DNA of 64,000 bases from Candidatus Merdivicinus intestinigallinarum (GTDB taxonomy: Bacteria > Bacillota > Clostridia > Oscillospirales > Ruminococcaceae), in the NCBI GenBank assembly GCA_018713335.1, contig DVOW01000043.1:1-64000 (forward strand), written 5' to 3'. A program made the position numbers and the translations under genes. Below, piece after piece: positions 1 to 64,000 of the stretch (its first letter is position 1; each line of letters opens with the position of its first letter). A model generated the notes under the pieces. That model did not search any database, was not told the DNA's origin, and saw only the letters and a list, made by a program, of their open reading frames with translations.

Positions 1-109
1 TCTTTTCTTCCTTTATATATACAGAAACCAGCGGATCAGCATCCGTTTTATTTTACAAAATAACTCTCAGCTTGTCCCGTTTTTTCTACCAGCCCTCTCG
101 TTTTTGTTC

Positions 110-138
110 TTGACAAGCATGGTGCAATATGGTAAAAT
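110..138 (+). promoter_or_regulatory. sigma-A type promoter upstream of rpsF
   Basis: TTGACA (110-115), 17-nt spacer, TAAAAT (133-138). Confidence 0.7.
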
Positions 139-172
139 AACTCTGTTATCATTGATGCAGTGATACATCCTT

Positions 173-194
173 GCTCCGGACCAAGTTCCGGGGC
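173..194 (+). promoter_or_regulatory. hairpin in rpsF leader, possible ribosomal protein leader
   Basis: GCTCCGGA-ccaagt-TCCGGGGC hairpin between promoter and RBS; rpsF leaders binding S6:S18 are known, but the consensus was not verified. Confidence 0.35.
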
Positions 195-220
195 CATTTG
201 TCCAAAAGGAGGTGCTTTTA

Positions 221-514
221 ATGGCAAAAGCAATGGAAAACTACGAGGCAGTAATGGTGCTCAGCACCAAGCAGGGTGAGGACGCAATCAAGGCTTTGAT
301 TGAAAAGTTCTCTGAGATCATCAAGGCGAACGCTACCCTGGAGTCTGTTGACGAATGGGGCAAACGTACGTTGGCTTACGAAATCGATGACGAAACCGAA
401 GGCTATTACGTCCTGTTCAACTTCAACTCTGTTCCTTCTTTCCCCATGGAGCTCGAAAGAAGAATGAACATTACTGACGGCATCCTTCGCTCTCTGGTTG
501 TTACCAGAGTATAA
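221..514 (+). CDS. rpsF: 30S ribosomal protein S6
   Basis: MAKAMENYEAVMVLS...; AAAGGAGG RBS; followed by ssb and rpsR. Confidence 0.97.
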   Translation: MAKAMENYEAVMVLSTKQGEDAIKALIEKFSEIIKANATLESVDEWGKRTLAYEIDDETEGYYVLFNFNSVPSFPMELERRMNITDGILRSLVVTRV

Positions 515-528
515 TTGGGGGCGTATTT

Positions 529-999
529 ATGCTGAACCGAGTAATCTTAATGGGCCGGCTGGTAGCTGACCCGGAACTTCGGCAAACGACCAGCGGAATT
601 TCTGTGGCTACGTTCCGTATTGCAGTTGACCGGAATTATCAGGCGAAAGGCACTACTGAACGGCAGGCTGATTTTATTCCCTGCGTAGCGTGGAGACAGA
701 CTGCGGATTTTATCAGCCGTTATTTTTCCAAAGGCCGGATGATTGCTTTGGAAGGCAGTTTGCAGTCCCGCAATTATGAAGATAAGACTGGTGCGAAACG
801 TACCGCTTATGAAGTAATTGTCGATCAGGCTTATTTCGCCGATTCTAAGCCCGCCGGCGGCCAGACGGACCGCAGCGGCATCCCCTTCCCCACCGAATCC
901 CCTCAGTTTGAAGAGCCTCAAAAAGGCGGAAATCTTTCTGTTGGTGATTTCGGCAGCTTCGAGGAAGTGGATACGGACGACGGCGACTTACCGTTCTAA
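529..999 (+). CDS. ssb: single-stranded DNA-binding protein
   Basis: MLNRVILMGRLVADPELRQT..., acidic C-terminus DGDLPF. Confidence 0.97.
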   Translation: MLNRVILMGRLVADPELRQTTSGISVATFRIAVDRNYQAKGTTERQADFIPCVAWRQTADFISRYFSKGRMIALEGSLQSRNYEDKTGAKRTAYEVIVDQAYFADSKPAGGQTDRSGIPFPTESPQFEEPQKGGNLSVGDFGSFEEVDTDDGDLPF

Positions 1000-1038
1000 C
1001 AAATTCGAGTTATTCTCACAAGAAGGAGGAAATCCATC

Positions 1039-1281
1039 ATGATGGATCGTAATAACCGCGGCGGCCGGAAACCCCGCAGAAAAGTTTGCGCTTTTTGCGT
1101 AGATAAAGTTGAAAACATCGACTACAAAACTATCGGCAAATACAGCCGGAAGGTGCTCTCTGAGCGTGCGAAGATCATTCCCCGCCGTGTCACCGGCACC
1201 TGCGCGAAGCATCAGCGCCAGCTGACCGTCGCTGTAAAGCGTGCGCGTCATCTCGCTTTGCTGCCTTTCGTGAACGACTAA
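1039..1281 (+). CDS. rpsR: 30S ribosomal protein S18
   Basis: [15 protein letters not shown]...[30 protein letters not shown]. Confidence 0.97.
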
Positions 1282-1293
1282 TTTGTTCGTGGA

Positions 1294-1326
1294 AAACCGG
1301 GATTCCTTGGAATCCTGGTTTTTTCT
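1294..1326 (+). terminator. Rho-independent terminator after rpsR
   Basis: AAACCGGGATTCC-tt-GGAATCCTGGTTTTTTC hairpin plus T-run. Confidence 0.85.
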
Positions 1327-1334
1327 TTTTCGTA

Positions 1335-1367
1335 ACCCCCTGTCCGGCCATGGCTGAACAGGGGGTT
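1335..1367 (-). terminator. terminator after fucU-like gene (minus strand)
   Basis: AACCCCCTGT...ACAGGGGGTT inverted repeat immediately 3' of the minus-strand CDS. Confidence 0.7.
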
Positions 1368-1373
1368 TTCCTT

Positions 1374-1829
1374 TTACTCTTTTACAACGCCTTTTTTCAG
1401 GATAATATTGGCGTACAGCGCGGTTTCACCGGTGGTCACAACCGCATAGGCTTTTTTGGCCCGTTCATAAAACTCAAAGCGGTCAATGGGCAGCTCCCGG
1501 GCTCCGTTTTCTTCATATTTGGCGGCGATTTCCCGGTATTTGTCCCAAATCTCCGGCACATAGGGGTCCCCGTCCATGACCTTCATCAAAATCATAGGAT
1601 GCTCCACATAACTGTCCAGGGGCATGAATTTTAAAACGGCGTCCAGGATCTCCGGAATCCCATGGCCGTCCAGGCGGATCACCCGGTCCGGGTGGGCGCT
1701 GCGGGGGAAATTGCCGTCCGCGATGACCAATTCATCGCTGTGCCCCATTTCCATCAATACTTTTAAAAGCTCAGGCGTCAGAATACTGGGAATGTTCTTT
1801 AACATCTTCTCTGTTCCTTTCTCAGTCAA
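1374..1829 (-). CDS. fucU: RbsD/FucU family mutarotase (L-fucose mutarotase-like)
   Basis: LKNIPSILTPELLKVLMEMGHSDELVIADGNFP...; overlaps the GH29 gene; probable start at MLKNIPS. Confidence 0.85.
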   Translation of the reverse strand: MTEKGTEKMLKNIPSILTPELLKVLMEMGHSDELVIADGNFPRSAHPDRVIRLDGHGIPEILDAVLKFMPLDSYVEHPMILMKVMDGDPYVPEIWDKYREIAAKYEENGARELPIDRFEFYERAKKAYAVVTTGETALYANIILKKGVVKE

Positions 1830-3300
1830 CGGTCAGTTTGATGCACACCGGCGTATCGGACTGGAGGCCGTCTGCGATAACAGTCAGGTAATCGCCGCAA
1901 AGGCGATGTTCCGTTTTTCCATCATAACCAAGGATTTCCGCCTTGCGGATGACGCCGTTGAATTTGCGGTTGTCCCGGCCCAGGGTGCGGATTCGGACCA
2001 CGCCGTCCTCCGGCCACTTCATGGCAAAAACGTAAAGTGCGCCGGGCTTATAGGTGAAACGGAAGTCCTCTGAAGTAAAGGCCTTGCGGAGGGTATCGGT
2101 GAAGTGCCCTTCCGGCGTAAGGGTGGGGCCTTCCCCGTATTTTTTCCAATGGCTGGTGCCATAAATCCCTTCCCCGTTGACGGAGAGCCATTTGCCGATC
2201 TCCAGTAAGATGTGCCGGTCCTCCTCCGGGATCGTCCCATCGGATCTGGGACCGATGTTCAGGAGCAGGGAACCGTTTTTACTGACAACATCGATCAGAT
2301 CCGCGATAATTTCCTTGGGGTCCTTGTAGTCGTTGCCCTCGGTATAGCCCCAGGAGTTTTTGGCAACAGAGGTATCGTTCTGCCAGAAATCCGCGGAAAT
2401 ATCCGACAGCTGTCCACGTTCAATGTCCCGGGTGGCGGTCCCGTAAGCAAAAGCGTCATTTTTATAGTTGATGGTAACCTCTTCTCCCCACTGGGCGGCC
2501 CGGTTATAATAATACGCCGCGAATTTCCGCAGATAGGGTTTCATAGGCTCCACTTGAATCCACCAGTCAAAGTACATGATCTTGGGGCGGTATTTATCCA
2601 CAAGCTCACAGCACCGGGCCAGCCAGTCCTCCATATACGCCGGGTCCACATCAAAGCCACGCACTGCTTCCTGCTCCAGGGGCAGCCCTTGAAAGGGCGG
2701 TCTGACCGAGGGCCAGTACAGGTCTCCGTAGGGCACTTCTTCCGGCATATCGCTTTCAAAGTCCTTGCCGCCGGACATGAACCAATAGTGCTCGACCCGA
2801 TGGGAAGATACGGTCAGGGTAATGTCCCGCTTGGCAAGCTCTCCGCCCAGCAATCCGACAATATCCTTTTTCGGCCCCATTTTGGCGGCGCACCAATCAG
2901 ACAGGTCGCTGTCGTACATCTGGAACCCATCATGGTGCTCCGCTACCGGCATCACAAATTTTGCGCCCGCCTTTTGGAACAGGTCCGCCCATTCCCCTGC
3001 GTCAAACTTTTCCGCTTTGAACATCGGGATAAAATCCTTATATCCGAAATCCTTGTGAGGACCATAGGTTTTCAGGTGATGCTCAAATTCCCGGCTCCCC
3101 TGCTGGTACATATTCCTAGAATACCATTCGCTGCCGAAGGCCGGGACGCTGTAAACGCCCCAATGGATAAAAATGCCGAATTTAGCGTCATGATACCACT
3201 TGGGAAGCGTGTGCCTGCTCAATGATTCCCAGGTGTCCTGATACGGTCCCTGGGCAATGACTTCCTCGATGGTTTTGAGATAAGATTTCACTTTTTCCAT
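1822..3300 (-). CDS. alpha-L-fucosidase (GH29)
   Basis: KWYHDAKFGIFIHWGVYSVPAFGSEWYSRNMY...AKFVMPVAEHHDGFQMYDS, typical GH29. Confidence 0.93.
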   Translation of the reverse strand: MEKVKSYLKTIEEVIAQGPYQDTWESLSRHTLPKWYHDAKFGIFIHWGVYSVPAFGSEWYSRNMYQQGSREFEHHLKTYGPHKDFGYKDFIPMFKAEKFDAGEWADLFQKAGAKFVMPVAEHHDGFQMYDSDLSDWCAAKMGPKKDIVGLLGGELAKRDITLTVSSHRVEHYWFMSGGKDFESDMPEEVPYGDLYWPSVRPPFQGLPLEQEAVRGFDVDPAYMEDWLARCCELVDKYRPKIMYFDWWIQVEPMKPYLRKFAAYYYNRAAQWGEEVTINYKNDAFAYGTATRDIERGQLSDISADFWQNDTSVAKNSWGYTEGNDYKDPKEIIADLIDVVSKNGSLLLNIGPRSDGTIPEEDRHILLEIGKWLSVNGEGIYGTSHWKKYGEGPTLTPEGHFTDTLRKAFTSEDFRFTYKPGALYVFAMKWPEDGVVRIRTLGRDNRKFNGVIRKAEILGYDGKTEHRLCGDYLTVIADGLQSDTPVCIKLTVD

Positions 3301-3412
3301 TGCACTCCACCCCTGTTCGCATCCGTAGATTTATTTCAATCTTAACACGGCGTTTTTCTGATGTCAAGGGATTTTGCACAGAATTTTTCCGGATTTCAGC
3401 GGGATTCCTTGA

Positions 3413-4633
3413 TTACTCGCCAAAAAACAGAGAATATCCCACCTGGCCGTCAAATACCTTTTTCAAAACGACTGCCGCCGCGCCGTACACGGCTGCCAGC
3501 GCATCAAAGGAACTGGGTTCCACCGAAATATGCGCCTGCTTTCCCGCCAGTATCCTTTCGTTGACCCCTGTTTCCAACGCTTGGAGGATGGTCTGAGGCA
3601 GCAGCGCCCCTTCATGACCGATGATGATCTTTTCCGGGTCCAAAATGTTGGAAATATTCGCCATCGCTTCTACCAAAGCGCCAAGCTTTTCAAGCATCCA
3701 ATCCGCTGCCCGGCTGCTGCGGGCGCACAGCCTGCAAAGCTGCTCAAAACTCGTACAGCGGCTGTCCAGTTCCGCCTCTGCAGCCTTTGTCAAGGCGGGC
3801 ACGGTGCACACAGTTTCCAGGCATCCCCGCCGCCCGCAGTAGCAGACCTTGCCCATAGGGTCGATGGTGGTATGGCCCGCTTCCCCGGCAAAGCCGTGCC
3901 GTCCATGGAGCAGGGAGTCTCGCAGGACGATCCCCATGCTCAGTCCGTTGGTCAGGCCCACATAAACAAAGTCCGTACAGTCCGCGCACCGCCCGAAATA
4001 TTTTTCCGCCAAAGCCCCGGCATTGGTGTCGTTTTCCAGAAAGACCGGCAGCTCCAATCGTTTTTCCAGTTCCTCCGCTATGGGAATGTCCCGGATGCCG
4101 AAAAAATTGGGCGGGTTCAGCAAAACGCCCTGCCGGATATCCAGCGGACCGATAGAGGCGATCCCGACCCCTACCACTTCCCTTTGGCCGGATATGCTGT
4201 CCCGCAGAAAGGCGCATAAACTTTCCAGCTTATGAAGCAGGCTGAAGGCGGTTTCCCCCTCCTCCAGCGGGATGGTCCGCTGCTGCAGAACTTCCAGATC
4301 CATGGCCGCCGCGATCCCCATGCAGGAATCCCGGGAAAGCCAGACGCCGATGACAGCAGGCGCGCGTTCCGAAAAGCTCAGCAGCATCTGCTTCCGGCCG
4401 GCCCCCTGGTTTTCGCTTTCCAGAGTCTCCTTTTCATAAAGCACCCCGTTTTGGATTAATTCCGCCGTAATATTGGAAACCGTCATTTTGGCTAAGCGCG
4501 TCCGCCTGGTCAGCTCTGTCCGGGAACCGCCGCCCATCATGCACAGAAGCTGGAGCACCAGCAGCCGGTTTGACGTTTTCGTCTGCACGCTGTTCAATCC
4601 TTTTCGTTTCATCGATACCCCTCCATTCCGCAA
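3413..4633 (-). CDS. ROK family transcriptional regulator (NagC/XylR type)
   Basis: N-terminal wHTH (GGSRTELTRRTRLAKMTVSNITAEL) plus ROK domain (GEAGHTTIDPMGKVCYCGRRGCLETV). Confidence 0.9.
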   Translation of the reverse strand: MRNGGVSMKRKGLNSVQTKTSNRLLVLQLLCMMGGGSRTELTRRTRLAKMTVSNITAELIQNGVLYEKETLESENQGAGRKQMLLSFSERAPAVIGVWLSRDSCMGIAAAMDLEVLQQRTIPLEEGETAFSLLHKLESLCAFLRDSISGQREVVGVGIASIGPLDIRQGVLLNPPNFFGIRDIPIAEELEKRLELPVFLENDTNAGALAEKYFGRCADCTDFVYVGLTNGLSMGIVLRDSLLHGRHGFAGEAGHTTIDPMGKVCYCGRRGCLETVCTVPALTKAAEAELDSRCTSFEQLCRLCARSSRAADWMLEKLGALVEAMANISNILDPEKIIIGHEGALLPQTILQALETGVNERILAGKQAHISVEPSSFDALAAVYGAAAVVLKKVFDGQVGYSLFFGE

Positions 4634-4680
4634 GTCTACTGATTTGATTATAACATAGAAAAAAATATTTGTACAGCGTA

Positions 4681-4709
4681 TTTACAAACCAGTTTTTTCG
4701 GTGTATACT
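4681..4709 (+). promoter_or_regulatory. sigma-A promoter for the PfkB kinase operon
   Basis: TTTACA (4681-4686), 17-nt spacer, TATACT (4704-4709); lies in the ROK/kinase divergent intergenic region. Confidence 0.65.
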
Positions 4710-4755
4710 ATTTATAAATCAAAATTACAAATTCCGTCTTAGAAAGGAGAACCTT

Positions 4756-5700
4756 ATGAAAAAAATTTGCTGTATTGGCAGCGTCACCACGGACGTTATC
4801 GTTTCGCCGGTGGATGCCCTGCCCCCCGCCGGTACCTTGCAGGAAACCGGCCACACCTCTGTCCATGTAGGCGGCTGCGCCTCCAACCCTGCCATCGACC
4901 TTGCCAAACTGGGAGCGCCGGTCCGGCTGATCTGCAAAGTCGGATGCGACAGCTTTGGGGATTTCGTTGCGCAGGAATGCGCTCAGGCCGGCGTCGATGT
5001 ATCCGGGATCCTGCGTGACCCAAACGTCAGCACCACCACTTCCATCGTCTGCGTCAATTCCCAGGGAGAACGCTCTTTCCTTTATAACCCCGGCTCCACC
5101 TCCGCGCTGCGGGCCGATGAGATCACGGAGGAAATGCTGGACGGCTGCGATATCATTTTTATAGGCGGTGCCATGCTCCTGACGGCCTTTGACGGCGCGC
5201 CCTGCGGGGAACTGCTCCGAAAGGCACGGGAAATGGGAAAATTTACGGTCATGGACACTGCCTGGGATTTCGAGGACCGCTGGATGCCCAAGATCCGGGA
5301 TGCCCTGCCTGGGCTGGACCTGTTCATGCCAAGCTATGATGAAGCGGTGAAAATCAGCGGGGAAACAGAGCTTGCAAAAATCGCGGACGCATTTTTTGAC
5401 CTGGGTGTGAAGCAGGTCATCATCAAAACCGGCAAGGACGGCGCATATTTCGCCCCTTCCCGTGACGTCCGGTTCAGCCTGCCCACCTACCGGAGCATCA
5501 AGCCTGTGGACACCACCGGCGCCGGGGATTCCTTCTGCGCAGGGTTCCTCTGCGGGCTGGCCCAGGGCTGGGACTTTGAGGCCTGCGGCCGTTTCGCCAA
5601 CGCGGTGGGGACCCACTGCATCCAGGCTGTGGGAGCTTCTACGGGGATCCCCTCCATGGAAAAAGTGCTGGAATTTATGAAAAATACTCCTCTGGAGTAA
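4756..5700 (+). CDS. PfkB family carbohydrate kinase
   Basis: MKKICCIGSVTTDVIV...; signature PVDTTGAGDSFCAGFLCGL; RBS GAAAGGAGA. Confidence 0.9.
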   Translation: MKKICCIGSVTTDVIVSPVDALPPAGTLQETGHTSVHVGGCASNPAIDLAKLGAPVRLICKVGCDSFGDFVAQECAQAGVDVSGILRDPNVSTTTSIVCVNSQGERSFLYNPGSTSALRADEITEEMLDGCDIIFIGGAMLLTAFDGAPCGELLRKAREMGKFTVMDTAWDFEDRWMPKIRDALPGLDLFMPSYDEAVKISGETELAKIADAFFDLGVKQVIIKTGKDGAYFAPSRDVRFSLPTYRSIKPVDTTGAGDSFCAGFLCGLAQGWDFEACGRFANAVGTHCIQAVGASTGIPSMEKVLEFMKNTPLE

Positions 5701-5703
5701 TAG

Positions 5704-6270
<567 letters not shown>

Positions 6271-6292
6271 GTTTTGAAAGGAGTAGTCCCCC

Positions 6293-7138
6293 ATGCTTGT
6301 TACATTAAATGAAGTCCTCCCCGCCGCCCAAAAGGGCCATTACGCGGTGGGCTTATTCAACACAGTGAACCTGGAGATGGCCAAAGGCGTTCTGGCTGCC
6401 GCGGAAGAGCTGCGCTCCCCTGTCATCATCGGCACCGCGGAAATCCTCCTCCCTTACTCCGAACTGGAGGAGCTGGCTTATTTCCTGGCCCCCATGGCCA
6501 AAAAGGCCAGCGTCCCCGTTGTGCTGCATTATGACCACGGTCTGACGGAAAAACGGATCCATGAGGCCATGGATCTAGGATTCAGCTCGGTGATGTACGA
6601 TTGCTCCACCCTGGATTTTGACGGAAACTGCAAAGCGGTGGCGGAGCTGGTCAAAGAGGCCCACGCCAGAGGCGTTTCTGTAGAAGCGGAGCTGGGGCAC
6701 GTCGGGGCGAATGAAACCTCCGCGGAATCTGCCGCTGCCGACGACTCCATTTACACGGAACCGGAAGAAGCCAAGCGGTTCTGGGAAGCCACCGGCGCTG
6801 ACGCTTTGGCGGTAGCCATTGGGACCGCCCACGGCGCATACAAATCCAAGCCCCGTCTGGATTTTGACCGCCTGGAAACCATCGCCGGCATGGTGGGCGC
6901 GCCTTTGGTGCTCCACGGCGGCTCCGGCCTCACCGACGAGGACTTCCGCATGACCATCCAGAAGGGGATCGCGAAGGTCAATATTTTCACGGATATCAAC
7001 TGCGCCGCAGCCAACGCAGCCCACGACTGCTGGGCGGAAGGCAAAGGCCTTACGGATTTGATGCCGGAGATCAGCAATGCCGTTAAGCAGGCAACTATCA
7101 AAAAAATGAAGGTGTTCGGCAGCGCCGGACAGGCATAA
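6293..7138 (+). CDS. class II ketose-bisphosphate aldolase family protein
   Basis: PVVLHYDHGLT...VEAELGHVG...AIGTAHGAYKSKPRLDFDRL...LVLHGGSGL. Confidence 0.9.
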   Translation: MLVTLNEVLPAAQKGHYAVGLFNTVNLEMAKGVLAAAEELRSPVIIGTAEILLPYSELEELAYFLAPMAKKASVPVVLHYDHGLTEKRIHEAMDLGFSSVMYDCSTLDFDGNCKAVAELVKEAHARGVSVEAELGHVGANETSAESAAADDSIYTEPEEAKRFWEATGADALAVAIGTAHGAYKSKPRLDFDRLETIAGMVGAPLVLHGGSGLTDEDFRMTIQKGIAKVNIFTDINCAAANAAHDCWAEGKGLTDLMPEISNAVKQATIKKMKVFGSAGQA

Positions 7139-7150
7139 AATCAAAGCAAA

Positions 7151-7175
7151 GCCCCCGGACCAAAAATCCGGGGGC
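7151..7175. terminator. bidirectional terminator between convergent genes
   Basis: GCCCCCGGA-ccaaaaa-TCCGGGGGC hairpin. Confidence 0.75.
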
Positions 7176-7194
7176 CGTTTGATTGTATTGGCTG

Positions 7195-9081
7195 TTACGG
7201 ACGTTCCGCCAGGGGGACATAAGGCTGGCGCTCGCCGATGCTGCGATAAGACGGACGGATAATCTTGCCGCCGTGGACGATTTCTTCCATTAAATGGGCG
7301 CTCCATCCGGCGATACGGGCCATGGCGAATACCGGTGTATACAGTTCCGCCGGCAGGCCCAGCATATGATACACAAAGCCGCTGTAAAAGTCGATATTGG
7401 CGCTGACGCCTTTGTAAATCTTCCGTTCCTCGGAAATGACCTTGGGGGCCAGACGCTCTACCAGGGAGTAGAGCTGATATTCCTTGTAGAGGCCCTTTTC
7501 TTCAGACAGGGATTTGACGAACCCGCGGAAGATGTCCGCACGGGGGTCAGACAGGGAGTACACCGCGTGGCCCATGCCGTAAATCAGGCCGGAGTGGTCA
7601 AATCTCTCTTTATGCAGCAGACCCAGCAGGTAGGCGCGGACCTCGTCCTCATCCTCCCAGTCCTTAACATTTGCTTTCATATCCTCAAACATCCGCATGA
7701 CCTTGATGTTTGCGCCGCCGTGGCGAGGCCCTTTCAGGGAACCTAACGCGGCCGCGATGACGGAGTAGGCGTCGGTGCCGGAGGATGCCACCACATGGGT
7801 GGTAAAGGAGGAGTTGTTGCCGCCGCCATGTTCCGCATGGAGCACCAAAGCCAGGTCCAGAATCCGGGCTTCCAGCTCGGTATAGCTGTTGTCGATCCGC
7901 AGCATATGCAGGATGTTTTCCGCCGTAGAAAGCTCCGGCCGGGGGGCGTGGATAAAGAAGCTGTTGTTTTCCGGGTCCACGTCATGGGCGTAGGCCTGAT
8001 AACCGTACACCGCCAGCTGCGGGAACAGAGCGATCATTTCCAGGCACTGACGCAGGGTGTTGGGGATGGAGGTATCCGTGGCCTTTTCATCATAGGCGTA
8101 CAAAGTCAAAACGCTGCGGGCCAGGGTATTCATCATGTCGGAGGTAGGCGCTTTCATCACCACGTCCCGGACAAAATTGGTGGGAAGGGTGCGGTACTTG
8201 GACAGGAGCTTCTTAAACTCCTCGCTTTCCGCCTGGTTCGGCAGGGTGCCGAACAGCAGCAGGTAAACCGTTTCCTCGAAACCGAACCGGTTTTCCTTGA
8301 TGAACCCCTGGGTCAGTTCTTTAATGTCGATGCCCCGGTAATACAGCTCCCCTTCGCAGGAAACTGTTTCACCGTTTACTTCCTTGCTGGAAATAATATC
8401 GGAAATTTCCGTCAGGCCGGCCACTACGCCTTTGCCGTTTAAATCCCGGAGGCCGCGTTTTACGTCATATTTCACATAGAGGCTTGGATCGATCGCGTCA
8501 TGGGCCACACAAGCCTCGCTCAAACGGAGGATTTCCGGGGTGATTTCAAAAAAATCGTTTTTCTTTGCCATATCCATTCCTGCCTTTCCATAGTTGCCTG
8601 ATGTTTCGGCGCAGCCTGCTGCCAGGCCGCCGCCCTCTATCTCCAGCCATTCGCCGCCGGACAGGGCCATCGCGCGTTTCAGCCATTCCCGGCCTGCTTC
8701 CGCTGCCCCATCCCTTTGAAAAAGCTGTTTCTCAAATTGCTTCCAGCCGCTGTCCAGGAGCTCCTCCCCCTTCGGGGTCACTGCAATCAAAAGCCTGCGG
8801 CGGTCGTTTGGGTCTGTACGGCGGAACAAATATCCATCCGCTGCCAAAAGATCCGTCAGGCGGCTGGCCTGCTGCTTGGGGATGTGGAGGGATTCCGCCA
8901 GTTCCTGAACTGAAACCGGGCCGCTAAGATCCGCCATGCATAAGGTCCAAACCTGCTGTCCGGTCAGCTTCCCGCGGAAGCATTCCATAAACGGCGTAAC
9001 GATCCGCTGGAACACATTCATCAGAACGTCCAGGCACAGCTGCCTTTGCCTGCGGCTCAACCAGTCGTCCTGCTCCAGCAC
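7195..9081 (-). CDS. in-frame fusion ORF: N-terminal MarR-family HTH plus C-terminal citrate synthase
   Basis: 628-aa uninterrupted ORF; N-term LTGQQVWTLCMADLSGPVSVQELAESLHIPKQQASRLTDLLAADGYLFRRTDPNDRRRL (MarR wHTH); C-term LHAEHGGGNNSSFTTHVVASSGTDAYSVIAAALGSLKGPRHGGAN (citrate synthase). GTG start with GGAGGGG RBS; internal start MDMAKKND at 8577 has its own GGAAAGG/AGGA. Confidence 0.85.
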   Translation of the reverse strand: MLEQDDWLSRRQRQLCLDVLMNVFQRIVTPFMECFRGKLTGQQVWTLCMADLSGPVSVQELAESLHIPKQQASRLTDLLAADGYLFRRTDPNDRRRLLIAVTPKGEELLDSGWKQFEKQLFQRDGAAEAGREWLKRAMALSGGEWLEIEGGGLAAGCAETSGNYGKAGMDMAKKNDFFEITPEILRLSEACVAHDAIDPSLYVKYDVKRGLRDLNGKGVVAGLTEISDIISSKEVNGETVSCEGELYYRGIDIKELTQGFIKENRFGFEETVYLLLFGTLPNQAESEEFKKLLSKYRTLPTNFVRDVVMKAPTSDMMNTLARSVLTLYAYDEKATDTSIPNTLRQCLEMIALFPQLAVYGYQAYAHDVDPENNSFFIHAPRPELSTAENILHMLRIDNSYTELEARILDLALVLHAEHGGGNNSSFTTHVVASSGTDAYSVIAAALGSLKGPRHGGANIKVMRMFEDMKANVKDWEDEDEVRAYLLGLLHKERFDHSGLIYGMGHAVYSLSDPRADIFRGFVKSLSEEKGLYKEYQLYSLVERLAPKVISEERKIYKGVSANIDFYSGFVYHMLGLPAELYTPVFAMARIAGWSAHLMEEIVHGGKIIRPSYRSIGERQPYVPLAERP

Positions 9082-9093
9082 AGTATCCCCTCC

Positions 9094-9121
9094 AAAATAG
9101 TCATAAAATGATTACTATTTT
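9094..9121. promoter_or_regulatory. operator-like inverted repeat upstream of MarR-citrate synthase
   Basis: AAAATAGT-N12-ACTATTTT perfect 8-bp arms, just downstream of the -10. Confidence 0.6.
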
Positions 9122-9122
9122 C

Positions 9123-9152
9123 AGTATACACCCATCAATCTATTCTTGTCAA
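9123..9152 (-). promoter_or_regulatory. sigma-A promoter for MarR-citrate synthase
   Basis: minus strand TTGACA (9152-9147), 18-nt spacer, TATACT (9128-9123). Confidence 0.7.
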
Positions 9153-9217
9153 GATAAGAAAATGTAAATTTTCTGCTTTTTTATCCATAAAAAACACATT
9201 TTTTATAAAGAAAATAC

Positions 9218-9246
9218 TTGAAAAATTATCGGAAATCGCTTATACT
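9218..9246 (+). promoter_or_regulatory. sigma-A promoter for GH172 gene
   Basis: TTGAAA (9218-9223), 17-nt spacer, TATACT (9241-9246). Confidence 0.65.
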
Positions 9247-9277
9247 GATAACAATATGATTGTAAGGAGGAGTCGTT

Positions 9278-10363
9278 ATGACATCTCAATTCAATGGCAT
9301 TACCTCTGGATTAGACCAGCTTTTCCGTCTTTCCCCGGCAAAAAGCCGTTCCATTTCCCCGGAAAACCGCACCGGCGGCAAGGGGATGGGGGCTATGTGC
9401 GATCTGTCCCACGGGACAGCCGGAAACTGCGCCCGGGATTTAGGCAAAGGCTGGAAAGTGAACCCCCACCTCCCCATCAAGCCGGGTGAAACCCTGGTGC
9501 TGGGGGAGATCGAAGGACCAGGCTGCATCCAGCATATCTGGCTGACCCCCACAGGAAAATGGCGCAGCCAAATTCTCCGCATTTACTGGGACGGACAGGA
9601 GAACCCTTCCGTTGAATGCCCTCTGGGCGACTTTTTCGCCTCCGGCTGGGGACAGTACGCGCAGATCTCCGCACTCCCTATCTGTGTCAACCCGGGCAGC
9701 GCCTTTAACAGCTACTGGCAGATGCCTTTCCGCAAATCTTGCCGCATTACGCTGGAAAACCGCGGACTGGAACCTGTAACGGTTTATTACCAGATCGACT
9801 ACACCCTGACCGAGATCCCGGAAGACGCGGCTTACTTCCACGCCCAGTTCCGGCGGGTCAACCCACTCCCCTATAAAGAGGTCTACACCATCCTGGACGG
9901 CGTTCAGGGGCAGGGCCACTACGTTGGGACTTACCTTGCCTGGGGCGTCAATAATAACGGCTGGTGGGGCGAAGGGGAAATCAAGTTCTACATGGACGGC
10001 GACAGCGAATACCCCACCATCTGCGGGACAGGCACCGAGGATTATTTCTGCGGTTCCTATGATTTCGACGTTGGCCCGGATTACCGGGAATTTACCACGC
10101 CTTACACCGGGCTTTCTCAGGTTATCCGCGGCGACGGGCATTACCAGAGCCAGCAGCGCTTTTCCATGTACCGGTTCCATATCACCGACCCCATCCGCTT
10201 TGAAAAGGACCTGAAGGTGACCATTCAGGCTCTGGGCTGGCGGGACGGCGGCCGGTATCTCCCCTTGCAGGACGATATCGCATCGGTGGCCTATTGGTAC
10301 CAGACCATCCCGGCGGCTCCCTTCCCCACCCTGCCGGACCAGGACTATCTGGAAATTATTTGA
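9278..10363 (+). CDS. DUF2961 / glycoside hydrolase family 172 protein
   Basis: GPGCIQHIWLTPT...ILRIYWDGQENPSVECPLGDFFASGWG...EGEIKFYMDGDSEYPTICGTGTEDYFCGSYDF, typical DUF2961 motifs. Confidence 0.88.
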   Translation: MTSQFNGITSGLDQLFRLSPAKSRSISPENRTGGKGMGAMCDLSHGTAGNCARDLGKGWKVNPHLPIKPGETLVLGEIEGPGCIQHIWLTPTGKWRSQILRIYWDGQENPSVECPLGDFFASGWGQYAQISALPICVNPGSAFNSYWQMPFRKSCRITLENRGLEPVTVYYQIDYTLTEIPEDAAYFHAQFRRVNPLPYKEVYTILDGVQGQGHYVGTYLAWGVNNNGWWGEGEIKFYMDGDSEYPTICGTGTEDYFCGSYDFDVGPDYREFTTPYTGLSQVIRGDGHYQSQQRFSMYRFHITDPIRFEKDLKVTIQALGWRDGGRYLPLQDDIASVAYWYQTIPAAPFPTLPDQDYLEII

Positions 10364-10380
10364 CCTTATTAGGGACAGCA

Positions 10381-10412
10381 AAACCCGCCTGCTTGATGCA
10401 GGCGGGTTTTTG
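10381..10412. terminator. bidirectional terminator
   Basis: AAACCCGCCTGC-ttgat-GCAGGCGGGTTTTT between convergent genes. Confidence 0.88.
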
Positions 10413-10423
10413 GATGAGCTTTG

Positions 10424-11602
10424 TTAAATTTCAGGGATTTCGATTTGGATTTCGTGGCCAACCCGGGCGGAATCCGCGATACCGGATAAAATCGCCTGGT
10501 TGTACAGAATCTGGCTGGTGGGAACCGGCGCCGGGGTCCCGTTTTTCGCCGCATCCAGGAAGGTACGGATCTTTTTATCAAACAGATTGGAGTCATCCGG
10601 GATAATGGGGATCTCCGTTTCCACCTGCGCTCCAGCCACTTCATGGTAAATCTTCATGGGGCCGCCCACAGAGCCGTTCCAGCATTCCGTAGAGGGGATC
10701 CGCAGGCCGCCTTTGGTCCCCAGGATAATGGTGTCGCCGGGAGTGTCCATATTCATGGCCCAGGCAATGCGGAAGTCCAGGATGATTCCGCCTTCCAGGC
10801 GAACAAATGCCGCCGCAAAGTCGTCTACGCCAAACAGGTCGGCGTATTCCGGATGGTTGGGGTAATAGCTGGGCATTTTCCCGAAGAAGTCGGATTTATA
10901 GCCCGTTACAGTCAAAGGCTTGGGATAGCCGATGGCATTGAGCACCATGTCCAGGGAGTAGCAGCCGATATCCGCCAAAGCGCCCAGCCCGGCCGTATTT
11001 TCCTCGATGAAGGTTGTGCCGAAGGGGGTCGGGATCCCGCGGCGGCGCCCGCCGCCGGTCTGGATGTAGTAAATCTGCCCCAGTTCGCCGGATTCCACGA
11101 TCTTTTTGATCATCTTCATGTTGGCGTCAAAACGGGGCTGGAACCCAATGGACAGCACTTTCCCGCTGGCTTTTTCCGTGCGGCAAAGGTCGATCGCTTC
11201 CTCCAGGGTCACGCACATGGGCTTTTCCAGAAGGACATGGACGCCTTTTTCCAGGGCGTATTTGGCGCAGGGGACGTGCTGGCGGTTATAGGTGCAGACG
11301 CTGACGGCGTCCAGCTGTTCATTGTCCAGCATTTCCTTGTGACTCGGGTAGCAGCGGACGCCTTCCACGCCGTAACGTTTAAAGAACGCTTCCGCTTTCC
11401 CGGGGATCAAGTCCGCGCCGGCCACGATCTCCACATCGGGCATCCGTTTGTAGCTCTCGATATGAGCTTCCGCGATCCAGCCGGTGCCGATAATGCCCAC
11501 CCGCATTTTTCTGGTGGTGTCTACCGCTGCTTCCTCTTCCTGATTGGTTTTGAACTTGTTGAGGATATCCTGCTCTTTTTCTGCCATTGTCAATCCCTCC
11601 AA
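10424..11602 (-). CDS. Gfo/Idh/MocA family oxidoreductase
   Basis: MRVGIIGTGWIAEAHIESYKRMPDVEIVAGAD...VLLEKPMCVTLEEA. Confidence 0.93.
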   Translation of the reverse strand: MEGLTMAEKEQDILNKFKTNQEEEAAVDTTRKMRVGIIGTGWIAEAHIESYKRMPDVEIVAGADLIPGKAEAFFKRYGVEGVRCYPSHKEMLDNEQLDAVSVCTYNRQHVPCAKYALEKGVHVLLEKPMCVTLEEAIDLCRTEKASGKVLSIGFQPRFDANMKMIKKIVESGELGQIYYIQTGGGRRRGIPTPFGTTFIEENTAGLGALADIGCYSLDMVLNAIGYPKPLTVTGYKSDFFGKMPSYYPNHPEYADLFGVDDFAAAFVRLEGGIILDFRIAWAMNMDTPGDTIILGTKGGLRIPSTECWNGSVGGPMKIYHEVAGAQVETEIPIIPDDSNLFDKKIRTFLDAAKNGTPAPVPTSQILYNQAILSGIADSARVGHEIQIEIPEI

Positions 11603-11609
11603 ACAGGCG

Positions 11610-12437
11610 TTATACGCCCAATTTTTTCAAATATTCACGGCTCATCTGAGCGCATTCCATGGGGGTTTTGCCCATGGAGGGGCGGTCCTGTTCCACTACT
11701 ACCCAAGCTGCGCCTGCATCCTCCGATGCCTTTAAAATGGCCGGGAAATCCTGCATCCCATAACCAACCGGGCGGAACTCAAAAACGTCTTCCCCACCGG
11801 CCTTCTGGTCGTTCCCGATGAGCTCATAAAAGGGCGCGTCCCCTTTCTCGTCCCGGTTTTTCAGATAGAAGTCCTTTAAATGGACCACCGGCGCACGTCC
11901 CGCGTATTTGCGGACATAAGCGGAAGGGTCCTCGCCTGCCACATTGACCCAGCAGGTATCCAGTTCCGTTTGCAGCAGTTCGGCGGGAATCACCCGGTAC
12001 ATGTAATCCAGCCCGTACTCATCCCCGATTTTCTGAAATTCAAAATCATGGTTGTGATAGAGCATGGTCATGCCGTTTTCCGCGGCGACTTTCCCCAGCA
12101 TGGCGATATCCTGCAAGGTTTTTTCAAAATTATCCGTACCGGGGCGCAGTTCTTCCGGAAGATAAGGAACCGCCGCGTATTTGCAGCCAATCTGCGCGTA
12201 TCCCTTTAAAACGCCCTCCGGGTCCTCCAGCATTTCGTTCAGCGGAATGTGGGCCGAAATGGGAATCAGTCCGATTTTTTCCACTAAATCCCGCACCTGT
12301 TCATAAGAATAACCGTACAAACCGGCAAATTCCACGCCGTCGTAGCCCATTTCCTTGATTTTCCGCAAAGTACCCTCCAGGTCCTTTTCTGCGTCCTCCC
12401 GGACGGAATAAACCTGAATTGCCACCTGAAAACTCAC
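11610..12437 (-). CDS. sugar phosphate isomerase/epimerase (xylose isomerase-like TIM barrel)
   Basis: VSFQVAIQVYSVREDAEKDLEGTLRKIKEMGYDGVEFAGLYG; GTG start with AAGGGGG RBS; longer upstream ORF start at 12494 unlikely. Confidence 0.9.
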   Translation of the reverse strand: MSFQVAIQVYSVREDAEKDLEGTLRKIKEMGYDGVEFAGLYGYSYEQVRDLVEKIGLIPISAHIPLNEMLEDPEGVLKGYAQIGCKYAAVPYLPEELRPGTDNFEKTLQDIAMLGKVAAENGMTMLYHNHDFEFQKIGDEYGLDYMYRVIPAELLQTELDTCWVNVAGEDPSAYVRKYAGRAPVVHLKDFYLKNRDEKGDAPFYELIGNDQKAGGEDVFEFRPVGYGMQDFPAILKASEDAGAAWVVVEQDRPSMGKTPMECAQMSREYLKKLGV

Positions 12438-12591
12438 AAAGATACCCCCTTTTAGATGTAATCGTTTTCGCTTTTTATTATACCGGTTTCCCATTCTTCC
12501 GTCAATTCACAGGTTTCACAGAAATGAAAAGCCTTTCTTGTATTTTTAAACAAAAAACAGTGCCTATTCCCTTGGAACAAGCACCATTTTG

Positions 12592-13836
12592 TCATTTTTC
12601 ATCCAATTTCACCGGTGTTACCGCAGCGCCGCGGCTGTCCCGGTATTTTTTGGGGGAGATCCCCACCATCTTTTTAAACACCCGGGTAAAGTAGCTCTGG
12701 TCCTCAAAACCGCACAAATTGGCAATGTCGATGAGGCTGATTTCCTTATCCAAAAGCAGCACTCTGCTTTTTTCGATGCGGACTCGGTTGATGTAATTGG
12801 TCAGGCTTTCCCCGATCTCTTCCTTAAAGATACTGCTTAAATAAGCCTTGCTCAAAAACGCGTTCTTGGCGATTTCATCCAGGGAGAGCTTCTTGTCATA
12901 ATTGGCCCGGACGTATTCCATTGTCTTGTACACCGCGTCAATATGCTTGATCCGGGAAAAATCAAAGGTATAATCAATAAAGCGGTGCATGATCCCTGTC
13001 AGCCATACGCTCAATTCGTCAATGGACTGGAAGCTCTCGATCTTTTGCAGATACTCGTTATTGAACCCAAAAATTTCCTGAACATCCGCACCGGCATCAA
13101 TGCTGGCGCGGGAAATCAGCACCAGCAGTTCCAGGACTCTGGCCTTGATTTCGTCCAAATTGAAATTGCTGAAGAAGAAAATCTCGCCCAGCAGCTGGTT
13201 CAAAAGCTCCCGGGAACCCGCCTTGTCCCGGCCCCGGATCAGGGCCTGGAGCTTCTTTTCCGATTCAATGGGATAGGTGGTTTCCCCGCCGCTGGTCACA
13301 TATTTTTCCTTCACGTCATAAATGGAATTCAACAGGCGTTCCTGCTCATAAACAAAGCTCCCGGCCTTGCTGTGGGGCATCCCGCTGATGCTTGACGTAA
13401 CCGCCGCCAGAATCTCCGACAAATCCGTCATTTGGCGGGGAGTCATCACCGGAAGGCTGGAGATTTCAGAAGCCAGTTCCTCACAGGGAAGCTCCTGCAA
13501 GGTGTCCTGGCAGTTGCCCATAATCACCGGGCCCGCAATCACCCCCCCTGCCAGTTCTCCCCGGTCGTCGGATACAGACGACGCCACAAAAACCAGCCCC
13601 AGGGGGCAGTAATAAACATACCGGCCATTCCAGCGGTAAGCTTCAGAACAGCCGTAGCAATGGGTGCTCAGCCGCATTTGATTATAACTGGAACAGCGCT
13701 CGCAAAATACAGGTGGATCTTCCGGGGACTCCAAAAAGCAGTGCAGGGACATATCAACCACAGAACATGAAATGCCGCACAGGCCAGAAAAATGCCGACT
13801 ATATTTGAGGCAGCGTTCCCGCAGAGATTCCTCCAA
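12592..13836 (-). CDS. AraC family regulator with N-terminal PocR ligand-binding domain
   Basis: CERCSSYNQMRLSTHCYGCSEAYRWNGRYVYYCPLGL (PocR-type Cys motif) plus C-terminal AraC HTH (LSLDEIAKNAFLSKAYLSSIFKEEIGESLTNYINRVRIEKSRVLL). Confidence 0.88.
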   Translation of the reverse strand: MEESLRERCLKYSRHFSGLCGISCSVVDMSLHCFLESPEDPPVFCERCSSYNQMRLSTHCYGCSEAYRWNGRYVYYCPLGLVFVASSVSDDRGELAGGVIAGPVIMGNCQDTLQELPCEELASEISSLPVMTPRQMTDLSEILAAVTSSISGMPHSKAGSFVYEQERLLNSIYDVKEKYVTSGGETTYPIESEKKLQALIRGRDKAGSRELLNQLLGEIFFFSNFNLDEIKARVLELLVLISRASIDAGADVQEIFGFNNEYLQKIESFQSIDELSVWLTGIMHRFIDYTFDFSRIKHIDAVYKTMEYVRANYDKKLSLDEIAKNAFLSKAYLSSIFKEEIGESLTNYINRVRIEKSRVLLLDKEISLIDIANLCGFEDQSYFTRVFKKMVGISPKKYRDSRGAAVTPVKLDEK

Positions 13837-13878
13837 CAGGGACCCCCTCCTTCTAATAATAACTTAAATCCTTACAAA

Positions 13879-13900
13879 GGATCGGGGATTTCCCCGATCC
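13879..13900 (-). terminator. terminator after the DUF4445/ferredoxin gene
   Basis: GGATCGGGGA-tt-TCCCCGATCC. Confidence 0.7.
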
Positions 13901-13941
13901 TCCGACGGATTCATTGTTATTATAGCACAAATCGGGAAAAA

Positions 13942-15504
13942 TTACAAGGCATTATCACCAAACATCATAGAGTCCATGTACTGGTCGCTGAAATACGGGT
14001 TCGAGGAAAGGTCTACGGTTTCCATGGTGTCGGCCAAGCGGCAGGAGGATTCATAAAAGCTATGGTTCTGCAAAAGCATTTCCGCGCCCTCCAAGGCGGC
14101 GTTCCCCAAAACCTCCGCCTTGGGCGCAAGTTCCTTGGGGAACAGGCCGATGGCCGCGGCGTTTTCCACATTGATATGGCTGCCGAAGCCGCCGGCGATT
14201 ACAAAACGCTCCACATCGGAGGGTTCCAGACCGGCCTCGTGGAGAAGGGTGCGGATACCGGCGCAGATGGCGGCTTTGGCCAGCTGCACCGCCCGGACGT
14301 CCTTCTGGGTAAAGAGGGTTTTTTCGCCAAAGCGGAAGGCCAGGTCATCTCCTGCCTCGCAGATATGGTCTGTATAGTCGTGGTCCTCCTCCAAAAGCAG
14401 GCCGGTTTCTTCCACCGCGCCGGTTTTCAAAAGAAGGGCCATGGCGTCAATAACGCCGGAGCCGCAGATGCCTGCATCCGGCAGGTTCCCCACGGTTTCC
14501 ACCTTCACGTCTTTCCCGTCCAGCCAGACCCGCCGGACCGCGCCGCCCAAAGCGGGCATGCCCATGTAAATGCCGGCCCCTTCCAGGGCAGGGCCTGCGG
14601 CGGTGGAGCTGCACCACATTTTCCCCTGATGGGCCAGGGCGATTTCCCCGTTGGTGCCTACGTCGATCAGCAGCGCGGTTTTCTGCTCCTCAGCAATGCC
14701 GCTGGCCAAAACGGCGGTGGTAATGTCCCCTCCTACAAAAGCGGAATTGCAGCGGGTCAAGTAGCAGACGGCATTAGGCGCAGCCGCGAAATGCAGCGGC
14801 TCGTCCCGTCCAAATAGATCCGCCGCCTCAAAAGGCGCATGGGAAAGGGAGTCCACATCCTGATTGGTCAGCAGAAAGAGCATGGTGGTGTTGCCGGTGA
14901 TGACGATCCTGGGGATATCCTCTCCGGAAACGCCGGATTTTTTACACAGTTCCGTAATCAGACTGTCCAGGCACTTTAAAATGCAGTCGGACAGGGCCTG
15001 CCGGTCCCCGGCCAGGGAGCGTTCAATGCGGGAGATAACGTCCGCGCCGAATTTTTCCTGGGGGTTCTGGGCGCAGGCCGTGGCCAGTTCTTTGCCGTTC
15101 GACAGGTCAATGAGGGACGCGGCCACCGTAGTTGTGCCGATGTCCACTGCGACGCTGACCCCTTCTGCTTCGTCCCGTTCAAATTCCCGGGAAACGGCGT
15201 CTGTCTGGATGTCGGCAATATCGCTGCGGCCGGGCAGAGTGATCTCCACATCCCCCGTAACGATTGCCTGGCAGGAAAGCCGGGTGCCGGACTGGATCTC
15301 TTCTTCTGTCAGCAGTTTCTTTTCTTCCGGGGAAAGGGGCGACAAGCTGCCCAGGGCTTTCACCTTGCATTTGCCGCAGCGGCCGTTTCCGGCGCAGGGC
15401 AGGTCCATATGCTGCCCCGCCAGATCCAATGCCTGGGAAATTTTCATAGGTTCCGTTAGGTTTACGGAAACGGTTTCCTGACCCGCAAAAATTTTAACAG
15501 TCAT
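13942..15504 (-). CDS. ferredoxin-ASKHA (DUF4445) protein, corrinoid activation/RACE-like
   Basis: N-terminal 2Fe-2S motif CAGNGRCGKCKV...LSCQ; ASKHA-type motifs VAVDIGTTTVAASLIDL, ALLIDVGTNGEIAL, FVIAGGFGSHINVENA. Confidence 0.9.
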   Translation of the reverse strand: MTVKIFAGQETVSVNLTEPMKISQALDLAGQHMDLPCAGNGRCGKCKVKALGSLSPLSPEEKKLLTEEEIQSGTRLSCQAIVTGDVEITLPGRSDIADIQTDAVSREFERDEAEGVSVAVDIGTTTVAASLIDLSNGKELATACAQNPQEKFGADVISRIERSLAGDRQALSDCILKCLDSLITELCKKSGVSGEDIPRIVITGNTTMLFLLTNQDVDSLSHAPFEAADLFGRDEPLHFAAAPNAVCYLTRCNSAFVGGDITTAVLASGIAEEQKTALLIDVGTNGEIALAHQGKMWCSSTAAGPALEGAGIYMGMPALGGAVRRVWLDGKDVKVETVGNLPDAGICGSGVIDAMALLLKTGAVEETGLLLEEDHDYTDHICEAGDDLAFRFGEKTLFTQKDVRAVQLAKAAICAGIRTLLHEAGLEPSDVERFVIAGGFGSHINVENAAAIGLFPKELAPKAEVLGNAALEGAEMLLQNHSFYESSCRLADTMETVDLSSNPYFSDQYMDSMMFGDNAL

Positions 15505-15515
15505 GTCCGTCCCCC

Positions 15516-16073
15516 CTATTCATTGGCGTCCTGAAACAGGCACATACCGAAATAAGTTACAGTGTTAGCGCCGTTGATGTACTTCATCCCCACTTTGGGA
15601 GCCAGCTGGGAAACGGCGACGCCGTAGGCTTCCAAAGAGGACAGGGCTTCCTCCGGGAACCGGCAGGGTTCCTCGTCCAAAATGGCGCAGCGGGCGCAGC
15701 GGCGGCATCCGCCGGCGGAAAGGTGCAGGAAATCCCCATTCCAGATCCCCTTTGTCCGCTGGATGAACTCCCGGCTGTTTTTCTCGTGGGTCTCCCCCGC
15801 GGCCATCATCCCCTCGAAGTCGTAGGAATCCTCCAGCTCCCCGATGCTCTGGTAAACGACTGCCCACTGGTAGCCCTTGGCTTTTTCAATGAGCTCGTTG
15901 ATTTCCCCCACATGAGGCGGACAGGTCCAGCATTTGCCGTACCGTCCGCACTGATTGGCCTCGCAGGCCTTGCGGAAAGCCGGGTCAAACGGGATCTTCT
16001 CCACGGCGATAATGCCGGCGTTGGCAAAGCCGCATTCTTTTGCAATATCACATAAAAAAGAAAAATCTTTCAT
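15516..16073 (-). CDS. DUF2284 metal-binding protein
   Basis: Cys-rich GRYGKCWTCPPHVG...HLSAGGCRRCARCAILDEEPCRFPE. Confidence 0.85.
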   Translation of the reverse strand: MKDFSFLCDIAKECGFANAGIIAVEKIPFDPAFRKACEANQCGRYGKCWTCPPHVGEINELIEKAKGYQWAVVYQSIGELEDSYDFEGMMAAGETHEKNSREFIQRTKGIWNGDFLHLSAGGCRRCARCAILDEEPCRFPEEALSSLEAYGVAVSQLAPKVGMKYINGANTVTYFGMCLFQDANE

Positions 16074-16183
16074 GCTGACAGCACCTCTTTATTATTTATC
16101 CCTCCCTATCATATCGGTTTTTGGGAAAAAGGTCTATCAAATTTTTTGAACTTTTTTCATTTTTTACTGAATCTAACAGAAAT

Positions 16184-16205
16184 CCCCTGCCAAAACCGGC
16201 AGGGG
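16184..16205 (-). terminator. terminator after mgtE
   Basis: CCCCTGCC-aaaacc-GGCAGGGG. Confidence 0.65.
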
Positions 16206-16211
16206 AACCTT

Positions 16212-17546
16212 TTAGGAAAGATGCAGGATCCAAAGGGCGATGTTGAAATAAATGAAGATGGAGCAGGCGTCCACCACTGTAGTAATCAGGGGCGAAGCCA
16301 TAATGGCCGGGTCTAAGCGGCAGCGTTTGGCGGCCATGGGCAGCAGGCAGCCCATGAGTTTGGACAGGAAGACCGTGGCATACATACTGAGGGCCACAGT
16401 CAGGCCCACCGGCGCCGACTGGTAGCGCAGGAAAATCCAGAAGAAATTCACCGGCGCTAAAACGGCCCCCACCAGCAAGGACACCCGCGCCTCTTTCCAA
16501 ATGACCTTTAGGATATCCCGGGTGCTTACCTCCCCCAGAGCCATGCCCCGGATCACCAGGGTGGAGCTTTGGGAGCCGCAGTTCCCACCGGTATCCATGA
16601 GCATGGGGATAAAGGAAACCAGAAGCGGGATCGCCGCGAAAGCATCCTCATAATGGCTGATGATCTGGCCGGTTAGGATGCCGGAAATCATCAAAAACAA
16701 GAGCCACACCACCCGTTTCCGGGCGTGGACAAACACAGAAGTTTTCAAATACGGCGTTTCGCTGGGCTCCATGGCGGCCATTTTTTCAAAGTCCTCGGTG
16801 TTGGCCTCCTGGATGGCGTCCACCGCGTCGTCTACAGTGATAATGCCCACTAAGCGACGCTCTTTATCCACCACCGGCAGGGCCAGCATATCATATTTCT
16901 GGAACAGCCGCCCAACCTCCTCATCGGAAGCGGTAGTTTCCACACAGATGGGGTTTTCCGTCATCAAATCCCCGATTTTGGCCCCTTCTTCCGCCAAAAG
17001 CAGCTCCCGGACCGCCACGGCCCCTTCCAGAAGACGGCCATCGTCCATGACATAACAGGTATAAACGGTTTCTTTGTCCACCGCTTCCTTTTTGATGCGG
17101 TCGAAGGCCTGCCGGACAGTCATGCTCTTTTTGAGCCCCACATATTCCGTGGTCATAATGCTTCCGGCTGTCCCGTCCTCATACTGCAAAAGGCGGTTCA
17201 AAAGATGGCGGGTATCCGGGTCCGTTACCTTCAGGACGCGTTTGACCACGCTGGCAGGCATTTCCTCCAGCATATCCACCGTGTCGTCCATAAACTGGGA
17301 ATCCAGTACGCCCCGCAGCTCCACGTCTGTCAGGGCGGAAATCACCTGTTCCTGCACCTCCGGGGACATATAGGCGAAAGCCTCGGCTGCCGTTTCCTTG
17401 GGAAGCAGCCGGAACAGCATCACCGTTTCCTCCGGGGACATTTCCTCAAACATCCCGGCAATGTCCACAGGGTTCATCTCTTCCATCACTGCCCGGGCGT
17501 CATGGAATTTCTGGGCGCGGATCAGCTCCAATGCTTTGTTCATCAT
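16212..17546 (-). CDS. mgtE: magnesium transporter MgtE
   Basis: N-domain, two CBS domains, C-terminal TM with LVSFIPMLMDTGGNCGSQSSTLVIRGMALGEV. Confidence 0.94.
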   Translation of the reverse strand: MMNKALELIRAQKFHDARAVMEEMNPVDIAGMFEEMSPEETVMLFRLLPKETAAEAFAYMSPEVQEQVISALTDVELRGVLDSQFMDDTVDMLEEMPASVVKRVLKVTDPDTRHLLNRLLQYEDGTAGSIMTTEYVGLKKSMTVRQAFDRIKKEAVDKETVYTCYVMDDGRLLEGAVAVRELLLAEEGAKIGDLMTENPICVETTASDEEVGRLFQKYDMLALPVVDKERRLVGIITVDDAVDAIQEANTEDFEKMAAMEPSETPYLKTSVFVHARKRVVWLLFLMISGILTGQIISHYEDAFAAIPLLVSFIPMLMDTGGNCGSQSSTLVIRGMALGEVSTRDILKVIWKEARVSLLVGAVLAPVNFFWIFLRYQSAPVGLTVALSMYATVFLSKLMGCLLPMAAKRCRLDPAIMASPLITTVVDACSIFIYFNIALWILHLS

Positions 17547-17564
17547 TGCGTTCAGCCTCCTTTT

Positions 17565-17656
17565 GGGCGGCTGGACACAGCTCCATCAGCCGGTTCTCAT
17601 TTTCCATAGTCCAACTCCGTGTTTGGAGCACAGAAAATGAGAATCAGCGGCCGCCC
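17565..17656 (-). promoter_or_regulatory. structured 5' leader of mgtE, candidate cis-regulatory RNA
   Basis: outer helix GGGCGGC/GCCGCCC (17565-17571/17650-17656), perfect 11-bp inner helix TTCTCATTTTC/GAAAATGAGAA (17594-17604/17633-17643), ending directly before the RBS. Confidence 0.5.
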
Positions 17657-17872
17657 GTATTCAATTGTTTGTTACTAGGGGGATACGGACTCATATCCAT
17701 ATTCACTCTGCCTTTCTGCCGGATATCCGGCTCTTTCATTATAACATAAAACGGAAATATGTAAAGTGTTTTTGAAAAAATTAAAGAAATCCGGCGATAT
17801 TTTTAGATTTTATTCATATTCTCCCGTTTTCCGATAATTTTGGCAAAAATCCTCCGTCAATCAAAAAGAAAA

Positions 17873-17892
17873 AGGCGGGGGATATCCCCGCC
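17873..17892 (-). terminator. terminator after clpE-like gene
   Basis: AGGCGGGGAT/ATCCCCGCCT palindrome. Confidence 0.65.
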
Positions 17893-17906
17893 TATGCAAG
17901 ATCCTT

Positions 17907-20207
17907 TTATCCCAGGGAAACCATGACTTCCCCATTTTCCACAGCCAGGAACACGGTTTTCCCGGCGGAAGGAACGCTGGTCAGTAAGGTTGCCGCTTTG
18001 TCCTCCACCTCCCGGCGAATGGTGCTGCGTAAGTCTCTTGCGGCGAACTTCCCGCCCATGGCCTTCTTGGCCAGAAGTTTGGGAACCTCTTCCGTATACT
18101 CTAGCTTCAGGGCGATTTCCGCCAGAGGCGCTTTCATCTCGTTCAGCATGAGCACGGCGATCTTCTCCATATCCGCCTGAGTCAGGGGGTTAAAGACCAC
18201 GATTTCATCCACCCGAGCCATGAATTCCGGCCGCAGGAAGGAGGACAGGCCCTTCATGGCCTTCTCTTTGGCAATGGTCTGCTCCGTCTGGTTGAAGCCC
18301 ACAATACCGGACCTGTCGTTGGAACCGGCGTTGGAGGTCATGACCACCACGGTGTTCTCAAAGTTTACCGTCCGGCCCTGGGCGTCGGTGATGCGGCCTT
18401 CGTCCAGGATTTGGAGAAGGATGTTCATGACGTCGGGATGGGCCTTTTCAATTTCATCGAACAGCACCACCGAATACGGGCGGCGGCGAACTTTTTCCGT
18501 CAGCTGGCCCGCCTCGTCGAAGCCAACATAACCGGGAGGAGAGCCAATCAGCCGGGAAACGGTGTGCTTTTCCATATATTCGGACATATCCACCCGGATT
18601 AAGGGGTCGGTTTTGTCGTCAAACAGCTCATCCGCCAAGACCTTCACCAATTCCGTTTTTCCAACACCGGTGGGCCCCACGAAAATGAAGGAGGCCGGGC
18701 GGCGCTTGCTGTTCAAATGAACCTTGGAACGGCGGATAGCGGCGGTTACGGCGCGGATGGCCTCATCCTGGCCGATGATCCGGGCTTTCAGGTGTTCCTC
18801 CAGCTTGGCCAGCCGGGCAAACTCGCTTTCGCTGACCTTTTCCGCCGGGATGCCGGTCCAAAGCTCTACAACCTTGGCCACATCGTCCATGGTGACCCGC
18901 ACATCCTTGATTTTGGGTTCCAGCTCCTTGAGCTTCTCTTTTACCACAATAATATCGGCTTTTGCTTTGGCCAGGGCCTCATAATTGGGGTTTTCCGTTT
19001 CCTGTTCCAGCTCCTGCTGGCGGTCGTAAAGCTCTTTCAGCTGTTTGTTGAGCTTCTCGTAATCGGTAAGGATGGTGCTCTTGATGGAGGCGCAGGCCGC
19101 CGATTCATCCAACAGGTCGATGGCCTTATCCGGCAGGAAGCGGTCGGTGATATACCGTTCGGAAAGATGGGCGCAGGCCTCCAGGATCTCATCCGGAATC
19201 AGCACCTTGTGGTGGTTCTGGTAATATTCCCGGATCCCTTTCAGCACCTCAATGGTCTGGGCGATGGTGGGTTCTTCCACCTTCACCGGCTGGAAGCGGC
19301 GTTCCAGGGCAGAATCCTTTTCAATATATTTGCGGTACTCGCCGTAGGTGGTGGCGCCGATGACCTGGATCTCCCCCCGGGACAGGGCCGGCTTCAGGAT
19401 GTTGGCGGCGCTCATGGAGCCTTCTGCGTCGCCGGTGCCCACCAGAGTGTGCACCTCGTCAATAAAGAGAATCACGTTGCCGCGCTTTTTCACTTCCTCA
19501 ATGAGGCCTTTCACCCGGCTTTCAAACTGGCCCCGGAACTGGGTCCCGGCCACCAGGGCGGTCAGGTCCAGCAAATACACTTCTTTGTCCAGCAGCCGGA
19601 AGGGGACGTCCCCGCTGACGATCCGCTGGGCGATGCCCTCGGCGATGGCGGTTTTGCCGACGCCCGGTTCACCGATCAGGCAGGGGTTGTTCTTCTGGCG
19701 GCGGCTGAGGATCTGCACCACCCGGTAAATCTCCTGGTCCCGGCCGATGATCCGGTCCATCTGCCCGTCCCGGGCCTTTTCGGTCAGGTTGGTGCAGAAA
19801 TTCTCCAAAAAGCTCTTTTTCCGCTTGTCAGTTTTTTCCTGACGGGAACGGTGGGTTTCTTCGTGGTCCGCCGGTTCCGCCGTGTAGGGGGTCAGACCGC
19901 TTTCGGACTCCTCCTCGCTTTCCCCGGAACTGCCGAAGAGCTTCTGGAACAGGGTGGGCATGGTGTCCGCCCCGCCGGGCTCAAACATTTCCGAACCCAG
20001 ATCCCCAAAGGAATCCAGCTGCTCATCCAGTTTATCCAAATCCTCCTGGGTGATCCCCATGCTGTCCATCATGGACTTCACCTGGGGCAGCCCCAGCTCG
20101 GAGGCGCATTTCAGGCAGTAGCCCTCGTTAATCATTTCTTTCCCGTCAAATTTCGCAACAAAAAGCATCGCCGGACGCTTTTTGCATTTACAGCACATCA
20201 TATCCAT
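17907..20207 (-). CDS. clpE: ATP-dependent Clp protease ATP-binding subunit, ClpE-like with N-terminal zinc finger
   Basis: N-term CCKCKKRP...GYCLKCA; two AAA+ modules (GEPGVGKTAIAEG, GPTGVGKTELVKVLA); no obvious Clp_N repeats. Confidence 0.85.
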   Translation of the reverse strand: MDMMCCKCKKRPAMLFVAKFDGKEMINEGYCLKCASELGLPQVKSMMDSMGITQEDLDKLDEQLDSFGDLGSEMFEPGGADTMPTLFQKLFGSSGESEEESESGLTPYTAEPADHEETHRSRQEKTDKRKKSFLENFCTNLTEKARDGQMDRIIGRDQEIYRVVQILSRRQKNNPCLIGEPGVGKTAIAEGIAQRIVSGDVPFRLLDKEVYLLDLTALVAGTQFRGQFESRVKGLIEEVKKRGNVILFIDEVHTLVGTGDAEGSMSAANILKPALSRGEIQVIGATTYGEYRKYIEKDSALERRFQPVKVEEPTIAQTIEVLKGIREYYQNHHKVLIPDEILEACAHLSERYITDRFLPDKAIDLLDESAACASIKSTILTDYEKLNKQLKELYDRQQELEQETENPNYEALAKAKADIIVVKEKLKELEPKIKDVRVTMDDVAKVVELWTGIPAEKVSESEFARLAKLEEHLKARIIGQDEAIRAVTAAIRRSKVHLNSKRRPASFIFVGPTGVGKTELVKVLADELFDDKTDPLIRVDMSEYMEKHTVSRLIGSPPGYVGFDEAGQLTEKVRRRPYSVVLFDEIEKAHPDVMNILLQILDEGRITDAQGRTVNFENTVVVMTSNAGSNDRSGIVGFNQTEQTIAKEKAMKGLSSFLRPEFMARVDEIVVFNPLTQADMEKIAVLMLNEMKAPLAEIALKLEYTEEVPKLLAKKAMGGKFAARDLRSTIRREVEDKAATLLTSVPSAGKTVFLAVENGEVMVSLG

Positions 20208-20269
20208 TCTATCGTATGGTCCTTTCCTGGAAATCTACAATCGTTGTATAGAATACTCCATACTATTTA

Positions 20270-20803
20270 TTATAATTGTTTTTTATGATGATTAATCTCT
20301 TTTAAGTAAAAAATAAATGACAAAATAATGAAAACCAGCGGCGGGAGCATCAAAATGACAATGGCCGTGTTGGAAATCCCCGGGAACAGCATTACGGCGA
20401 ACATCAATACATAAAGGAACACAGTGGCGGCTTTCCCGTACCATTTGGCCGCGATAGAATTCCGCCAGGACTTCAGGGAAACAAAGCCGATGGAAATGAG
20501 CACGATTTCCTTTACCGCGTAAATCCCAAACAGGATCCACAAAATCGGGTGCCGCAGCGCCAAGCAGATGACTACGGCGGCAATGGTCAGCTTGTCTGCC
20601 ACCGGGTCCAAAAAACGGCCCAAAGGTGTAATCATATCAAATTTCCGGGCAATCATCCCGTCCGCCACATCGGTAAGCCCCGACAGGGCCAGCAGCACGA
20701 TGGGCCAGTAAAAGCCTTCGGGCGGGACGGTCCAGTAAACATAGACAAAGCACGGCACCAGCAGGATGCGCAGGGTCGTCAGCAGGTTTGGAATGTTTTT
20801 CAT
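20270..20803 (-). CDS. pgsA: CDP-diacylglycerol--glycerol-3-phosphate 3-phosphatidyltransferase
   Basis: NIPNLLTTLRILLVPCFVY...SGLTDVADGMIARKFDMITPLGRFLDPVADKLT (CDP-alcohol phosphotransferase motif). Confidence 0.93.
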   Translation of the reverse strand: MKNIPNLLTTLRILLVPCFVYVYWTVPPEGFYWPIVLLALSGLTDVADGMIARKFDMITPLGRFLDPVADKLTIAAVVICLALRHPILWILFGIYAVKEIVLISIGFVSLKSWRNSIAAKWYGKAATVFLYVLMFAVMLFPGISNTAIVILMLPPLVFIILSFIFYLKEINHHKKQL

Positions 20804-20830
20804 ATGGTCCGCTTTCGCGTTTCTTCCCTT

Positions 20831-21559
20831 CTATAACGAAATGGTGGGGAGGGTATTCAGCATAAAGCTGTAGAACCGGCCGAAAATCAAAGCATCCTCC
20901 ATGGTTTCCCGGTTCAGCCAGGAGAATCCGCCCGAAATGTCCAGGACAAAATGGATAGCAATGACGATCACGTACCAGATCACAGCCGCCTCCACCAGTC
21001 CCATGGCCCCGCCCAGCAGGGCGTTCAGCGGCCCCACCAGGGGGATGCGGCGCACGCCTCGGAGTATTTTTCCCAAGCTCCGGACCAGGATCATCACCGC
21101 GCCAAACAGAATGAGGAAGCAAATGCCGTTGAGCATGGTGACAATTAACGGATGCAGCACGCTTTCCATCAAAACAGAGGACAGCTGTTCCGCGGAATCC
21201 TGGGCGGCGCCCCCAAGCTGGAGGGCCAGGCTGTCGGCGCTGGCGCCGGAAGCCGTCAGGAGCCGCTGGACCATAGAGGGCAGGCTGTCAATGATCAGCT
21301 GTATATTTTCGGCCAGGTCCCCGCCTTCCGCGCTGCTTAAAATGGCGGTTTCCAGGGCGGACGATAAGCTGTCCCGGAAAAACAGCTGGTAACAGGCCTC
21401 CGATAAGATCCGGCTGCCGGCAAAGGCCACGATCCCTGCGGCTAAAAAGCCTACCGCATGGACAGCCGCCTGTAAAAATCCCCGCCGGTAGCTTTTATAC
21501 ACCATCCAACAGACGCTGACCGCAAAGCAGACGTCTAAAATCAAGGCGGTTATGTTCAT
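20831..21559 (-). CDS. CvpA family protein
   Basis: four predicted TM segments, YKSYRRGFLQAAVHAVGFLAAGIVAF...GAVMILVRSLGKILRGVRRIPLVGPLNALLGGAMGLVEA. Confidence 0.8.
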   Translation of the reverse strand: MNITALILDVCFAVSVCWMVYKSYRRGFLQAAVHAVGFLAAGIVAFAGSRILSEACYQLFFRDSLSSALETAILSSAEGGDLAENIQLIIDSLPSMVQRLLTASGASADSLALQLGGAAQDSAEQLSSVLMESVLHPLIVTMLNGICFLILFGAVMILVRSLGKILRGVRRIPLVGPLNALLGGAMGLVEAAVIWYVIVIAIHFVLDISGGFSWLNRETMEDALIFGRFYSFMLNTLPTISL

Positions 21560-22782
21560 GAATTCTCCTCCTCTTCCGCGGATGAGTCTGTGTGTTCCCG
21601 CAAATCCGTCCGATTCAGCTGGCTGGGACTCATCAGATAGAGGGAATCCCCGCTGCGGCTCACCTGGAACACCTCGCTGGACACCGTATGGGAGCCTTGC
21701 TGCTCCAGCTTGCTGGAATACCAGAGCACTCCGTTCCCGGTCAGGAGGCAGACGCCGTCCTCTTGGAGGGAGCAGTCCAGCACAGAGCTTTGCACCATCT
21801 GCTCCGTCCTATCCCCATTAGCGGAAACGAGGGAAACCGCGGAGGACACTTCACTGGCTCCGGAATTGATTAATAAAGTGGCGCTGTCGCTGAACTGGTA
21901 CCGCCTCAGCTGCTGAAGATAAGGGATCTGCCGCTGCTCGGAAAGGTCGGCGGACACCACCCCAAGGAAGCTGTCGGTGACCAGATGGATCTGCCCGTCC
22001 GCCTTGACATGGACTGCCACCGGCAGGGCGTCTTTGTAATCCACGCTGCCCACTTCCTCTTCTTTTTCAATATCCAGCAGGTGGATCCTGGAAACCATGG
22101 CGCCGTCGTTCTGGAACAGCACGCTGGCAACCGCCAGGTACCGGTCGTCCTGGGAAAAGGCCACGTCCACCACCTGTTCCAGGGAATACCAGGTGAGAAG
22201 CTCCTGACCGGATTTGTCATACACCGTGACGCTGGCGGCGTAATGGGGGTCGGCAGCAACCAGGGCAAAGTGGGATTGATAGCCGCAGGCCCCGGCCTGA
22301 ATGGAAGCGGTGGTCCGGCCGCTTACAAGGGAACCTTTTTCGTTTTCCATCCGGTAGCCATAGCCGCCCCGGTCGTACAGGAGAAACTGTTCATGGCCAA
22401 TGCGCAGCACCGGGTTCGTAAAACTGTGGACAAACTGATTGGGGACGGAGCCGTCCGGGTGGATCACCAGCAGTTCCTCATCGGTCAGCAGAAGGGTCCC
22501 ATCCTGAAAGGGCTCCAGCTCCAGCGGGGTCACCGAGTCCAGGGAAATGGGGAAGCTCCCGGTCTGGACAGAGGTTTCCTGGGACACCGTCTGGGAGTTT
22601 GGGGACTGGTACATCAGCTCTCCCAGGTCGTATTTCTGGTAAAAATACACGCCCCCCACTGCCGCCAGCAGAAGGACCACCGCTACCATGACCCGGATCA
22701 GCCGGTGGACAGCCTTTTCCCGTTTTTTCTTTTTCCGGTATTCTTCAATATCGTAAGTGACTTTATCCTTGTTCTTTTTCAA
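21556..22782 (-). CDS. DUF5711 family membrane-anchored propeller-like protein
   Basis: N-terminal TM then beta-rich repeats (VDVAFSQDDRYLAVASVLFQNDGAMVSRIHLLDIE). Confidence 0.65.
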   Translation of the reverse strand: MKKNKDKVTYDIEEYRKKKKREKAVHRLIRVMVAVVLLLAAVGGVYFYQKYDLGELMYQSPNSQTVSQETSVQTGSFPISLDSVTPLELEPFQDGTLLLTDEELLVIHPDGSVPNQFVHSFTNPVLRIGHEQFLLYDRGGYGYRMENEKGSLVSGRTTASIQAGACGYQSHFALVAADPHYAASVTVYDKSGQELLTWYSLEQVVDVAFSQDDRYLAVASVLFQNDGAMVSRIHLLDIEKEEEVGSVDYKDALPVAVHVKADGQIHLVTDSFLGVVSADLSEQRQIPYLQQLRRYQFSDSATLLINSGASEVSSAVSLVSANGDRTEQMVQSSVLDCSLQEDGVCLLTGNGVLWYSSKLEQQGSHTVSSEVFQVSRSGDSLYLMSPSQLNRTDLREHTDSSAEEEENS

Positions 22783-23542
22783 AGCATCCTCCTGTCAGGG
22801 CATCCGGGGCGTAAATCACCCGGTTCAGGTACAGCCCGGCGGCTGGCGCCGTAACGCCCGCCTGGTTCCGGTCCTTGGAGGCCAGAATCCGGGTGATGTC
22901 CCCTTCTTTGAGCCGCCCCAGGTCCGCGAGAAGCAAAGTTCCCACCATGATCCGCACCATATTGTAAAGGAACCCGCTGCCCATGACGCGGAATTCCACC
23001 AGATCCCCCTGCCTGGTCACGGAGGCTTCCGCCATCCGCCGGATGGTATCGTAGGTTTTTCCGCCGGAACTGCAAAAGCCGATAAAATCGTGCTCCCCCA
23101 AAAATTCCCGGGCGCACCGGTCCATGAGCTTTTCGTCCAGACGGCGGCGGTTATGGAGGGCCATCCCCTCCAAAAAAGGGTTCCGCACCGGCGCGTCCCA
23201 GATTTTGTAGAGATATTCCTTATACTGGACACTGTACCGGGCATGGAAATCCATGGGCACTTCCCGGCAGCTTAAAATGGCGATATCGTTGGGCAGGCAG
23301 TTGTTCAGCGCGATCACCGCGGCTTTTTCCGGGATGCCGGATTCAGTCACCATGTGGAAAAAATACTGGTTGGCGTGGACGCCGGTATCGGTGCGGGAAC
23401 AGCCCACGATCCCCTCCCGTTTCTTAAAAACGATTTCGATGGCGTTTTGGAGCACCTCCGCCACAGTCAGGGCGTTCTGCTGCACCTGGTAACCGTGATA
23501 GGCCGTGCCCCGGTAAGCGATTTCAAACAGCAGCTTCCGCAT
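22763..23542 (-). CDS. truA: tRNA pseudouridine(38-40) synthase
   Basis: YRGTAYHGYQVQQNALTV...VGCSRTDTGVHANQYFFH. Confidence 0.95.
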   Translation of the reverse strand: MRKLLFEIAYRGTAYHGYQVQQNALTVAEVLQNAIEIVFKKREGIVGCSRTDTGVHANQYFFHMVTESGIPEKAAVIALNNCLPNDIAILSCREVPMDFHARYSVQYKEYLYKIWDAPVRNPFLEGMALHNRRRLDEKLMDRCAREFLGEHDFIGFCSSGGKTYDTIRRMAEASVTRQGDLVEFRVMGSGFLYNMVRIMVGTLLLADLGRLKEGDITRILASKDRNQAGVTAPAAGLYLNRVIYAPDALTGGCFEKEQG

Positions 23543-23546
23543 AGGC

Positions 23547-24359
23547 TCACCAGGGGATGGGCAGGAAGTTGGCCCCAATCAAGGCGCACAGGACCACTGC
23601 CATGACGCCGCAGGCCAAAAAGTCCGCGGAGCCTAAATGCAGCTGTTTCATCCGGGTTCGGCCTTCCCCGCCGTGATAGCAGCGGCACTCCATAGCCAAA
23701 GCCAGCTCTTCCGCCCGGCGGAAGGCGGAAATGAACAGGGGGATGAGGATGGGCACCAGTGCTTTTGCCCGCTGCATAAGGCCGCCGGATTCCAAGTCTG
23801 CGCCCCTGGCCTTCTGGGCCGCCATGATCTTGTCCGTTTCCTCCACCAAAGTGGGGATGAACCGCAGGGCGATGGACATCATCATGGCCAGCTCATGGAC
23901 CGGGAATTTCACATATTTTAAAGGCTTCAACAGCCGTTCAATGGCGTCGGTCAGGGCGATGGGCGAGGTCACATAAGTCAGCAGGGACGACGCCGCAATC
24001 AGGCAGATGACCCGGATGGCCGTCACGATTGCCATATAGATGCCGTCCGCAGAGATGGAGATAATGCCCCACTCAAAGAAGGGGTCCTCCCCCGTGATAA
24101 ACAGCATATTAAGGATGCCGGTAAAAATCAGGATGGGCACAATGGGCTTCAAGCTCTTGAGGATCATTTTTAAGGGAATTTTTGCAATCAGGTAGCAGGC
24201 CCCTAAAAACAGGATGGACAAGGCGAAGCCCACGGAATTGTCTACAAAAAAAATCAGGATGATATAGGCCAAAGCCAGGACGATCTTGATGCGGGGGTCC
24301 AGCCGGTGGAGCACCGATTTTCCCGGGAAATACTGGCCGATGGTAATGTCTTTAAGCAT
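23547..24359 (-). CDS. ecfT: energy-coupling factor transporter transmembrane protein
   Basis: GQYFPGKSVLHRLDPRIKI...MSIALRFIPTLVEETDKIMAAQKARGAD. Confidence 0.94.
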   Translation of the reverse strand: MLKDITIGQYFPGKSVLHRLDPRIKIVLALAYIILIFFVDNSVGFALSILFLGACYLIAKIPLKMILKSLKPIVPILIFTGILNMLFITGEDPFFEWGIISISADGIYMAIVTAIRVICLIAASSLLTYVTSPIALTDAIERLLKPLKYVKFPVHELAMMMSIALRFIPTLVEETDKIMAAQKARGADLESGGLMQRAKALVPILIPLFISAFRRAEELALAMECRCYHGGEGRTRMKQLHLGSADFLACGVMAVVLCALIGANFLPIPW

Positions 24360-25221
24360 GGGACGCGCCCCCTCTCTTTTGAAGCTCCGCTAAGAGCTTC
24401 CGCTTGGCGTAGGCCACCGTATAAACATTCCGGGGAACCGGATAGCCCTCCTCGTTGAGCCGGAGGAACACGTTGGTAATCTGGGGCACCGAAAGCCGGA
24501 TGCTCTTTAACTCCTCGCTGCGGACAAAGACGTTTTCCACGGTGTCATAGGCGAACACCTTGGCTTTGTTCATGACCAGCACCTTGTCGGCAAAGGAGGC
24601 CACGTCCTCCATGCTGTGGGAAACCAGCAGGATGGTGTTTTTCACCTGCTCGTGGTAGGCCCGAATCTGGTTTAAAATCTTGTTCCGGCCTTTGGGGTCC
24701 AGACCGGCGGTGGGTTCGTCCAAAATCAGCACTTTGGGCTCCATGGCGATGACCCCGGCAATGGCCACCCGGCGTTTCTGGCCGCCGGAAAGGTCGAAGG
24801 GGCTTTTTTCCAGAAGCTCCGGTTTCAGGCCGGCAAATTCCGCCGCCTCATGGACCCGTTTGTCGATTTCTTCCTCGCTTAAGCCCATATTCCGAGGGCC
24901 GAAGGCGATATCCTTATAAACGGTTTCCTCAAAAAGCTGGTATTCCGGGTACTGGAACACCAGCCCCACGTCGAACCGCACCTGGCGCATTTTGCTTTTA
25001 TCCGCCCAGATGTCCACGCCGTTGATGTAGACCTTCCCTTCCGTTGGCCGGAGAAGACCGTTTAAGTGCTGGATCAGAGTGGATTTGCCGGAACCGGTGT
25101 GGCCGATAACGCCGATGATCTCCCCGCCCTCGATTTCCAGATTGACGTGGTCCACGGCGGTTTTCTCAAAAGGGGTGCCCACGGAGTATTTATAAGTGAG
25201 ATCTTCAATTTTAATCATCAT
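24352..25221 (-). CDS. ecfA2: energy-coupling factor transporter ATPase
   Basis: Walker [38 protein letters not shown]. Confidence 0.94.
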
Positions 25222-26086
25222 GGCCCACGCCCCCTTCCTTGATAAACAGCGATTTGATTGCTTCGTAGCATTCTTCTTCCGTCAAAATATCCTGGGGCAG
25301 GTCCACGCCTTCCTTCCGGAGCTCATAAATCAGCTCGGTTACCTGGGGGACGTCCAGTCCCACGGATTTCAGCAGCTCCACTTCCTGGAACACTTCCTTG
25401 GGCGTGCCGTCTTTTAAGACGTTGCCGCTGTCAATGATGACCACCCGGTCGGACACGGCGGCCTCGTCCATATAGTGGGTGATGAGCACCACCGTTGTGC
25501 CGAAATCCCGGTTCAGCTGGCGGATGGTTTTCATGACTTCCCGCCGCCCCTGGGGGTCCAGCATGGCGGTGGGTTCGTCCAGCACGATGCACCGGGGCCG
25601 CATGGCCAGGATACCTGCGATGGCCACCCGCTGCTTCTGGCCGCCGGAAAGCTGGTGAGGGGCGTGTTCCCGGTACTCGTACATTCCCACCTGTTTTAAG
25701 GCTTCGTCCACCCGGCGGCGGATCTCAGAAGGCTCCACCCCCATGTTTTCCAGGGCGAAGGCCACGTCCTCCTCCACGATGGTGGCGACGATCTGGTTAT
25801 CGGGGTTTTGGAACACCATGCCCACATTCTGACGGATGTCAAAGAGCCGGTCCTCGTCCTTGGTGTTGATGCCGGCCACCACCATTTCGCCGCCGGTGGG
25901 CAGCAAAATAGCGTTGCAGTGCTTGGCGAAGGTGGATTTCCCGGAGCCGTTGTGGCCCAGAACCGCCACAAATTCCCCGTCGTGGATGGCAAGGCCGATC
26001 CCTTTCAAAACCGGGACCGCCGTGCCGTCCTCCTCGTTGCGGTATTCAAAATAAATGTCCTGTGCGGAGATAATGGGTTGATCCAT
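25211..26086 (-). CDS. ecfA1: energy-coupling factor transporter ATPase
   Basis: Walker [52 protein letters not shown]. Confidence 0.94.
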
Positions 26087-26102
26087 AAACAGTTTCCTTT
26101 CT

Positions 26103-26993
26103 TTAAAGGAGTTCCAGGGGCTTTTCGCTCCAAAGGGCGGTAGAGCCGCAGGGCAGCGCCTGGCCGGAGGCCGTCACCGGCAGGCCGATTTCATCGGCGG
26201 TGACGAAGCCCTGATATTGTTTCCCAACGGTGGCTCCCAGCAGATACGCCATAACCGAGGGGGAAAGGCCGGTGGTATAGGAATTGAGGGCTACGAAAAG
26301 GGGTTTTTCCGACAGGACCTGGGAACAGAGCTCCACCAGGCCGTAAATGGAATCCTCCAGTTTCCACACTTCCCCGCCGGGCCCCCGGCCGTAGGAAGGC
26401 GGGTCCATAATGATGGCGTCGTAGCGGCGTCCCCGGCGGATTTCCCGGGCAACAAATTTCTCGCAGTCATCCACAATCCAGCGGATGGGCCGGTCCGAAA
26501 GGCCGGACAGGGCCGCGTTTTCTTTAGCCCAGGCCACCATCCCTTTGGACGCGTCCACATGGCAGACGGAAGCCCCAGCCGCCGCGCAGGCCAAGGTGGC
26601 CCCGCCGGTGTAGGCAAAGAGGTTCAAAACGGAAACGGGCCGCCCCGCTTCCCCAATCAGTTTCCGGAAAAGGTCCCAGTTGACCGCCTGTTCCGGGAAA
26701 AGCCCCGTGTGCTTAAAGCCCGTGGGGGAAATCTTGAATTTCAAGTCCCGGTAGGGCAAGGCCCAGTTGTCCGGGGTTTTCTGGTAGGTTTCCCAATGGC
26801 CGCCGCCCTTTTCCGAACGGAAATAATGGGCGTGGGCTTTTTTCCACATGGGGTGCTCCTTTGGGGTGTTCCAGATAATCTGCGGGTCGGGGCGGATGAG
26901 AAACACGTTCCCCCACCGTTCCAGCTTTTCGCCGCCGGAGGTGTCCAGCATTTCATATCCTTCCCAGTCTGCGGCAATTCTCATTGATGGCAA
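26103..26993 (-). CDS. class I SAM-dependent (rRNA-type) methyltransferase
   Basis: [39 protein letters not shown]...[13 protein letters not shown]. Confidence 0.88.
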
Positions 26994-27028
26994 CGCTCCT
27001 TTATGATTAAAACCAATTGTCGTATAAA

Positions 27029-28078
27029 TTAGAACATCTGCTGGCCATCGGGCCGGTCGATGCCCAAGTGCCGGTAAGCCAGCGGCGTGACGCAGCGGCC
27101 CCGGGGGGTCCGGGACAGGAAGCCCAGCTGCATGAGGTACGGCTCATAAACGTCCTCGATGGTGACGGCCTCCTCTCCCAAAACGGCCGCCATGGTTTCC
27201 AAACCGACAGGCCCGCCGTTATAGTTACGGATCATCATGGTGAGCAGACGCCGGTCGATGCTGTCCAGCCCCAGCTCGTCCACTTCCAGCCGTTCCAAAG
27301 CGGTGGACACGATTTCTTTGGTAATGGTCCCGTCCCCGATGACCTGGGCAAAATCCCGTACCCGTTTGAGGAGCCGGTTGGCGATACGGGGGGTCCCCCG
27401 GGAACGCCGGGCCAGTTCCATGGCCCCGTCCTTGCTGCAGGGGATCTCCAATATTCCCGCACTGCGCAAAATGATCTCGCAAAGCTGTTCCGGACTGTAA
27501 AGCTCCAGCCTTAACAGCACGCCGAACCGGTCCCGCAGGGGGGCGGTCAGCTGGCCAGCCCGGGTAGTGGCCCCCACCAGGGTGAATTTTTTCAAATCCA
27601 GCCGGATGGAACGGGCGGAAGGGCCCTTGCCGATGATGATGTCCAGGGCAAAATCCTCCATGGCCGGATAGAGGACCTCCTCAACGGCCCGGGACATCCG
27701 GTGGATCTCGTCGATAAAGAGGACGTCCCCTTCCCCCAGGTTTGTGAGGAGCGCCGCCAGATCCCCGGGCTTTTCAATGGCCGGGCCGGAGGTGACCTTG
27801 ATGTTTACGTTCATTTCATTGGCGATAATCTGGGAAAGGGTGGTTTTGCCCAACCCGGGAGGGCCGTAGAGCAGAACATGGTCCAGGGCCTCCCCTCTCC
27901 GCTTGGCCGCCTCGATGTAAACAGCCAGGTTTTCCTTGGCTTTGTCCTGGCCGATATATTCCGCCAGGGACTGGGGGCGGAGGGAAAATTCCACGTCCGC
28001 GTCGTTTTCGGAAAAATCCGGGGAGGTGATGCGGTTTTCCCAGTCCATTTCTTCCCGGTCGATCTGCGATTCAAACAT
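27029..28078 (-). CDS. ruvB: Holliday junction branch migration helicase RuvB
   Basis: [20 protein letters not shown]...[23 protein letters not shown]. Confidence 0.97.
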
Positions 28079-28098
28079 AGCGCCCTATTCCTGCCCCC

Positions 28099-28707
28099 TT
28101 ACTGTATGGCCAGGGCCCGCAGCCCGGCTTTGATCATATCTTCCACAGACATGGCGGGGTCCAGCCTTGTAATGACGGCCGCCGCCTCGCTTTGGGCATA
28201 GCCCAGCACCACCAATGCCGCGATGGCCTCCCCGGCGTTGGAGGAATCCTCCACTACCGGAAGGGCTGCGTCCGAAAAGCCGGAGGCCGCCGCTTCCTTG
28301 GACATTTTGTCTTTCAGCTCCAAAATAATGCGCTGGGCGGTTTTTAGGCCGATTCCCGGGGCCTTGGAAATGGTTTTGGCGTCCCCGGAGGCCACGCACA
28401 GGGCGAAACGCTCCGGCGTCACGCTGGACAGCACCGAAAGGGCGGCTTTTGGCCCCACTCGGGTGACGGAAATGAGCATCTTAAAACAGCTTAGCTCATT
28501 CTGGTCGCGGAAGCCGAACAATTCCGCCGCATTTTCGGAAATGTGCAGGTAAGTATAGAGCATGGCTTCCTCCCCAATGGCGGGAAGCCTGGAAACGGTG
28601 ACGGAGGAGGTCCGCACCGCGTACCCGACCCCGGCGCATTCTACTACCGCAAGGTTCGGCTCCACGGCGGCAAGCCTGCCGCGCACGCTGTATATCATTT
28701 TTCTCAT
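28099..28707 (-). CDS. ruvA: Holliday junction branch migration protein RuvA
   Basis: YTYLHISENAAELFGFRDQNELSCFKMLISVTRVGPKAALSVLS. Confidence 0.96.
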   Translation of the reverse strand: MRKMIYSVRGRLAAVEPNLAVVECAGVGYAVRTSSVTVSRLPAIGEEAMLYTYLHISENAAELFGFRDQNELSCFKMLISVTRVGPKAALSVLSSVTPERFALCVASGDAKTISKAPGIGLKTAQRIILELKDKMSKEAAASGFSDAALPVVEDSSNAGEAIAALVVLGYAQSEAAAVITRLDPAMSVEDMIKAGLRALAIQ

Positions 28708-28716
28708 CCTTTCAGT

Positions 28717-29238
28717 TTACAAACGTCCCTGGGCGATTTCCCTGAAGACGCCGCCCATCTGAGAGCAGGCGGAATGGGCGTGGCAGATGGCGATTGCCAG
28801 GGCGTCCGCCACGTCGTCGGGCTTGGGGGCTTTTTTCAGGTTCAGGATCCGGGTGGTCATTTCAATGACCTGCTGTTTCACCGCCCGGCCGTACCCCACC
28901 ACCGACTGCTTCACCTGCAGGGGGGTGTACTCATAAACCGGGACGTCGAATTTCCGGGCCGCCAGCAGGATGACCCCTCGGGCTTGGGCCACGTCGATGG
29001 CGGTTTTCTGGTTGGTGTTGAAATAGAGCTTTTCAATGGCCATGACCTGGGGATGGTACATCTCCAAAAGCTGACACACCCCATCATAAATTGCCGCCAG
29101 CCGCCCGGTAAATTCCGTACCGGCTTCGGTTGTGATCGCCCCGTAATCCAGGGTGGTAAACCGGCTGCCGTCATATTCCACTACCCCGCAGCCCACAATG
29201 GCATAGCCGGGGTCGATGCCCAAAATTCTCGTTCTCAA
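28717..29238 (-). CDS. ruvC: crossover junction endodeoxyribonuclease RuvC
   Basis: LRTRILGIDPGYAIVGCGV...; probable TTG start at 29238 with AGGAAAGG RBS. Confidence 0.95.
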   Translation of the reverse strand: MRTRILGIDPGYAIVGCGVVEYDGSRFTTLDYGAITTEAGTEFTGRLAAIYDGVCQLLEMYHPQVMAIEKLYFNTNQKTAIDVAQARGVILLAARKFDVPVYEYTPLQVKQSVVGYGRAVKQQVIEMTTRILNLKKAPKPDDVADALAIAICHAHSACSQMGGVFREIAQGRL

Positions 29239-29296
29239 GCCGATAATCCTTTCCTGCCGCCTGTTGTCTGTCCTTGCCTTCTCATAATTAATCTTT

Positions 29297-29325
29297 ATTA
29301 TACCACAAGAAAGCTGTCTTGACAA
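29297..29325 (-). promoter_or_regulatory. sigma-A promoter for ruvCAB
   Basis: minus strand TTGTCA, 17-nt spacer, TATAAT. Confidence 0.65.
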
Positions 29326-29410
29326 ATGTTTTTTCGTTTTTCCGCATTTCGTAGAATTCCTGAAGCCACTTCAAATATCTTGTGGAATTTTAAAAATCAC
29401 GCCGCAGCTC

Positions 29411-29439
29411 TTGACAACAGGAGCATTTTGGTCTATGAT
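29411..29439 (+). promoter_or_regulatory. sigma-A promoter for nrdD
   Basis: TTGACA (29411-29416), 17-nt spacer, TATGAT (29434-29439). Confidence 0.8.
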
Positions 29440-29443
29440 AGTG

Positions 29444-29490
29444 ATACAACATACAGAAGGATTTCAAGAAGAATACACAACATATAGTTT
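29444..29490 (+). promoter_or_regulatory. tandem NrdR-box-like sites
   Basis: ATACAACATACAGAAG (29444-29459) and ACACAACATATAGTTT (29475-29490), 31 bp apart; second resembles the ACACWATATATWGTGT consensus. Confidence 0.7.
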
Positions 29491-29586
29491 GTTTGCATAG
29501 GAGACATGGAAGGATTCGCTCTTGTCTCTTTCTTTTTGAGGGTTTGTCCTTTCTGGAAATTCAAAGCAGAGGGAGAATCGAGTGAT

Positions 29587-31881
29587 ATGATTACCAAGAT
29601 ACGGAAACGAAACGGCGACATCGTAGATTTTAACCCCCAGAAGATACAGGATGCGATTTCCAAGGCCAGCGCCGCTGTGGCGGATGAGGAAATCTCCCCC
29701 GCACAGCTGAAAGAATTGACCCAAACAGTGGTGGCCGCCCTTCCCGCCGGGGAGATCCCCACGGTGGAGCAGGTGCAGGACCAGGTGGAGGAAGCTCTCA
29801 TCGCGGCGGACTTCGCCAAAACCGCCAAGGCCTATATCTTGTACCGGGCGGAGCACGCCAAAATCCGCCAGAGTGAAGGCGACCTGATGGATATTTATAA
29901 AGAGCTGACCTTCGCTTACGCCAAGGACGCGGACATCAAGCGGGAAAACGCCAACATTGACGCGGACACCGCCATGGGCACCATGTTAAAGTACGGTTCC
30001 GAAGGGTCCAAGTACTTTATGGACAACTATATCCTGCCCAAGGACATTGCCGCCGCCCATATCAACGGCGACATCCACATCCACGACAAAGATTTCTACA
30101 TGCTCACCGAAACCTGCTGCCAGATCGACCTGTTAAAGCTGTTCCACAACGGCTTTTTCACCGGCCACGGCTGCCTGCGGGAGCCTAATTCCATTATCAG
30201 TTACTCGGCCCTGGCCTGCATCGCCATCCAGGCCAACCAGAATGAGATGCACGGCGGCCAGAGCATCCCGAATTTTGACTATTCCATGGCCCCCGGCGTT
30301 GCCAAAACCTACCGGAAGGAATACGTCAAGGCGTTAAGCCAGTTTATCCAGATCCGGACCGGCATGAGCTGGGAGGACGCGGACGCCCTCTGCTCCCGGA
30401 TGATGAAGGAAATCCACTTGGAGCTGAATTTGGCTTCCACGGAGGAGTTCGGCAGAAAGCTGGCGGAAATGCTGCCTGCGCACCAGCGGGAAAACGGGTT
30501 CCAGGAAATCTCCTCCGAAACCGTCGCCGCGGCCCACAAATACGCCGCGGACGAGGCCTACCGGGAAACAGACAAATGCACCTACCAGGCCATGGAGGCT
30601 TTTGTCCACAACCTGAACACCATGAATTCCCGTGCCGGCGCTCAGGTGCCCTTCAGTTCTGTAAACTACGGCACCGACACTTCCCCGGAGGCCCGCATGG
30701 TCATTCGCAATCTGCTGCTGGCCACAGAGGCCGGTTTGGGCGACGGGGAAACCCCCATCTTCCCTGTCCAGATTTTCAAAGTCAAGGAAGGGGTCAACTA
30801 CAATCCCGGCGACCCCAACTACGACCTGTTCCAGCTGGCCATCCGCACTTCCGCCAAGCGGCTGTTCCCCAACTTCAGCTTCATCGACGCCCCCTTTAAT
30901 CTGCAATACTACAAGCCCGGCGATTACAACACCGAGGTCGCCTACATGGGCTGCCGCACACGGGTCATGGGCAACCATTACGACCCCACCAAGGAAGTCA
31001 CCTGCGGCCGCGGCAACCTAAGCTTTACTTCCATCAACCTGCCCCGTTTAGGGCTGGAAGCCAAGGGCGATTTGGGACGCTTTTACGAAATGCTGGACGA
31101 GCGCATCGACCTGGTTTGCCGCCAGCTGCTGCACCGCTTCAAGATCCAGTGCTCCAAGAAGGTCCGCAACTACCCCTTCCTCATGGGACAGGGCATTTGG
31201 ATCGACTCTGACGGCCTGACCATGGACGACAGCGTGGCGGAGGTCTTAAAGCACGGCACCTTAAGCGTGGGCTTCATCGGCCTTGCCGAAACCTTAAAGG
31301 CCCTGACCGGCAAGCATCACGGCGAAAGCGCCGAGAGCCAGAAGCTGGGCTTGGAGATCATCGGCCACATGCGCAAGCGCATGGACGAGGAATCGGAAAA
31401 AACGGGCCTCAACTTCACCCTGCTGGCCACTCCGGCGGAAGGGCTTTCCGGACGGTTTGTCCGCATCGACCAGAAGATTTACGGAAAAATCCCCGGCGTC
31501 ACCGACCGGGAATATTACACCAACTCCTTCCACATCCCGGTTTACTACCCCATCAAGGCTTATCAGAAAATCCAGCTGGAAGCCCCCTATCACGCCCTGA
31601 CCAATGCCGGGCACATCAGCTATGTGGAGCTGGACGGCGACACCTGCAAGAACATCAAGGCTTTTGAATCCGTCATCCGCTGCATGAAGGAGGCCGGCGT
31701 AGGCTACGGTTCCGTCAACCATCCGGTGGATCGGGACCCGGTCTGCGGCTTTACCGGGGTCATCAACGATGTCTGTCCCCGCTGCGGACGCCGGGAGGGC
31801 GAACCGGTGACCATTGAGCGCCTCAACGAACTTCGGAAAAAATACCCCGATGTTCCCCTGCACTATGACTGCACCCACTAA
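29587..31881 (+). CDS. nrdD: anaerobic ribonucleoside-triphosphate reductase, catalytic subunit lacking a recognisable C-terminal glycyl-radical motif
   Basis: ATP-cone MITKIRKRNGDIVDFNPQKIQDAI, NrdD core, C-term VCGFTGVINDVCPRCGRREGEPVTIERLNELRKKYPDVPLHYDCTH with no RxxGYL. Confidence 0.93.
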   Translation: MITKIRKRNGDIVDFNPQKIQDAISKASAAVADEEISPAQLKELTQTVVAALPAGEIPTVEQVQDQVEEALIAADFAKTAKAYILYRAEHAKIRQSEGDLMDIYKELTFAYAKDADIKRENANIDADTAMGTMLKYGSEGSKYFMDNYILPKDIAAAHINGDIHIHDKDFYMLTETCCQIDLLKLFHNGFFTGHGCLREPNSIISYSALACIAIQANQNEMHGGQSIPNFDYSMAPGVAKTYRKEYVKALSQFIQIRTGMSWEDADALCSRMMKEIHLELNLASTEEFGRKLAEMLPAHQRENGFQEISSETVAAAHKYAADEAYRETDKCTYQAMEAFVHNLNTMNSRAGAQVPFSSVNYGTDTSPEARMVIRNLLLATEAGLGDGETPIFPVQIFKVKEGVNYNPGDPNYDLFQLAIRTSAKRLFPNFSFIDAPFNLQYYKPGDYNTEVAYMGCRTRVMGNHYDPTKEVTCGRGNLSFTSINLPRLGLEAKGDLGRFYEMLDERIDLVCRQLLHRFKIQCSKKVRNYPFLMGQGIWIDSDGLTMDDSVAEVLKHGTLSVGFIGLAETLKALTGKHHGESAESQKLGLEIIGHMRKRMDEESEKTGLNFTLLATPAEGLSGRFVRIDQKIYGKIPGVTDREYYTNSFHIPVYYPIKAYQKIQLEAPYHALTNAGHISYVELDGDTCKNIKAFESVIRCMKEAGVGYGSVNHPVDRDPVCGFTGVINDVCPRCGRREGEPVTIERLNELRKKYPDVPLHYDCTH

Positions 31882-31915
31882 TTTTGTTTATTCTATTATA
31901 AAGGAGATAGGAATT

Positions 31916-32080
31916 ATGACCAACATGGAAAACAAAACCGTTTGCTGCGAAAAAGCCATCGGCGAGGGCGTCAAATTTGAGCGCATCCGCCGGATCACCG
32001 GTTACCTGGTGGGCACCACCGACCGTTTTAACAACGCAAAACGCGCCGAGGAAAAAGATCGTGTCAAACACTGCATCTAA
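31916..32080 (+). CDS. 54-aa protein resembling the NrdD C-terminal glycyl-radical tail
   Basis: MTNMENKTVCCEKAIGEGVKFERIRRITGYLVGTTDRFNNAKRAEEKDRVKHCI; own RBS AAAGGAGATAGGAATTATG; overlaps nrdG. Confidence 0.8.
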   Translation: MTNMENKTVCCEKAIGEGVKFERIRRITGYLVGTTDRFNNAKRAEEKDRVKHCI

Positions 32081-32552
32081 CCTGCGCATCAGCGGCGTTG
32101 TTGCGGAATCCATTGTGGACGGGCCGGGGTTCCGGTATGTGGTGTTCACCCAAGGGTGCCCCCACCACTGTCCCGGCTGCCACAATCCCCAGACCCACAG
32201 CTTCGAGGGCGGCTATGACGCCGATATTCCGGCTATGCTGGAGGAAATCCGCCGGGATCCCCTGCTGGACGGCATTACCCTTTCCGGCGGCGAACCCTTC
32301 TGCCAGCCGGAGGCCCTGATCCCTTTAGCCAAAGCGGTAAAAGAAATGGGCAAAACAGTTTTCGCCTACACGGGATACACTTTGGAGCAGCTTTTGGAGC
32401 TTGCCAAAAGCCGTCCGGCCATTAAAGAACTGCTTCGCCTCTGCGACACTTTGGTGGACGGGCCTTACGTGGAAGCTCTGCGGGATTTGGATTTGGAATT
32501 CCGCGGCAGCAGCAATCAAAGGCTGATTGATTTGCACACGGTACAATTATAG
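32061..32552 (+). CDS. nrdG: anaerobic ribonucleoside-triphosphate reductase activating protein
   Basis: FTQGCPHHCPGCHNPQTH (radical SAM CxxxCxxC); GTG start inside the preceding ORF. Confidence 0.94.
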   Translation: MSNTASNLRISGVVAESIVDGPGFRYVVFTQGCPHHCPGCHNPQTHSFEGGYDADIPAMLEEIRRDPLLDGITLSGGEPFCQPEALIPLAKAVKEMGKTVFAYTGYTLEQLLELAKSRPAIKELLRLCDTLVDGPYVEALRDLDLEFRGSSNQRLIDLHTVQL

Positions 32553-32590
32553 AAAAATCCCTTTCGGATCAAAACCGGAAGGGATTTCTT
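32553..32590. terminator. terminator after nrdG (convergent with the minus-strand operon)
   Basis: AATCCCTTTCGG-atcaaaa-CCGGAAGGGATTTCTTTT. Confidence 0.85.
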
Positions 32591-33325
32591 TTATTGGCAG
32601 GCTTTTTTCCAGCACACCCCCGCCGCCAGAATATCCAGGGGAATCCCGGCCAGGAAAGCCAAAAACGCCCACAGAAAATGGCTCCCCAAATCGCCCCAGT
32701 AGGCCGTCTGGGGCAAAGTGGAAAGGGCCGCCAGCTGTTCTTTGTAAAAGGGGAAATCCAGGATAAAGTCCGGCGGCAGCAAATCCCCCGGCAGGAAAAA
32801 CTGGAATGAAAGCAGCCACCGCAGCAGAAAAAGCCCCGCCACCAGCATGACGCACCAGCCAATGGCCCCCATGAGCAGCCCCACCATGTGCTTTTCCACC
32901 CACTGGCCGAAATAACATTCTCCCTGTTCCGAACGGTAAAGGACCGCCGCCTTTTTGACGCTGTACACCATGATGCACCCAAAGGCCAGGAGCACCAGGC
33001 ATCCCCACAGCCAAAGGGTGAGCTTTGGAAACTGTTCCAGCACTTTGTTCCCGGACACATACCGGACGGCCGCCTCCGGCCCCAATGCTTCCGCCAATTT
33101 CTGCCGGAAAAACGGCTTGCCGTTGTCAAACACCGCACCGCAGCCTTCCTCCGGGGAAAACTCCGTCCGGTACTGGCCGGAAAGCAGCTCCATCTGCTCC
33201 GCCGTCACGCCGAACACCTCCGCCCGGTCGGGATTCCCGGCAAAATCCCGGACAGCCCACACCTGAACTCCCAGCAAAAGGAGCATCAAAATTCCCAAAA
33301 CGCCCAGTGTAATTTTCTTTCTCAT
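32591..33325 (-). CDS. uncharacterised multi-TM membrane protein, last gene of the sigma/SBP/permease operon
   Basis: hydrophobic segments LGVLGILMLLLLGVQVWAV, LWLWGCLVLLAFGCIMVY, LMGAIGWCVMLVAGLFLLRWLL, FLWAFLAFLAGIPLDILAAGV; overlaps upstream gene by 4 nt. Confidence 0.65.
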   Translation of the reverse strand: MRKKITLGVLGILMLLLLGVQVWAVRDFAGNPDRAEVFGVTAEQMELLSGQYRTEFSPEEGCGAVFDNGKPFFRQKLAEALGPEAAVRYVSGNKVLEQFPKLTLWLWGCLVLLAFGCIMVYSVKKAAVLYRSEQGECYFGQWVEKHMVGLLMGAIGWCVMLVAGLFLLRWLLSFQFFLPGDLLPPDFILDFPFYKEQLAALSTLPQTAYWGDLGSHFLWAFLAFLAGIPLDILAAGVCWKKACQ

Positions 33326-33708
33326 GACGTGATTTCCTCCGTAATCCGGACTTTCATGCCGTCCTGCAAGGGCTTCGTGCTGTACCGGACAATGGGGATT
33401 CCCGGCGGCAGGCCCCCGGAAACAGCCGCCAGCCCGTCCTTTTCCGCGGCAATCCGGACGGTGGCCTGGTAGGCCCGGCCGTCCTGCACATAATAAACGG
33501 CGTATTCATCCGCGCTTTTCGGGGTCAGGCAGGCTGTTGGCACCACGGTGTCGTACTTTTCTCCGTCCGGTTCCAGGGCGGTTTCTTCGGCGTAGATCAC
33601 CGCTGTTTCCGGACACATCAGATAGTCCACCTTCTGGCAGAGTAATGCGCAGAAGGACAGGGCCGCCAGAAACCCGGCGATCCTCCGCAGCATTTTTCTG
33701 TCTTTCAT
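33322..33708 (-). CDS. small membrane-anchored protein with membrane-fusion-protein-like C-terminus
   Basis: MKDRKMLRRIAGFLAALSFCALL TM; EYAVYYVQDGRAYQATVRIAAEKDGLAAVSGGLPPGIPIVRYSTKPLQDGMKVRI resembles an MFP C-terminal domain. Confidence 0.55.
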   Translation of the reverse strand: MKDRKMLRRIAGFLAALSFCALLCQKVDYLMCPETAVIYAEETALEPDGEKYDTVVPTACLTPKSADEYAVYYVQDGRAYQATVRIAAEKDGLAAVSGGLPPGIPIVRYSTKPLQDGMKVRITEEITS

Positions 33709-33718
33709 GCCATCCCCC

Positions 33719-34492
33719 CTATTTGACGCAGCCCAGAGAAATGCCTTCCACCAGGTCGTCGTAGCAGAACCGGTAGAGCAAAATGGGCAGCACGCTGAAC
33801 AGAATCCCGCAGGCCGGGGCCGCCCCCTCAAACAGGGCTGAGGACCGGTTCAAGAGCACCGACAGCGGGAACTGGCTCAGTTCGTCCAGAAATACCACCG
33901 GCTGTTCCACCATAGACCAGTTGCTGAAAAACACCAGCACTACCGCCGCCGTAACAGCCGGACGGCACAAGGGGGCCGCTAACCTCCAAAAGAGGGCAAA
34001 TTCCCCTAACCCGTCAATGCGCCCAGCGTCCAGCAGTTCCCGGCTGATGCCCTTCATGTACTGGGCCAGGAGGAAGGCCGTGAAGGTGGAAAAGGCGCAG
34101 GGCAGGATCACCGCCCAGCGGCTCCCCAGCAGCCCCGTTTTCTGCAAAACGATGTACTGGGGCACCACCACCGCCTGGAACGGCAGAAGCATCAGCACCA
34201 CATAGAGCCAGTAAAGGGCGTTCCGGCCGGGGAACCGGTACTGGCTGAAGCCGTAACCGGCAAGCAAACTCACCGGGATGTTGATGAGAAGAATCAGGGC
34301 CGTGTTCAAAAGGGAGTTCCAAAACCCGGTGTAAAATTCCATGTTTTGGAGCAAGGCCCGCCCGTACTGCTCCAATGTCACCGGCAAGGGGCCGGGATAC
34401 CGCAGCGACCCAGCGATGACCCCGGCAAAGGGCAGCAGGCAGACCAGGGCGGAAATTGTTGCCAGCCACCATCCGGCTTTTTTTACCCGCAT
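33719..34492 (-). CDS. carbohydrate ABC transporter permease (MalG-like)
   Basis: LLMLLPFQAVVVPQYIVLQKTGLLGSRWAVILPCAFSTFTAFLLAQYMKGISRELLDAGRIDGLGEFALFWRLAAPLCRPA (EAA loop). Confidence 0.9.
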   Translation of the reverse strand: MRVKKAGWWLATISALVCLLPFAGVIAGSLRYPGPLPVTLEQYGRALLQNMEFYTGFWNSLLNTALILLINIPVSLLAGYGFSQYRFPGRNALYWLYVVLMLLPFQAVVVPQYIVLQKTGLLGSRWAVILPCAFSTFTAFLLAQYMKGISRELLDAGRIDGLGEFALFWRLAAPLCRPAVTAAVVLVFFSNWSMVEQPVVFLDELSQFPLSVLLNRSSALFEGAAPACGILFSVLPILLYRFCYDDLVEGISLGCVK

Positions 34493-35341
34493 TTACATCC
34501 CCTCCTCCGCCGAGATTTTTTCCTGCCGCCACAAAAACACCGCCAGCACCGCCGAAATCCCCAGCACCAAGAGCAAGGCCGCCGTGCTCAGCCGCTGGTA
34601 ATTGAGCTTATAGAAATTGTTGTTCATGAAGTGCTGGAGCATATAGGCTTCCTGGGGCGGGCGGTCGCCGTAAAGGCCGTAAGCCTCTCTAAAAATCTGG
34701 AAGCTGTACATCAAAGACAGCACGCAGACAAAGAGGACCATGCCCCGGACGGAAGGCAGGATAATGTGCCAGACATACCGGGTTTTGGAGCCGGAATCCA
34801 GGGCAAAGGCTTCGCCGTACTCTTTGGGCAGGGAGGAAACCGCCCCGGCGAAGATCACCGCCATATACCCCACGTTTTTCACCAGGAAAAAGAAGGCCAG
34901 GGTTTCCCGGGCAAAGCCGCCGGTGAAAAAGTCAACGGTTGTCCCGCCGCAAAGCTGAATGAGCCGGTTCAGCGGCCCGTTTTCCCCAAAAACCGCCTGC
35001 CAGCCCAGCAAAGCGGCGGCTGTGGGCAGGGCCATGGGGATCAAAATGGCCCACCGCTGAAAGGAAAACCGGGAACCCGCCAGGGCAATCCCCAGAAGAA
35101 GGCCCAGAATCACCAAAAGGGGTACGCCCTCTAAGATAAAGAGCAGGGTATTTTTCACCGCCAGCCGGTAAGCGTCGTTTGCAAAAAGCTCCCGGAAATT
35201 GGCAAGGCCCGCGAACTCCGCCTTGCCCGTCCCTTTGGTAAAAGCGTAGCCGATGCTGGCGAAAAAGGGGACAATGACGAAGGCCGCCGTCCCTATGAGG
35301 CTGGGCAGGATAAACCACAGCCCCGTCCATTTTTTCCGCAT
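34493..35341 (-). CDS. sugar ABC transporter permease (MalF-like)
   Basis: FILPSLIGTAAFVIVPFFASIGYAFT...KEYGEAFALDSGSKTRYVWHIILPSVRG (EAA loop). Confidence 0.9.
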   Translation of the reverse strand: MRKKWTGLWFILPSLIGTAAFVIVPFFASIGYAFTKGTGKAEFAGLANFRELFANDAYRLAVKNTLLFILEGVPLLVILGLLLGIALAGSRFSFQRWAILIPMALPTAAALLGWQAVFGENGPLNRLIQLCGGTTVDFFTGGFARETLAFFFLVKNVGYMAVIFAGAVSSLPKEYGEAFALDSGSKTRYVWHIILPSVRGMVLFVCVLSLMYSFQIFREAYGLYGDRPPQEAYMLQHFMNNNFYKLNYQRLSTAALLLVLGISAVLAVFLWRQEKISAEEGM

Positions 35342-35352
35342 AACCTTCTCCC

Positions 35353-37596
35353 CTATTCGTTTAAGTAGAGCCAGATTTCTTCCTCGGCCGCCGCCAGCAT
35401 TTGGTCCAGGGTTTCCTCATCGTCCAGATACTTCTGGAAATGGGCGGCAAAAAGGTTGGTGATTTCACTTTGCAGTTTCAAAGTATCAGCACCTTTGACA
35501 ATGGCTTCAAAATCTTCCATATTGGAGGGCGCATTATGGTAACTCATCCGTTCTAAAAAGTCCTTTTCCCAGCCTTCCTGGGTAACGGGAATTCCCCGGC
35601 GGTGCAGCGATTGAATTTCCTCGCTGTACAGGTACTCCAAAAACTTCCAGGCGGCGTCCGGGTTGTCGGAGGAAGCCGCAATTCCAAAGATGTCCTTACA
35701 TTCAAACTGCTGTCCCCCGGGCATGGGCAGGTAACAATAACCTTCCGGATAATAAGTTATTTGACGGCCAAAGTCATCCCCTATATAACCCTCACCAATA
35801 CCATATGGGCTGAACATACTGCCCATCAGCGGGTCAATAGGCGAAACATCCTGGATTTTTGCCAGCATGGGATCATCCTCAATGGCCTTGAAGGACTCCA
35901 ATGTTTCCCGGAACCAATCCCGGTTGAGAGAAACGGTTTTCTGCTCTACATCAATGAGCCGGGGCATACAGCTGTCGATCATCGCCCAGGCCACCAGATT
36001 TTTAGAACTGTTAAACAAAGGCGTTTCCGGCGAAGATTCTTTCAGCCTGGGCAGGAGATTGAAAACATCCGCCCAGCTGTCTAAGCCGTCCAAATTCACA
36101 CCCAGCTTCTCCGCCAAGGCCCCGTCCGCCACCAAGCAGGGAACCTGGTAGGTTACCGGCAGGCCCCGGGTGGCTCCGTTCATTTCTACGGCTTCCAGGA
36201 TACTGGGATTCAGGGTGGTGGAGATGCCGGATTCTTCCAGATACGGGGTCAGATCCAGCAGAGCATCGGATTGGAGGAAATTCTGCACCGGCAGGCCCTC
36301 CCCGGACAGGCTCACCACATCCCCCACATCCCCGGCCATGAGCCGGGCGGAAATTTTGTCCCGGTAGAGGTCGTAGGACTGCCAGTAAGCGTCTTCGGAA
36401 AGGTAGGCCGCGTCAATTTCCACATGTTCCTCCGGATATTTCTTTTGGAACCGGATGACAGCTTCCTTCAGAAAATCGTTGGCGTAAGGGACGGTAATGG
36501 AAAAAGTAGGTTCCTTTTCCTCCTTTTTGCCCCCCTCCTCAAAGGTAAAGGGGATAATCTGCTGGTAAGAACGGAAGTTCTCCCCTTCCCCTTCATACCC
36601 GGAGAAGTTGAAATATAAGGAACGGTCCTCCCCCATTGCGAAATCGGTCAAACTGTACAGCGGCTCTGAGGTAAAGGAGGTGTCCTGAATCAAAGTGAGG
36701 ATATACCGCAGATTATTTTCATTTCTGGAATCATTTGGACCTACAATGCCAGGATAATAGACGCCGACACCTTTCTCCGTGACCAGATAAATACGCCCGT
36801 CATACCGGTTGTATTCGATTTGATAAGGCATGTCGAACACTGGTTCCATCGAAACTTCTTTTTGGGCATTTACGTCATATTTGACATACGCATACTTAGA
36901 ACGCCGATTCAATCCGCCGGTCAAACTGTAAAAGTTGCCCTGGCCGTCAATGGCAGCATCCTGGGTGTCCGCATACTCCACAATCAAATTCCCGTCCCAG
37001 TCATAGACCTGCAAATAAGAGTCATTTGCTCCCTGTATTTCCCCCAGAACATACAAATAGGAATCGTCCGCCAAAATTTTGCGGATATGCAAATATTGCT
37101 CTTCGCCGGGTTTGTGCAATTCTTTAAGCTCTGCTGTCCGGTCAATTTCTCCGGCTTGGTCATATCGGTTCACAGTGACGAAATAAGTGCTTTTATCCAA
37201 AAAAGCCTCCAGGATATTCCCATGGAAATCCATGCCTATATAATTAGAAGGAGGCGTTTCGGGAGTTTCCGCGACCGCTGTCCCATCCTGCTTGACAAAA
37301 GACAAACCGTCCTCCGAATCCCTGTACCACACAATTTCCCCCTGAAAATTGAAGAAGGTATCCCCGAAGTAACCGCCCTTCTGTGTTTCTTTTTCATGGT
37401 AAAGGCCTTTTGGAACAGGGGCCTTTTGCTCTGTGGCTGTTTGGGAGGCTTCCGTTACGCTGTTTTCTGCGGACAGGGAAGATTCCGGCTTCGGGGAATC
37501 CTGCCCGGTCAGAAGGAAAGCGGCGGTCCCGCCTGCGGCCACCAAGACCAATGCCGCGGCCAGGATAGCGGCCTGCTGCTTTTTGCTGAGCTTCAT
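35353..37596 (-). CDS. TM-anchored, propeller-like plus ABC extracellular solute-binding protein
   Basis: MKLSKKQQAAILAAALVLVAAGGTAAFLLTG TM anchor, no lipobox Cys; C-term SBP region (SITVPYANDFLKEAVIRFQKKYPEEHVEI...GLPVTYQVPCLVADGALAEKLG...NPDAAWKFLEYLYSEEIQSLH). Longer GTG start at 37647 possible. Confidence 0.82.
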   Translation of the reverse strand: MKLSKKQQAAILAAALVLVAAGGTAAFLLTGQDSPKPESSLSAENSVTEASQTATEQKAPVPKGLYHEKETQKGGYFGDTFFNFQGEIVWYRDSEDGLSFVKQDGTAVAETPETPPSNYIGMDFHGNILEAFLDKSTYFVTVNRYDQAGEIDRTAELKELHKPGEEQYLHIRKILADDSYLYVLGEIQGANDSYLQVYDWDGNLIVEYADTQDAAIDGQGNFYSLTGGLNRRSKYAYVKYDVNAQKEVSMEPVFDMPYQIEYNRYDGRIYLVTEKGVGVYYPGIVGPNDSRNENNLRYILTLIQDTSFTSEPLYSLTDFAMGEDRSLYFNFSGYEGEGENFRSYQQIIPFTFEEGGKKEEKEPTFSITVPYANDFLKEAVIRFQKKYPEEHVEIDAAYLSEDAYWQSYDLYRDKISARLMAGDVGDVVSLSGEGLPVQNFLQSDALLDLTPYLEESGISTTLNPSILEAVEMNGATRGLPVTYQVPCLVADGALAEKLGVNLDGLDSWADVFNLLPRLKESSPETPLFNSSKNLVAWAMIDSCMPRLIDVEQKTVSLNRDWFRETLESFKAIEDDPMLAKIQDVSPIDPLMGSMFSPYGIGEGYIGDDFGRQITYYPEGYCYLPMPGGQQFECKDIFGIAASSDNPDAAWKFLEYLYSEEIQSLHRRGIPVTQEGWEKDFLERMSYHNAPSNMEDFEAIVKGADTLKLQSEITNLFAAHFQKYLDDEETLDQMLAAAEEEIWLYLNE

Positions 37597-37643
37597 AACA
37601 TCACGACCTTTTTTATAATGGGAACATACAAAAGCTGTATGGT

Positions 37644-39968
37644 TCACTCCTCACCCGGTTTTAAAGCGGCGGCCAGGGCCTTCTCCGCGCTTTGGAGGGT
37701 TTCCTCCAAAGCCCAGCTGCCGTACAGGTACATGCGCAGCCGCAGGCCGAAAAGGTCCTCCATTTCCGAAGGCAGGGGGAGGGCCTCCCCACTCCGGCAG
37801 ACGGATTTCATATCCCGCAGCCGCTGTTTTTCCTCAGGGCCGGCATTGCCGGCGTATTCCTTCCAGAAGGCTTCCTCCGCGGCCAGGTTCATAGGGATAT
37901 GACGGAAAGTAAAGAGGGTCTGCCCTTCTTCACTGCAAAGGTATTCCAAAAATTCCCAGGCGGCATCCGGGTTTTGGGCGTCTTTGGGAATGGCGAAGGT
38001 TTCCCGGGGGGTAATCAGCCCGGCCACAGGCATAGGCAGCAGCCGGTAATCCGGGAAAACGGAAGCCATGCTGAAATCATCACTTAAAAATCCTTCGCCC
38101 AGGTCATACAGGGCAAACATACCGCCTGAAAGCGGGTCAAAAGAGGAGATTTCCCGTTCCTTTCCAAACTGCGGGTCGTTATAGGTTCCCCGCCAGGCCG
38201 CCAAGTCCCGCCGGAACCATTCCTGATCCAAAGATATGGTCTGCCGTTCTTCATCCGCCAATAGGGTCAGACCGCTTTGGAGCATGGCCCGGGTGATCTC
38301 CTCCTTTTCGCCGGAAAAGAGGGGCGTTTCCGGGGATTTTTCCTTTATTTCCGGAAGCAGGGCAAAAATATCCGCCCAGCTGTCTAAGCTGTCCAAATCC
38401 ACCCCTAATTTTTCCGCCATGGATCCATCGGCAATCAGGCAGGAAACTTCATAATTCACCGGCAGGCAGTTGAGCTGGCTGTCCTTGGCCATTTCTTCTA
38501 AAACAACAGGGTTCAGCTTGTCAGAAAGGCCGGATTTCTCCAGATATTCGGTCAAATCCATCAAATCAGGATGTTCCAGCATGTCCCGTGCCGGTAAAGT
38601 GTTCCCATCAAAAAGAATCAAATCTCCGGCCGTCCCGGCAGACAGGCGGCGCAGAAGCTCTTCCCGGTATTCGGAAGCGGATTCCGCATATTCATCCCAG
38701 GATGCGTAAACCGGGTCCACCAAAATCGTCCAGCCCGGATTCTCCCGTTCAAAGCGCATCACAGCGTCGTCCAGGTAATCGCTGGCGTAGGGCGCTGTAA
38801 CGGAAAAGTCCACCTGGATTTCCGGCGGCGGCGCGTCCTGGTCATGGACAAAGGATGAAAACTCCTGATAGGCGTACTCTTCGCCGTTTTCGTAGTTCCG
38901 GGTGAAACTATACACCAGCGTCCGGTCCTCCCCCACGGCAAAATCATAATAAAAAGACATATCTTCCGGGTAGAAGGAGGTGTCCTGCCCCACCGTCAGG
39001 ATGGTTTTCTCCTTTTGGCCGTTTTCCGGCCGGAGGACCGACACTTCCTTATTGGAGGACAGGTATAACAGGCCGTCCTCCCGGCTGTAATCGATCTGGC
39101 AGAAGGTTTCATTAAAAGGGACCATCCAGCTTTGCTCCCGGGTTTTGGCATTGACTTTCAGCAGAGAATAGTGCGTTTGGTGCTGAAGGCCGCCGGTGAC
39201 GGTGTAAACATTCCCTTCCCCGTCAATGGCCGCGTCCTCGGTTTCGGCGTATTCCGCACACAAATTCCCATTCCAGTCGTAAACCTGCAAATAGGCGGGG
39301 GGCCCTCCCGTCACACGGGCGATCAGGTAGAGATACTCCTCGTCGGCCATGAACTTTTGAATTTTCAGATACGGACTTCTGTGAAGCCCCTCCAGCCTGA
39401 CTGTGCGTTCCGGTTCCCCGTTTCCCTGGTAACGGACGACCGTTACCGCGCTGGTTTCCGGGTCCAGATCCGCCGTCAGCACATTTCCGTCAAAATCCAG
39501 GGCCGCTAAGCCGGAAATGCCGGCGGGGATCTCCTTCCGGACCTCCCCGGTGTAATCCACAAAGGCCGCGCTGTCCCCCTGTTTCTGTTCCCAAACGATC
39601 GCGCCTTCATAATAATAAAGCATATGGGAGGCGTTCCGGTCCGAAAAGGAAGGCAGTTCCGTATATTGGTGGTCCAGGCGGGCAAACAAGGCAAGCAGGC
39701 TTTCCTGCAAAGCGTCCGCCCCCACCGTCATGGAGGCTCCGGCCAGGCAGAAGCACAAAATTACAGCCGCCGCCCTTCTGCCGGCCGTATTCAAAAGCCG
39801 GTCGTACCGCAGCTTCCGGCGCAGGAAAAGGCCCTTCATCTTCTTTTGGAACCGCCGGGAGGGCGCCGGTTCCGGCATTTTTGCAAGCTGTTCCTCCGTA
39901 AGTTCCAGCTCCGTCATGCAGATTTCCGCCAGCGATCGTTCCAGGTCTTTTTCAGAAAATTCAGTCAA
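37644..39968 (-). CDS. anti-sigma-like cytoplasmic domain, TM, propeller-like region and ABC solute-binding domain (fusion)
   Basis: N-term MTEFSEKDLERSLAEICMTELELTEEQLAKMPEPAPSRRFQKKMKGLFLRRKLRYDRLLNTAGRRAAAVILCFCLAGASMTVGADALQESLLALFARLDHQYTEL resembles clostridial anti-sigma proteins of the DUF4367 type; C-term SBP (FSVTAPYASDYLDDAVMRFERENPGWTILV...NPDAAWEFLEYLCSEEGQTLF). TTG start overlaps the sigma stop by 8 nt. Confidence 0.8.
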   Translation of the reverse strand: MTEFSEKDLERSLAEICMTELELTEEQLAKMPEPAPSRRFQKKMKGLFLRRKLRYDRLLNTAGRRAAAVILCFCLAGASMTVGADALQESLLALFARLDHQYTELPSFSDRNASHMLYYYEGAIVWEQKQGDSAAFVDYTGEVRKEIPAGISGLAALDFDGNVLTADLDPETSAVTVVRYQGNGEPERTVRLEGLHRSPYLKIQKFMADEEYLYLIARVTGGPPAYLQVYDWNGNLCAEYAETEDAAIDGEGNVYTVTGGLQHQTHYSLLKVNAKTREQSWMVPFNETFCQIDYSREDGLLYLSSNKEVSVLRPENGQKEKTILTVGQDTSFYPEDMSFYYDFAVGEDRTLVYSFTRNYENGEEYAYQEFSSFVHDQDAPPPEIQVDFSVTAPYASDYLDDAVMRFERENPGWTILVDPVYASWDEYAESASEYREELLRRLSAGTAGDLILFDGNTLPARDMLEHPDLMDLTEYLEKSGLSDKLNPVVLEEMAKDSQLNCLPVNYEVSCLIADGSMAEKLGVDLDSLDSWADIFALLPEIKEKSPETPLFSGEKEEITRAMLQSGLTLLADEERQTISLDQEWFRRDLAAWRGTYNDPQFGKEREISSFDPLSGGMFALYDLGEGFLSDDFSMASVFPDYRLLPMPVAGLITPRETFAIPKDAQNPDAAWEFLEYLCSEEGQTLFTFRHIPMNLAAEEAFWKEYAGNAGPEEKQRLRDMKSVCRSGEALPLPSEMEDLFGLRLRMYLYGSWALEETLQSAEKALAAALKPGEE

Positions 39969-40509
39969 TTTGTTCCTCCCCTTTCATACGCTGCTGCAAT
40001 TTGTTGGTAATGGCGTGAAGCCGGTTGTAAACGGTCTTGGTGGAAATGTGGTACAAAGTCCCGATGTCCTGGGCCTTGATCTTGGAAAAATAGAACAGCT
40101 CAAGCATTTCCCGTTCTTCCGCCGGAAGCTCCAGGATACACCGTTTCAAGCGGCTCATGCAGTCCTTCTGTTCCAGGCGGGCGGCAATGTCCTCCGGTCC
40201 CGGCAGATTCTCCGGCATATCCTGCACTACCTTTTGCTCCCTTTGCCGGGAACGGCAAAGGTCCAATGCCGCATGGCGGACGCTTTTGCAGACCAGGGCT
40301 TTGGTCCGGGGGGACTCCGGCGGGCCGATATTGGGCAGGATCTTCAGGATATATAAAAAGGTTTCTTGCACCGCGTCCTCCGCCCGGGCCTGGTCGTTCA
40401 GGATGCGGCTGGCGATTTTCAGCATGGGCGGGCGGTAAAGCTCATAAATTGCGGTAAACTTGTCCTGTTCCCTTTCATCTGCAATGAGGGTCGTATAAAA
40501 AGCTAGCAT
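39961..40509 (-). CDS. ECF-type RNA polymerase sigma factor
   Basis: region 2 (FTAIYELYRPPMLKIASRILNDQARAEDAVQETFLYILKIL) and region 4 (LKRCILELPAEEREMLELFYFSKIKAQDIGTLYHISTKTVYNRLHAITNKL). Confidence 0.92.
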   Translation of the reverse strand: MLAFYTTLIADEREQDKFTAIYELYRPPMLKIASRILNDQARAEDAVQETFLYILKILPNIGPPESPRTKALVCKSVRHAALDLCRSRQREQKVVQDMPENLPGPEDIAARLEQKDCMSRLKRCILELPAEEREMLELFYFSKIKAQDIGTLYHISTKTVYNRLHAITNKLQQRMKGEEQID

Positions 40510-40536
40510 AGGGTTCTCCTTTGGCTGTATTCAAAA

Positions 40537-40551
40537 CGTCCCGCTGGGACG
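40537..40551 (-). promoter_or_regulatory. hairpin in sigma-factor 5' UTR
   Basis: CGTCCC-gct-GGGACG perfect inverted repeat just upstream of the RBS. Confidence 0.35.
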
Positions 40552-40568
40552 GGAGGTACAAAGCTCTG

Positions 40569-40596
40569 ATAATATAGAAGCGTTTTTCTTGGACAA
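40569..40596 (-). promoter_or_regulatory. candidate promoter for the sigma/SBP operon
   Basis: minus strand TTGTCC, 16-nt spacer, TATTAT. Confidence 0.35.
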
Positions 40597-40703
40597 AAAT
40601 GTAAAATAAATATCAAAAAATTAAAAACTCGCCTTTTACACACTTTCTGTGCAAGAATCTATAAAAATTACACAACGATTATCTTCCGGAAACTGGGCAA
40701 AAG

Positions 40704-40733
40704 AAAAATCCCAGTTTTCGCAACTGGGATTTT
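40704..40733 (-). terminator. terminator after the second GH29 gene
   Basis: AATCCCAGT-tttcgca-ACTGGGATT with A/T flanks. Confidence 0.8.
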
Positions 40734-40761
40734 GGGCAGCGATAAACTGCCGGAAAAATAC

Positions 40762-41880
40762 TTATTCGGCTCCTGCGCCTGTAATGTTCTGGGAGGACGC
40801 CCCAGCGGCAGGGAACCCTTCCCGCCGGATCTTCTCCCCCAGCTCCAGCAGGATTTTCACATGGCTGGGATGGATCGAGCCGTCGGCCATGGGGCCGGTG
40901 TTCAGCAGAAGGTTGCAGTTGTTGGCGGCGGCGTGGCCCAGCAGCGCATAAAGCTCCTCCACGCTGCGGTTTTCAAAGCGGGGGTTATAGCCCCAACAGC
41001 CCCGCTGGATGGTGGAGCAGATTTCGTTGTGCTTATGCCGGTTCCCCTCGAAGCCTTTCCGGGCGCGCTGTGCGCCCGCTTCCCCAAACCGGGGGCGGAT
41101 ACTGTCGGCCAAATCATGGAAACTGTTTTCCGGGGAGGCAAAGTCCTCCGTGCCAGTGGCCCCCTGCTTCCAGGAAATCAGGACATCCGGGTGTTTTTTA
41201 CGCAGATTGGCGTAGATTCGCTCGATGGGGATATATTCCTCCCCCATGGCGTACCAGGCGGCGATCAAATCCAGCCAGATACCGGTGATCTTATAATTGG
41301 ACAGAAGTTCGTCCATGACCTGTTCGATATAGTCGATGTAGTGCTGGAAATCCTCTTTTTTCCGGTACAAATAGCGGGGCTCCGGCTGTTCATAGGCGGG
41401 ACGCGCGCTGTCGAATACCGTGTTGTCCACATAATAGGGATGATGCCAGTTGAGCATGAAGGTGTAATAGGCGAAAAATCCCAGGCCCTTCCGGTCGCAG
41501 GCCTCGCTGAGCTCCTTGACCAGGTCCCGGCCCGCCGCGTTCATGCTGTTGAAGGGCTCGATTTTGGAATCCCACAGGCAGAATCCCTCATGATGGCAGG
41601 TGGTCAGGTTGATATATTTCATCCCCGCCTTCAGGGCCAGGTCCGTGATATAGTCCGCGTCAAAATTGTGGGCCGTAAACTGTTCCGTCAGCTTTTCATA
41701 TTCCGCCACCGGGATTTTGTCAAAAAACTGGATCCACTCCCGGTCGTGCATCAGGGAATATAAGCCATAATGCAGGAAGAGGCCGTATTTCGCGTCCTGA
41801 AACCACTTCAGTTTCGCCTGTTTCGGGTCCTTGACCCATATCTCCTCGTAATCTTTTAAGTATTTCGGGCATTCTCCCAT
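40762..41880 (-). CDS. alpha-L-fucosidase-like GH29 protein
   Basis: KWFQDAKYGLFLHYGLYSLMHDREWIQF...AGMKYINLTTCHHEGFCLWDSK. Confidence 0.88.
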   Translation of the reverse strand: MGECPKYLKDYEEIWVKDPKQAKLKWFQDAKYGLFLHYGLYSLMHDREWIQFFDKIPVAEYEKLTEQFTAHNFDADYITDLALKAGMKYINLTTCHHEGFCLWDSKIEPFNSMNAAGRDLVKELSEACDRKGLGFFAYYTFMLNWHHPYYVDNTVFDSARPAYEQPEPRYLYRKKEDFQHYIDYIEQVMDELLSNYKITGIWLDLIAAWYAMGEEYIPIERIYANLRKKHPDVLISWKQGATGTEDFASPENSFHDLADSIRPRFGEAGAQRARKGFEGNRHKHNEICSTIQRGCWGYNPRFENRSVEELYALLGHAAANNCNLLLNTGPMADGSIHPSHVKILLELGEKIRREGFPAAGASSQNITGAGAE

Positions 41881-41989
41881 GACAATTCCTCCTTACGGCG
41901 CGCCGCGCCGCTGCTATCACGGTTTCTAATTGTACAGAAAACGCCCTAAAATGTCAAGGGATTCCCCGCAAAATGCCTGCCCCGCGCAG

Positions 41990-43588
41990 TCACTTTACCC
42001 GGATCAGCGCGTAGACCCAGTCCTGGAAAGCGTCGATCCGGGGCATCCGGAAGGAGCCGTCCGCTTCCGCATGGACAATGCCCAGATCTGTCACCCGGCC
42101 AGTGATGGGGTCCATCCGTTCCGCCCGGTATGCCGCACCAGGCTCCAGCTGCAAAATCCGGACCTCCCCCCAGAAGTCCCCGCCGAAATTGGGCTTGAAG
42201 ATCAGGCATACCTCTCCGGGAATCCCCATGGCGAAATGTCCGTCCGGGGCCTCCAAGGTGCAGGGGCGTTCTACCCATTCGGGGTGCTGCTCAAAGCGCC
42301 ACCATTCAAATTTCATCAGGTATTCCTTGCAGTACCCGATCTGCCGGGAGCCGGGGAGCTGATAGGCTTCCTGCCAGGGGGTGCTGCCCCACTGGGCCCC
42401 GTGGGGCGATACGCCGTAAGGGCAGTTTTTGTCGTTTAGCTGCCAGATCCCGTTGGCGCCGTAGGTGTGGCCGCAGGCTCCCAGGAAAACGCAGCTTAAA
42501 AACGCGTACCGCTGGACATCCGCATAGCTGGACCCGCAGATGCCCTCATAGCACACCTCCGAATCAATGACCGGCAGCCGTTTCTGGGAAACAGCCTTGC
42601 GGACCATCTGCATGGTAGGGGCCAGGCTGAAGGGACCGCTGTGGCCGGTTTGGAGCATATCCAGGTCCAGAAGGGATTCATCCTCGATCTGCTCATGGCC
42701 GTAGGAGGTGGGGTGGATGGTGACCAGCCGGCGGAACACATCCTGCTCTTTAATGAAGGCAGTCATTTCGTTCCAGTCCCTGCGGGACTGGCGCAGATGC
42801 TCCTCCATGGGGCAATTCTCGTCATAAAAGGCCATGTTGGCCTCGCCGGCCACGCACCAGACCACCGGGTAAGCCGCCCAGCGGGCGATTAGGTACTGCC
42901 AGTGCCGCTTCAATACTTCTTTCCCCGCGAATTTCATGAAAAAGCCCCAGCTGCCCACAATACAGGGGGTGATGCCGTGTTCGATCAGGCTGATGATCTT
43001 GCGGTCCGCCATGTCAAAATAAAGGGGGTTGATTTGGGTGAATTGCTCGTCCCAGGGGAACCCGCCCTCGTTTTTCCCGCGCTCATCAAAGGGCAGCATA
43101 TCAGGGTACAGCCCCGCTACGATCTGCACGACCGTAAAGCCTTTCCGCCGCCGGTCCTCCGCCAGGGTCTCAAAATCCTCCGGATAGGCCAGGCGGGTGG
43201 TCAGGCCCATCCACCAGGTGTCTGCCAGCCAGAAAAAGGGCGTGCCGTCCCGGTGCCGCAAAAACATCTCCCCGTCCCGGCGGCAGATACTGCCGCGGCG
43301 GTACAGGGGGTTCTCCCCTTGATAGGCTGTCACCTGTACGGAACCGGTCTGTCCCCGCAGTCCGGCATCCTCCTGGCTGCACAGGGTTTCAAAATGATGT
43401 TCCCCCACCTGGGGCGAGCTGTACCGGACCTTCCAGACCCCGTTTCCCGCCCAGAATCCGGGAACGGTCAGGATTTCGCCTTCCGGGCCGGTCCACCGCA
43501 CCTGAAATTCCACCTGGTCAAAGGGGCGTTCATATACCTTTTCCGCCTGAAAGCTCAGCTCCACAACCTGGTTTTGCATGACTGTCAT
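41990..43588 (-). CDS. DUF5060/DUF4038 (apiosidase-like) glycoside hydrolase
   Basis: N-term VELSFQAEKVYERPFDQVEFQVRWTGPEGEILTVPGFW (DUF5060-like), then RRDGEMFLRHRDGTPFFWLADTWWMGLTTRL (DUF4038-like). Confidence 0.82.
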   Translation of the reverse strand: MTVMQNQVVELSFQAEKVYERPFDQVEFQVRWTGPEGEILTVPGFWAGNGVWKVRYSSPQVGEHHFETLCSQEDAGLRGQTGSVQVTAYQGENPLYRRGSICRRDGEMFLRHRDGTPFFWLADTWWMGLTTRLAYPEDFETLAEDRRRKGFTVVQIVAGLYPDMLPFDERGKNEGGFPWDEQFTQINPLYFDMADRKIISLIEHGITPCIVGSWGFFMKFAGKEVLKRHWQYLIARWAAYPVVWCVAGEANMAFYDENCPMEEHLRQSRRDWNEMTAFIKEQDVFRRLVTIHPTSYGHEQIEDESLLDLDMLQTGHSGPFSLAPTMQMVRKAVSQKRLPVIDSEVCYEGICGSSYADVQRYAFLSCVFLGACGHTYGANGIWQLNDKNCPYGVSPHGAQWGSTPWQEAYQLPGSRQIGYCKEYLMKFEWWRFEQHPEWVERPCTLEAPDGHFAMGIPGEVCLIFKPNFGGDFWGEVRILQLEPGAAYRAERMDPITGRVTDLGIVHAEADGSFRMPRIDAFQDWVYALIRVK

Positions 43589-43816
43589 GGCAATTCCTCC
43601 CACAAAATCGATTTGAATACCGGGATATAGATTACTGTTTCATCGTACCATATTTATTTCCAAAAATCCAGAGGTATTCTAAATAATTTCTAGGTATTTT
43701 TTATCCATCTGAAATACCCCGCCTTTATTTTCTTAAAATCCATTCCAGACGGTATATCCAGCCAAAAAGTGCCGATACTTTGGTTGCAGGATTCTCAGAT
43801 TCAGGAGGTATCGATT

Positions 43817-44038
43817 ATGAACAATAAAAACGGATTTGTGATTACCCACCGGGACTATGTTCTCAGCGGCTGGCTCAATTCAACAGAGCTTGTCCGGGAT
43901 TACCAGGCTTACGCCCAGGAAATCGGAAGCGAGGACAAGGCCCTGGCGCAGTGCTTTGCGGAATATGCGGAAACCGAAGCGGAGCACGCAGCCAAATTCC
44001 GCCAGCTCCTGCTGAACTATGAACAGAAAAAAATGTAG
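43817..44038 (+). CDS. small conserved-looking helical protein of unknown function
   Basis: 73-aa ORF with AGGAGG RBS and following terminator; MNNKNGFVITHRDYVLSGWLNSTELVRDYQAYAQEIG...AETEAEHAAKFRQLLLNYEQ. Confidence 0.6.
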   Translation: MNNKNGFVITHRDYVLSGWLNSTELVRDYQAYAQEIGSEDKALAQCFAEYAETEAEHAAKFRQLLLNYEQKKM

Positions 44039-44040
44039 CG

Positions 44041-44076
44041 GAAACGTCCCGTCTGACTCTCAGGCGGGGCGTTTCC
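44041..44076 (+). terminator. terminator
   Basis: GAAACGTCCCGTCTGA-ctc-TCAGGCGGGGCGTTTC. Confidence 0.85.
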
Positions 44077-44104
44077 TTATTCCCCTGCTTGTTCACAATT
44101 TGGA

Positions 44105-44133
44105 AAACAAATTTCGTTTGTTTATGTTATAAT
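44105..44133 (+). promoter_or_regulatory. promoter with operator-like inverted repeat upstream of sulfatase
   Basis: AAACAAA-N5-TTTGTTT (44105-44123) just upstream of extended -10 TGTTATAAT (-10 at 44128-44133). Confidence 0.45.
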
Positions 44134-44231
44134 AATGAAGACATCAGCCACGCGGGAAGGTTTTTTTCCAATAATTGGGGCCGGTATATAACGGCTGCTT
44201 CCCGCTTTCAAGGAAAGGGAGTATTCAATCC

Positions 44232-45692
44232 ATGAGCAATCCAAACGTAATTCTACTGCTGGCAGACGACCTGGGCTACGGCGACCTGTCCTGCTACGGC
44301 GGCGTAGGCGCGCAGACGCCTCATATCGACGCGCTGCTGGAGCACGGCGTCCGCTTTGCCGACGGCTATTCCACCTCGGCGGTCTGCACCCCCGCGCGTT
44401 ACAGCATTTTAGCTGGGGAATACCCTTTCCGCAACCCGGACACCCACATTCTGCCGGGGGACGCCCCCTGCATCATCGGCAAGGAACAGGGTACCCTGCC
44501 GAAAATTTTTCAGAAGGCAGGCTACCGCACAGCGGCCATCGGCAAATGGCACCTTGGCCTTGGCAGCGGCGATTTGGACTGGAACAAGCCCATCAGCCAC
44601 ACGCCCAACGACATCGGGTTCGATTATTCCTACATCTTCCCGGCCACCAACGACCGGGTCCCCTGCGTCTATGTGAAAAACCGCCTGGTGGAGAATCTGG
44701 ACGAAAACGACCCCATCGAGGTTTCTTATGACGCGGAATGCCCCTTTGAAGACATCGCCACTTCGGAACGGAACCCGGAGCTGCTGCGGATGAAGCATTC
44801 CAACGGCCACAACAACAGCATTATCAACGGCGTGGGCCGTATCGGGTATATGCGCGGCGGCCAAAAGGCGGTCTGGCGGGACGAGGATTTGACGGAGCGA
44901 TTCCTCTCTGAAGCGGAACATTTTATTAAAGAAGACCCGGAAAAGCCCTTCTTCCTTTACTATGCCCTGCACCAGCCCCATGTGCCCCGGGTCCCGAATC
45001 CCAAATTCGCGGGGAAAAGCGGCCTTGGCCCCAGAGGGGACGTCATTATGGAAATGGATCACTGCGTCGGGGAGCTGACTGCTTTCCTGGAAAAAGAGGG
45101 GCTGCTGGACAACACCATCCTCCTGTTTACCAGCGACAACGGACCTGTGCTGGATGACGGCTACATGGACGATGCGGAACGCTTCAACACAATGGCCCAG
45201 CACCGGCCCGCGGGCCCTCTCCGGGGCGGAAAATACAGCAAATTTGAAGGCGGCGCCCGAATCCCGCTGATCGTTTCCTGGAAGTCCCACATCCGTCCCG
45301 CCGTTTCCCATGCCCTGGTGAGCCAGGTGGATTTTGCCGCCTCCTTTGCCTCCATGCTGGGGGTGGACCTGGGCGATTGGGCGCCGGACAGCCAGGACCA
45401 TCTGGACGCTTTCTTAGGCGGATCCATTGAGGGCCGGGAGGAAATTTTCGCGGAAGCCGCCAACAAGAGCCATTTCCTGCGGCGGGGCAAATGGACATAT
45501 ATGCAGCCCTCGGACGGCCCGGCCCATGATTTTACCACTAACATTGAACTGGGAAATTCCCGGGATCATCAGCTTTACAACATGGAGTATGATGCGGGCC
45601 AGCGGGTAAACGTTGCGGAGATCCACCCGGACCTGGTAGAAAAGATGTCCCGCCGCATTGAGGAGATCAAGGCTTCCGCGCGCACCCGGTAG
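44232..45692 (+). CDS. sulfatase (Cys-type, formylglycine-dependent)
   Basis: NVILLLADDLGYGDLSCYGG...SAVCTPARYSILAGEYPF (C-x-P-x-R motif)...LFTSDNGP. Confidence 0.93.
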   Translation: MSNPNVILLLADDLGYGDLSCYGGVGAQTPHIDALLEHGVRFADGYSTSAVCTPARYSILAGEYPFRNPDTHILPGDAPCIIGKEQGTLPKIFQKAGYRTAAIGKWHLGLGSGDLDWNKPISHTPNDIGFDYSYIFPATNDRVPCVYVKNRLVENLDENDPIEVSYDAECPFEDIATSERNPELLRMKHSNGHNNSIINGVGRIGYMRGGQKAVWRDEDLTERFLSEAEHFIKEDPEKPFFLYYALHQPHVPRVPNPKFAGKSGLGPRGDVIMEMDHCVGELTAFLEKEGLLDNTILLFTSDNGPVLDDGYMDDAERFNTMAQHRPAGPLRGGKYSKFEGGARIPLIVSWKSHIRPAVSHALVSQVDFAASFASMLGVDLGDWAPDSQDHLDAFLGGSIEGREEIFAEAANKSHFLRRGKWTYMQPSDGPAHDFTTNIELGNSRDHQLYNMEYDAGQRVNVAEIHPDLVEKMSRRIEEIKASARTR

Positions 45693-45797
45693 CTGTTTGG
45701 CGGTACTGTTCTTTTGAAAAAATGTACCAAAAATCGTCAGGCTGTGCAAGAAAAGTTCCCCTTTATCTGCTATCATTGTAATCAAGAAAAGAGGCGT

Positions 45798-46043
45798 ATG
45801 ATTATGGCAAAAAACTGGTATCCTATGATTGATGAAGCCCTTTGCGCTCAGTGCGGCAAATGCGTGGAGCTGTGCACCAAAAACCGTCATTTTGCTTATG
45901 ACGCGGAACAGGCTCCCCGTCCTTTTGTGAGCCGCCCGGAAAATTGTGTGGACCACTGCCACGGCTGCGGCAATCTGTGTCCCCGCGGCGCTATCACCTA
46001 TTTTGGGGACGACACCGGCTGGACGCCGCCCCACCGCGGATAG
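45798..46043 (+). CDS. small double 4Fe-4S ferredoxin-like protein
   Basis: CAQCGKCVELC...CVDHCHGCGNLCPRGAI, two cysteine clusters; ATG at 45798 or 45804. Confidence 0.75.
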   Translation: MIMAKNWYPMIDEALCAQCGKCVELCTKNRHFAYDAEQAPRPFVSRPENCVDHCHGCGNLCPRGAITYFGDDTGWTPPHRG

Positions 46044-46057
46044 AATGACAGTCATCG

Positions 46058-46092
46058 AAAAAGGCAGGCGCATCATCATGCGTCTGCCTTTC
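46058..46092. terminator. bidirectional terminator
   Basis: AAAGGCAGGCGCAT-catc-ATGCGTCTGCCTTT. Confidence 0.8.
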
Positions 46093-46120
46093 CATTTGCA
46101 TACATTGTTTGCCGGACACA

Positions 46121-46741
46121 TTACTGGCCGCTTTTCTGGGAAGCGTCCAGCAGGACCTGCGCCACGCGCTCCACGTCCACATTGCCGTCCGCGGAGTATT
46201 TCTCCCGTTTGAGGAGCTTTTTAAAGCTCTTGAAGCCCATGACCGGCAGCCCGCGCTCCGTGTTCAGGACCGCTTTGGGGCTGGTGAAAACCACATAGTT
46301 TTCAATGGACGTCTTGTAAATCTTATTGGCAGTCAGGACTTCCCGGACAGCTTCCAGGCAGGCCTGGCTGTGCAGGACCGGGTTCTCGAAGGAGCCGCGT
46401 TTTTCCTGCTCGTTCTTGGTAACGACCCGCACCCACTTTTTATCCCAGCCGGTGCCGTAGATATTGCCGGCGGAATTTTTTTCCGTAACGATCATGACCC
46501 CAAAAAAACCGATGAGGATATGTCCCACCTGTACCGGGCCGTTTTTGCCGGGCAGGGTCAGGCCCCTCAACACCCGGAACCGCCGGATACCGGCGAAACG
46601 TGTCAATATTTTGTGGATCTTACGCTCTCCGTCCACTCCCTTTTTCCGGTAATACCACTTCATGATCCCGGAAATCGCGCCAAGGATCACAGCAATCCCC
46701 AGCGCCGCAATTCCAATGATGATCCACTGCTGCTCTGTCAT
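46121..46741 (-). CDS. membrane-anchored NERD domain protein
   Basis: N-terminal TM; GVDGERKIHKILTRF...LPGKNGPVQVGHILIGFFGVMIVTEKN. Confidence 0.75.
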   Translation of the reverse strand: MTEQQWIIIGIAALGIAVILGAISGIMKWYYRKKGVDGERKIHKILTRFAGIRRFRVLRGLTLPGKNGPVQVGHILIGFFGVMIVTEKNSAGNIYGTGWDKKWVRVVTKNEQEKRGSFENPVLHSQACLEAVREVLTANKIYKTSIENYVVFTSPKAVLNTERGLPVMGFKSFKKLLKREKYSADGNVDVERVAQVLLDASQKSGQ

Positions 46742-46871
46742 AAAAATCCTCCTGTTTCGATATTGTCATACAATTCTATCATACCACAAATGAATAAAAA
46801 TGAAAATAGTTTCCATACTATTATCGGCGCGCAAAATGTAAATAAACTCTGAAATCCAAAGGAGGATCATT

Positions 46872-47084
46872 ATGCTGGATCGAATTGCATTGGCGTTGGT
46901 CATTATCGGTGGCCTAAACTGGGGTTCCATCGGGATCTTCGGTTTTGACTTTGTCGGCGCGATTTTCGGCGGCCAGGATGCGGTATTCAGCCGGATCATC
47001 TTTGCGCTGGTGGGCATTGCCGCCCTGTGGTGCATCTCGTTCTTCTTCAAGCGCAACGATGTTTTGGATCACAGCCACGACTAG
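46872..47084 (+). CDS. DUF378 family membrane protein
   Basis: LDRIALALVIIGGLNWGSIGIFGFDFVGAIFG...FSRIIFALVGIAALW. Confidence 0.92.
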   Translation: MLDRIALALVIIGGLNWGSIGIFGFDFVGAIFGGQDAVFSRIIFALVGIAALWCISFFFKRNDVLDHSHD

Positions 47085-47110
47085 TATCCCCTGGCGCGGC
47101 GCTGTACGGA

Positions 47111-47141
47111 AACATCCGGGACTGCCAAGGCCCCGGATGTT
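47111..47141 (+). terminator. terminator after DUF378 gene
   Basis: AACATCCGGG...CCCCGGATGTTTTT. Confidence 0.8.
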
Positions 47142-47235
47142 TTTGCGTCTTGTGCGGTATTTTTCATAAAAAACTCTTTACATTCCGGCCGTTTTGCGGT
47201 ATCATGTAAGAAACCGGACACGGAAGGAGATTTTT

Positions 47236-47649
47236 ATGGAAAATACTGTCATCAAAGGCGCCGGGTTCCACCACATTGCCTTATACGCTTCGGATTTCGA
47301 CAAGACCATGGAATTTTACCTGAAGGGTTTAGGCTGCGGATACATCCGCGGCTGGGGCGAAGGGGACGGCCGGGCCGCCATGATTGATTTCGGCGGCGGG
47401 AACCTGATCGAAGTTTTCGCAAAGGGTTCCAAGGAAGAACAGCAGAACGCCCGGTTCATCCATCTGGCCATTGCCACCACCGACCCGGACGGGGCCTATG
47501 AGGCGGCGCTAAAGGCTGGCGCAAAGCCTGTAGATCCGCCTAAAGACGTCACCATCCAGGCGGAAGATGAGCTTCCCGTCCGGATCGCCTTTGTCAAAGG
47601 CCCGGACGATGAGATCCTGGAATTCTTCTGCGACAAGTCCAAAAACTAA
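47236..47649 (+). CDS. VOC family (glyoxalase-like) protein
   Basis: GAGFHHIALYASDFDKTMEFYLKGLGCGYIRGWGEGDGRAAMIDFGGGNLIEVF. Confidence 0.9.
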   Translation: MENTVIKGAGFHHIALYASDFDKTMEFYLKGLGCGYIRGWGEGDGRAAMIDFGGGNLIEVFAKGSKEEQQNARFIHLAIATTDPDGAYEAALKAGAKPVDPPKDVTIQAEDELPVRIAFVKGPDDEILEFFCDKSKN

Positions 47650-47658
47650 CGGGAAGCA

Positions 47659-47685
47659 CCCCGGCGCTCTCAGCCAGCGCCGGGG
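47659..47685 (+). terminator. terminator after VOC gene
   Basis: CCCCGGCGCT-ctcagcc-AGCGCCGGGG-TTTTG. Confidence 0.88.
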
Positions 47686-47812
47686 TTTTGCTTTGCTTCC
47701 GGGAGAAAACAGGACGCATCCTCCTTTTGGGAAGTGGTTCCCTGATTTTGTGGCGGCTGTTTTGCCAGCGGCATAGCATGGTATGGGAATTCCCTAAAGG
47801 AGGAAATTGATT

Positions 47813-49192
47813 ATGGGCATTACAAACTCAAACAAAGTTGCAGACGTCCAGAGCGTCAGCTGCGGCGGCACCTTCCAGGTGTCCATTGGCCTGACAGCCG
47901 CTCCGGACATCGTCACAAACCCCACCGATATTGTCCTGGTCCTGGACCGTTCCGGCAGCATGGCCGGCGAGCCGCTGGCCAACCTGAAGCTGGGCGCCAA
48001 AGCCTTTATCGACATTATCGAGGAAAACACCGACGGCGTAAAAGACGGCGTCATCGGCTCCGGCAGCCGCATGGCAATCGTCAGCTTCGCCACCACCGCT
48101 ACCGCCGACACCCAGCTCATCACTTCGGTATTCGACCTGAAGACCGCGGTCGACAACCTGATCGCCGGCGGCTCCACCAACCACGGCGACGCCTTCACCA
48201 AGGCCATCCAGCTCTTTGATCCCCAGTCCAGCAACGCCAAGGTCATTGTCATTTTCACAGACGGCAACACCACCACCGGCGTTCCCCCCGCGCCCATTGC
48301 GGCGGCGGCCCGGGCCATGGGCATCACCATCTACTGCATTGGCCTGGTAGGCTCCGACGGCGTGGATGTCAGCGTCTTAAACGACTGGGCCACCCCGCCC
48401 GCCGTTTCTCACGTTTCCATTGCTCCCACAGCTGCGGAGCTGGTGGCCCTCTTTGAGGAACTGGCCGCCAATATCACCAACCCCGGCGCAACCAATATCG
48501 TCATCAACGAGGTTCTGTCACAGGGCTTCGCCATTGACAACCTGATTCCCCCCGCCATTGGGACCGCCACCATGCTGGACTCCCGGACTATCCAGTGGAC
48601 CATTCCCGAGTTGGGCATGACCGCCAGCGAATCCGCCGTCCTGGAGTTTGTCGTGCGGGATGTATCCCAGATCCCCGGCATCCGGCAGATCAACGAATCC
48701 ATCAGCTTTACCGACGACGCCGGCAACATCGTCATCTTCCCCAGCCCCACCATTTCTGTGGTATGCGGGCCGGTGGTGACGGAGCCGTGTCCGGAACCGG
48801 TAACCCTGTCGGTGGAAGGCTGCTCCGACGCCATTGTAGTGGATATGGGCGACACCTTCTTAGAGTCCCTGGGCCGTATTATCCAGATGGATGTAACGAT
48901 CCGCAGCGTCTGCCCCGGCAAACGGGTCGCTTTGGGCGTCATCCTCACGGAAGTAGATCAAAACGGCACGGAATATCAGCGGGGCATGAAGACTTTGACA
49001 ATCCCCGCCCACAATTCCCCGTCCTGCCGGGACGTGTTAGTTAAGTGCATCAAATTCGTGCTGCCTGAGGACTTGGATGTGTCCACGGAAGATCCCATGG
49101 CCATTTGCAGCACCAGGAACCTGAAAGCGCGGTTTATCGCCCACTATGTGGACACCGATTTCCGCTGCTGCGAATCTGTTGTTACCCTGTAA
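47813..49192 (+). CDS. VWA domain protein with Cys-rich C-terminal domain
   Basis: DIVLVLDRSGSMAGEP (MIDAS DxSxS); strong AAAGGAGG RBS; no apparent signal peptide. Confidence 0.85.
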   Translation: MGITNSNKVADVQSVSCGGTFQVSIGLTAAPDIVTNPTDIVLVLDRSGSMAGEPLANLKLGAKAFIDIIEENTDGVKDGVIGSGSRMAIVSFATTATADTQLITSVFDLKTAVDNLIAGGSTNHGDAFTKAIQLFDPQSSNAKVIVIFTDGNTTTGVPPAPIAAAARAMGITIYCIGLVGSDGVDVSVLNDWATPPAVSHVSIAPTAAELVALFEELAANITNPGATNIVINEVLSQGFAIDNLIPPAIGTATMLDSRTIQWTIPELGMTASESAVLEFVVRDVSQIPGIRQINESISFTDDAGNIVIFPSPTISVVCGPVVTEPCPEPVTLSVEGCSDAIVVDMGDTFLESLGRIIQMDVTIRSVCPGKRVALGVILTEVDQNGTEYQRGMKTLTIPAHNSPSCRDVLVKCIKFVLPEDLDVSTEDPMAICSTRNLKARFIAHYVDTDFRCCESVVTL

Positions 49193-49352
49193 CCCCTGCT
49201 GAAAGCCGCGCGGCGTAAAATTACGGGAGGCTGGTCTTAGATCGACCTCCCGTTGAGCTGTCCCCCAAAATAAAACTGCTACATCAATTTCCGGACGAAC
49301 TCTGCCGGGCTCATACAAATAAACCGTAGAGAAAATGCCAGAAAATTTTAGA

Positions 49353-49521
49353 CCCGGATTTTGCAAACAAAATCCGGGCGCGGGAACAGCCGCGGCGAGC
49401 CTGCGGGCTCGCTTTTCTTTTTGATGGTTCGCGGCCTGGCCGCGAAGGGATAGGATTTCGCGCTCTGCGGAGCGCGATGGGGGCTTTGCCCCTCACCCCT
49501 ACCACCTTTTGAAAAAGGTGG
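49353..49521. repeat. run of six consecutive hairpins (REP/MITE-like intergenic element)
   Basis: CCCGGATTTTG/CAAAATCCGGG; GCGAGCC/GGCTCGC; TTCGCGGCC/GGCCGCGAA; CGCGCTC/GAGCGCG; GGGGC/GCCCC; CCACCTTTT/AAAAGGTGG. Confidence 0.7.
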
Positions 49522-49576
49522 ACGAAAACTTTTTACTTTCTCTTTCGAAAAAAATACATTTATTAAGAAGTTTCTG

Positions 49577-50485
49577 CTACATCTTACCGAACAAATCCCG
49601 GAACACGCTGTCCCGGTCAATGTAATTCACATACCGGATGAAGTGCCGGGTCAAATCGGCGCTGTAGGTCCATTCCGGCGTCAGAATCGGGCTGGGGATC
49701 AGGCCGCTTTGGAACCCTTTGCCGCCGCAGAGCCAGGCGATGGTGGAAATGTCCCAAATGACCCGGGACCAGTTCCCGTACTGCTCCATCTGCTCTGTGG
49801 TGATATCCAGCAGATACTGGCCCCACTTTCCTTTTCCGGAAAGATGTTCCCGCAGCTCCGGCAAGGTCACGATCAGGTGGCTCACCACCCCCATACAGGG
49901 CACTAAAACCAGAGGGACGCCGCTGTCCAGCAAGACCCGGGAGGCATAAAAATCCTGGGCCATGTTGAACTCGTCTGTCAGGGGCATATGCAGGCCGTGG
50001 CCCCCCAGCCAGACCACCACGATTTTTTCCAGGATTTTCGGCTCCATTAAAATCGCCGAAGCGATATTGGTGGGCGCGCCGATAGCCGCTACATACAGGG
50101 GCTCCCCATCGGGCATGGCAAGGGCGCGGGCAGCCAAATCCCGGGCCGCCGGAGAATCCACCGGGCTGTCCGGGGAATCCATCCATTTTTCCGAGCCTCG
50201 GAACACCGGACGTTCCTCCCCCAGGATGGAGAGAATCTCCAAAATCTGCCGGTAGCTTTTTTCCATGCCGTCCTTTGGCCCTTCCGAACGGTCGTTGTGG
50301 AAAGGGGCGGCGTAAACGGCTTCCAGGCGGATTTCCGGCGAGCGCAGGGCGTACACCAGGGCGTAAGGGTCGTCCAGCTCGTTATAGGTGTCTGTATCCA
50401 GGACGACGCGGCAGCCGGGCTTGGGCGTTTGCAGACGGGATGCCAGAAATTCCGCAGGCAGTGGATCAAATTTCATGCTGTTCAT
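49577..50485 (-). CDS. inosine/uridine-preferring nucleoside hydrolase family protein
   Basis: [25 protein letters not shown] (nucleoside hydrolase D-rich motif). Confidence 0.85.
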
Positions 50486-51467
50486 CCTTTCTCAAAAGGG
50501 ATTCCTCCCCTAAAGTATCGATCAGGGCGTCCAAATCGGCCAGAGTGCTTAAAGCGCCGCAGGCATTGCGGAACTTGGCCGCGCCGGGTATTCCTTTTAT
50601 ATAGTAGGCGGCGATTTTCCGGCTCTCCTTCATGCCGATGTATTCGCCTTTATATTCCACAATCAGGCGGATATGCCGCTTCATCACTGCCAGTTTATCC
50701 GTAAGCGCCGGCTTGGGAGGCAGGGTCCCGGTTTCCAAATACTGTTCGATTTCTCGGAACAAAAAGGGGTTGCCGTAACTTCCCCGGCCAATCATCACCA
50801 AATCGCAGCCGGTCTCCTCGTACATCCGCAGGGCGTCCTTGGCGGTGACAATATCGCCGTTGCCGATAACCGGGATGGAGACCGCTTCCTTGACGGCTTT
50901 GATAATGCTCCAGTCGGCGGAAGGCCGGTACATCTGGCTCCGGGTGCGGCCGTGGATGGTAATGGCGTCCGCGCCGGCCTCCTCCATAAGCTTGGCAAAG
51001 GGGACGGCGTTGACGGAGTTTTCGTCCCAGCCCTTGCGGAATTTCACAGTGACGGGCACCGGGCTCACCGCCTTCACCGCCCGGACGATTTCGGCGGCCA
51101 GTTCCGGGGTCTTCATCAGGGCGGAACCGGCCCCGCCCCCCACTACCTTGGGAACCGGACAGCCCATGTTGATGTCCAGGATGTCCGGCTGATATTTTAA
51201 GGCCACTTCCGCCGCTTTGGCCATATCGGAAGGGTCGCTGCCGAAAAGCTGAGAGGCGGCGGGCCGTTCTTTTTCCGAGATCTTCAAAAGCTCCTCGCTT
51301 TTCCGGTCGGAGAAGGTCAGGGCTTTGGCGGAGGTCAATTCCCCCACCACATAAGCCGCCCCGAATTCCTTGCAGATTTCCCGGTAAGCCCGGTCGGCCA
51401 CCGACGCCATAGGGGCCAGGGCAGCTGTTTTTTTGATGGTCACATTTCCAATTTGGATGGTTTTCAA
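50466..51467 (-). CDS. tRNA-dihydrouridine synthase
   Basis: [35 protein letters not shown]...[24 protein letters not shown]...[12 protein letters not shown]; probable TTG start. Confidence 0.93.
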
Positions 51468-51468
51468 A

Positions 51469-51684
51469 TCAATCGTCCTTTTTGAAGTATTCAATTCCCA
51501 GGATGACAAGGCCAAGCAGAACCAATAAAACGGAGAACCAAAATGGAAGCGTCATGCCAAACTCCTCAATGGTGTCTAACGAACTATTCGGATAAATCCG
51601 TTCATTCCCCGCAAAAAGCAGAATCGACAAAGTACCAACTGTTCCGGTGAGAAAAAGCAAACCGCCAATCACAACCCGTTTCAT
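51469..51684 (-). CDS. small two-TM membrane protein
   Basis: [26 protein letters not shown]...[39 protein letters not shown]. Confidence 0.6.
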
Positions 51685-51863
51685 AAAGCTCCCTCTTTTC
51701 GCAAGAACCTTGTATCTTTCATTGTATCCTGGAAAAAAATATGCTATAATGATATTTATCGTAAACAAATATCTATCATTGATACATATTATAAAGGAAA
51801 TGAAAAATGCTGTCAAGGAATCCCCGGCGGCATTTTGTAAAAACTGCCAGAAAGGATTTTGCT

Positions 51864-54422
51864 ATGAAAATTCTTGCTATAGACTTTAACTCCCTGATGA
51901 ACCGTTCCTTTTACGCCATCCGCCACCTGTCCACCAAGGACGGTTTGGAAACCAACGCCCTGTTTGGGTTCACCAAGACCTATCAGAAACTGCTGGCGGC
52001 CCATCAGCCGGATGTGGTCGTGGCGGCCTACGACCTGCGCGCCCCCACCTTCCGGCACAAAATGTACGATGCATACAAGGGCAACCGCTCCCCCATGCCG
52101 GAGGAACTGCGCCCCCAGATGCCCTTGGGCCGGGAGTTCGTGGATTTGGCCGGCGGCACGGTCATCGGCATCGAAGGGTACGAAGCCGACGACATCCTGG
52201 GTACTGTGGCGGAATACGCTAACACCCATCCCGGCGTTTCCTGCGTCATCGCCACCGGCGACCGGGATTCCTTACAGCTGGTATCGGAGGCCGCGTCGGT
52301 GAGCCTTGCCACCAATAAAGGGGACATTCTTTTCACGCCGGACAAGGTGCGGGAGGACTACGGACTTTCTCCCAAACAGCTGATTGAGGTGAAATCCCTT
52401 ATGGGAGACAGCTCCGACAACATCCCCGGCGTCAAGGGCATCGGCGAAAAGACCGCCCTATCCCTGATTGCCAAAAACGGCAGTTTGCAGAACATTTTGG
52501 ACAACCTGGACAGCATCGACGCCACTCCCCGCATTAAAAAGCTCATTGCGGAGCACCGGGAGGAGGCTCTTATGAGCCATACCCTTGGGGAAATCAACTG
52601 CCATGTGCCTATGGAGTTTGACCCGGAAGTTCTGGCCAAAAAGGAGCGTCAGGACGGCGCTTTGGAGGAGTTTTTACGGAAATATGAGCTGACTTCCGTT
52701 TTGGAGAGCTTCGGCTTTTCCAAAAAAGAGGAGCAGCTGACCTTTTCCGCCCCCCAAATCCCCCCCTGTGAAGTTTTGGAAAACCCGGAAAACCTGGCGG
52801 AGCTGGTGAAAAAAGCCGGGCGGCTCATCCTCTTGCCGGAATGGGACAAGGGGGAGCCGGTATCTATCACCGTTCATCTGGACGGCCGGAAATTTGCCCG
52901 TGTAACCGAAAATACCCCCTCCGCTTTGGAAAACCTGCTGGCCCTTTCCCTGGTAAAAATCACCTTTGACGCAAAGCCCCTGTACCGCTTTGCCATGCGG
53001 AACCGGATTCCCTATTCCGGGGAACTGGAGGACGTAAAATTGCAGGCGTATCTGTTAAGCAATTCGGACAAGAGCTACCCCATCCCCGACCTGGTGCAGA
53101 GCTACTGCCCCGGCCTGGAGGAATTCCCCGAAAATTTGCGGGACACGGCGGCGTTAGGCCCGCTGTACGATGCCATGACGGAAATTCTGTCCGAAAAGGA
53201 CATGACCTTTTTATATGAAGAAATCGAGCGTCCCCTCTGCGAAGTGCTGGCTTCCATGGAGGAGGAAGGCTTTTTGGTGGACGAAGCGGGCATCACCGCC
53301 TTCGGACAGGCTCTGGACAGCCAGATCGAACGGCTGAAGGACGAGCTCATGGAGCTGGCCGGGCAGGAATTCAACCCCAACTCCCCCGCCCACCTTTCGG
53401 AGATCCTGTTCAACAAATTAGGCCTCCCCACCGGCAAAAAGACCAAAACCGGCTATTCCACCGATGTGGAGGTGCTGGAAAAGCTGCTGCCCTACCACCC
53501 CATTGTGGGCAAGATCTTGGAATACCGGAAGCTGTCCAAGCTGTCCAGCACCTATGTCACCGGCTTAAAAAAATGCATCCAGCCCGACGGCCGGGTGCGC
53601 TCCACCTTTAACCAGACGGAAACCCGCACCGGCCGCATCAGCTCCTCCGACCCCAACGTGCAGAACATCCCAGTCCGCACAGAGCTGGGGGCGGAAATGC
53701 GGAAATTCTTCGTAGCCAAGGAGGGTTACACCCTGGTGGACGCCGACTATTCCCAGATCGAGCTGCGGGTTCTGGCGGCCATTTCCGGGGACAAAAACAT
53801 GATCGACGGCTTTGCCAAGGGCGCGGACATCCACCGGATGACCGCTTCCCAGGTGTTCCACATCCCCTTTGAGGAAGTCCCTGCCGAGCTGCGGAGCCGT
53901 TCCAAGGCCATTAACTTCGGCATTGTGTACGGCATTTCCGCCTTTTCCCTTTCCCAGGACATCCACTCCACGGTGAAGGAGGCCAAGCAGTATATCGAGG
54001 ACTACCTGAAGACCTACAGCGGCGTGGACGCTTACATGAAAAATTCCATTGAACAGGCCCGGGAAAAAGGTTATGTGGAAACCATTTTCCACCGGCCCCG
54101 CTATCTGCCGGACATCCACTCCAAAAAGCCGGCCCTGCGGGGATTTTCCGAACGTGTCGCCATGAATATGCCCATTCAGGGTACGGCCGCGGACATCATC
54201 AAGCTGGCCATGATCCGGGTGTACCGCCGTCTGCGGGACGAGAAGCTGGAATCCAAGCTGATTTTGCAGGTTCATGACGAACTGCTGGTGGAGGCAAAGG
54301 AATCCGAAACGGAGCAGGTCATGGCCATTGTCAAGGAAGAAATGGAACACGCCGCAAACCTTTCGGTGAAGCTCTGCGTTGATATCCACCAGGGGAAAGA
54401 CTGGTACCAGGCGAAGGGATGA
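51864..54422 (+). CDS. polA: DNA polymerase I
   Basis: MKILAIDFNSLMNRSFYAIR (5'-3' exo), family A polymerase motifs VDADYSQIELRVLAAISGD, RSRSKAINFGIVYGIS, ILQVHDELL. Confidence 0.96.
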   Translation: MKILAIDFNSLMNRSFYAIRHLSTKDGLETNALFGFTKTYQKLLAAHQPDVVVAAYDLRAPTFRHKMYDAYKGNRSPMPEELRPQMPLGREFVDLAGGTVIGIEGYEADDILGTVAEYANTHPGVSCVIATGDRDSLQLVSEAASVSLATNKGDILFTPDKVREDYGLSPKQLIEVKSLMGDSSDNIPGVKGIGEKTALSLIAKNGSLQNILDNLDSIDATPRIKKLIAEHREEALMSHTLGEINCHVPMEFDPEVLAKKERQDGALEEFLRKYELTSVLESFGFSKKEEQLTFSAPQIPPCEVLENPENLAELVKKAGRLILLPEWDKGEPVSITVHLDGRKFARVTENTPSALENLLALSLVKITFDAKPLYRFAMRNRIPYSGELEDVKLQAYLLSNSDKSYPIPDLVQSYCPGLEEFPENLRDTAALGPLYDAMTEILSEKDMTFLYEEIERPLCEVLASMEEEGFLVDEAGITAFGQALDSQIERLKDELMELAGQEFNPNSPAHLSEILFNKLGLPTGKKTKTGYSTDVEVLEKLLPYHPIVGKILEYRKLSKLSSTYVTGLKKCIQPDGRVRSTFNQTETRTGRISSSDPNVQNIPVRTELGAEMRKFFVAKEGYTLVDADYSQIELRVLAAISGDKNMIDGFAKGADIHRMTASQVFHIPFEEVPAELRSRSKAINFGIVYGISAFSLSQDIHSTVKEAKQYIEDYLKTYSGVDAYMKNSIEQAREKGYVETIFHRPRYLPDIHSKKPALRGFSERVAMNMPIQGTAADIIKLAMIRVYRRLRDEKLESKLILQVHDELLVEAKESETEQVMAIVKEEMEHAANLSVKLCVDIHQGKDWYQAKG

Positions 54423-54892
54423 TTGAGTTGGACACACGGGTCAAACCTTTGAAAAAAAGAGAGCTTCCGGCGGCTTTAACCCTCTGCCGGGAGGTTTTTC
54501 TGGAATTTGAAGCGCCGGATTACCCGCCGGAAGGGACGGAGAATTTTCTCGCGTTTTTGGAGCCGGAGCAGGTTGGCCGCATAATCGACAGCGGCCTGCT
54601 CACCTTTTTCGGGGCTTACCGGGACGGCCTGCTGATTGGGGCCGGGGCGGTAAAGGAGCAAAACCACATCTGCCTGCTCTTTGTCCGGAAAGAATGCCAC
54701 CGGCAGGGGGTTGGCACGCTGCTTTTGGACGCCATGCTGAAATCCTGCCGGAGATCCGGCGCGGAAAGGGTGACGGTCAACGCCTCCCCTTACGGTGTGC
54801 CCTTTTATCAGGCAAGGGGATTCCAAAAACTTGGCGAGGAGCAATGCCGGGACGGAATCCGGTTTGTTCCCATGGAAAGGAACAGCTTATGA
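54419..54892 (+). CDS. GNAT family N-acetyltransferase
   Basis: ICLLFVRKECHRQGVGTLLLDAMLKSC. Confidence 0.85.
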   Translation: MIELDTRVKPLKKRELPAALTLCREVFLEFEAPDYPPEGTENFLAFLEPEQVGRIIDSGLLTFFGAYRDGLLIGAGAVKEQNHICLLFVRKECHRQGVGTLLLDAMLKSCRRSGAERVTVNASPYGVPFYQARGFQKLGEEQCRDGIRFVPMERNSL

Positions 54893-55329
54893 CCATTCGG
54901 TTTTTCACAGAAGAGGACGTCCCGGCGGCGGCGGAGCTGGAGCAGCTCTGTTTTCCCGACCCCTGGAGCCAAAAGGGCCTGCGGGACACTTTGCGTGAGG
55001 AAGGCTCCTGCTTTCTGGCGGCAGAAAGTGAAACCGGCGCTCTCTGCGGGTACTTAAACGCCACCTGGGTATTGGACGAATGCAATTTGAACCGCATCTG
55101 CGTGCATCCGGATTTCCGAAAACAGGGCATTGGAGCCAATCTACTCACGAAACTTCAGGATTTTTGCAAAACGCATGAGATTTCCCACATTTTTCTGGAA
55201 GTGCGGGAATCCAACGCCGCCGCAAGAAATTTATACCGCGCCCATGGGTTCCGGGAGCTGGGCAAACGCCCCCGGTTTTACGAAAACCCGGAGGAAGACG
55301 CGGTTTTAATGGAATGGACAGCGGAATAA
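54889..55329 (+). CDS. rimI: ribosomal protein S18-alanine N-acetyltransferase
   Basis: LEQLCFPDPWSQKGLRDTL...ICVHPDFRKQGIGANLLTKL...LEVRESNAAARNLYRAHGF; next to tsaD. Confidence 0.92.
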   Translation: MTIRFFTEEDVPAAAELEQLCFPDPWSQKGLRDTLREEGSCFLAAESETGALCGYLNATWVLDECNLNRICVHPDFRKQGIGANLLTKLQDFCKTHEISHIFLEVRESNAAARNLYRAHGFRELGKRPRFYENPEEDAVLMEWTAE

Positions 55330-55340
55330 AGGAGAACATC

Positions 55341-56357
55341 ATGGAAAAAGAAGTCAAAATACTGGCAATCGAAAGCTCCTGCGACGAAACTGCCGCATCG
55401 GTAGTGGTCAATGGACGGAAAATCTGGTCGTCCATTGTGGCGTCCCAGGTGGAGGAGCACCGGAAATACGGCGGCGTTGTGCCGGAAATCGCCTCCCGGC
55501 GGCACTGCGAAAACATCTGCTGGGTGGCGGACGGCGCCATGCAGGAGGCGAACCTCACCTTCGAGGATTTGGACGCCATCGCCGTCACCTACGCGCCAGG
55601 GCTCATTGGGGCTTTATTGGTGGGGGTCAACTACGCCAAGGGGCTTTCCCTGGCCACCGGCAAACCCTTGATCCCGGTGCACCACATCCGGGGGCACATC
55701 GCCGCCAACTACATCGCCCATCCGGACTTGGAGCCGCCCTTCCTCTGCATGGTGGCTTCCGGCGGCCACAGCCACATTGTGGAGGTGCTGGATTACACCC
55801 ATTTCCGGGTCATCGGCTGCACCCGGGACGACGCTGCCGGCGAAGCCTTCGACAAAGCGGCCCGGGCCATGGGATACCCCTATCCCGGCGGCGTGTTCAT
55901 TGACAAGGCGGCTCAAACCGGCAACCCCAAAACCTATCCCCTGCCCCACCCCAAAGTGGACGGCAGCCCTTATGATTTCAGCTTTTCCGGCCTGAAAACC
56001 GCCGTGCTGAACACTTTGAACCACGCGGCCCAGAAAGGCGAAACCATTATCAAGGAAGATTTGTGCGCCTCCTTCCAGCAGACAGTGTGCGACCTGATTG
56101 CGGGAAAGCTGATGCTGGCGGCGGAAGAGTTCGGCTACAAAAAAATCGTTTTCGCCGGGGGCGTTTCCGCCAATTCCGGCCTGCGGGCCAGACTGACGGC
56201 GGAATGCCAAAAGCGGGGCTATGAATTTTTCGTCCCGCCCCTGTCCCTCTGCGGCGACAACGCGGCCATGATCGGGGCCCAGGCCTACTACGAATACTTA
56301 GCGGGGAATTTTGCGGGCGCGGACTTAAACGCTGTGGCCAGCAAAAACATCGAATAA
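55341..56357 (+). CDS. tsaD: tRNA N6-adenosine threonylcarbamoyltransferase
   Basis: ILAIESSCDETAASVV...EIASRRHCENI...VASGGHSHIVEV. Confidence 0.96.
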   Translation: MEKEVKILAIESSCDETAASVVVNGRKIWSSIVASQVEEHRKYGGVVPEIASRRHCENICWVADGAMQEANLTFEDLDAIAVTYAPGLIGALLVGVNYAKGLSLATGKPLIPVHHIRGHIAANYIAHPDLEPPFLCMVASGGHSHIVEVLDYTHFRVIGCTRDDAAGEAFDKAARAMGYPYPGGVFIDKAAQTGNPKTYPLPHPKVDGSPYDFSFSGLKTAVLNTLNHAAQKGETIIKEDLCASFQQTVCDLIAGKLMLAAEEFGYKKIVFAGGVSANSGLRARLTAECQKRGYEFFVPPLSLCGDNAAMIGAQAYYEYLAGNFAGADLNAVASKNIE

Positions 56358-56369
56358 GGGGGCTTTCCC

Positions 56370-56828
56370 ATGAAAAAGCGGGTGTTGGCAGCAGTTCTGG
56401 GGCTGATTGTAACGGTGGCCATCCCCTTTGTCATGGAACGGGCTATCCCGGAGCCTATAAAAGAACTGAACGCCATTCGCCGGGATATTCAGAATATGGG
56501 CTACGCTTTGGAGAATGTGGAGTTTAGGCAGGAGGGGGACGCGGACTTTGCAGATCCGGCACCCTTTTCTGCGTCCTCCAATTTTGAAGCAACTCTCCAG
56601 CCAGGGGACTTCTCCCTATCGATTTTTCAATATGAGTCAGAGGAAGAATTGAAAAAAGGCGCGGAACAATTTAGCAGATTTTTAACAATGGTCAGTCTTA
56701 GGGGTCCTCTCGACTTCTACCGCACATCAAGAAATTTTATTGTTTGCGGTTACCGGTCGAGACAGGCTGAATTTTATGAGCCCGTGCAGGAATACCTGGA
56801 AAGATTTGAGGAGAGGAACGAGCCATGA
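56370..56828 (+). CDS. uncharacterised membrane-anchored protein, tandem copy 1
   Basis: MKKRVLAAVLGLIVTVAIPFVMERAIPEPIKELNAIRRDIQNMGYALENVEF...; overlaps the next ORF. Confidence 0.75.
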   Translation: MKKRVLAAVLGLIVTVAIPFVMERAIPEPIKELNAIRRDIQNMGYALENVEFRQEGDADFADPAPFSASSNFEATLQPGDFSLSIFQYESEEELKKGAEQFSRFLTMVSLRGPLDFYRTSRNFIVCGYRSRQAEFYEPVQEYLERFEERNEP

Positions 56829-57286
56829 AAAAGCGGGTGTTGGCGGCGGTTCTGGGGCTGATCGTAACGGTGACCATCCCCTTTGTCATGGAACGGGCTA
56901 TCCCGGAGCCTATCCAAGAGCTAAACGCCATTCGCCGGGATATTCGGAATATGGGCTACACTTTGGAGGATGTGGAGTTTATACAGAAGGGGGACGCGGA
57001 CTTTGCAAATCGAGCAACCTATCTTGCGTCTTCCCGTTTTAGAACAACCCTTCAGCCGGGGGACTTTTCCCTATCGATTTATCAATATGAGTCAGAGGAA
57101 GAATTGGAAAAAGGCATGGAATCATATCGCATGATGCTAACATTGGCCAGCATTCTAGGCCGCATCGATCTTTACTGCACAACAAGGAATTTTATTGTTT
57201 GCTATTACCGGTCGGAACAGGCTGAATTTTATCAGCCGCTGCAGGAGTATCTTGAAAACCTTACGGAGGGATCACAGCAGAAATGA
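56825..57286 (+). CDS. uncharacterised membrane-anchored protein, tandem copy 2
   Basis: MKKRVLAAVLGLIVTVTIPFVMERAIPEPIQELNAIRRDIRNMGYTLEDVEF...; paralogue of copy 1. Confidence 0.75.
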   Translation: MKKRVLAAVLGLIVTVTIPFVMERAIPEPIQELNAIRRDIRNMGYTLEDVEFIQKGDADFANRATYLASSRFRTTLQPGDFSLSIYQYESEEELEKGMESYRMMLTLASILGRIDLYCTTRNFIVCYYRSEQAEFYQPLQEYLENLTEGSQQK

Positions 57287-58413
57287 AATTCATCCACACC
57301 TCAGACTGGCACATCGGGCGGAGCTTGTGCGGCGTGTCCCTTTTGGAGGATCAGCGGCACTTTCTCCGCCAGTTTACGGATTATTTGGAACAAGAACAGC
57401 CGGACGCGGTGGTGATCGCCGGGGACTTATACGACCGGCCGGTCCCTTCGGCGGAGGCCATGGAGCTTTTGGACGAGTTTTTCTCCAAAACCGTATTGGA
57501 ACTGAAAATCCCTGTACTAGCCGTGGCCGGGAACCACGACTCCGGGCAGCGCCTGGCCTATGAACGGGATTTTCTGGCAAAGGCGGGCTTACACATGGCC
57601 GGGACGCTAACAAACCCGGTGGAAACCGTCGCCCTATCCGATGAATGGGGACCGGTTTACTTCCACCTGCTCCCCTGGCTGGACCCGGCGGCAGTCAATT
57701 CCCTTTTCCGGGAGGAAGAACGGGTCCGCACCATGCAGGAGGCCTTTGACCGGATGACGGAAGCTGTTTTTCGTAACGTGAAACCGGGCGGGCGGAATAT
57801 CTTAGTCTGCCACGGCTATTTTTCCATGGGTTCCGGCAGCAGTCAGGCGGAGGAGCTGGGTGGCTCAGAGCTGGTGGAGCTGTCGGCTTACCGGGATTTT
57901 TCTTACATCGCCGCCGGGCACATCCACCGGAAAATGCCGGCTGGCCCCAACCTGCGCTACTGCGGCTCCATTCTTAAATATTCCCCCAACGAAATCGCCA
58001 ACCGGCCATCGGTCACCCTGGCGGAAGTCGGGCAAGATGGGGAAGCCCACTGGCAGGAGGTTTCTTTCCCGCCCCTGCATGACATGCGGAAGATCGCCGG
58101 CAGTTTCGCGGAACTGATGGGATCGGAAAAATCAGAGGACTATATTTTCGCCGAGCTGACGGACCCGGAGCTGGTGCTGGACCCGGCAAGGCGGCTGCGG
58201 GAACGGTTCCCGAACCTGCTCGGGGTCGCATACACCCAAAGGGAGCAGGCTTCCTCCGCTTTCACGGTAGAAGCGGAACAGGCGAAAAGCCTGTCCATTT
58301 CGGAGCTGTTTTCCCAGTTTTATCAGGAGATCACCGGCGTTCCCCTTTCGGAGGACGCCCTCAAATTGGTTTCTGACGCGGCACACCAGGCGGAAAAGGA
58401 GGCCCATGAATGA
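57283..58413 (+). CDS. sbcD: exonuclease SbcCD subunit D
   Basis: MKFIHTSDWHIGRSLCGVSLLEDQRHFLRQF...VIAGDLYDRPVPSAEA...AGNHDSGQRL. Confidence 0.96.
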   Translation: MKFIHTSDWHIGRSLCGVSLLEDQRHFLRQFTDYLEQEQPDAVVIAGDLYDRPVPSAEAMELLDEFFSKTVLELKIPVLAVAGNHDSGQRLAYERDFLAKAGLHMAGTLTNPVETVALSDEWGPVYFHLLPWLDPAAVNSLFREEERVRTMQEAFDRMTEAVFRNVKPGGRNILVCHGYFSMGSGSSQAEELGGSELVELSAYRDFSYIAAGHIHRKMPAGPNLRYCGSILKYSPNEIANRPSVTLAEVGQDGEAHWQEVSFPPLHDMRKIAGSFAELMGSEKSEDYIFAELTDPELVLDPARRLRERFPNLLGVAYTQREQASSAFTVEAEQAKSLSISELFSQFYQEITGVPLSEDALKLVSDAAHQAEKEAHE

Positions 58414-61397
58414 CACCACTAAAATTGACCCTCTGCGCCTTCGGGCCCTTCCGTCAGGAGCAGACCTTGGATTTTTCGGAGCTGGGCGGGCAGAAAATGT
58501 TCCTTATTACCGGAAAAACCGGCGCTGGGAAAACCACCCTGTTTGACGCCATTGTGTACGCCCTTTACGGGGAGGCCAGCGGCAGCCTGCGGATGCCGGA
58601 CCAGCTGAAAAGCGACTTTTCCGGCCCCTCGGAACGCTGTTTTGTGGAATACACCTTTGAAACCGGCGGGCATGTTTACACCGTAAACCGTTCCCCGGCC
58701 CAAACCTTGACAAAGCTCCGGGGCGAAGGGGAACGCTCTGTGGCGGCTTCCGCCCTGCTGAAACTGGATACAGGAGAAGAAATCTCCGGTGTGCGGGATG
58801 TGGACAAAAAAATAGAAAGCATCATGGGGATCGACGGGGAGCAGTTCCGAAAAATCGTCCTGCTCCCTCAGGGAGAGTTCCGGAAGTTTTTGGACGCCGG
58901 TTCCAATGAGCGCCAGCTGATTTTCCGCAGCATTTTCGGCACGGAAATTTTCGGCCGGTTTACGGAACTGCTAAAACAGCAGGAAGCGGGTTTTCTGGAA
59001 CAGCGGAAAGTCCTCTCCCAGTCCCTTTACGGCCTGGCCAAGGCCATTCCCCAGGAGGATGAGGAGCTGGCCCGGCTGCTTAGCATGGACCCCCTGCCTT
59101 TTGGGGAGATCCAGCCGCGCCTGCGCGCCCTTTTGAATGAAGCCAAGGAGCAGGCCGCCGCCTGGGAAACGGAGCTGCAAAAGGTTTCCGCTGAACGGGA
59201 AGCCATCCGCCTTGACCACGCGAAGATGGTCAACCAGAAGCTGGCGGAACGGACGGAAAGCCGCAAACAGCTGGAGCTTTTGCAGAAACAGGCGCCGGAA
59301 ATGGAAACAGAAGCCCGGCTTATCGCACGGTTAAGTGAAGTCCGGCTCATCAAGCTGCGGGAGGACGCTGTGACCGCCACGGAAAAACAGCTGGCGACCC
59401 TGGCGGCGGATTCCATCCGGACGGAAAGGGAAACGGCGGAGGCGGGTTCTAAAAAGGAAGCCGCTTTGGCGGCATTCGTCCAGGCGGAAAAAGCCCAGGA
59501 AGAGCTTCCGTCCCTGAACGGCCAGCTGGCGGAGCTGGCCCAGGTTCGGGCAAAGCTGGTGCGCTTAAAGGAGCTGGAAGCCCAACAGCAGGCCCTTTCC
59601 AAGGAAACAGAAAAGCTGAGCCGCCAGGCGGAGATCCTGCAATTGTTCCAGGACCGGGTTACCTTAAAGGAAAAGCGGGACCAGACCGCCCGGACTGCCG
59701 ATGCTTTAGAGAATTTGAGCCGGGAATTGGCGCAGGTTTCCAAGCTCCAGCAGGATTTTGCCGCCCAGCGGGACCGTTTTTTGGACGCTTACCGGCAGTT
59801 CCTGGACGGGCAGGCGGGATTGTTGGCCCGGGATTTGGAGGATGGGAAACCCTGTCCGGTGTGCGGCTCCCTTTCTCATCCGAAAAAAGCCAATTTCATT
59901 GAAGGCACCCCTTCCCAGCAGCAGGTGGACGCACTGCGCGGCCAAATGGACCAGGCCTCCCAGCGCCACTCCAAGGCGGTTTCCGCTATGCAGAAGGTGT
60001 GGCAGAAGGCGGCCCTTTTCCTGGAAGCGGACGGTGCTTCCCTGCCCGGCGCAGAGCGTCTGGCCGCGGAACCGGGGCTTTTGGAACAGCTCCGGGCCCC
60101 CGCCTTTTCGGCCGCCAACGCGGCCCGGGATGCCTACAATGAGGCGGAAGCCGTCCTGCGGCAGCGGGCCCCCCGGGCGGTGGATTCCCCGGAATACCAG
60201 GACCCTCAGCGTTTGGAACGCCTTTTAACGGACATCCGCCAAAAGCTCTCCCAAACGGAGGGACAGCGGGAAGCAACGGAGCAGAACGCCGCCGCTGTTT
60301 ACAAGGAAATCCCCGCCAGATTTGCGGGCCTTTCCGCCCTGGACAAACAGGAAGCAGAGCTTCGGAAGAAGATCCAGGAGATCACGGATGCTTTGGAAAC
60401 CGCCAACCGGAACCTGCGCAGTCTGGAAGGGCTGGAAAGCAAACTGCGGGAACGGCTTTCGTCCCTGGAAAGCCAAACGGACGCCGGAGAGCAGAAGCGG
60501 GCCGCCCAGCAGGAGGAATTTGAACGGCAGCTTGCCGGGGCGGGATACGAGGATTTGTCCGGCTACCGGGCCGATTTGCTGGAGCTTCCCAGCTTGGACG
60601 CCCGGAAACAGCGGCTTTCCGCCTTTCAGACCCGTTTGGAACGGGAAAAGGCCGTCAATGAGAGGTTAGAACAGGAAACCGCCGGGTGGACGCCCTTCCC
60701 TCTGGAAGAAATGACGGCCAGGGCCGCCCAGCTGGACGGGAGGATGACCGACTTGAACCGCCTGATCGCCCAGCGGCACGCCTTTGTTCAGTCAACAGGC
60801 GCGGTGGTTACCCAAATGGAGGAACAGCACAAAAAATTGCAGGAGCTGGAAAACCGGCTGCAAACGGTTTCGGCTGTGGCCCGGACGGCCCGGGGGGACA
60901 ACGCCTACAACCTGAACTTTGAACGGTACGTCCTCAGCGGTTTTTTTGACCAGATCGTGGACAGCGCCAATGTGCGGCTGCAAAAAATGAGCAGCGGGCG
61001 GTATTCCGTCTGCCGGAAGGGCGGGCGCAGCCGCCGCGGCCGGGCTTCGGGCTTAGATTTGGAGGTGCTGGACGTCAACACCGGCAAATACCGGGACACC
61101 TCCACCCTTTCCGGCGGTGAGAGCTTTCTCACCGCCCTGTCCCTGGCCCTGGCGGTGGCGGAGGTCATCACCCGGTTCAGCGGCGGCATTGAAATCAACA
61201 CCATGCTCATTGACGAGGGCTTCGGCAGCCTGGACGCCGATTCCTTGGAAACCGCCATGGACGCCTTGCAGTCCTTGCAGGGTGGGAACCGTCTGGTAGG
61301 CATTATTTCCCATGTAGAGACCCTGGCCCACTACATCCCGGCCAAGCTGGTTGTCACAGCTTCCCGCCAGGGGAGCAGCGCCGGGTTCCAATGTTAA
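58410..61397 (+). CDS. sbcC: exonuclease SbcCD subunit C (SMC-like ATPase)
   Basis: LITGKTGAGKTTLFDAIVYALYGEASG; zinc hook CPVCG; LSGGESFLTALSLALAVAEV. Confidence 0.96.
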   Translation: MTPLKLTLCAFGPFRQEQTLDFSELGGQKMFLITGKTGAGKTTLFDAIVYALYGEASGSLRMPDQLKSDFSGPSERCFVEYTFETGGHVYTVNRSPAQTLTKLRGEGERSVAASALLKLDTGEEISGVRDVDKKIESIMGIDGEQFRKIVLLPQGEFRKFLDAGSNERQLIFRSIFGTEIFGRFTELLKQQEAGFLEQRKVLSQSLYGLAKAIPQEDEELARLLSMDPLPFGEIQPRLRALLNEAKEQAAAWETELQKVSAEREAIRLDHAKMVNQKLAERTESRKQLELLQKQAPEMETEARLIARLSEVRLIKLREDAVTATEKQLATLAADSIRTERETAEAGSKKEAALAAFVQAEKAQEELPSLNGQLAELAQVRAKLVRLKELEAQQQALSKETEKLSRQAEILQLFQDRVTLKEKRDQTARTADALENLSRELAQVSKLQQDFAAQRDRFLDAYRQFLDGQAGLLARDLEDGKPCPVCGSLSHPKKANFIEGTPSQQQVDALRGQMDQASQRHSKAVSAMQKVWQKAALFLEADGASLPGAERLAAEPGLLEQLRAPAFSAANAARDAYNEAEAVLRQRAPRAVDSPEYQDPQRLERLLTDIRQKLSQTEGQREATEQNAAAVYKEIPARFAGLSALDKQEAELRKKIQEITDALETANRNLRSLEGLESKLRERLSSLESQTDAGEQKRAAQQEEFERQLAGAGYEDLSGYRADLLELPSLDARKQRLSAFQTRLEREKAVNERLEQETAGWTPFPLEEMTARAAQLDGRMTDLNRLIAQRHAFVQSTGAVVTQMEEQHKKLQELENRLQTVSAVARTARGDNAYNLNFERYVLSGFFDQIVDSANVRLQKMSSGRYSVCRKGGRSRRGRASGLDLEVLDVNTGKYRDTSTLSGGESFLTALSLALAVAEVITRFSGGIEINTMLIDEGFGSLDADSLETAMDALQSLQGGNRLVGIISHVETLAHYIPAKLVVTASRQGSSAGFQC

Positions 61398-61406
61398 GGA
61401 GTTTTT

Positions 61407-61778
61407 ATGAAAAATTGGGAAAACCGGCTTTCGGGCCTGCTTTTGATTGCCGCGGGCGTTATCCTTCTGGCCATTCTTGTTTGTAACCTCTGGATTTTCC
61501 CGCCCGGGGAAGGATTGGAACCGGTTTTGCTAGAAAGCAGCATGGCGGAATCCTCGGAATATCCGGAAATGCCGGAACCGCCAGGGCCGGTGAACCTGAA
61601 CACGGCCACTTTGGAGGAGCTGGACGCCCTTCCCGGCATAGGGGAAACCCTGGCGCAGCGGATTTTGGATTACCGGGAAGCAAACGGCGGGTTTCAGACT
61701 TTAGAGGAGTTCATGGAGGTGGACGGCATCGGCCAGTCCACCTTTGAGGAACTGAAGGGAAAAATCACCTTGGAGTAA
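61407..61778 (+). CDS. ComEA-like helix-hairpin-helix protein
   Basis: N-terminal TM plus VNLNTATLEELDALPGIGETLAQRILDYREANGGFQTLEEFMEVDGIG. Confidence 0.88.
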   Translation: MKNWENRLSGLLLIAAGVILLAILVCNLWIFPPGEGLEPVLLESSMAESSEYPEMPEPPGPVNLNTATLEELDALPGIGETLAQRILDYREANGGFQTLEEFMEVDGIGQSTFEELKGKITLE

Positions 61779-61793
61779 ACGGGAGGCATCCAT

Positions 61794-64000
61794 TTGGAGC
61801 AGAGAGTAAAGCTGCCCGTCCGGCAGCTGGTGGAATTTGTACTGCGGGGCGGCAGCATTGACGACCGGTTCGGCGGGGCAGACCGGGCATTGGAAGGCGG
61901 CCGCATCCACCGGCGTCTGCAAAAGCAGGAGGGAGAGGGCTACGAGGCGGAGGTGAAATTCTCCCACACAGAGGAATTCCAGGGGACGGTTTTTACTGTG
62001 GAAGGCCGGGCGGACGGCGTTTTCCGGGAGGACGGCCTGCCCGCCATTGACGAAATCAAAACCACCGCCGCCCCCGTTTCCATCATTACCCCGGACTTTA
62101 ACCGGCTCCATTGGGCCCAGGCACAGTGCTACGCTTATTTTTACGCTGTCCAGAAGGATTTGCCGGAGGTCGGCGTGCGGCTGACCTATTTTCAGATCGA
62201 AACGGAGGAGATCCTGCGGTTCACTCGGGTATTTTCCCGGGCGGAGCTGACGGAATTTTACCAGGATCTGCTGCGCCGGTACAAAGTTTGGGCGGATTTT
62301 CAAAGCCAGTGGGAGGACTTGCGGGATCGTTCCATTGAGCCGCTGTCCTTCCCCTTCCCCGCTTTCCGGAAGGGCCAGCGGGAGATGGCCGCCGCCGTTT
62401 ACCGGACGATCCAGCGGGAACGCCGCCTGTTCTGCCAGGCTCCGACGGGCATCGGCAAGACCATTTCCACCCTGTTTCCCGCGGTGAAAGCCATGGGCAA
62501 CGGATTCACGGAAAAAATCTTCTACCTGACGGCTAAAACCATTACCCGCCAGGCGGCAGAGGACGCCTTCTCCATGCTGCGGCGGCAGCCGGTGCGGGTG
62601 AAAAGCGTGACCCTGACCGCCAAGGACAAGATCTGTTTTCTGGAGGAACGCCGGTGCAACCCGGTGGACTGCCCCTACGCGGACGGCCATTACGACCGGG
62701 TCAACGACGTCCTGCTGGATATGCTCCAAAAAGAGGACGCCTTTTCCCGGGAAGTCATTGAGTGCTATGCAAAGGAAGGGCGGGTCTGCCCTTTTGAGCT
62801 GGAGCTGGACCTGACGCTTTGGTGCGACTGCATTATCTGCGACTACAACTACCTGTTTGACCCGACGGTTTCCCTGAAGCGGTTTTTCGGGGATTCCGGC
62901 GGGAACTACGCCTTTTTGATCGACGAGGCCCACAACCTGGTGGACCGGGCCAGGGACATGTATTCCGCCAAACTGCAAAAATCGGCCTTTCGTTCCCTAA
63001 GGCAGGCCCTGGGCAAAACCGGCGACAGGCGGCTGAAATCCGCCTTGAACAAGGTGGATACCGCCATGCGGGAGCTGCGGAAAAACTGCGGCGAGGAAAA
63101 ATGCGTTTCCCAAACCGAACCGCTGACCGAGTTCAACCGCCTTTTAGCGCCGCTTATCAGTCGGCTGGAGGAATGGCTCCGGGAACACCTGGACGCGCCC
63201 CAGCATGGGCAGGCGCTGGAGCTTTATTTCGAGCTTCTGAATTACCAGCGGACGGCGGAGCTTTACGATGACCATTACATCACCATGCTCTATCCCTTCG
63301 GCTATGACCTGACGGTGAACCAATTCTGCCGGGACCCTTCGGCCCTGCTGGACGAGGCCCTGAAAAAGGGGAAATCTGCGGCGCTGTTTTCGGCCACCCT
63401 GTCCCCCATGGGGTACTACCAGGCGGTTTTGGGCGGCGGGGACAACTGCCTGCGCTGCCAGCTGCCCTCCCCCTTCGCGCCGGAAAACCTGGGGCTGTTT
63501 GTCAACGACCGCATCAGCACCCGTTTCCAGGACCGGGAGCAGACCTACGACGCCATTGCCCAGAGCATTTTGACGATGGTTTCCGCCAAAAAGGGAAATT
63601 ATATGGCCTTTTTCCCTTCTTACAGTTACTGCAAACAGGTTTACGAACGGTTCTGCGGCATGTGTGGGAATGAGATCCGCCCGGTGATGCAGCAAAGCGG
63701 CATGGAGGAAGCAGAACGAGAGGAATTTCTGCGCCAGTTTGAAGAGGACGCACCCCAGAGTATGGCGGCCTTCTGCGTCATGGGCGGCATTTTTTCGGAA
63801 GGCATTGACCTAAAGGGGAACCGCTTGATCGGCGCGGTCATCGTCGGGGTGGGGCTTCCCCAAATCGGGCCGGAACCCAACGCCATCCGGGAATATTACG
63901 ATGAAAAAAACGGCATGGGCTTCGATTTCGCCTACCGGTTCCCGGGGATGAACAAGGTTTTGCAGGCGGCCGGGCGGGTGATCCGGGACAGCACGGACCG
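61794..64000 (+). CDS. DinG/XPD-like ATP-dependent DNA helicase with N-terminal PD-(D/E)XK-like domain (3' truncated by window edge)
   Basis: manual translation from TTG at 61794 (GGGAGG RBS): GRADGVF...AIDEIKTT, Walker A CQAPTGIGKT, LIDEAHNL, clustered Cys (ICFLEERRCNPVDCPYA...VCPFEL); absent from the ORF track. Confidence 0.88.
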   Translation, partial: MEQRVKLPVRQLVEFVLRGGSIDDRFGGADRALEGGRIHRRLQKQEGEGYEAEVKFSHTEEFQGTVFTVEGRADGVFREDGLPAIDEIKTTAAPVSIITPDFNRLHWAQAQCYAYFYAVQKDLPEVGVRLTYFQIETEEILRFTRVFSRAELTEFYQDLLRRYKVWADFQSQWEDLRDRSIEPLSFPFPAFRKGQREMAAAVYRTIQRERRLFCQAPTGIGKTISTLFPAVKAMGNGFTEKIFYLTAKTITRQAAEDAFSMLRRQPVRVKSVTLTAKDKICFLEERRCNPVDCPYADGHYDRVNDVLLDMLQKEDAFSREVIECYAKEGRVCPFELELDLTLWCDCIICDYNYLFDPTVSLKRFFGDSGGNYAFLIDEAHNLVDRARDMYSAKLQKSAFRSLRQALGKTGDRRLKSALNKVDTAMRELRKNCGEEKCVSQTEPLTEFNRLLAPLISRLEEWLREHLDAPQHGQALELYFELLNYQRTAELYDDHYITMLYPFGYDLTVNQFCRDPSALLDEALKKGKSAALFSATLSPMGYYQAVLGGGDNCLRCQLPSPFAPENLGLFVNDRISTRFQDREQTYDAIAQSILTMVSAKKGNYMAFFPSYSYCKQVYERFCGMCGNEIRPVMQQSGMEEAEREEFLRQFEEDAPQSMAAFCVMGGIFSEGIDLKGNRLIGAVIVGVGLPQIGPEPNAIREYYDEKNGMGFDFAYRFPGMNKVLQAAGRVIRDSTD

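Follow-up and report, generated by a model that had tools for sequence, protein, structure and literature searches.

A putative anti-sigma factor with an external solute-binding sensor, encoded with its own uptake operon in Candidatus Merdivicinus

The 774-aa protein encoded after an ECF sigma factor gene in Candidatus Merdivicinus intestinigallinarum, within the window (the whole stretch of 64,000 nucleotides analysed), is probably a ligand-controlled, one-pass anti-sigma factor for its own uptake operon, with an external propeller and solute-binding protein (SBP) part duplicated from the SBP of that operon. As its inner end is that of a sigma partner and its outer end is an SBP, an extracellular nutrient could switch genes on directly. 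SBPs are known sensors in histidine kinases, and the arrangement proposed here, if true, would give Gram-positive gut bacteria a direct route from nutrient to sigma factor. A testable ligand domain that stands beside its own transporter would also provide a handle on the large family of DUF4367-type sigma partners, and the sensor could be moved onto a reporter sigma factor to read oligosaccharides. The pair of an ECF sigma factor and a membrane anti-sigma factor is of a known kind; a tethered SBP sensor copied from the system's own transporter is one for which we found no description. The initial annotation had made the same claim of novelty, and it agrees with the literature searched, mostly open-access, in which no SBP-fused anti-sigma factor is described, an unremarked listing in an anti-sigma classification (PMC7406223) being possible.

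The Operon and Its Conservation

The fusion gene recurs in two congeneric genomes, that of Candidatus Merdivicinus excrementipullorum (DVJP01000031.1) and that of an uncultured Clostridia bin (CALWNQ010000022.1), referred to below as the two relatives. The features in the window are:

40705..40733, minus strand: terminator-like hairpin between an upstream fucosidase-like gene and the sigma gene (12-pair stem, T tail)
39961..40509, minus strand: ECF sigma factor, 182 aa (Sigma70_r2 and r4_2), kept upstream of the fusion in both relatives
37644..39968 (coding 37647-39968), minus strand: 774-aa fusion of sigma-partner domain, transmembrane (TM) segment, beta-propeller and solute-binding domain, TTG start
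39777..39968, minus strand: cytoplasmic anti-sigma-type domain, residues 1-64, by homology to DUF4367-type proteins adjoining ECF sigma genes
39720..39773, minus strand: TM segment, residues 66-83, from sequence, aligning with the TM of the DUF4367-type family
39711..39719, minus strand: A-D-A (V-x-A in relatives), putative signal-peptidase-I-like site, residues 84-86, from family conservation
38814..39638, minus strand: extracellular beta-propeller-like region, residues 111-385 (AlphaFold all-beta; Foldseek to YncE)
37647..38813, minus strand: extracellular solute-binding domain, residues 386-774 (SBP_bac_1/SBP_bac_8; PDB sequence matches CbpC, YesO, 4ry1; Foldseek)
35353..37596, minus strand: transporter SBP paralogue, 764 aa, propeller and SBP with an N-terminal membrane anchor (SBP_bac_1 E 2.7e-12)
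34493..35341, minus strand: ABC permease 1, UgpA/GlcT-like (BPD_transp_1)
33719..34492, minus strand: ABC permease 2, UgpE/GlcU-like (BPD_transp_1)
33322..33708, minus strand: small membrane-anchored protein with an RND-adaptor-like C-terminus (TIGR01730 E 2.3e-8), kept in the operon
32591..33325, minus strand: membrane protein, 244 aa, last gene of the conserved operon, in both relatives, no family match in Pfam

The coordinates and strand of the sigma gene and its 8-nt overlap with the fusion ORF (TTGACTGA) are as first annotated, and Pfam assigns Sigma70_r2 (E 1.5e-10) and r4_2 (E 1.4e-7) to its product. The fusion begins with a TTG codon, kept in both relatives (n=2), preceded by GGGGAGGAACAAA and with a good ribosome-binding site before it (GGGGAGGAACAAATTG). 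The next gene (764 aa), on which the initial annotation is silent, encodes a paralogue of the fusion possessing neither the anti-sigma domain nor a lipobox Cys. The annotation had also proposed that the operon includes permeases matching the sensor, and two BPD_transp_1 permeases are indeed present; however, the transporter has an SBP of its own in the operon, and the sensor SBP is therefore a dedicated duplicate, not the binding protein of the transporter.

In the two relatives, full-length homologues of the fusion (774-779 aa across the three genomes) occur on separate contigs at 71% and 46% identity, directly preceded by an overlapping ECF sigma gene whose product is 87% and 54% identical to that of the window; the respective values are 98% and 82% for permease 1 and 98% and 87% for permease 2. 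The sigma factor, fusion, SBP and permeases thus co-occur in three genomes, in a conserved block consisting of the sigma gene, the fusion, a 747-764-aa SBP paralogue, two permeases, the small RND-adaptor-like membrane protein and the 244-aa membrane protein. Because both relatives have the same operon, the 774-aa ORF is neither an assembly artefact nor a joining of ORFs, a concern that the initial annotation had raised. Neither the fusion nor the transporter SBP has a match in two further genomes of the genus, of estimated completeness 95% and 85%.

No ECF-type autoregulatory promoter was recognized ahead of the sigma gene, and footprinting across the three genomes reveals an A/T-rich conserved block without a convincing ECF promoter. 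A GC-rich hairpin (CGTCCCAGCGGGACG, window 40537-40554) is located in the sigma gene leader, and is kept in M. excrementipullorum and absent in the third genome. The glycosidase genes further upstream (40762-43603; fucosidase-like and apiosidase-like) were considered as parts of the system and rejected: they are missing from both relatives and lie beyond the terminator-like hairpin (40733-40705), and are thus neighbours, not parts.

The Inner End Is of a Sigma-Partner Type

Residues of about 1-105 of the fusion match small proteins (225-237 aa) from other genera, and DUF4367 is present in all three of these that were scanned. The nearest non-fused relative, from another genus (G1070:C288), is 42% identical over residues 1-98 of the fusion (E 5e-19), in support of the earlier assignment of the N-terminus to the DUF4367-type sigma-partner kind, its sigma factor is 46% identical to that of the window, and it carries DUF4367 where the fusion has the propeller and the SBP. 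As the similarity covers residues 1-98 and is followed by DUF4367, the join lies just past the TM, near residue 98-105, and the two proteins differ by a clean sensor swap. No SBP cassette surrounds the G1070:C288 pair within the 6.5 kb available. An extracellular DUF4367 was not found in the fusion by Pfam, SBP families being its sole matches, and a search of PDB sequences with the N-terminal profile returned no relative. Nor did a literature search return a paper in which a DUF4367-type protein is proven by experiment to be an anti-sigma factor.

The initial annotation had named a general lack of adjacent sigma genes among homologues as evidence against its reading; an ECF sigma ORF lies directly upstream, mostly overlapping, in 88 of 92 distinct ORFs encoding the N-terminal domain (loci from the family, order, class and phylum searches, three truncated fusion copies included). 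Of the remaining four, one has its sigma within the ORF itself and another is probably a spurious match. Divergence of the N-terminal domain correlates with that of the adjacent sigma factor (Mantel r 0.465, 83 pairs, 0/2000 permutations), shared descent also contributing to this correlation. Ten aligned sequences have in common S37, F40, M44, L47, R51, Y55, N60, T61 and A86. In the genome of the window, another ECF sigma gene (L078, G000:C12) adjoins an ORF of 460 aa that combines the same N-terminal domain with a part resembling DUF4367 by eye and an extra C-terminal region.

Purifying selection acts on the sigma factor (dN/dS 0.13) and on the N-terminal part of the fusion (dN/dS 0.16). These values bear on the possibility that the fusion serves mainly in transport, as a second tethered SBP, its N-terminal part being a relic devoid of sigma function. 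In line with such a role, the SBP domain is complete and akin to the transporter SBP, but the sigma factor and the N-terminal part are kept together in three genomes under the selection just described, and the invariant family positions S37, F40, M44, R51 and N60 are intact, making a relic very improbable.

The Outer Sensor Is Related to the SBP of the Operon

The one TM, propeller-like region and C-terminal full SBP of the initial annotation are all recovered. Residues 398-683 match SBP_bac_1 in Pfam (E 1.6e-15, 58.4 bits versus a curated cut-off of 26). The AlphaFold model, built on a six-row alignment, is of weak overall confidence (mean pLDDT 59.1), and residues of about 111-325 are all-beta at a pLDDT of about 70-85. 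Foldseek matches the whole model to sugar SBPs (YesO, CbpC, 4ry1) and to beta-propellers (YncE), and at the sequence level a fusion profile also picks out CbpC and YesO in the PDB. As the nearest solved SBPs bind sugars, an oligosaccharide-like ligand is the best guess.

The outer part of the fusion is about 40% (41%) identical to the downstream 764-aa transporter SBP. In the tree, the fusions of the three genomes cluster together, with the paralogues of the same genomes as their sister clade, so the duplication predates the split of these species. Related cassettes devoid of a sigma gene are found in other families of the order: one (L113) encodes an SBP and permeases at a contig end, while the other (L114) encodes an SBP lipoprotein, a permease, a permease with an adaptor-like tail, a membrane protein and, judged from its opening sequence, an ABC ATPase. 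The small RND-adaptor-like protein is joined to permease 2 in L114. Likely, an uptake operon gained an ECF/anti-sigma pair in which a copy of the SBP already present in the operon took the place of the DUF4367 sensor.

A Model for Sigma Release

The domain homologies, the synteny, the duplication, the sensor swap and the conservation are observed; how the sigma factor is bound, what class of ligand acts and in which direction, whether proteolysis follows and which genes are targeted we infer as follows. The gating of sigma activity by a bound nutrient, as the initial annotation proposed, is plausible. Without ligand, residues 1-64 would hold the ECF sigma factor at the membrane. An extracellular oligosaccharide-like ligand would close the SBP domain, and the closure would be passed via the propeller to the juxtamembrane segment, exposing the AxA site, at which signal peptidase would cut; an RseP-type protease would then cut within the membrane, and the freed sigma factor would transcribe its own operon.

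Genes for an RseP homologue and for two signal peptidases of type I are present in the genome, which makes regulated proteolysis the likeliest release step, and to it we give about an even chance. The putative site after the TM is near-invariant across the family, with Ala at -1 in 51 of 54 members and Val, Ala or Ile at -3 in all 54. An RsiV-like amphipathic switch helix after the TM is unsupported, being significant (p<0.05) in one of 42 sequences. Alternatively, a ligand-induced conformational change might pull the anti-sigma domain off the sigma factor, with no proteolysis involved, and the propeller could serve as a rigid spacer for such a movement; the near-invariant AxA/VxA site and the presence of the RseP and signal peptidase I genes argue against this alternative, which we consider rather unlikely.

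Mosaic Divergence Between Two Species

One species pair, the window genome and M. excrementipullorum, was compared part by part. While the permeases are 98% identical (dS 0.15-0.19) and two neighbouring genes have a dS of 0.27-0.30, the transporter SBP (window 35353-37596 versus L110:10349-12607) combines an SBP domain of 96% identity (dS 0.08) with a propeller of 57% identity (dS about 1.2), and the sensor combines an SBP domain of 58% identity (dS about 1.0) with a propeller of 84% identity (dS 0.43). As synonymous divergence is raised over parts of genes, this mosaic pattern, in this one pair, points to recombination with divergent alleles and not to fast protein evolution alone, and a shifted propeller tree lends it some support. 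Tentatively, this may be a nutrient-sensing route made of one protein, in which the transporter SBP was duplicated and wired directly onto an ECF sigma factor and the ligand domain is swapped between species by recombination while the transport apparatus remains fixed, so that the trigger could be retuned independently of the cargo.

The same comparison bears on what is sensed. BceAB-type transporters report their state to their kinases, and the same anti-sigma factor might report not free ligand but the state of the transporter (its occupancy, or the flux through the permeases encoded nearby), or else its contact with the paralogous SBP. In all three genomes the sensor gene accompanies those of the transporter, and the sensor, as a paralogue of the transporter SBP, could retain a permease-docking face. 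However, identity as low as 58% in the sensor SBP domain, against 98% in the permeases and 96% in the transporter SBP domain, is unexpected for a conserved docking surface, and sensing of transporter state appears improbable relative to sensing of free ligand.

Comparison with Known Systems

The DUF4367-type sigma partners of Clostridia share with the fusion the cytoplasmic domain, the TM, the AxA/VxA site and the gene order, but they carry DUF4367 (about 110 aa) in place of the propeller and SBP (about 665 aa), and the fusion gene differs in heading an ABC uptake operon. Alike in outline is the RsgI/SigI system of Clostridium thermocellum, in which RsgI proteins sense polysaccharides, being one-TM anti-sigma factors with swappable external carbohydrate sensors (PMC12203970). 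The sigma family and the N-terminal domain are different, however, no RsgI family match is found in the fusion, and the sigma factor matches ECF models best. RsgI has an autocleaving periplasmic domain, none being seen in the fusion, and an SBP sensor is not among the external modules listed. Another example is Tt-TolB/Tt-RpoE1 of Thermoanaerobacter tengcongensis, in which an ECF sigma factor likewise directly precedes a one-TM anti-sigma factor with a large C-terminal region; Tt-TolB, annotated as TolB, binds its sigma factor by a short N-terminus, but this is of about 39 aa and no SBP domain is reported (PMC3397946). The RsiV/sigma-V and RsiP/sigma-P systems respond to a ligand or drug outside the cell: signal peptidase makes the site-1 cut directly past the TM, which in RsiP is at VQS, and the site-2 protease RasP acts next (PMC6066255, PMC8844934). 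In the fusion, the conserved AxA motif behind the TM is a putative site of this kind. RsiV senses lysozyme and has DUF4179, which Pfam does not find in the fusion, nor does it find a FecR domain. As to the transporter, the operon resembles CUT1-type carbohydrate ABC importers in combining an SBP_bac_1 protein with UgpA/UgpE-like permeases, but its SBP differs in the N-terminal propeller and the non-lipoprotein anchor, and the operon lacks an ATPase gene, which L114 seems to have.

Rarity of the Fusion and Modularity of the Family

Searches with the fusion or the N-terminal domain covered 7 genomes of the genus, 298 and 397 of the family, 345 of the order, 391 of the class and 398 of the phylum. 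A search for further SBP fusions beside ECF sigma genes had been suggested at the outset, and the fusion was found in 3 of the 1,839 genomes searched, all of the genus Candidatus Merdivicinus; as the searches took in this anti-sigma family only, a fusion of an SBP to another anti-sigma family would be missed. In genome contigs, a single-sequence search with the fusion returned no match, and an alignment-based search returned the two congeners and one unrelated SBP; plasmids returned no match. Outside the fusions, the N-terminal domain is mostly found in ORFs of 197-300 aa. Inspection of the long matches (357-904 aa) revealed no further SBP fusion, and the longest (904 aa), located inside an unrelated membrane protein, looks spurious.

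Among the longer ORFs, one (L150) has repeated DUF4367, while L158 and L162, like L151 and L153, have regions with no family assignment. With DUF4367, dockerin-bearing, repeat and SBP versions in evidence, the conserved cytoplasmic end of the DUF4367 family is evidently a modular platform. In L151:1079-3520 and L153:1731-3476, anti-sigma-type N-termini are followed by repeated extracellular units of ~200 aa with no Pfam match. The dockerin-bearing version (L152:3428-5785, G996:C2) is a 786-aa protein headed by the N-terminal half of this anti-sigma-type domain and matching dockerin type I, encoded downstream of an ECF sigma gene, and is possibly a cellulosome-linked anti-sigma factor. One further ORF (357 aa, L156:412-1482, G239:C162) combines Sigma region 4 with the DUF4367-type anti-sigma domain, the N-terminal part of the sigma factor being out of frame or missing, and represents either a sigma/anti-sigma fusion or a frameshift.
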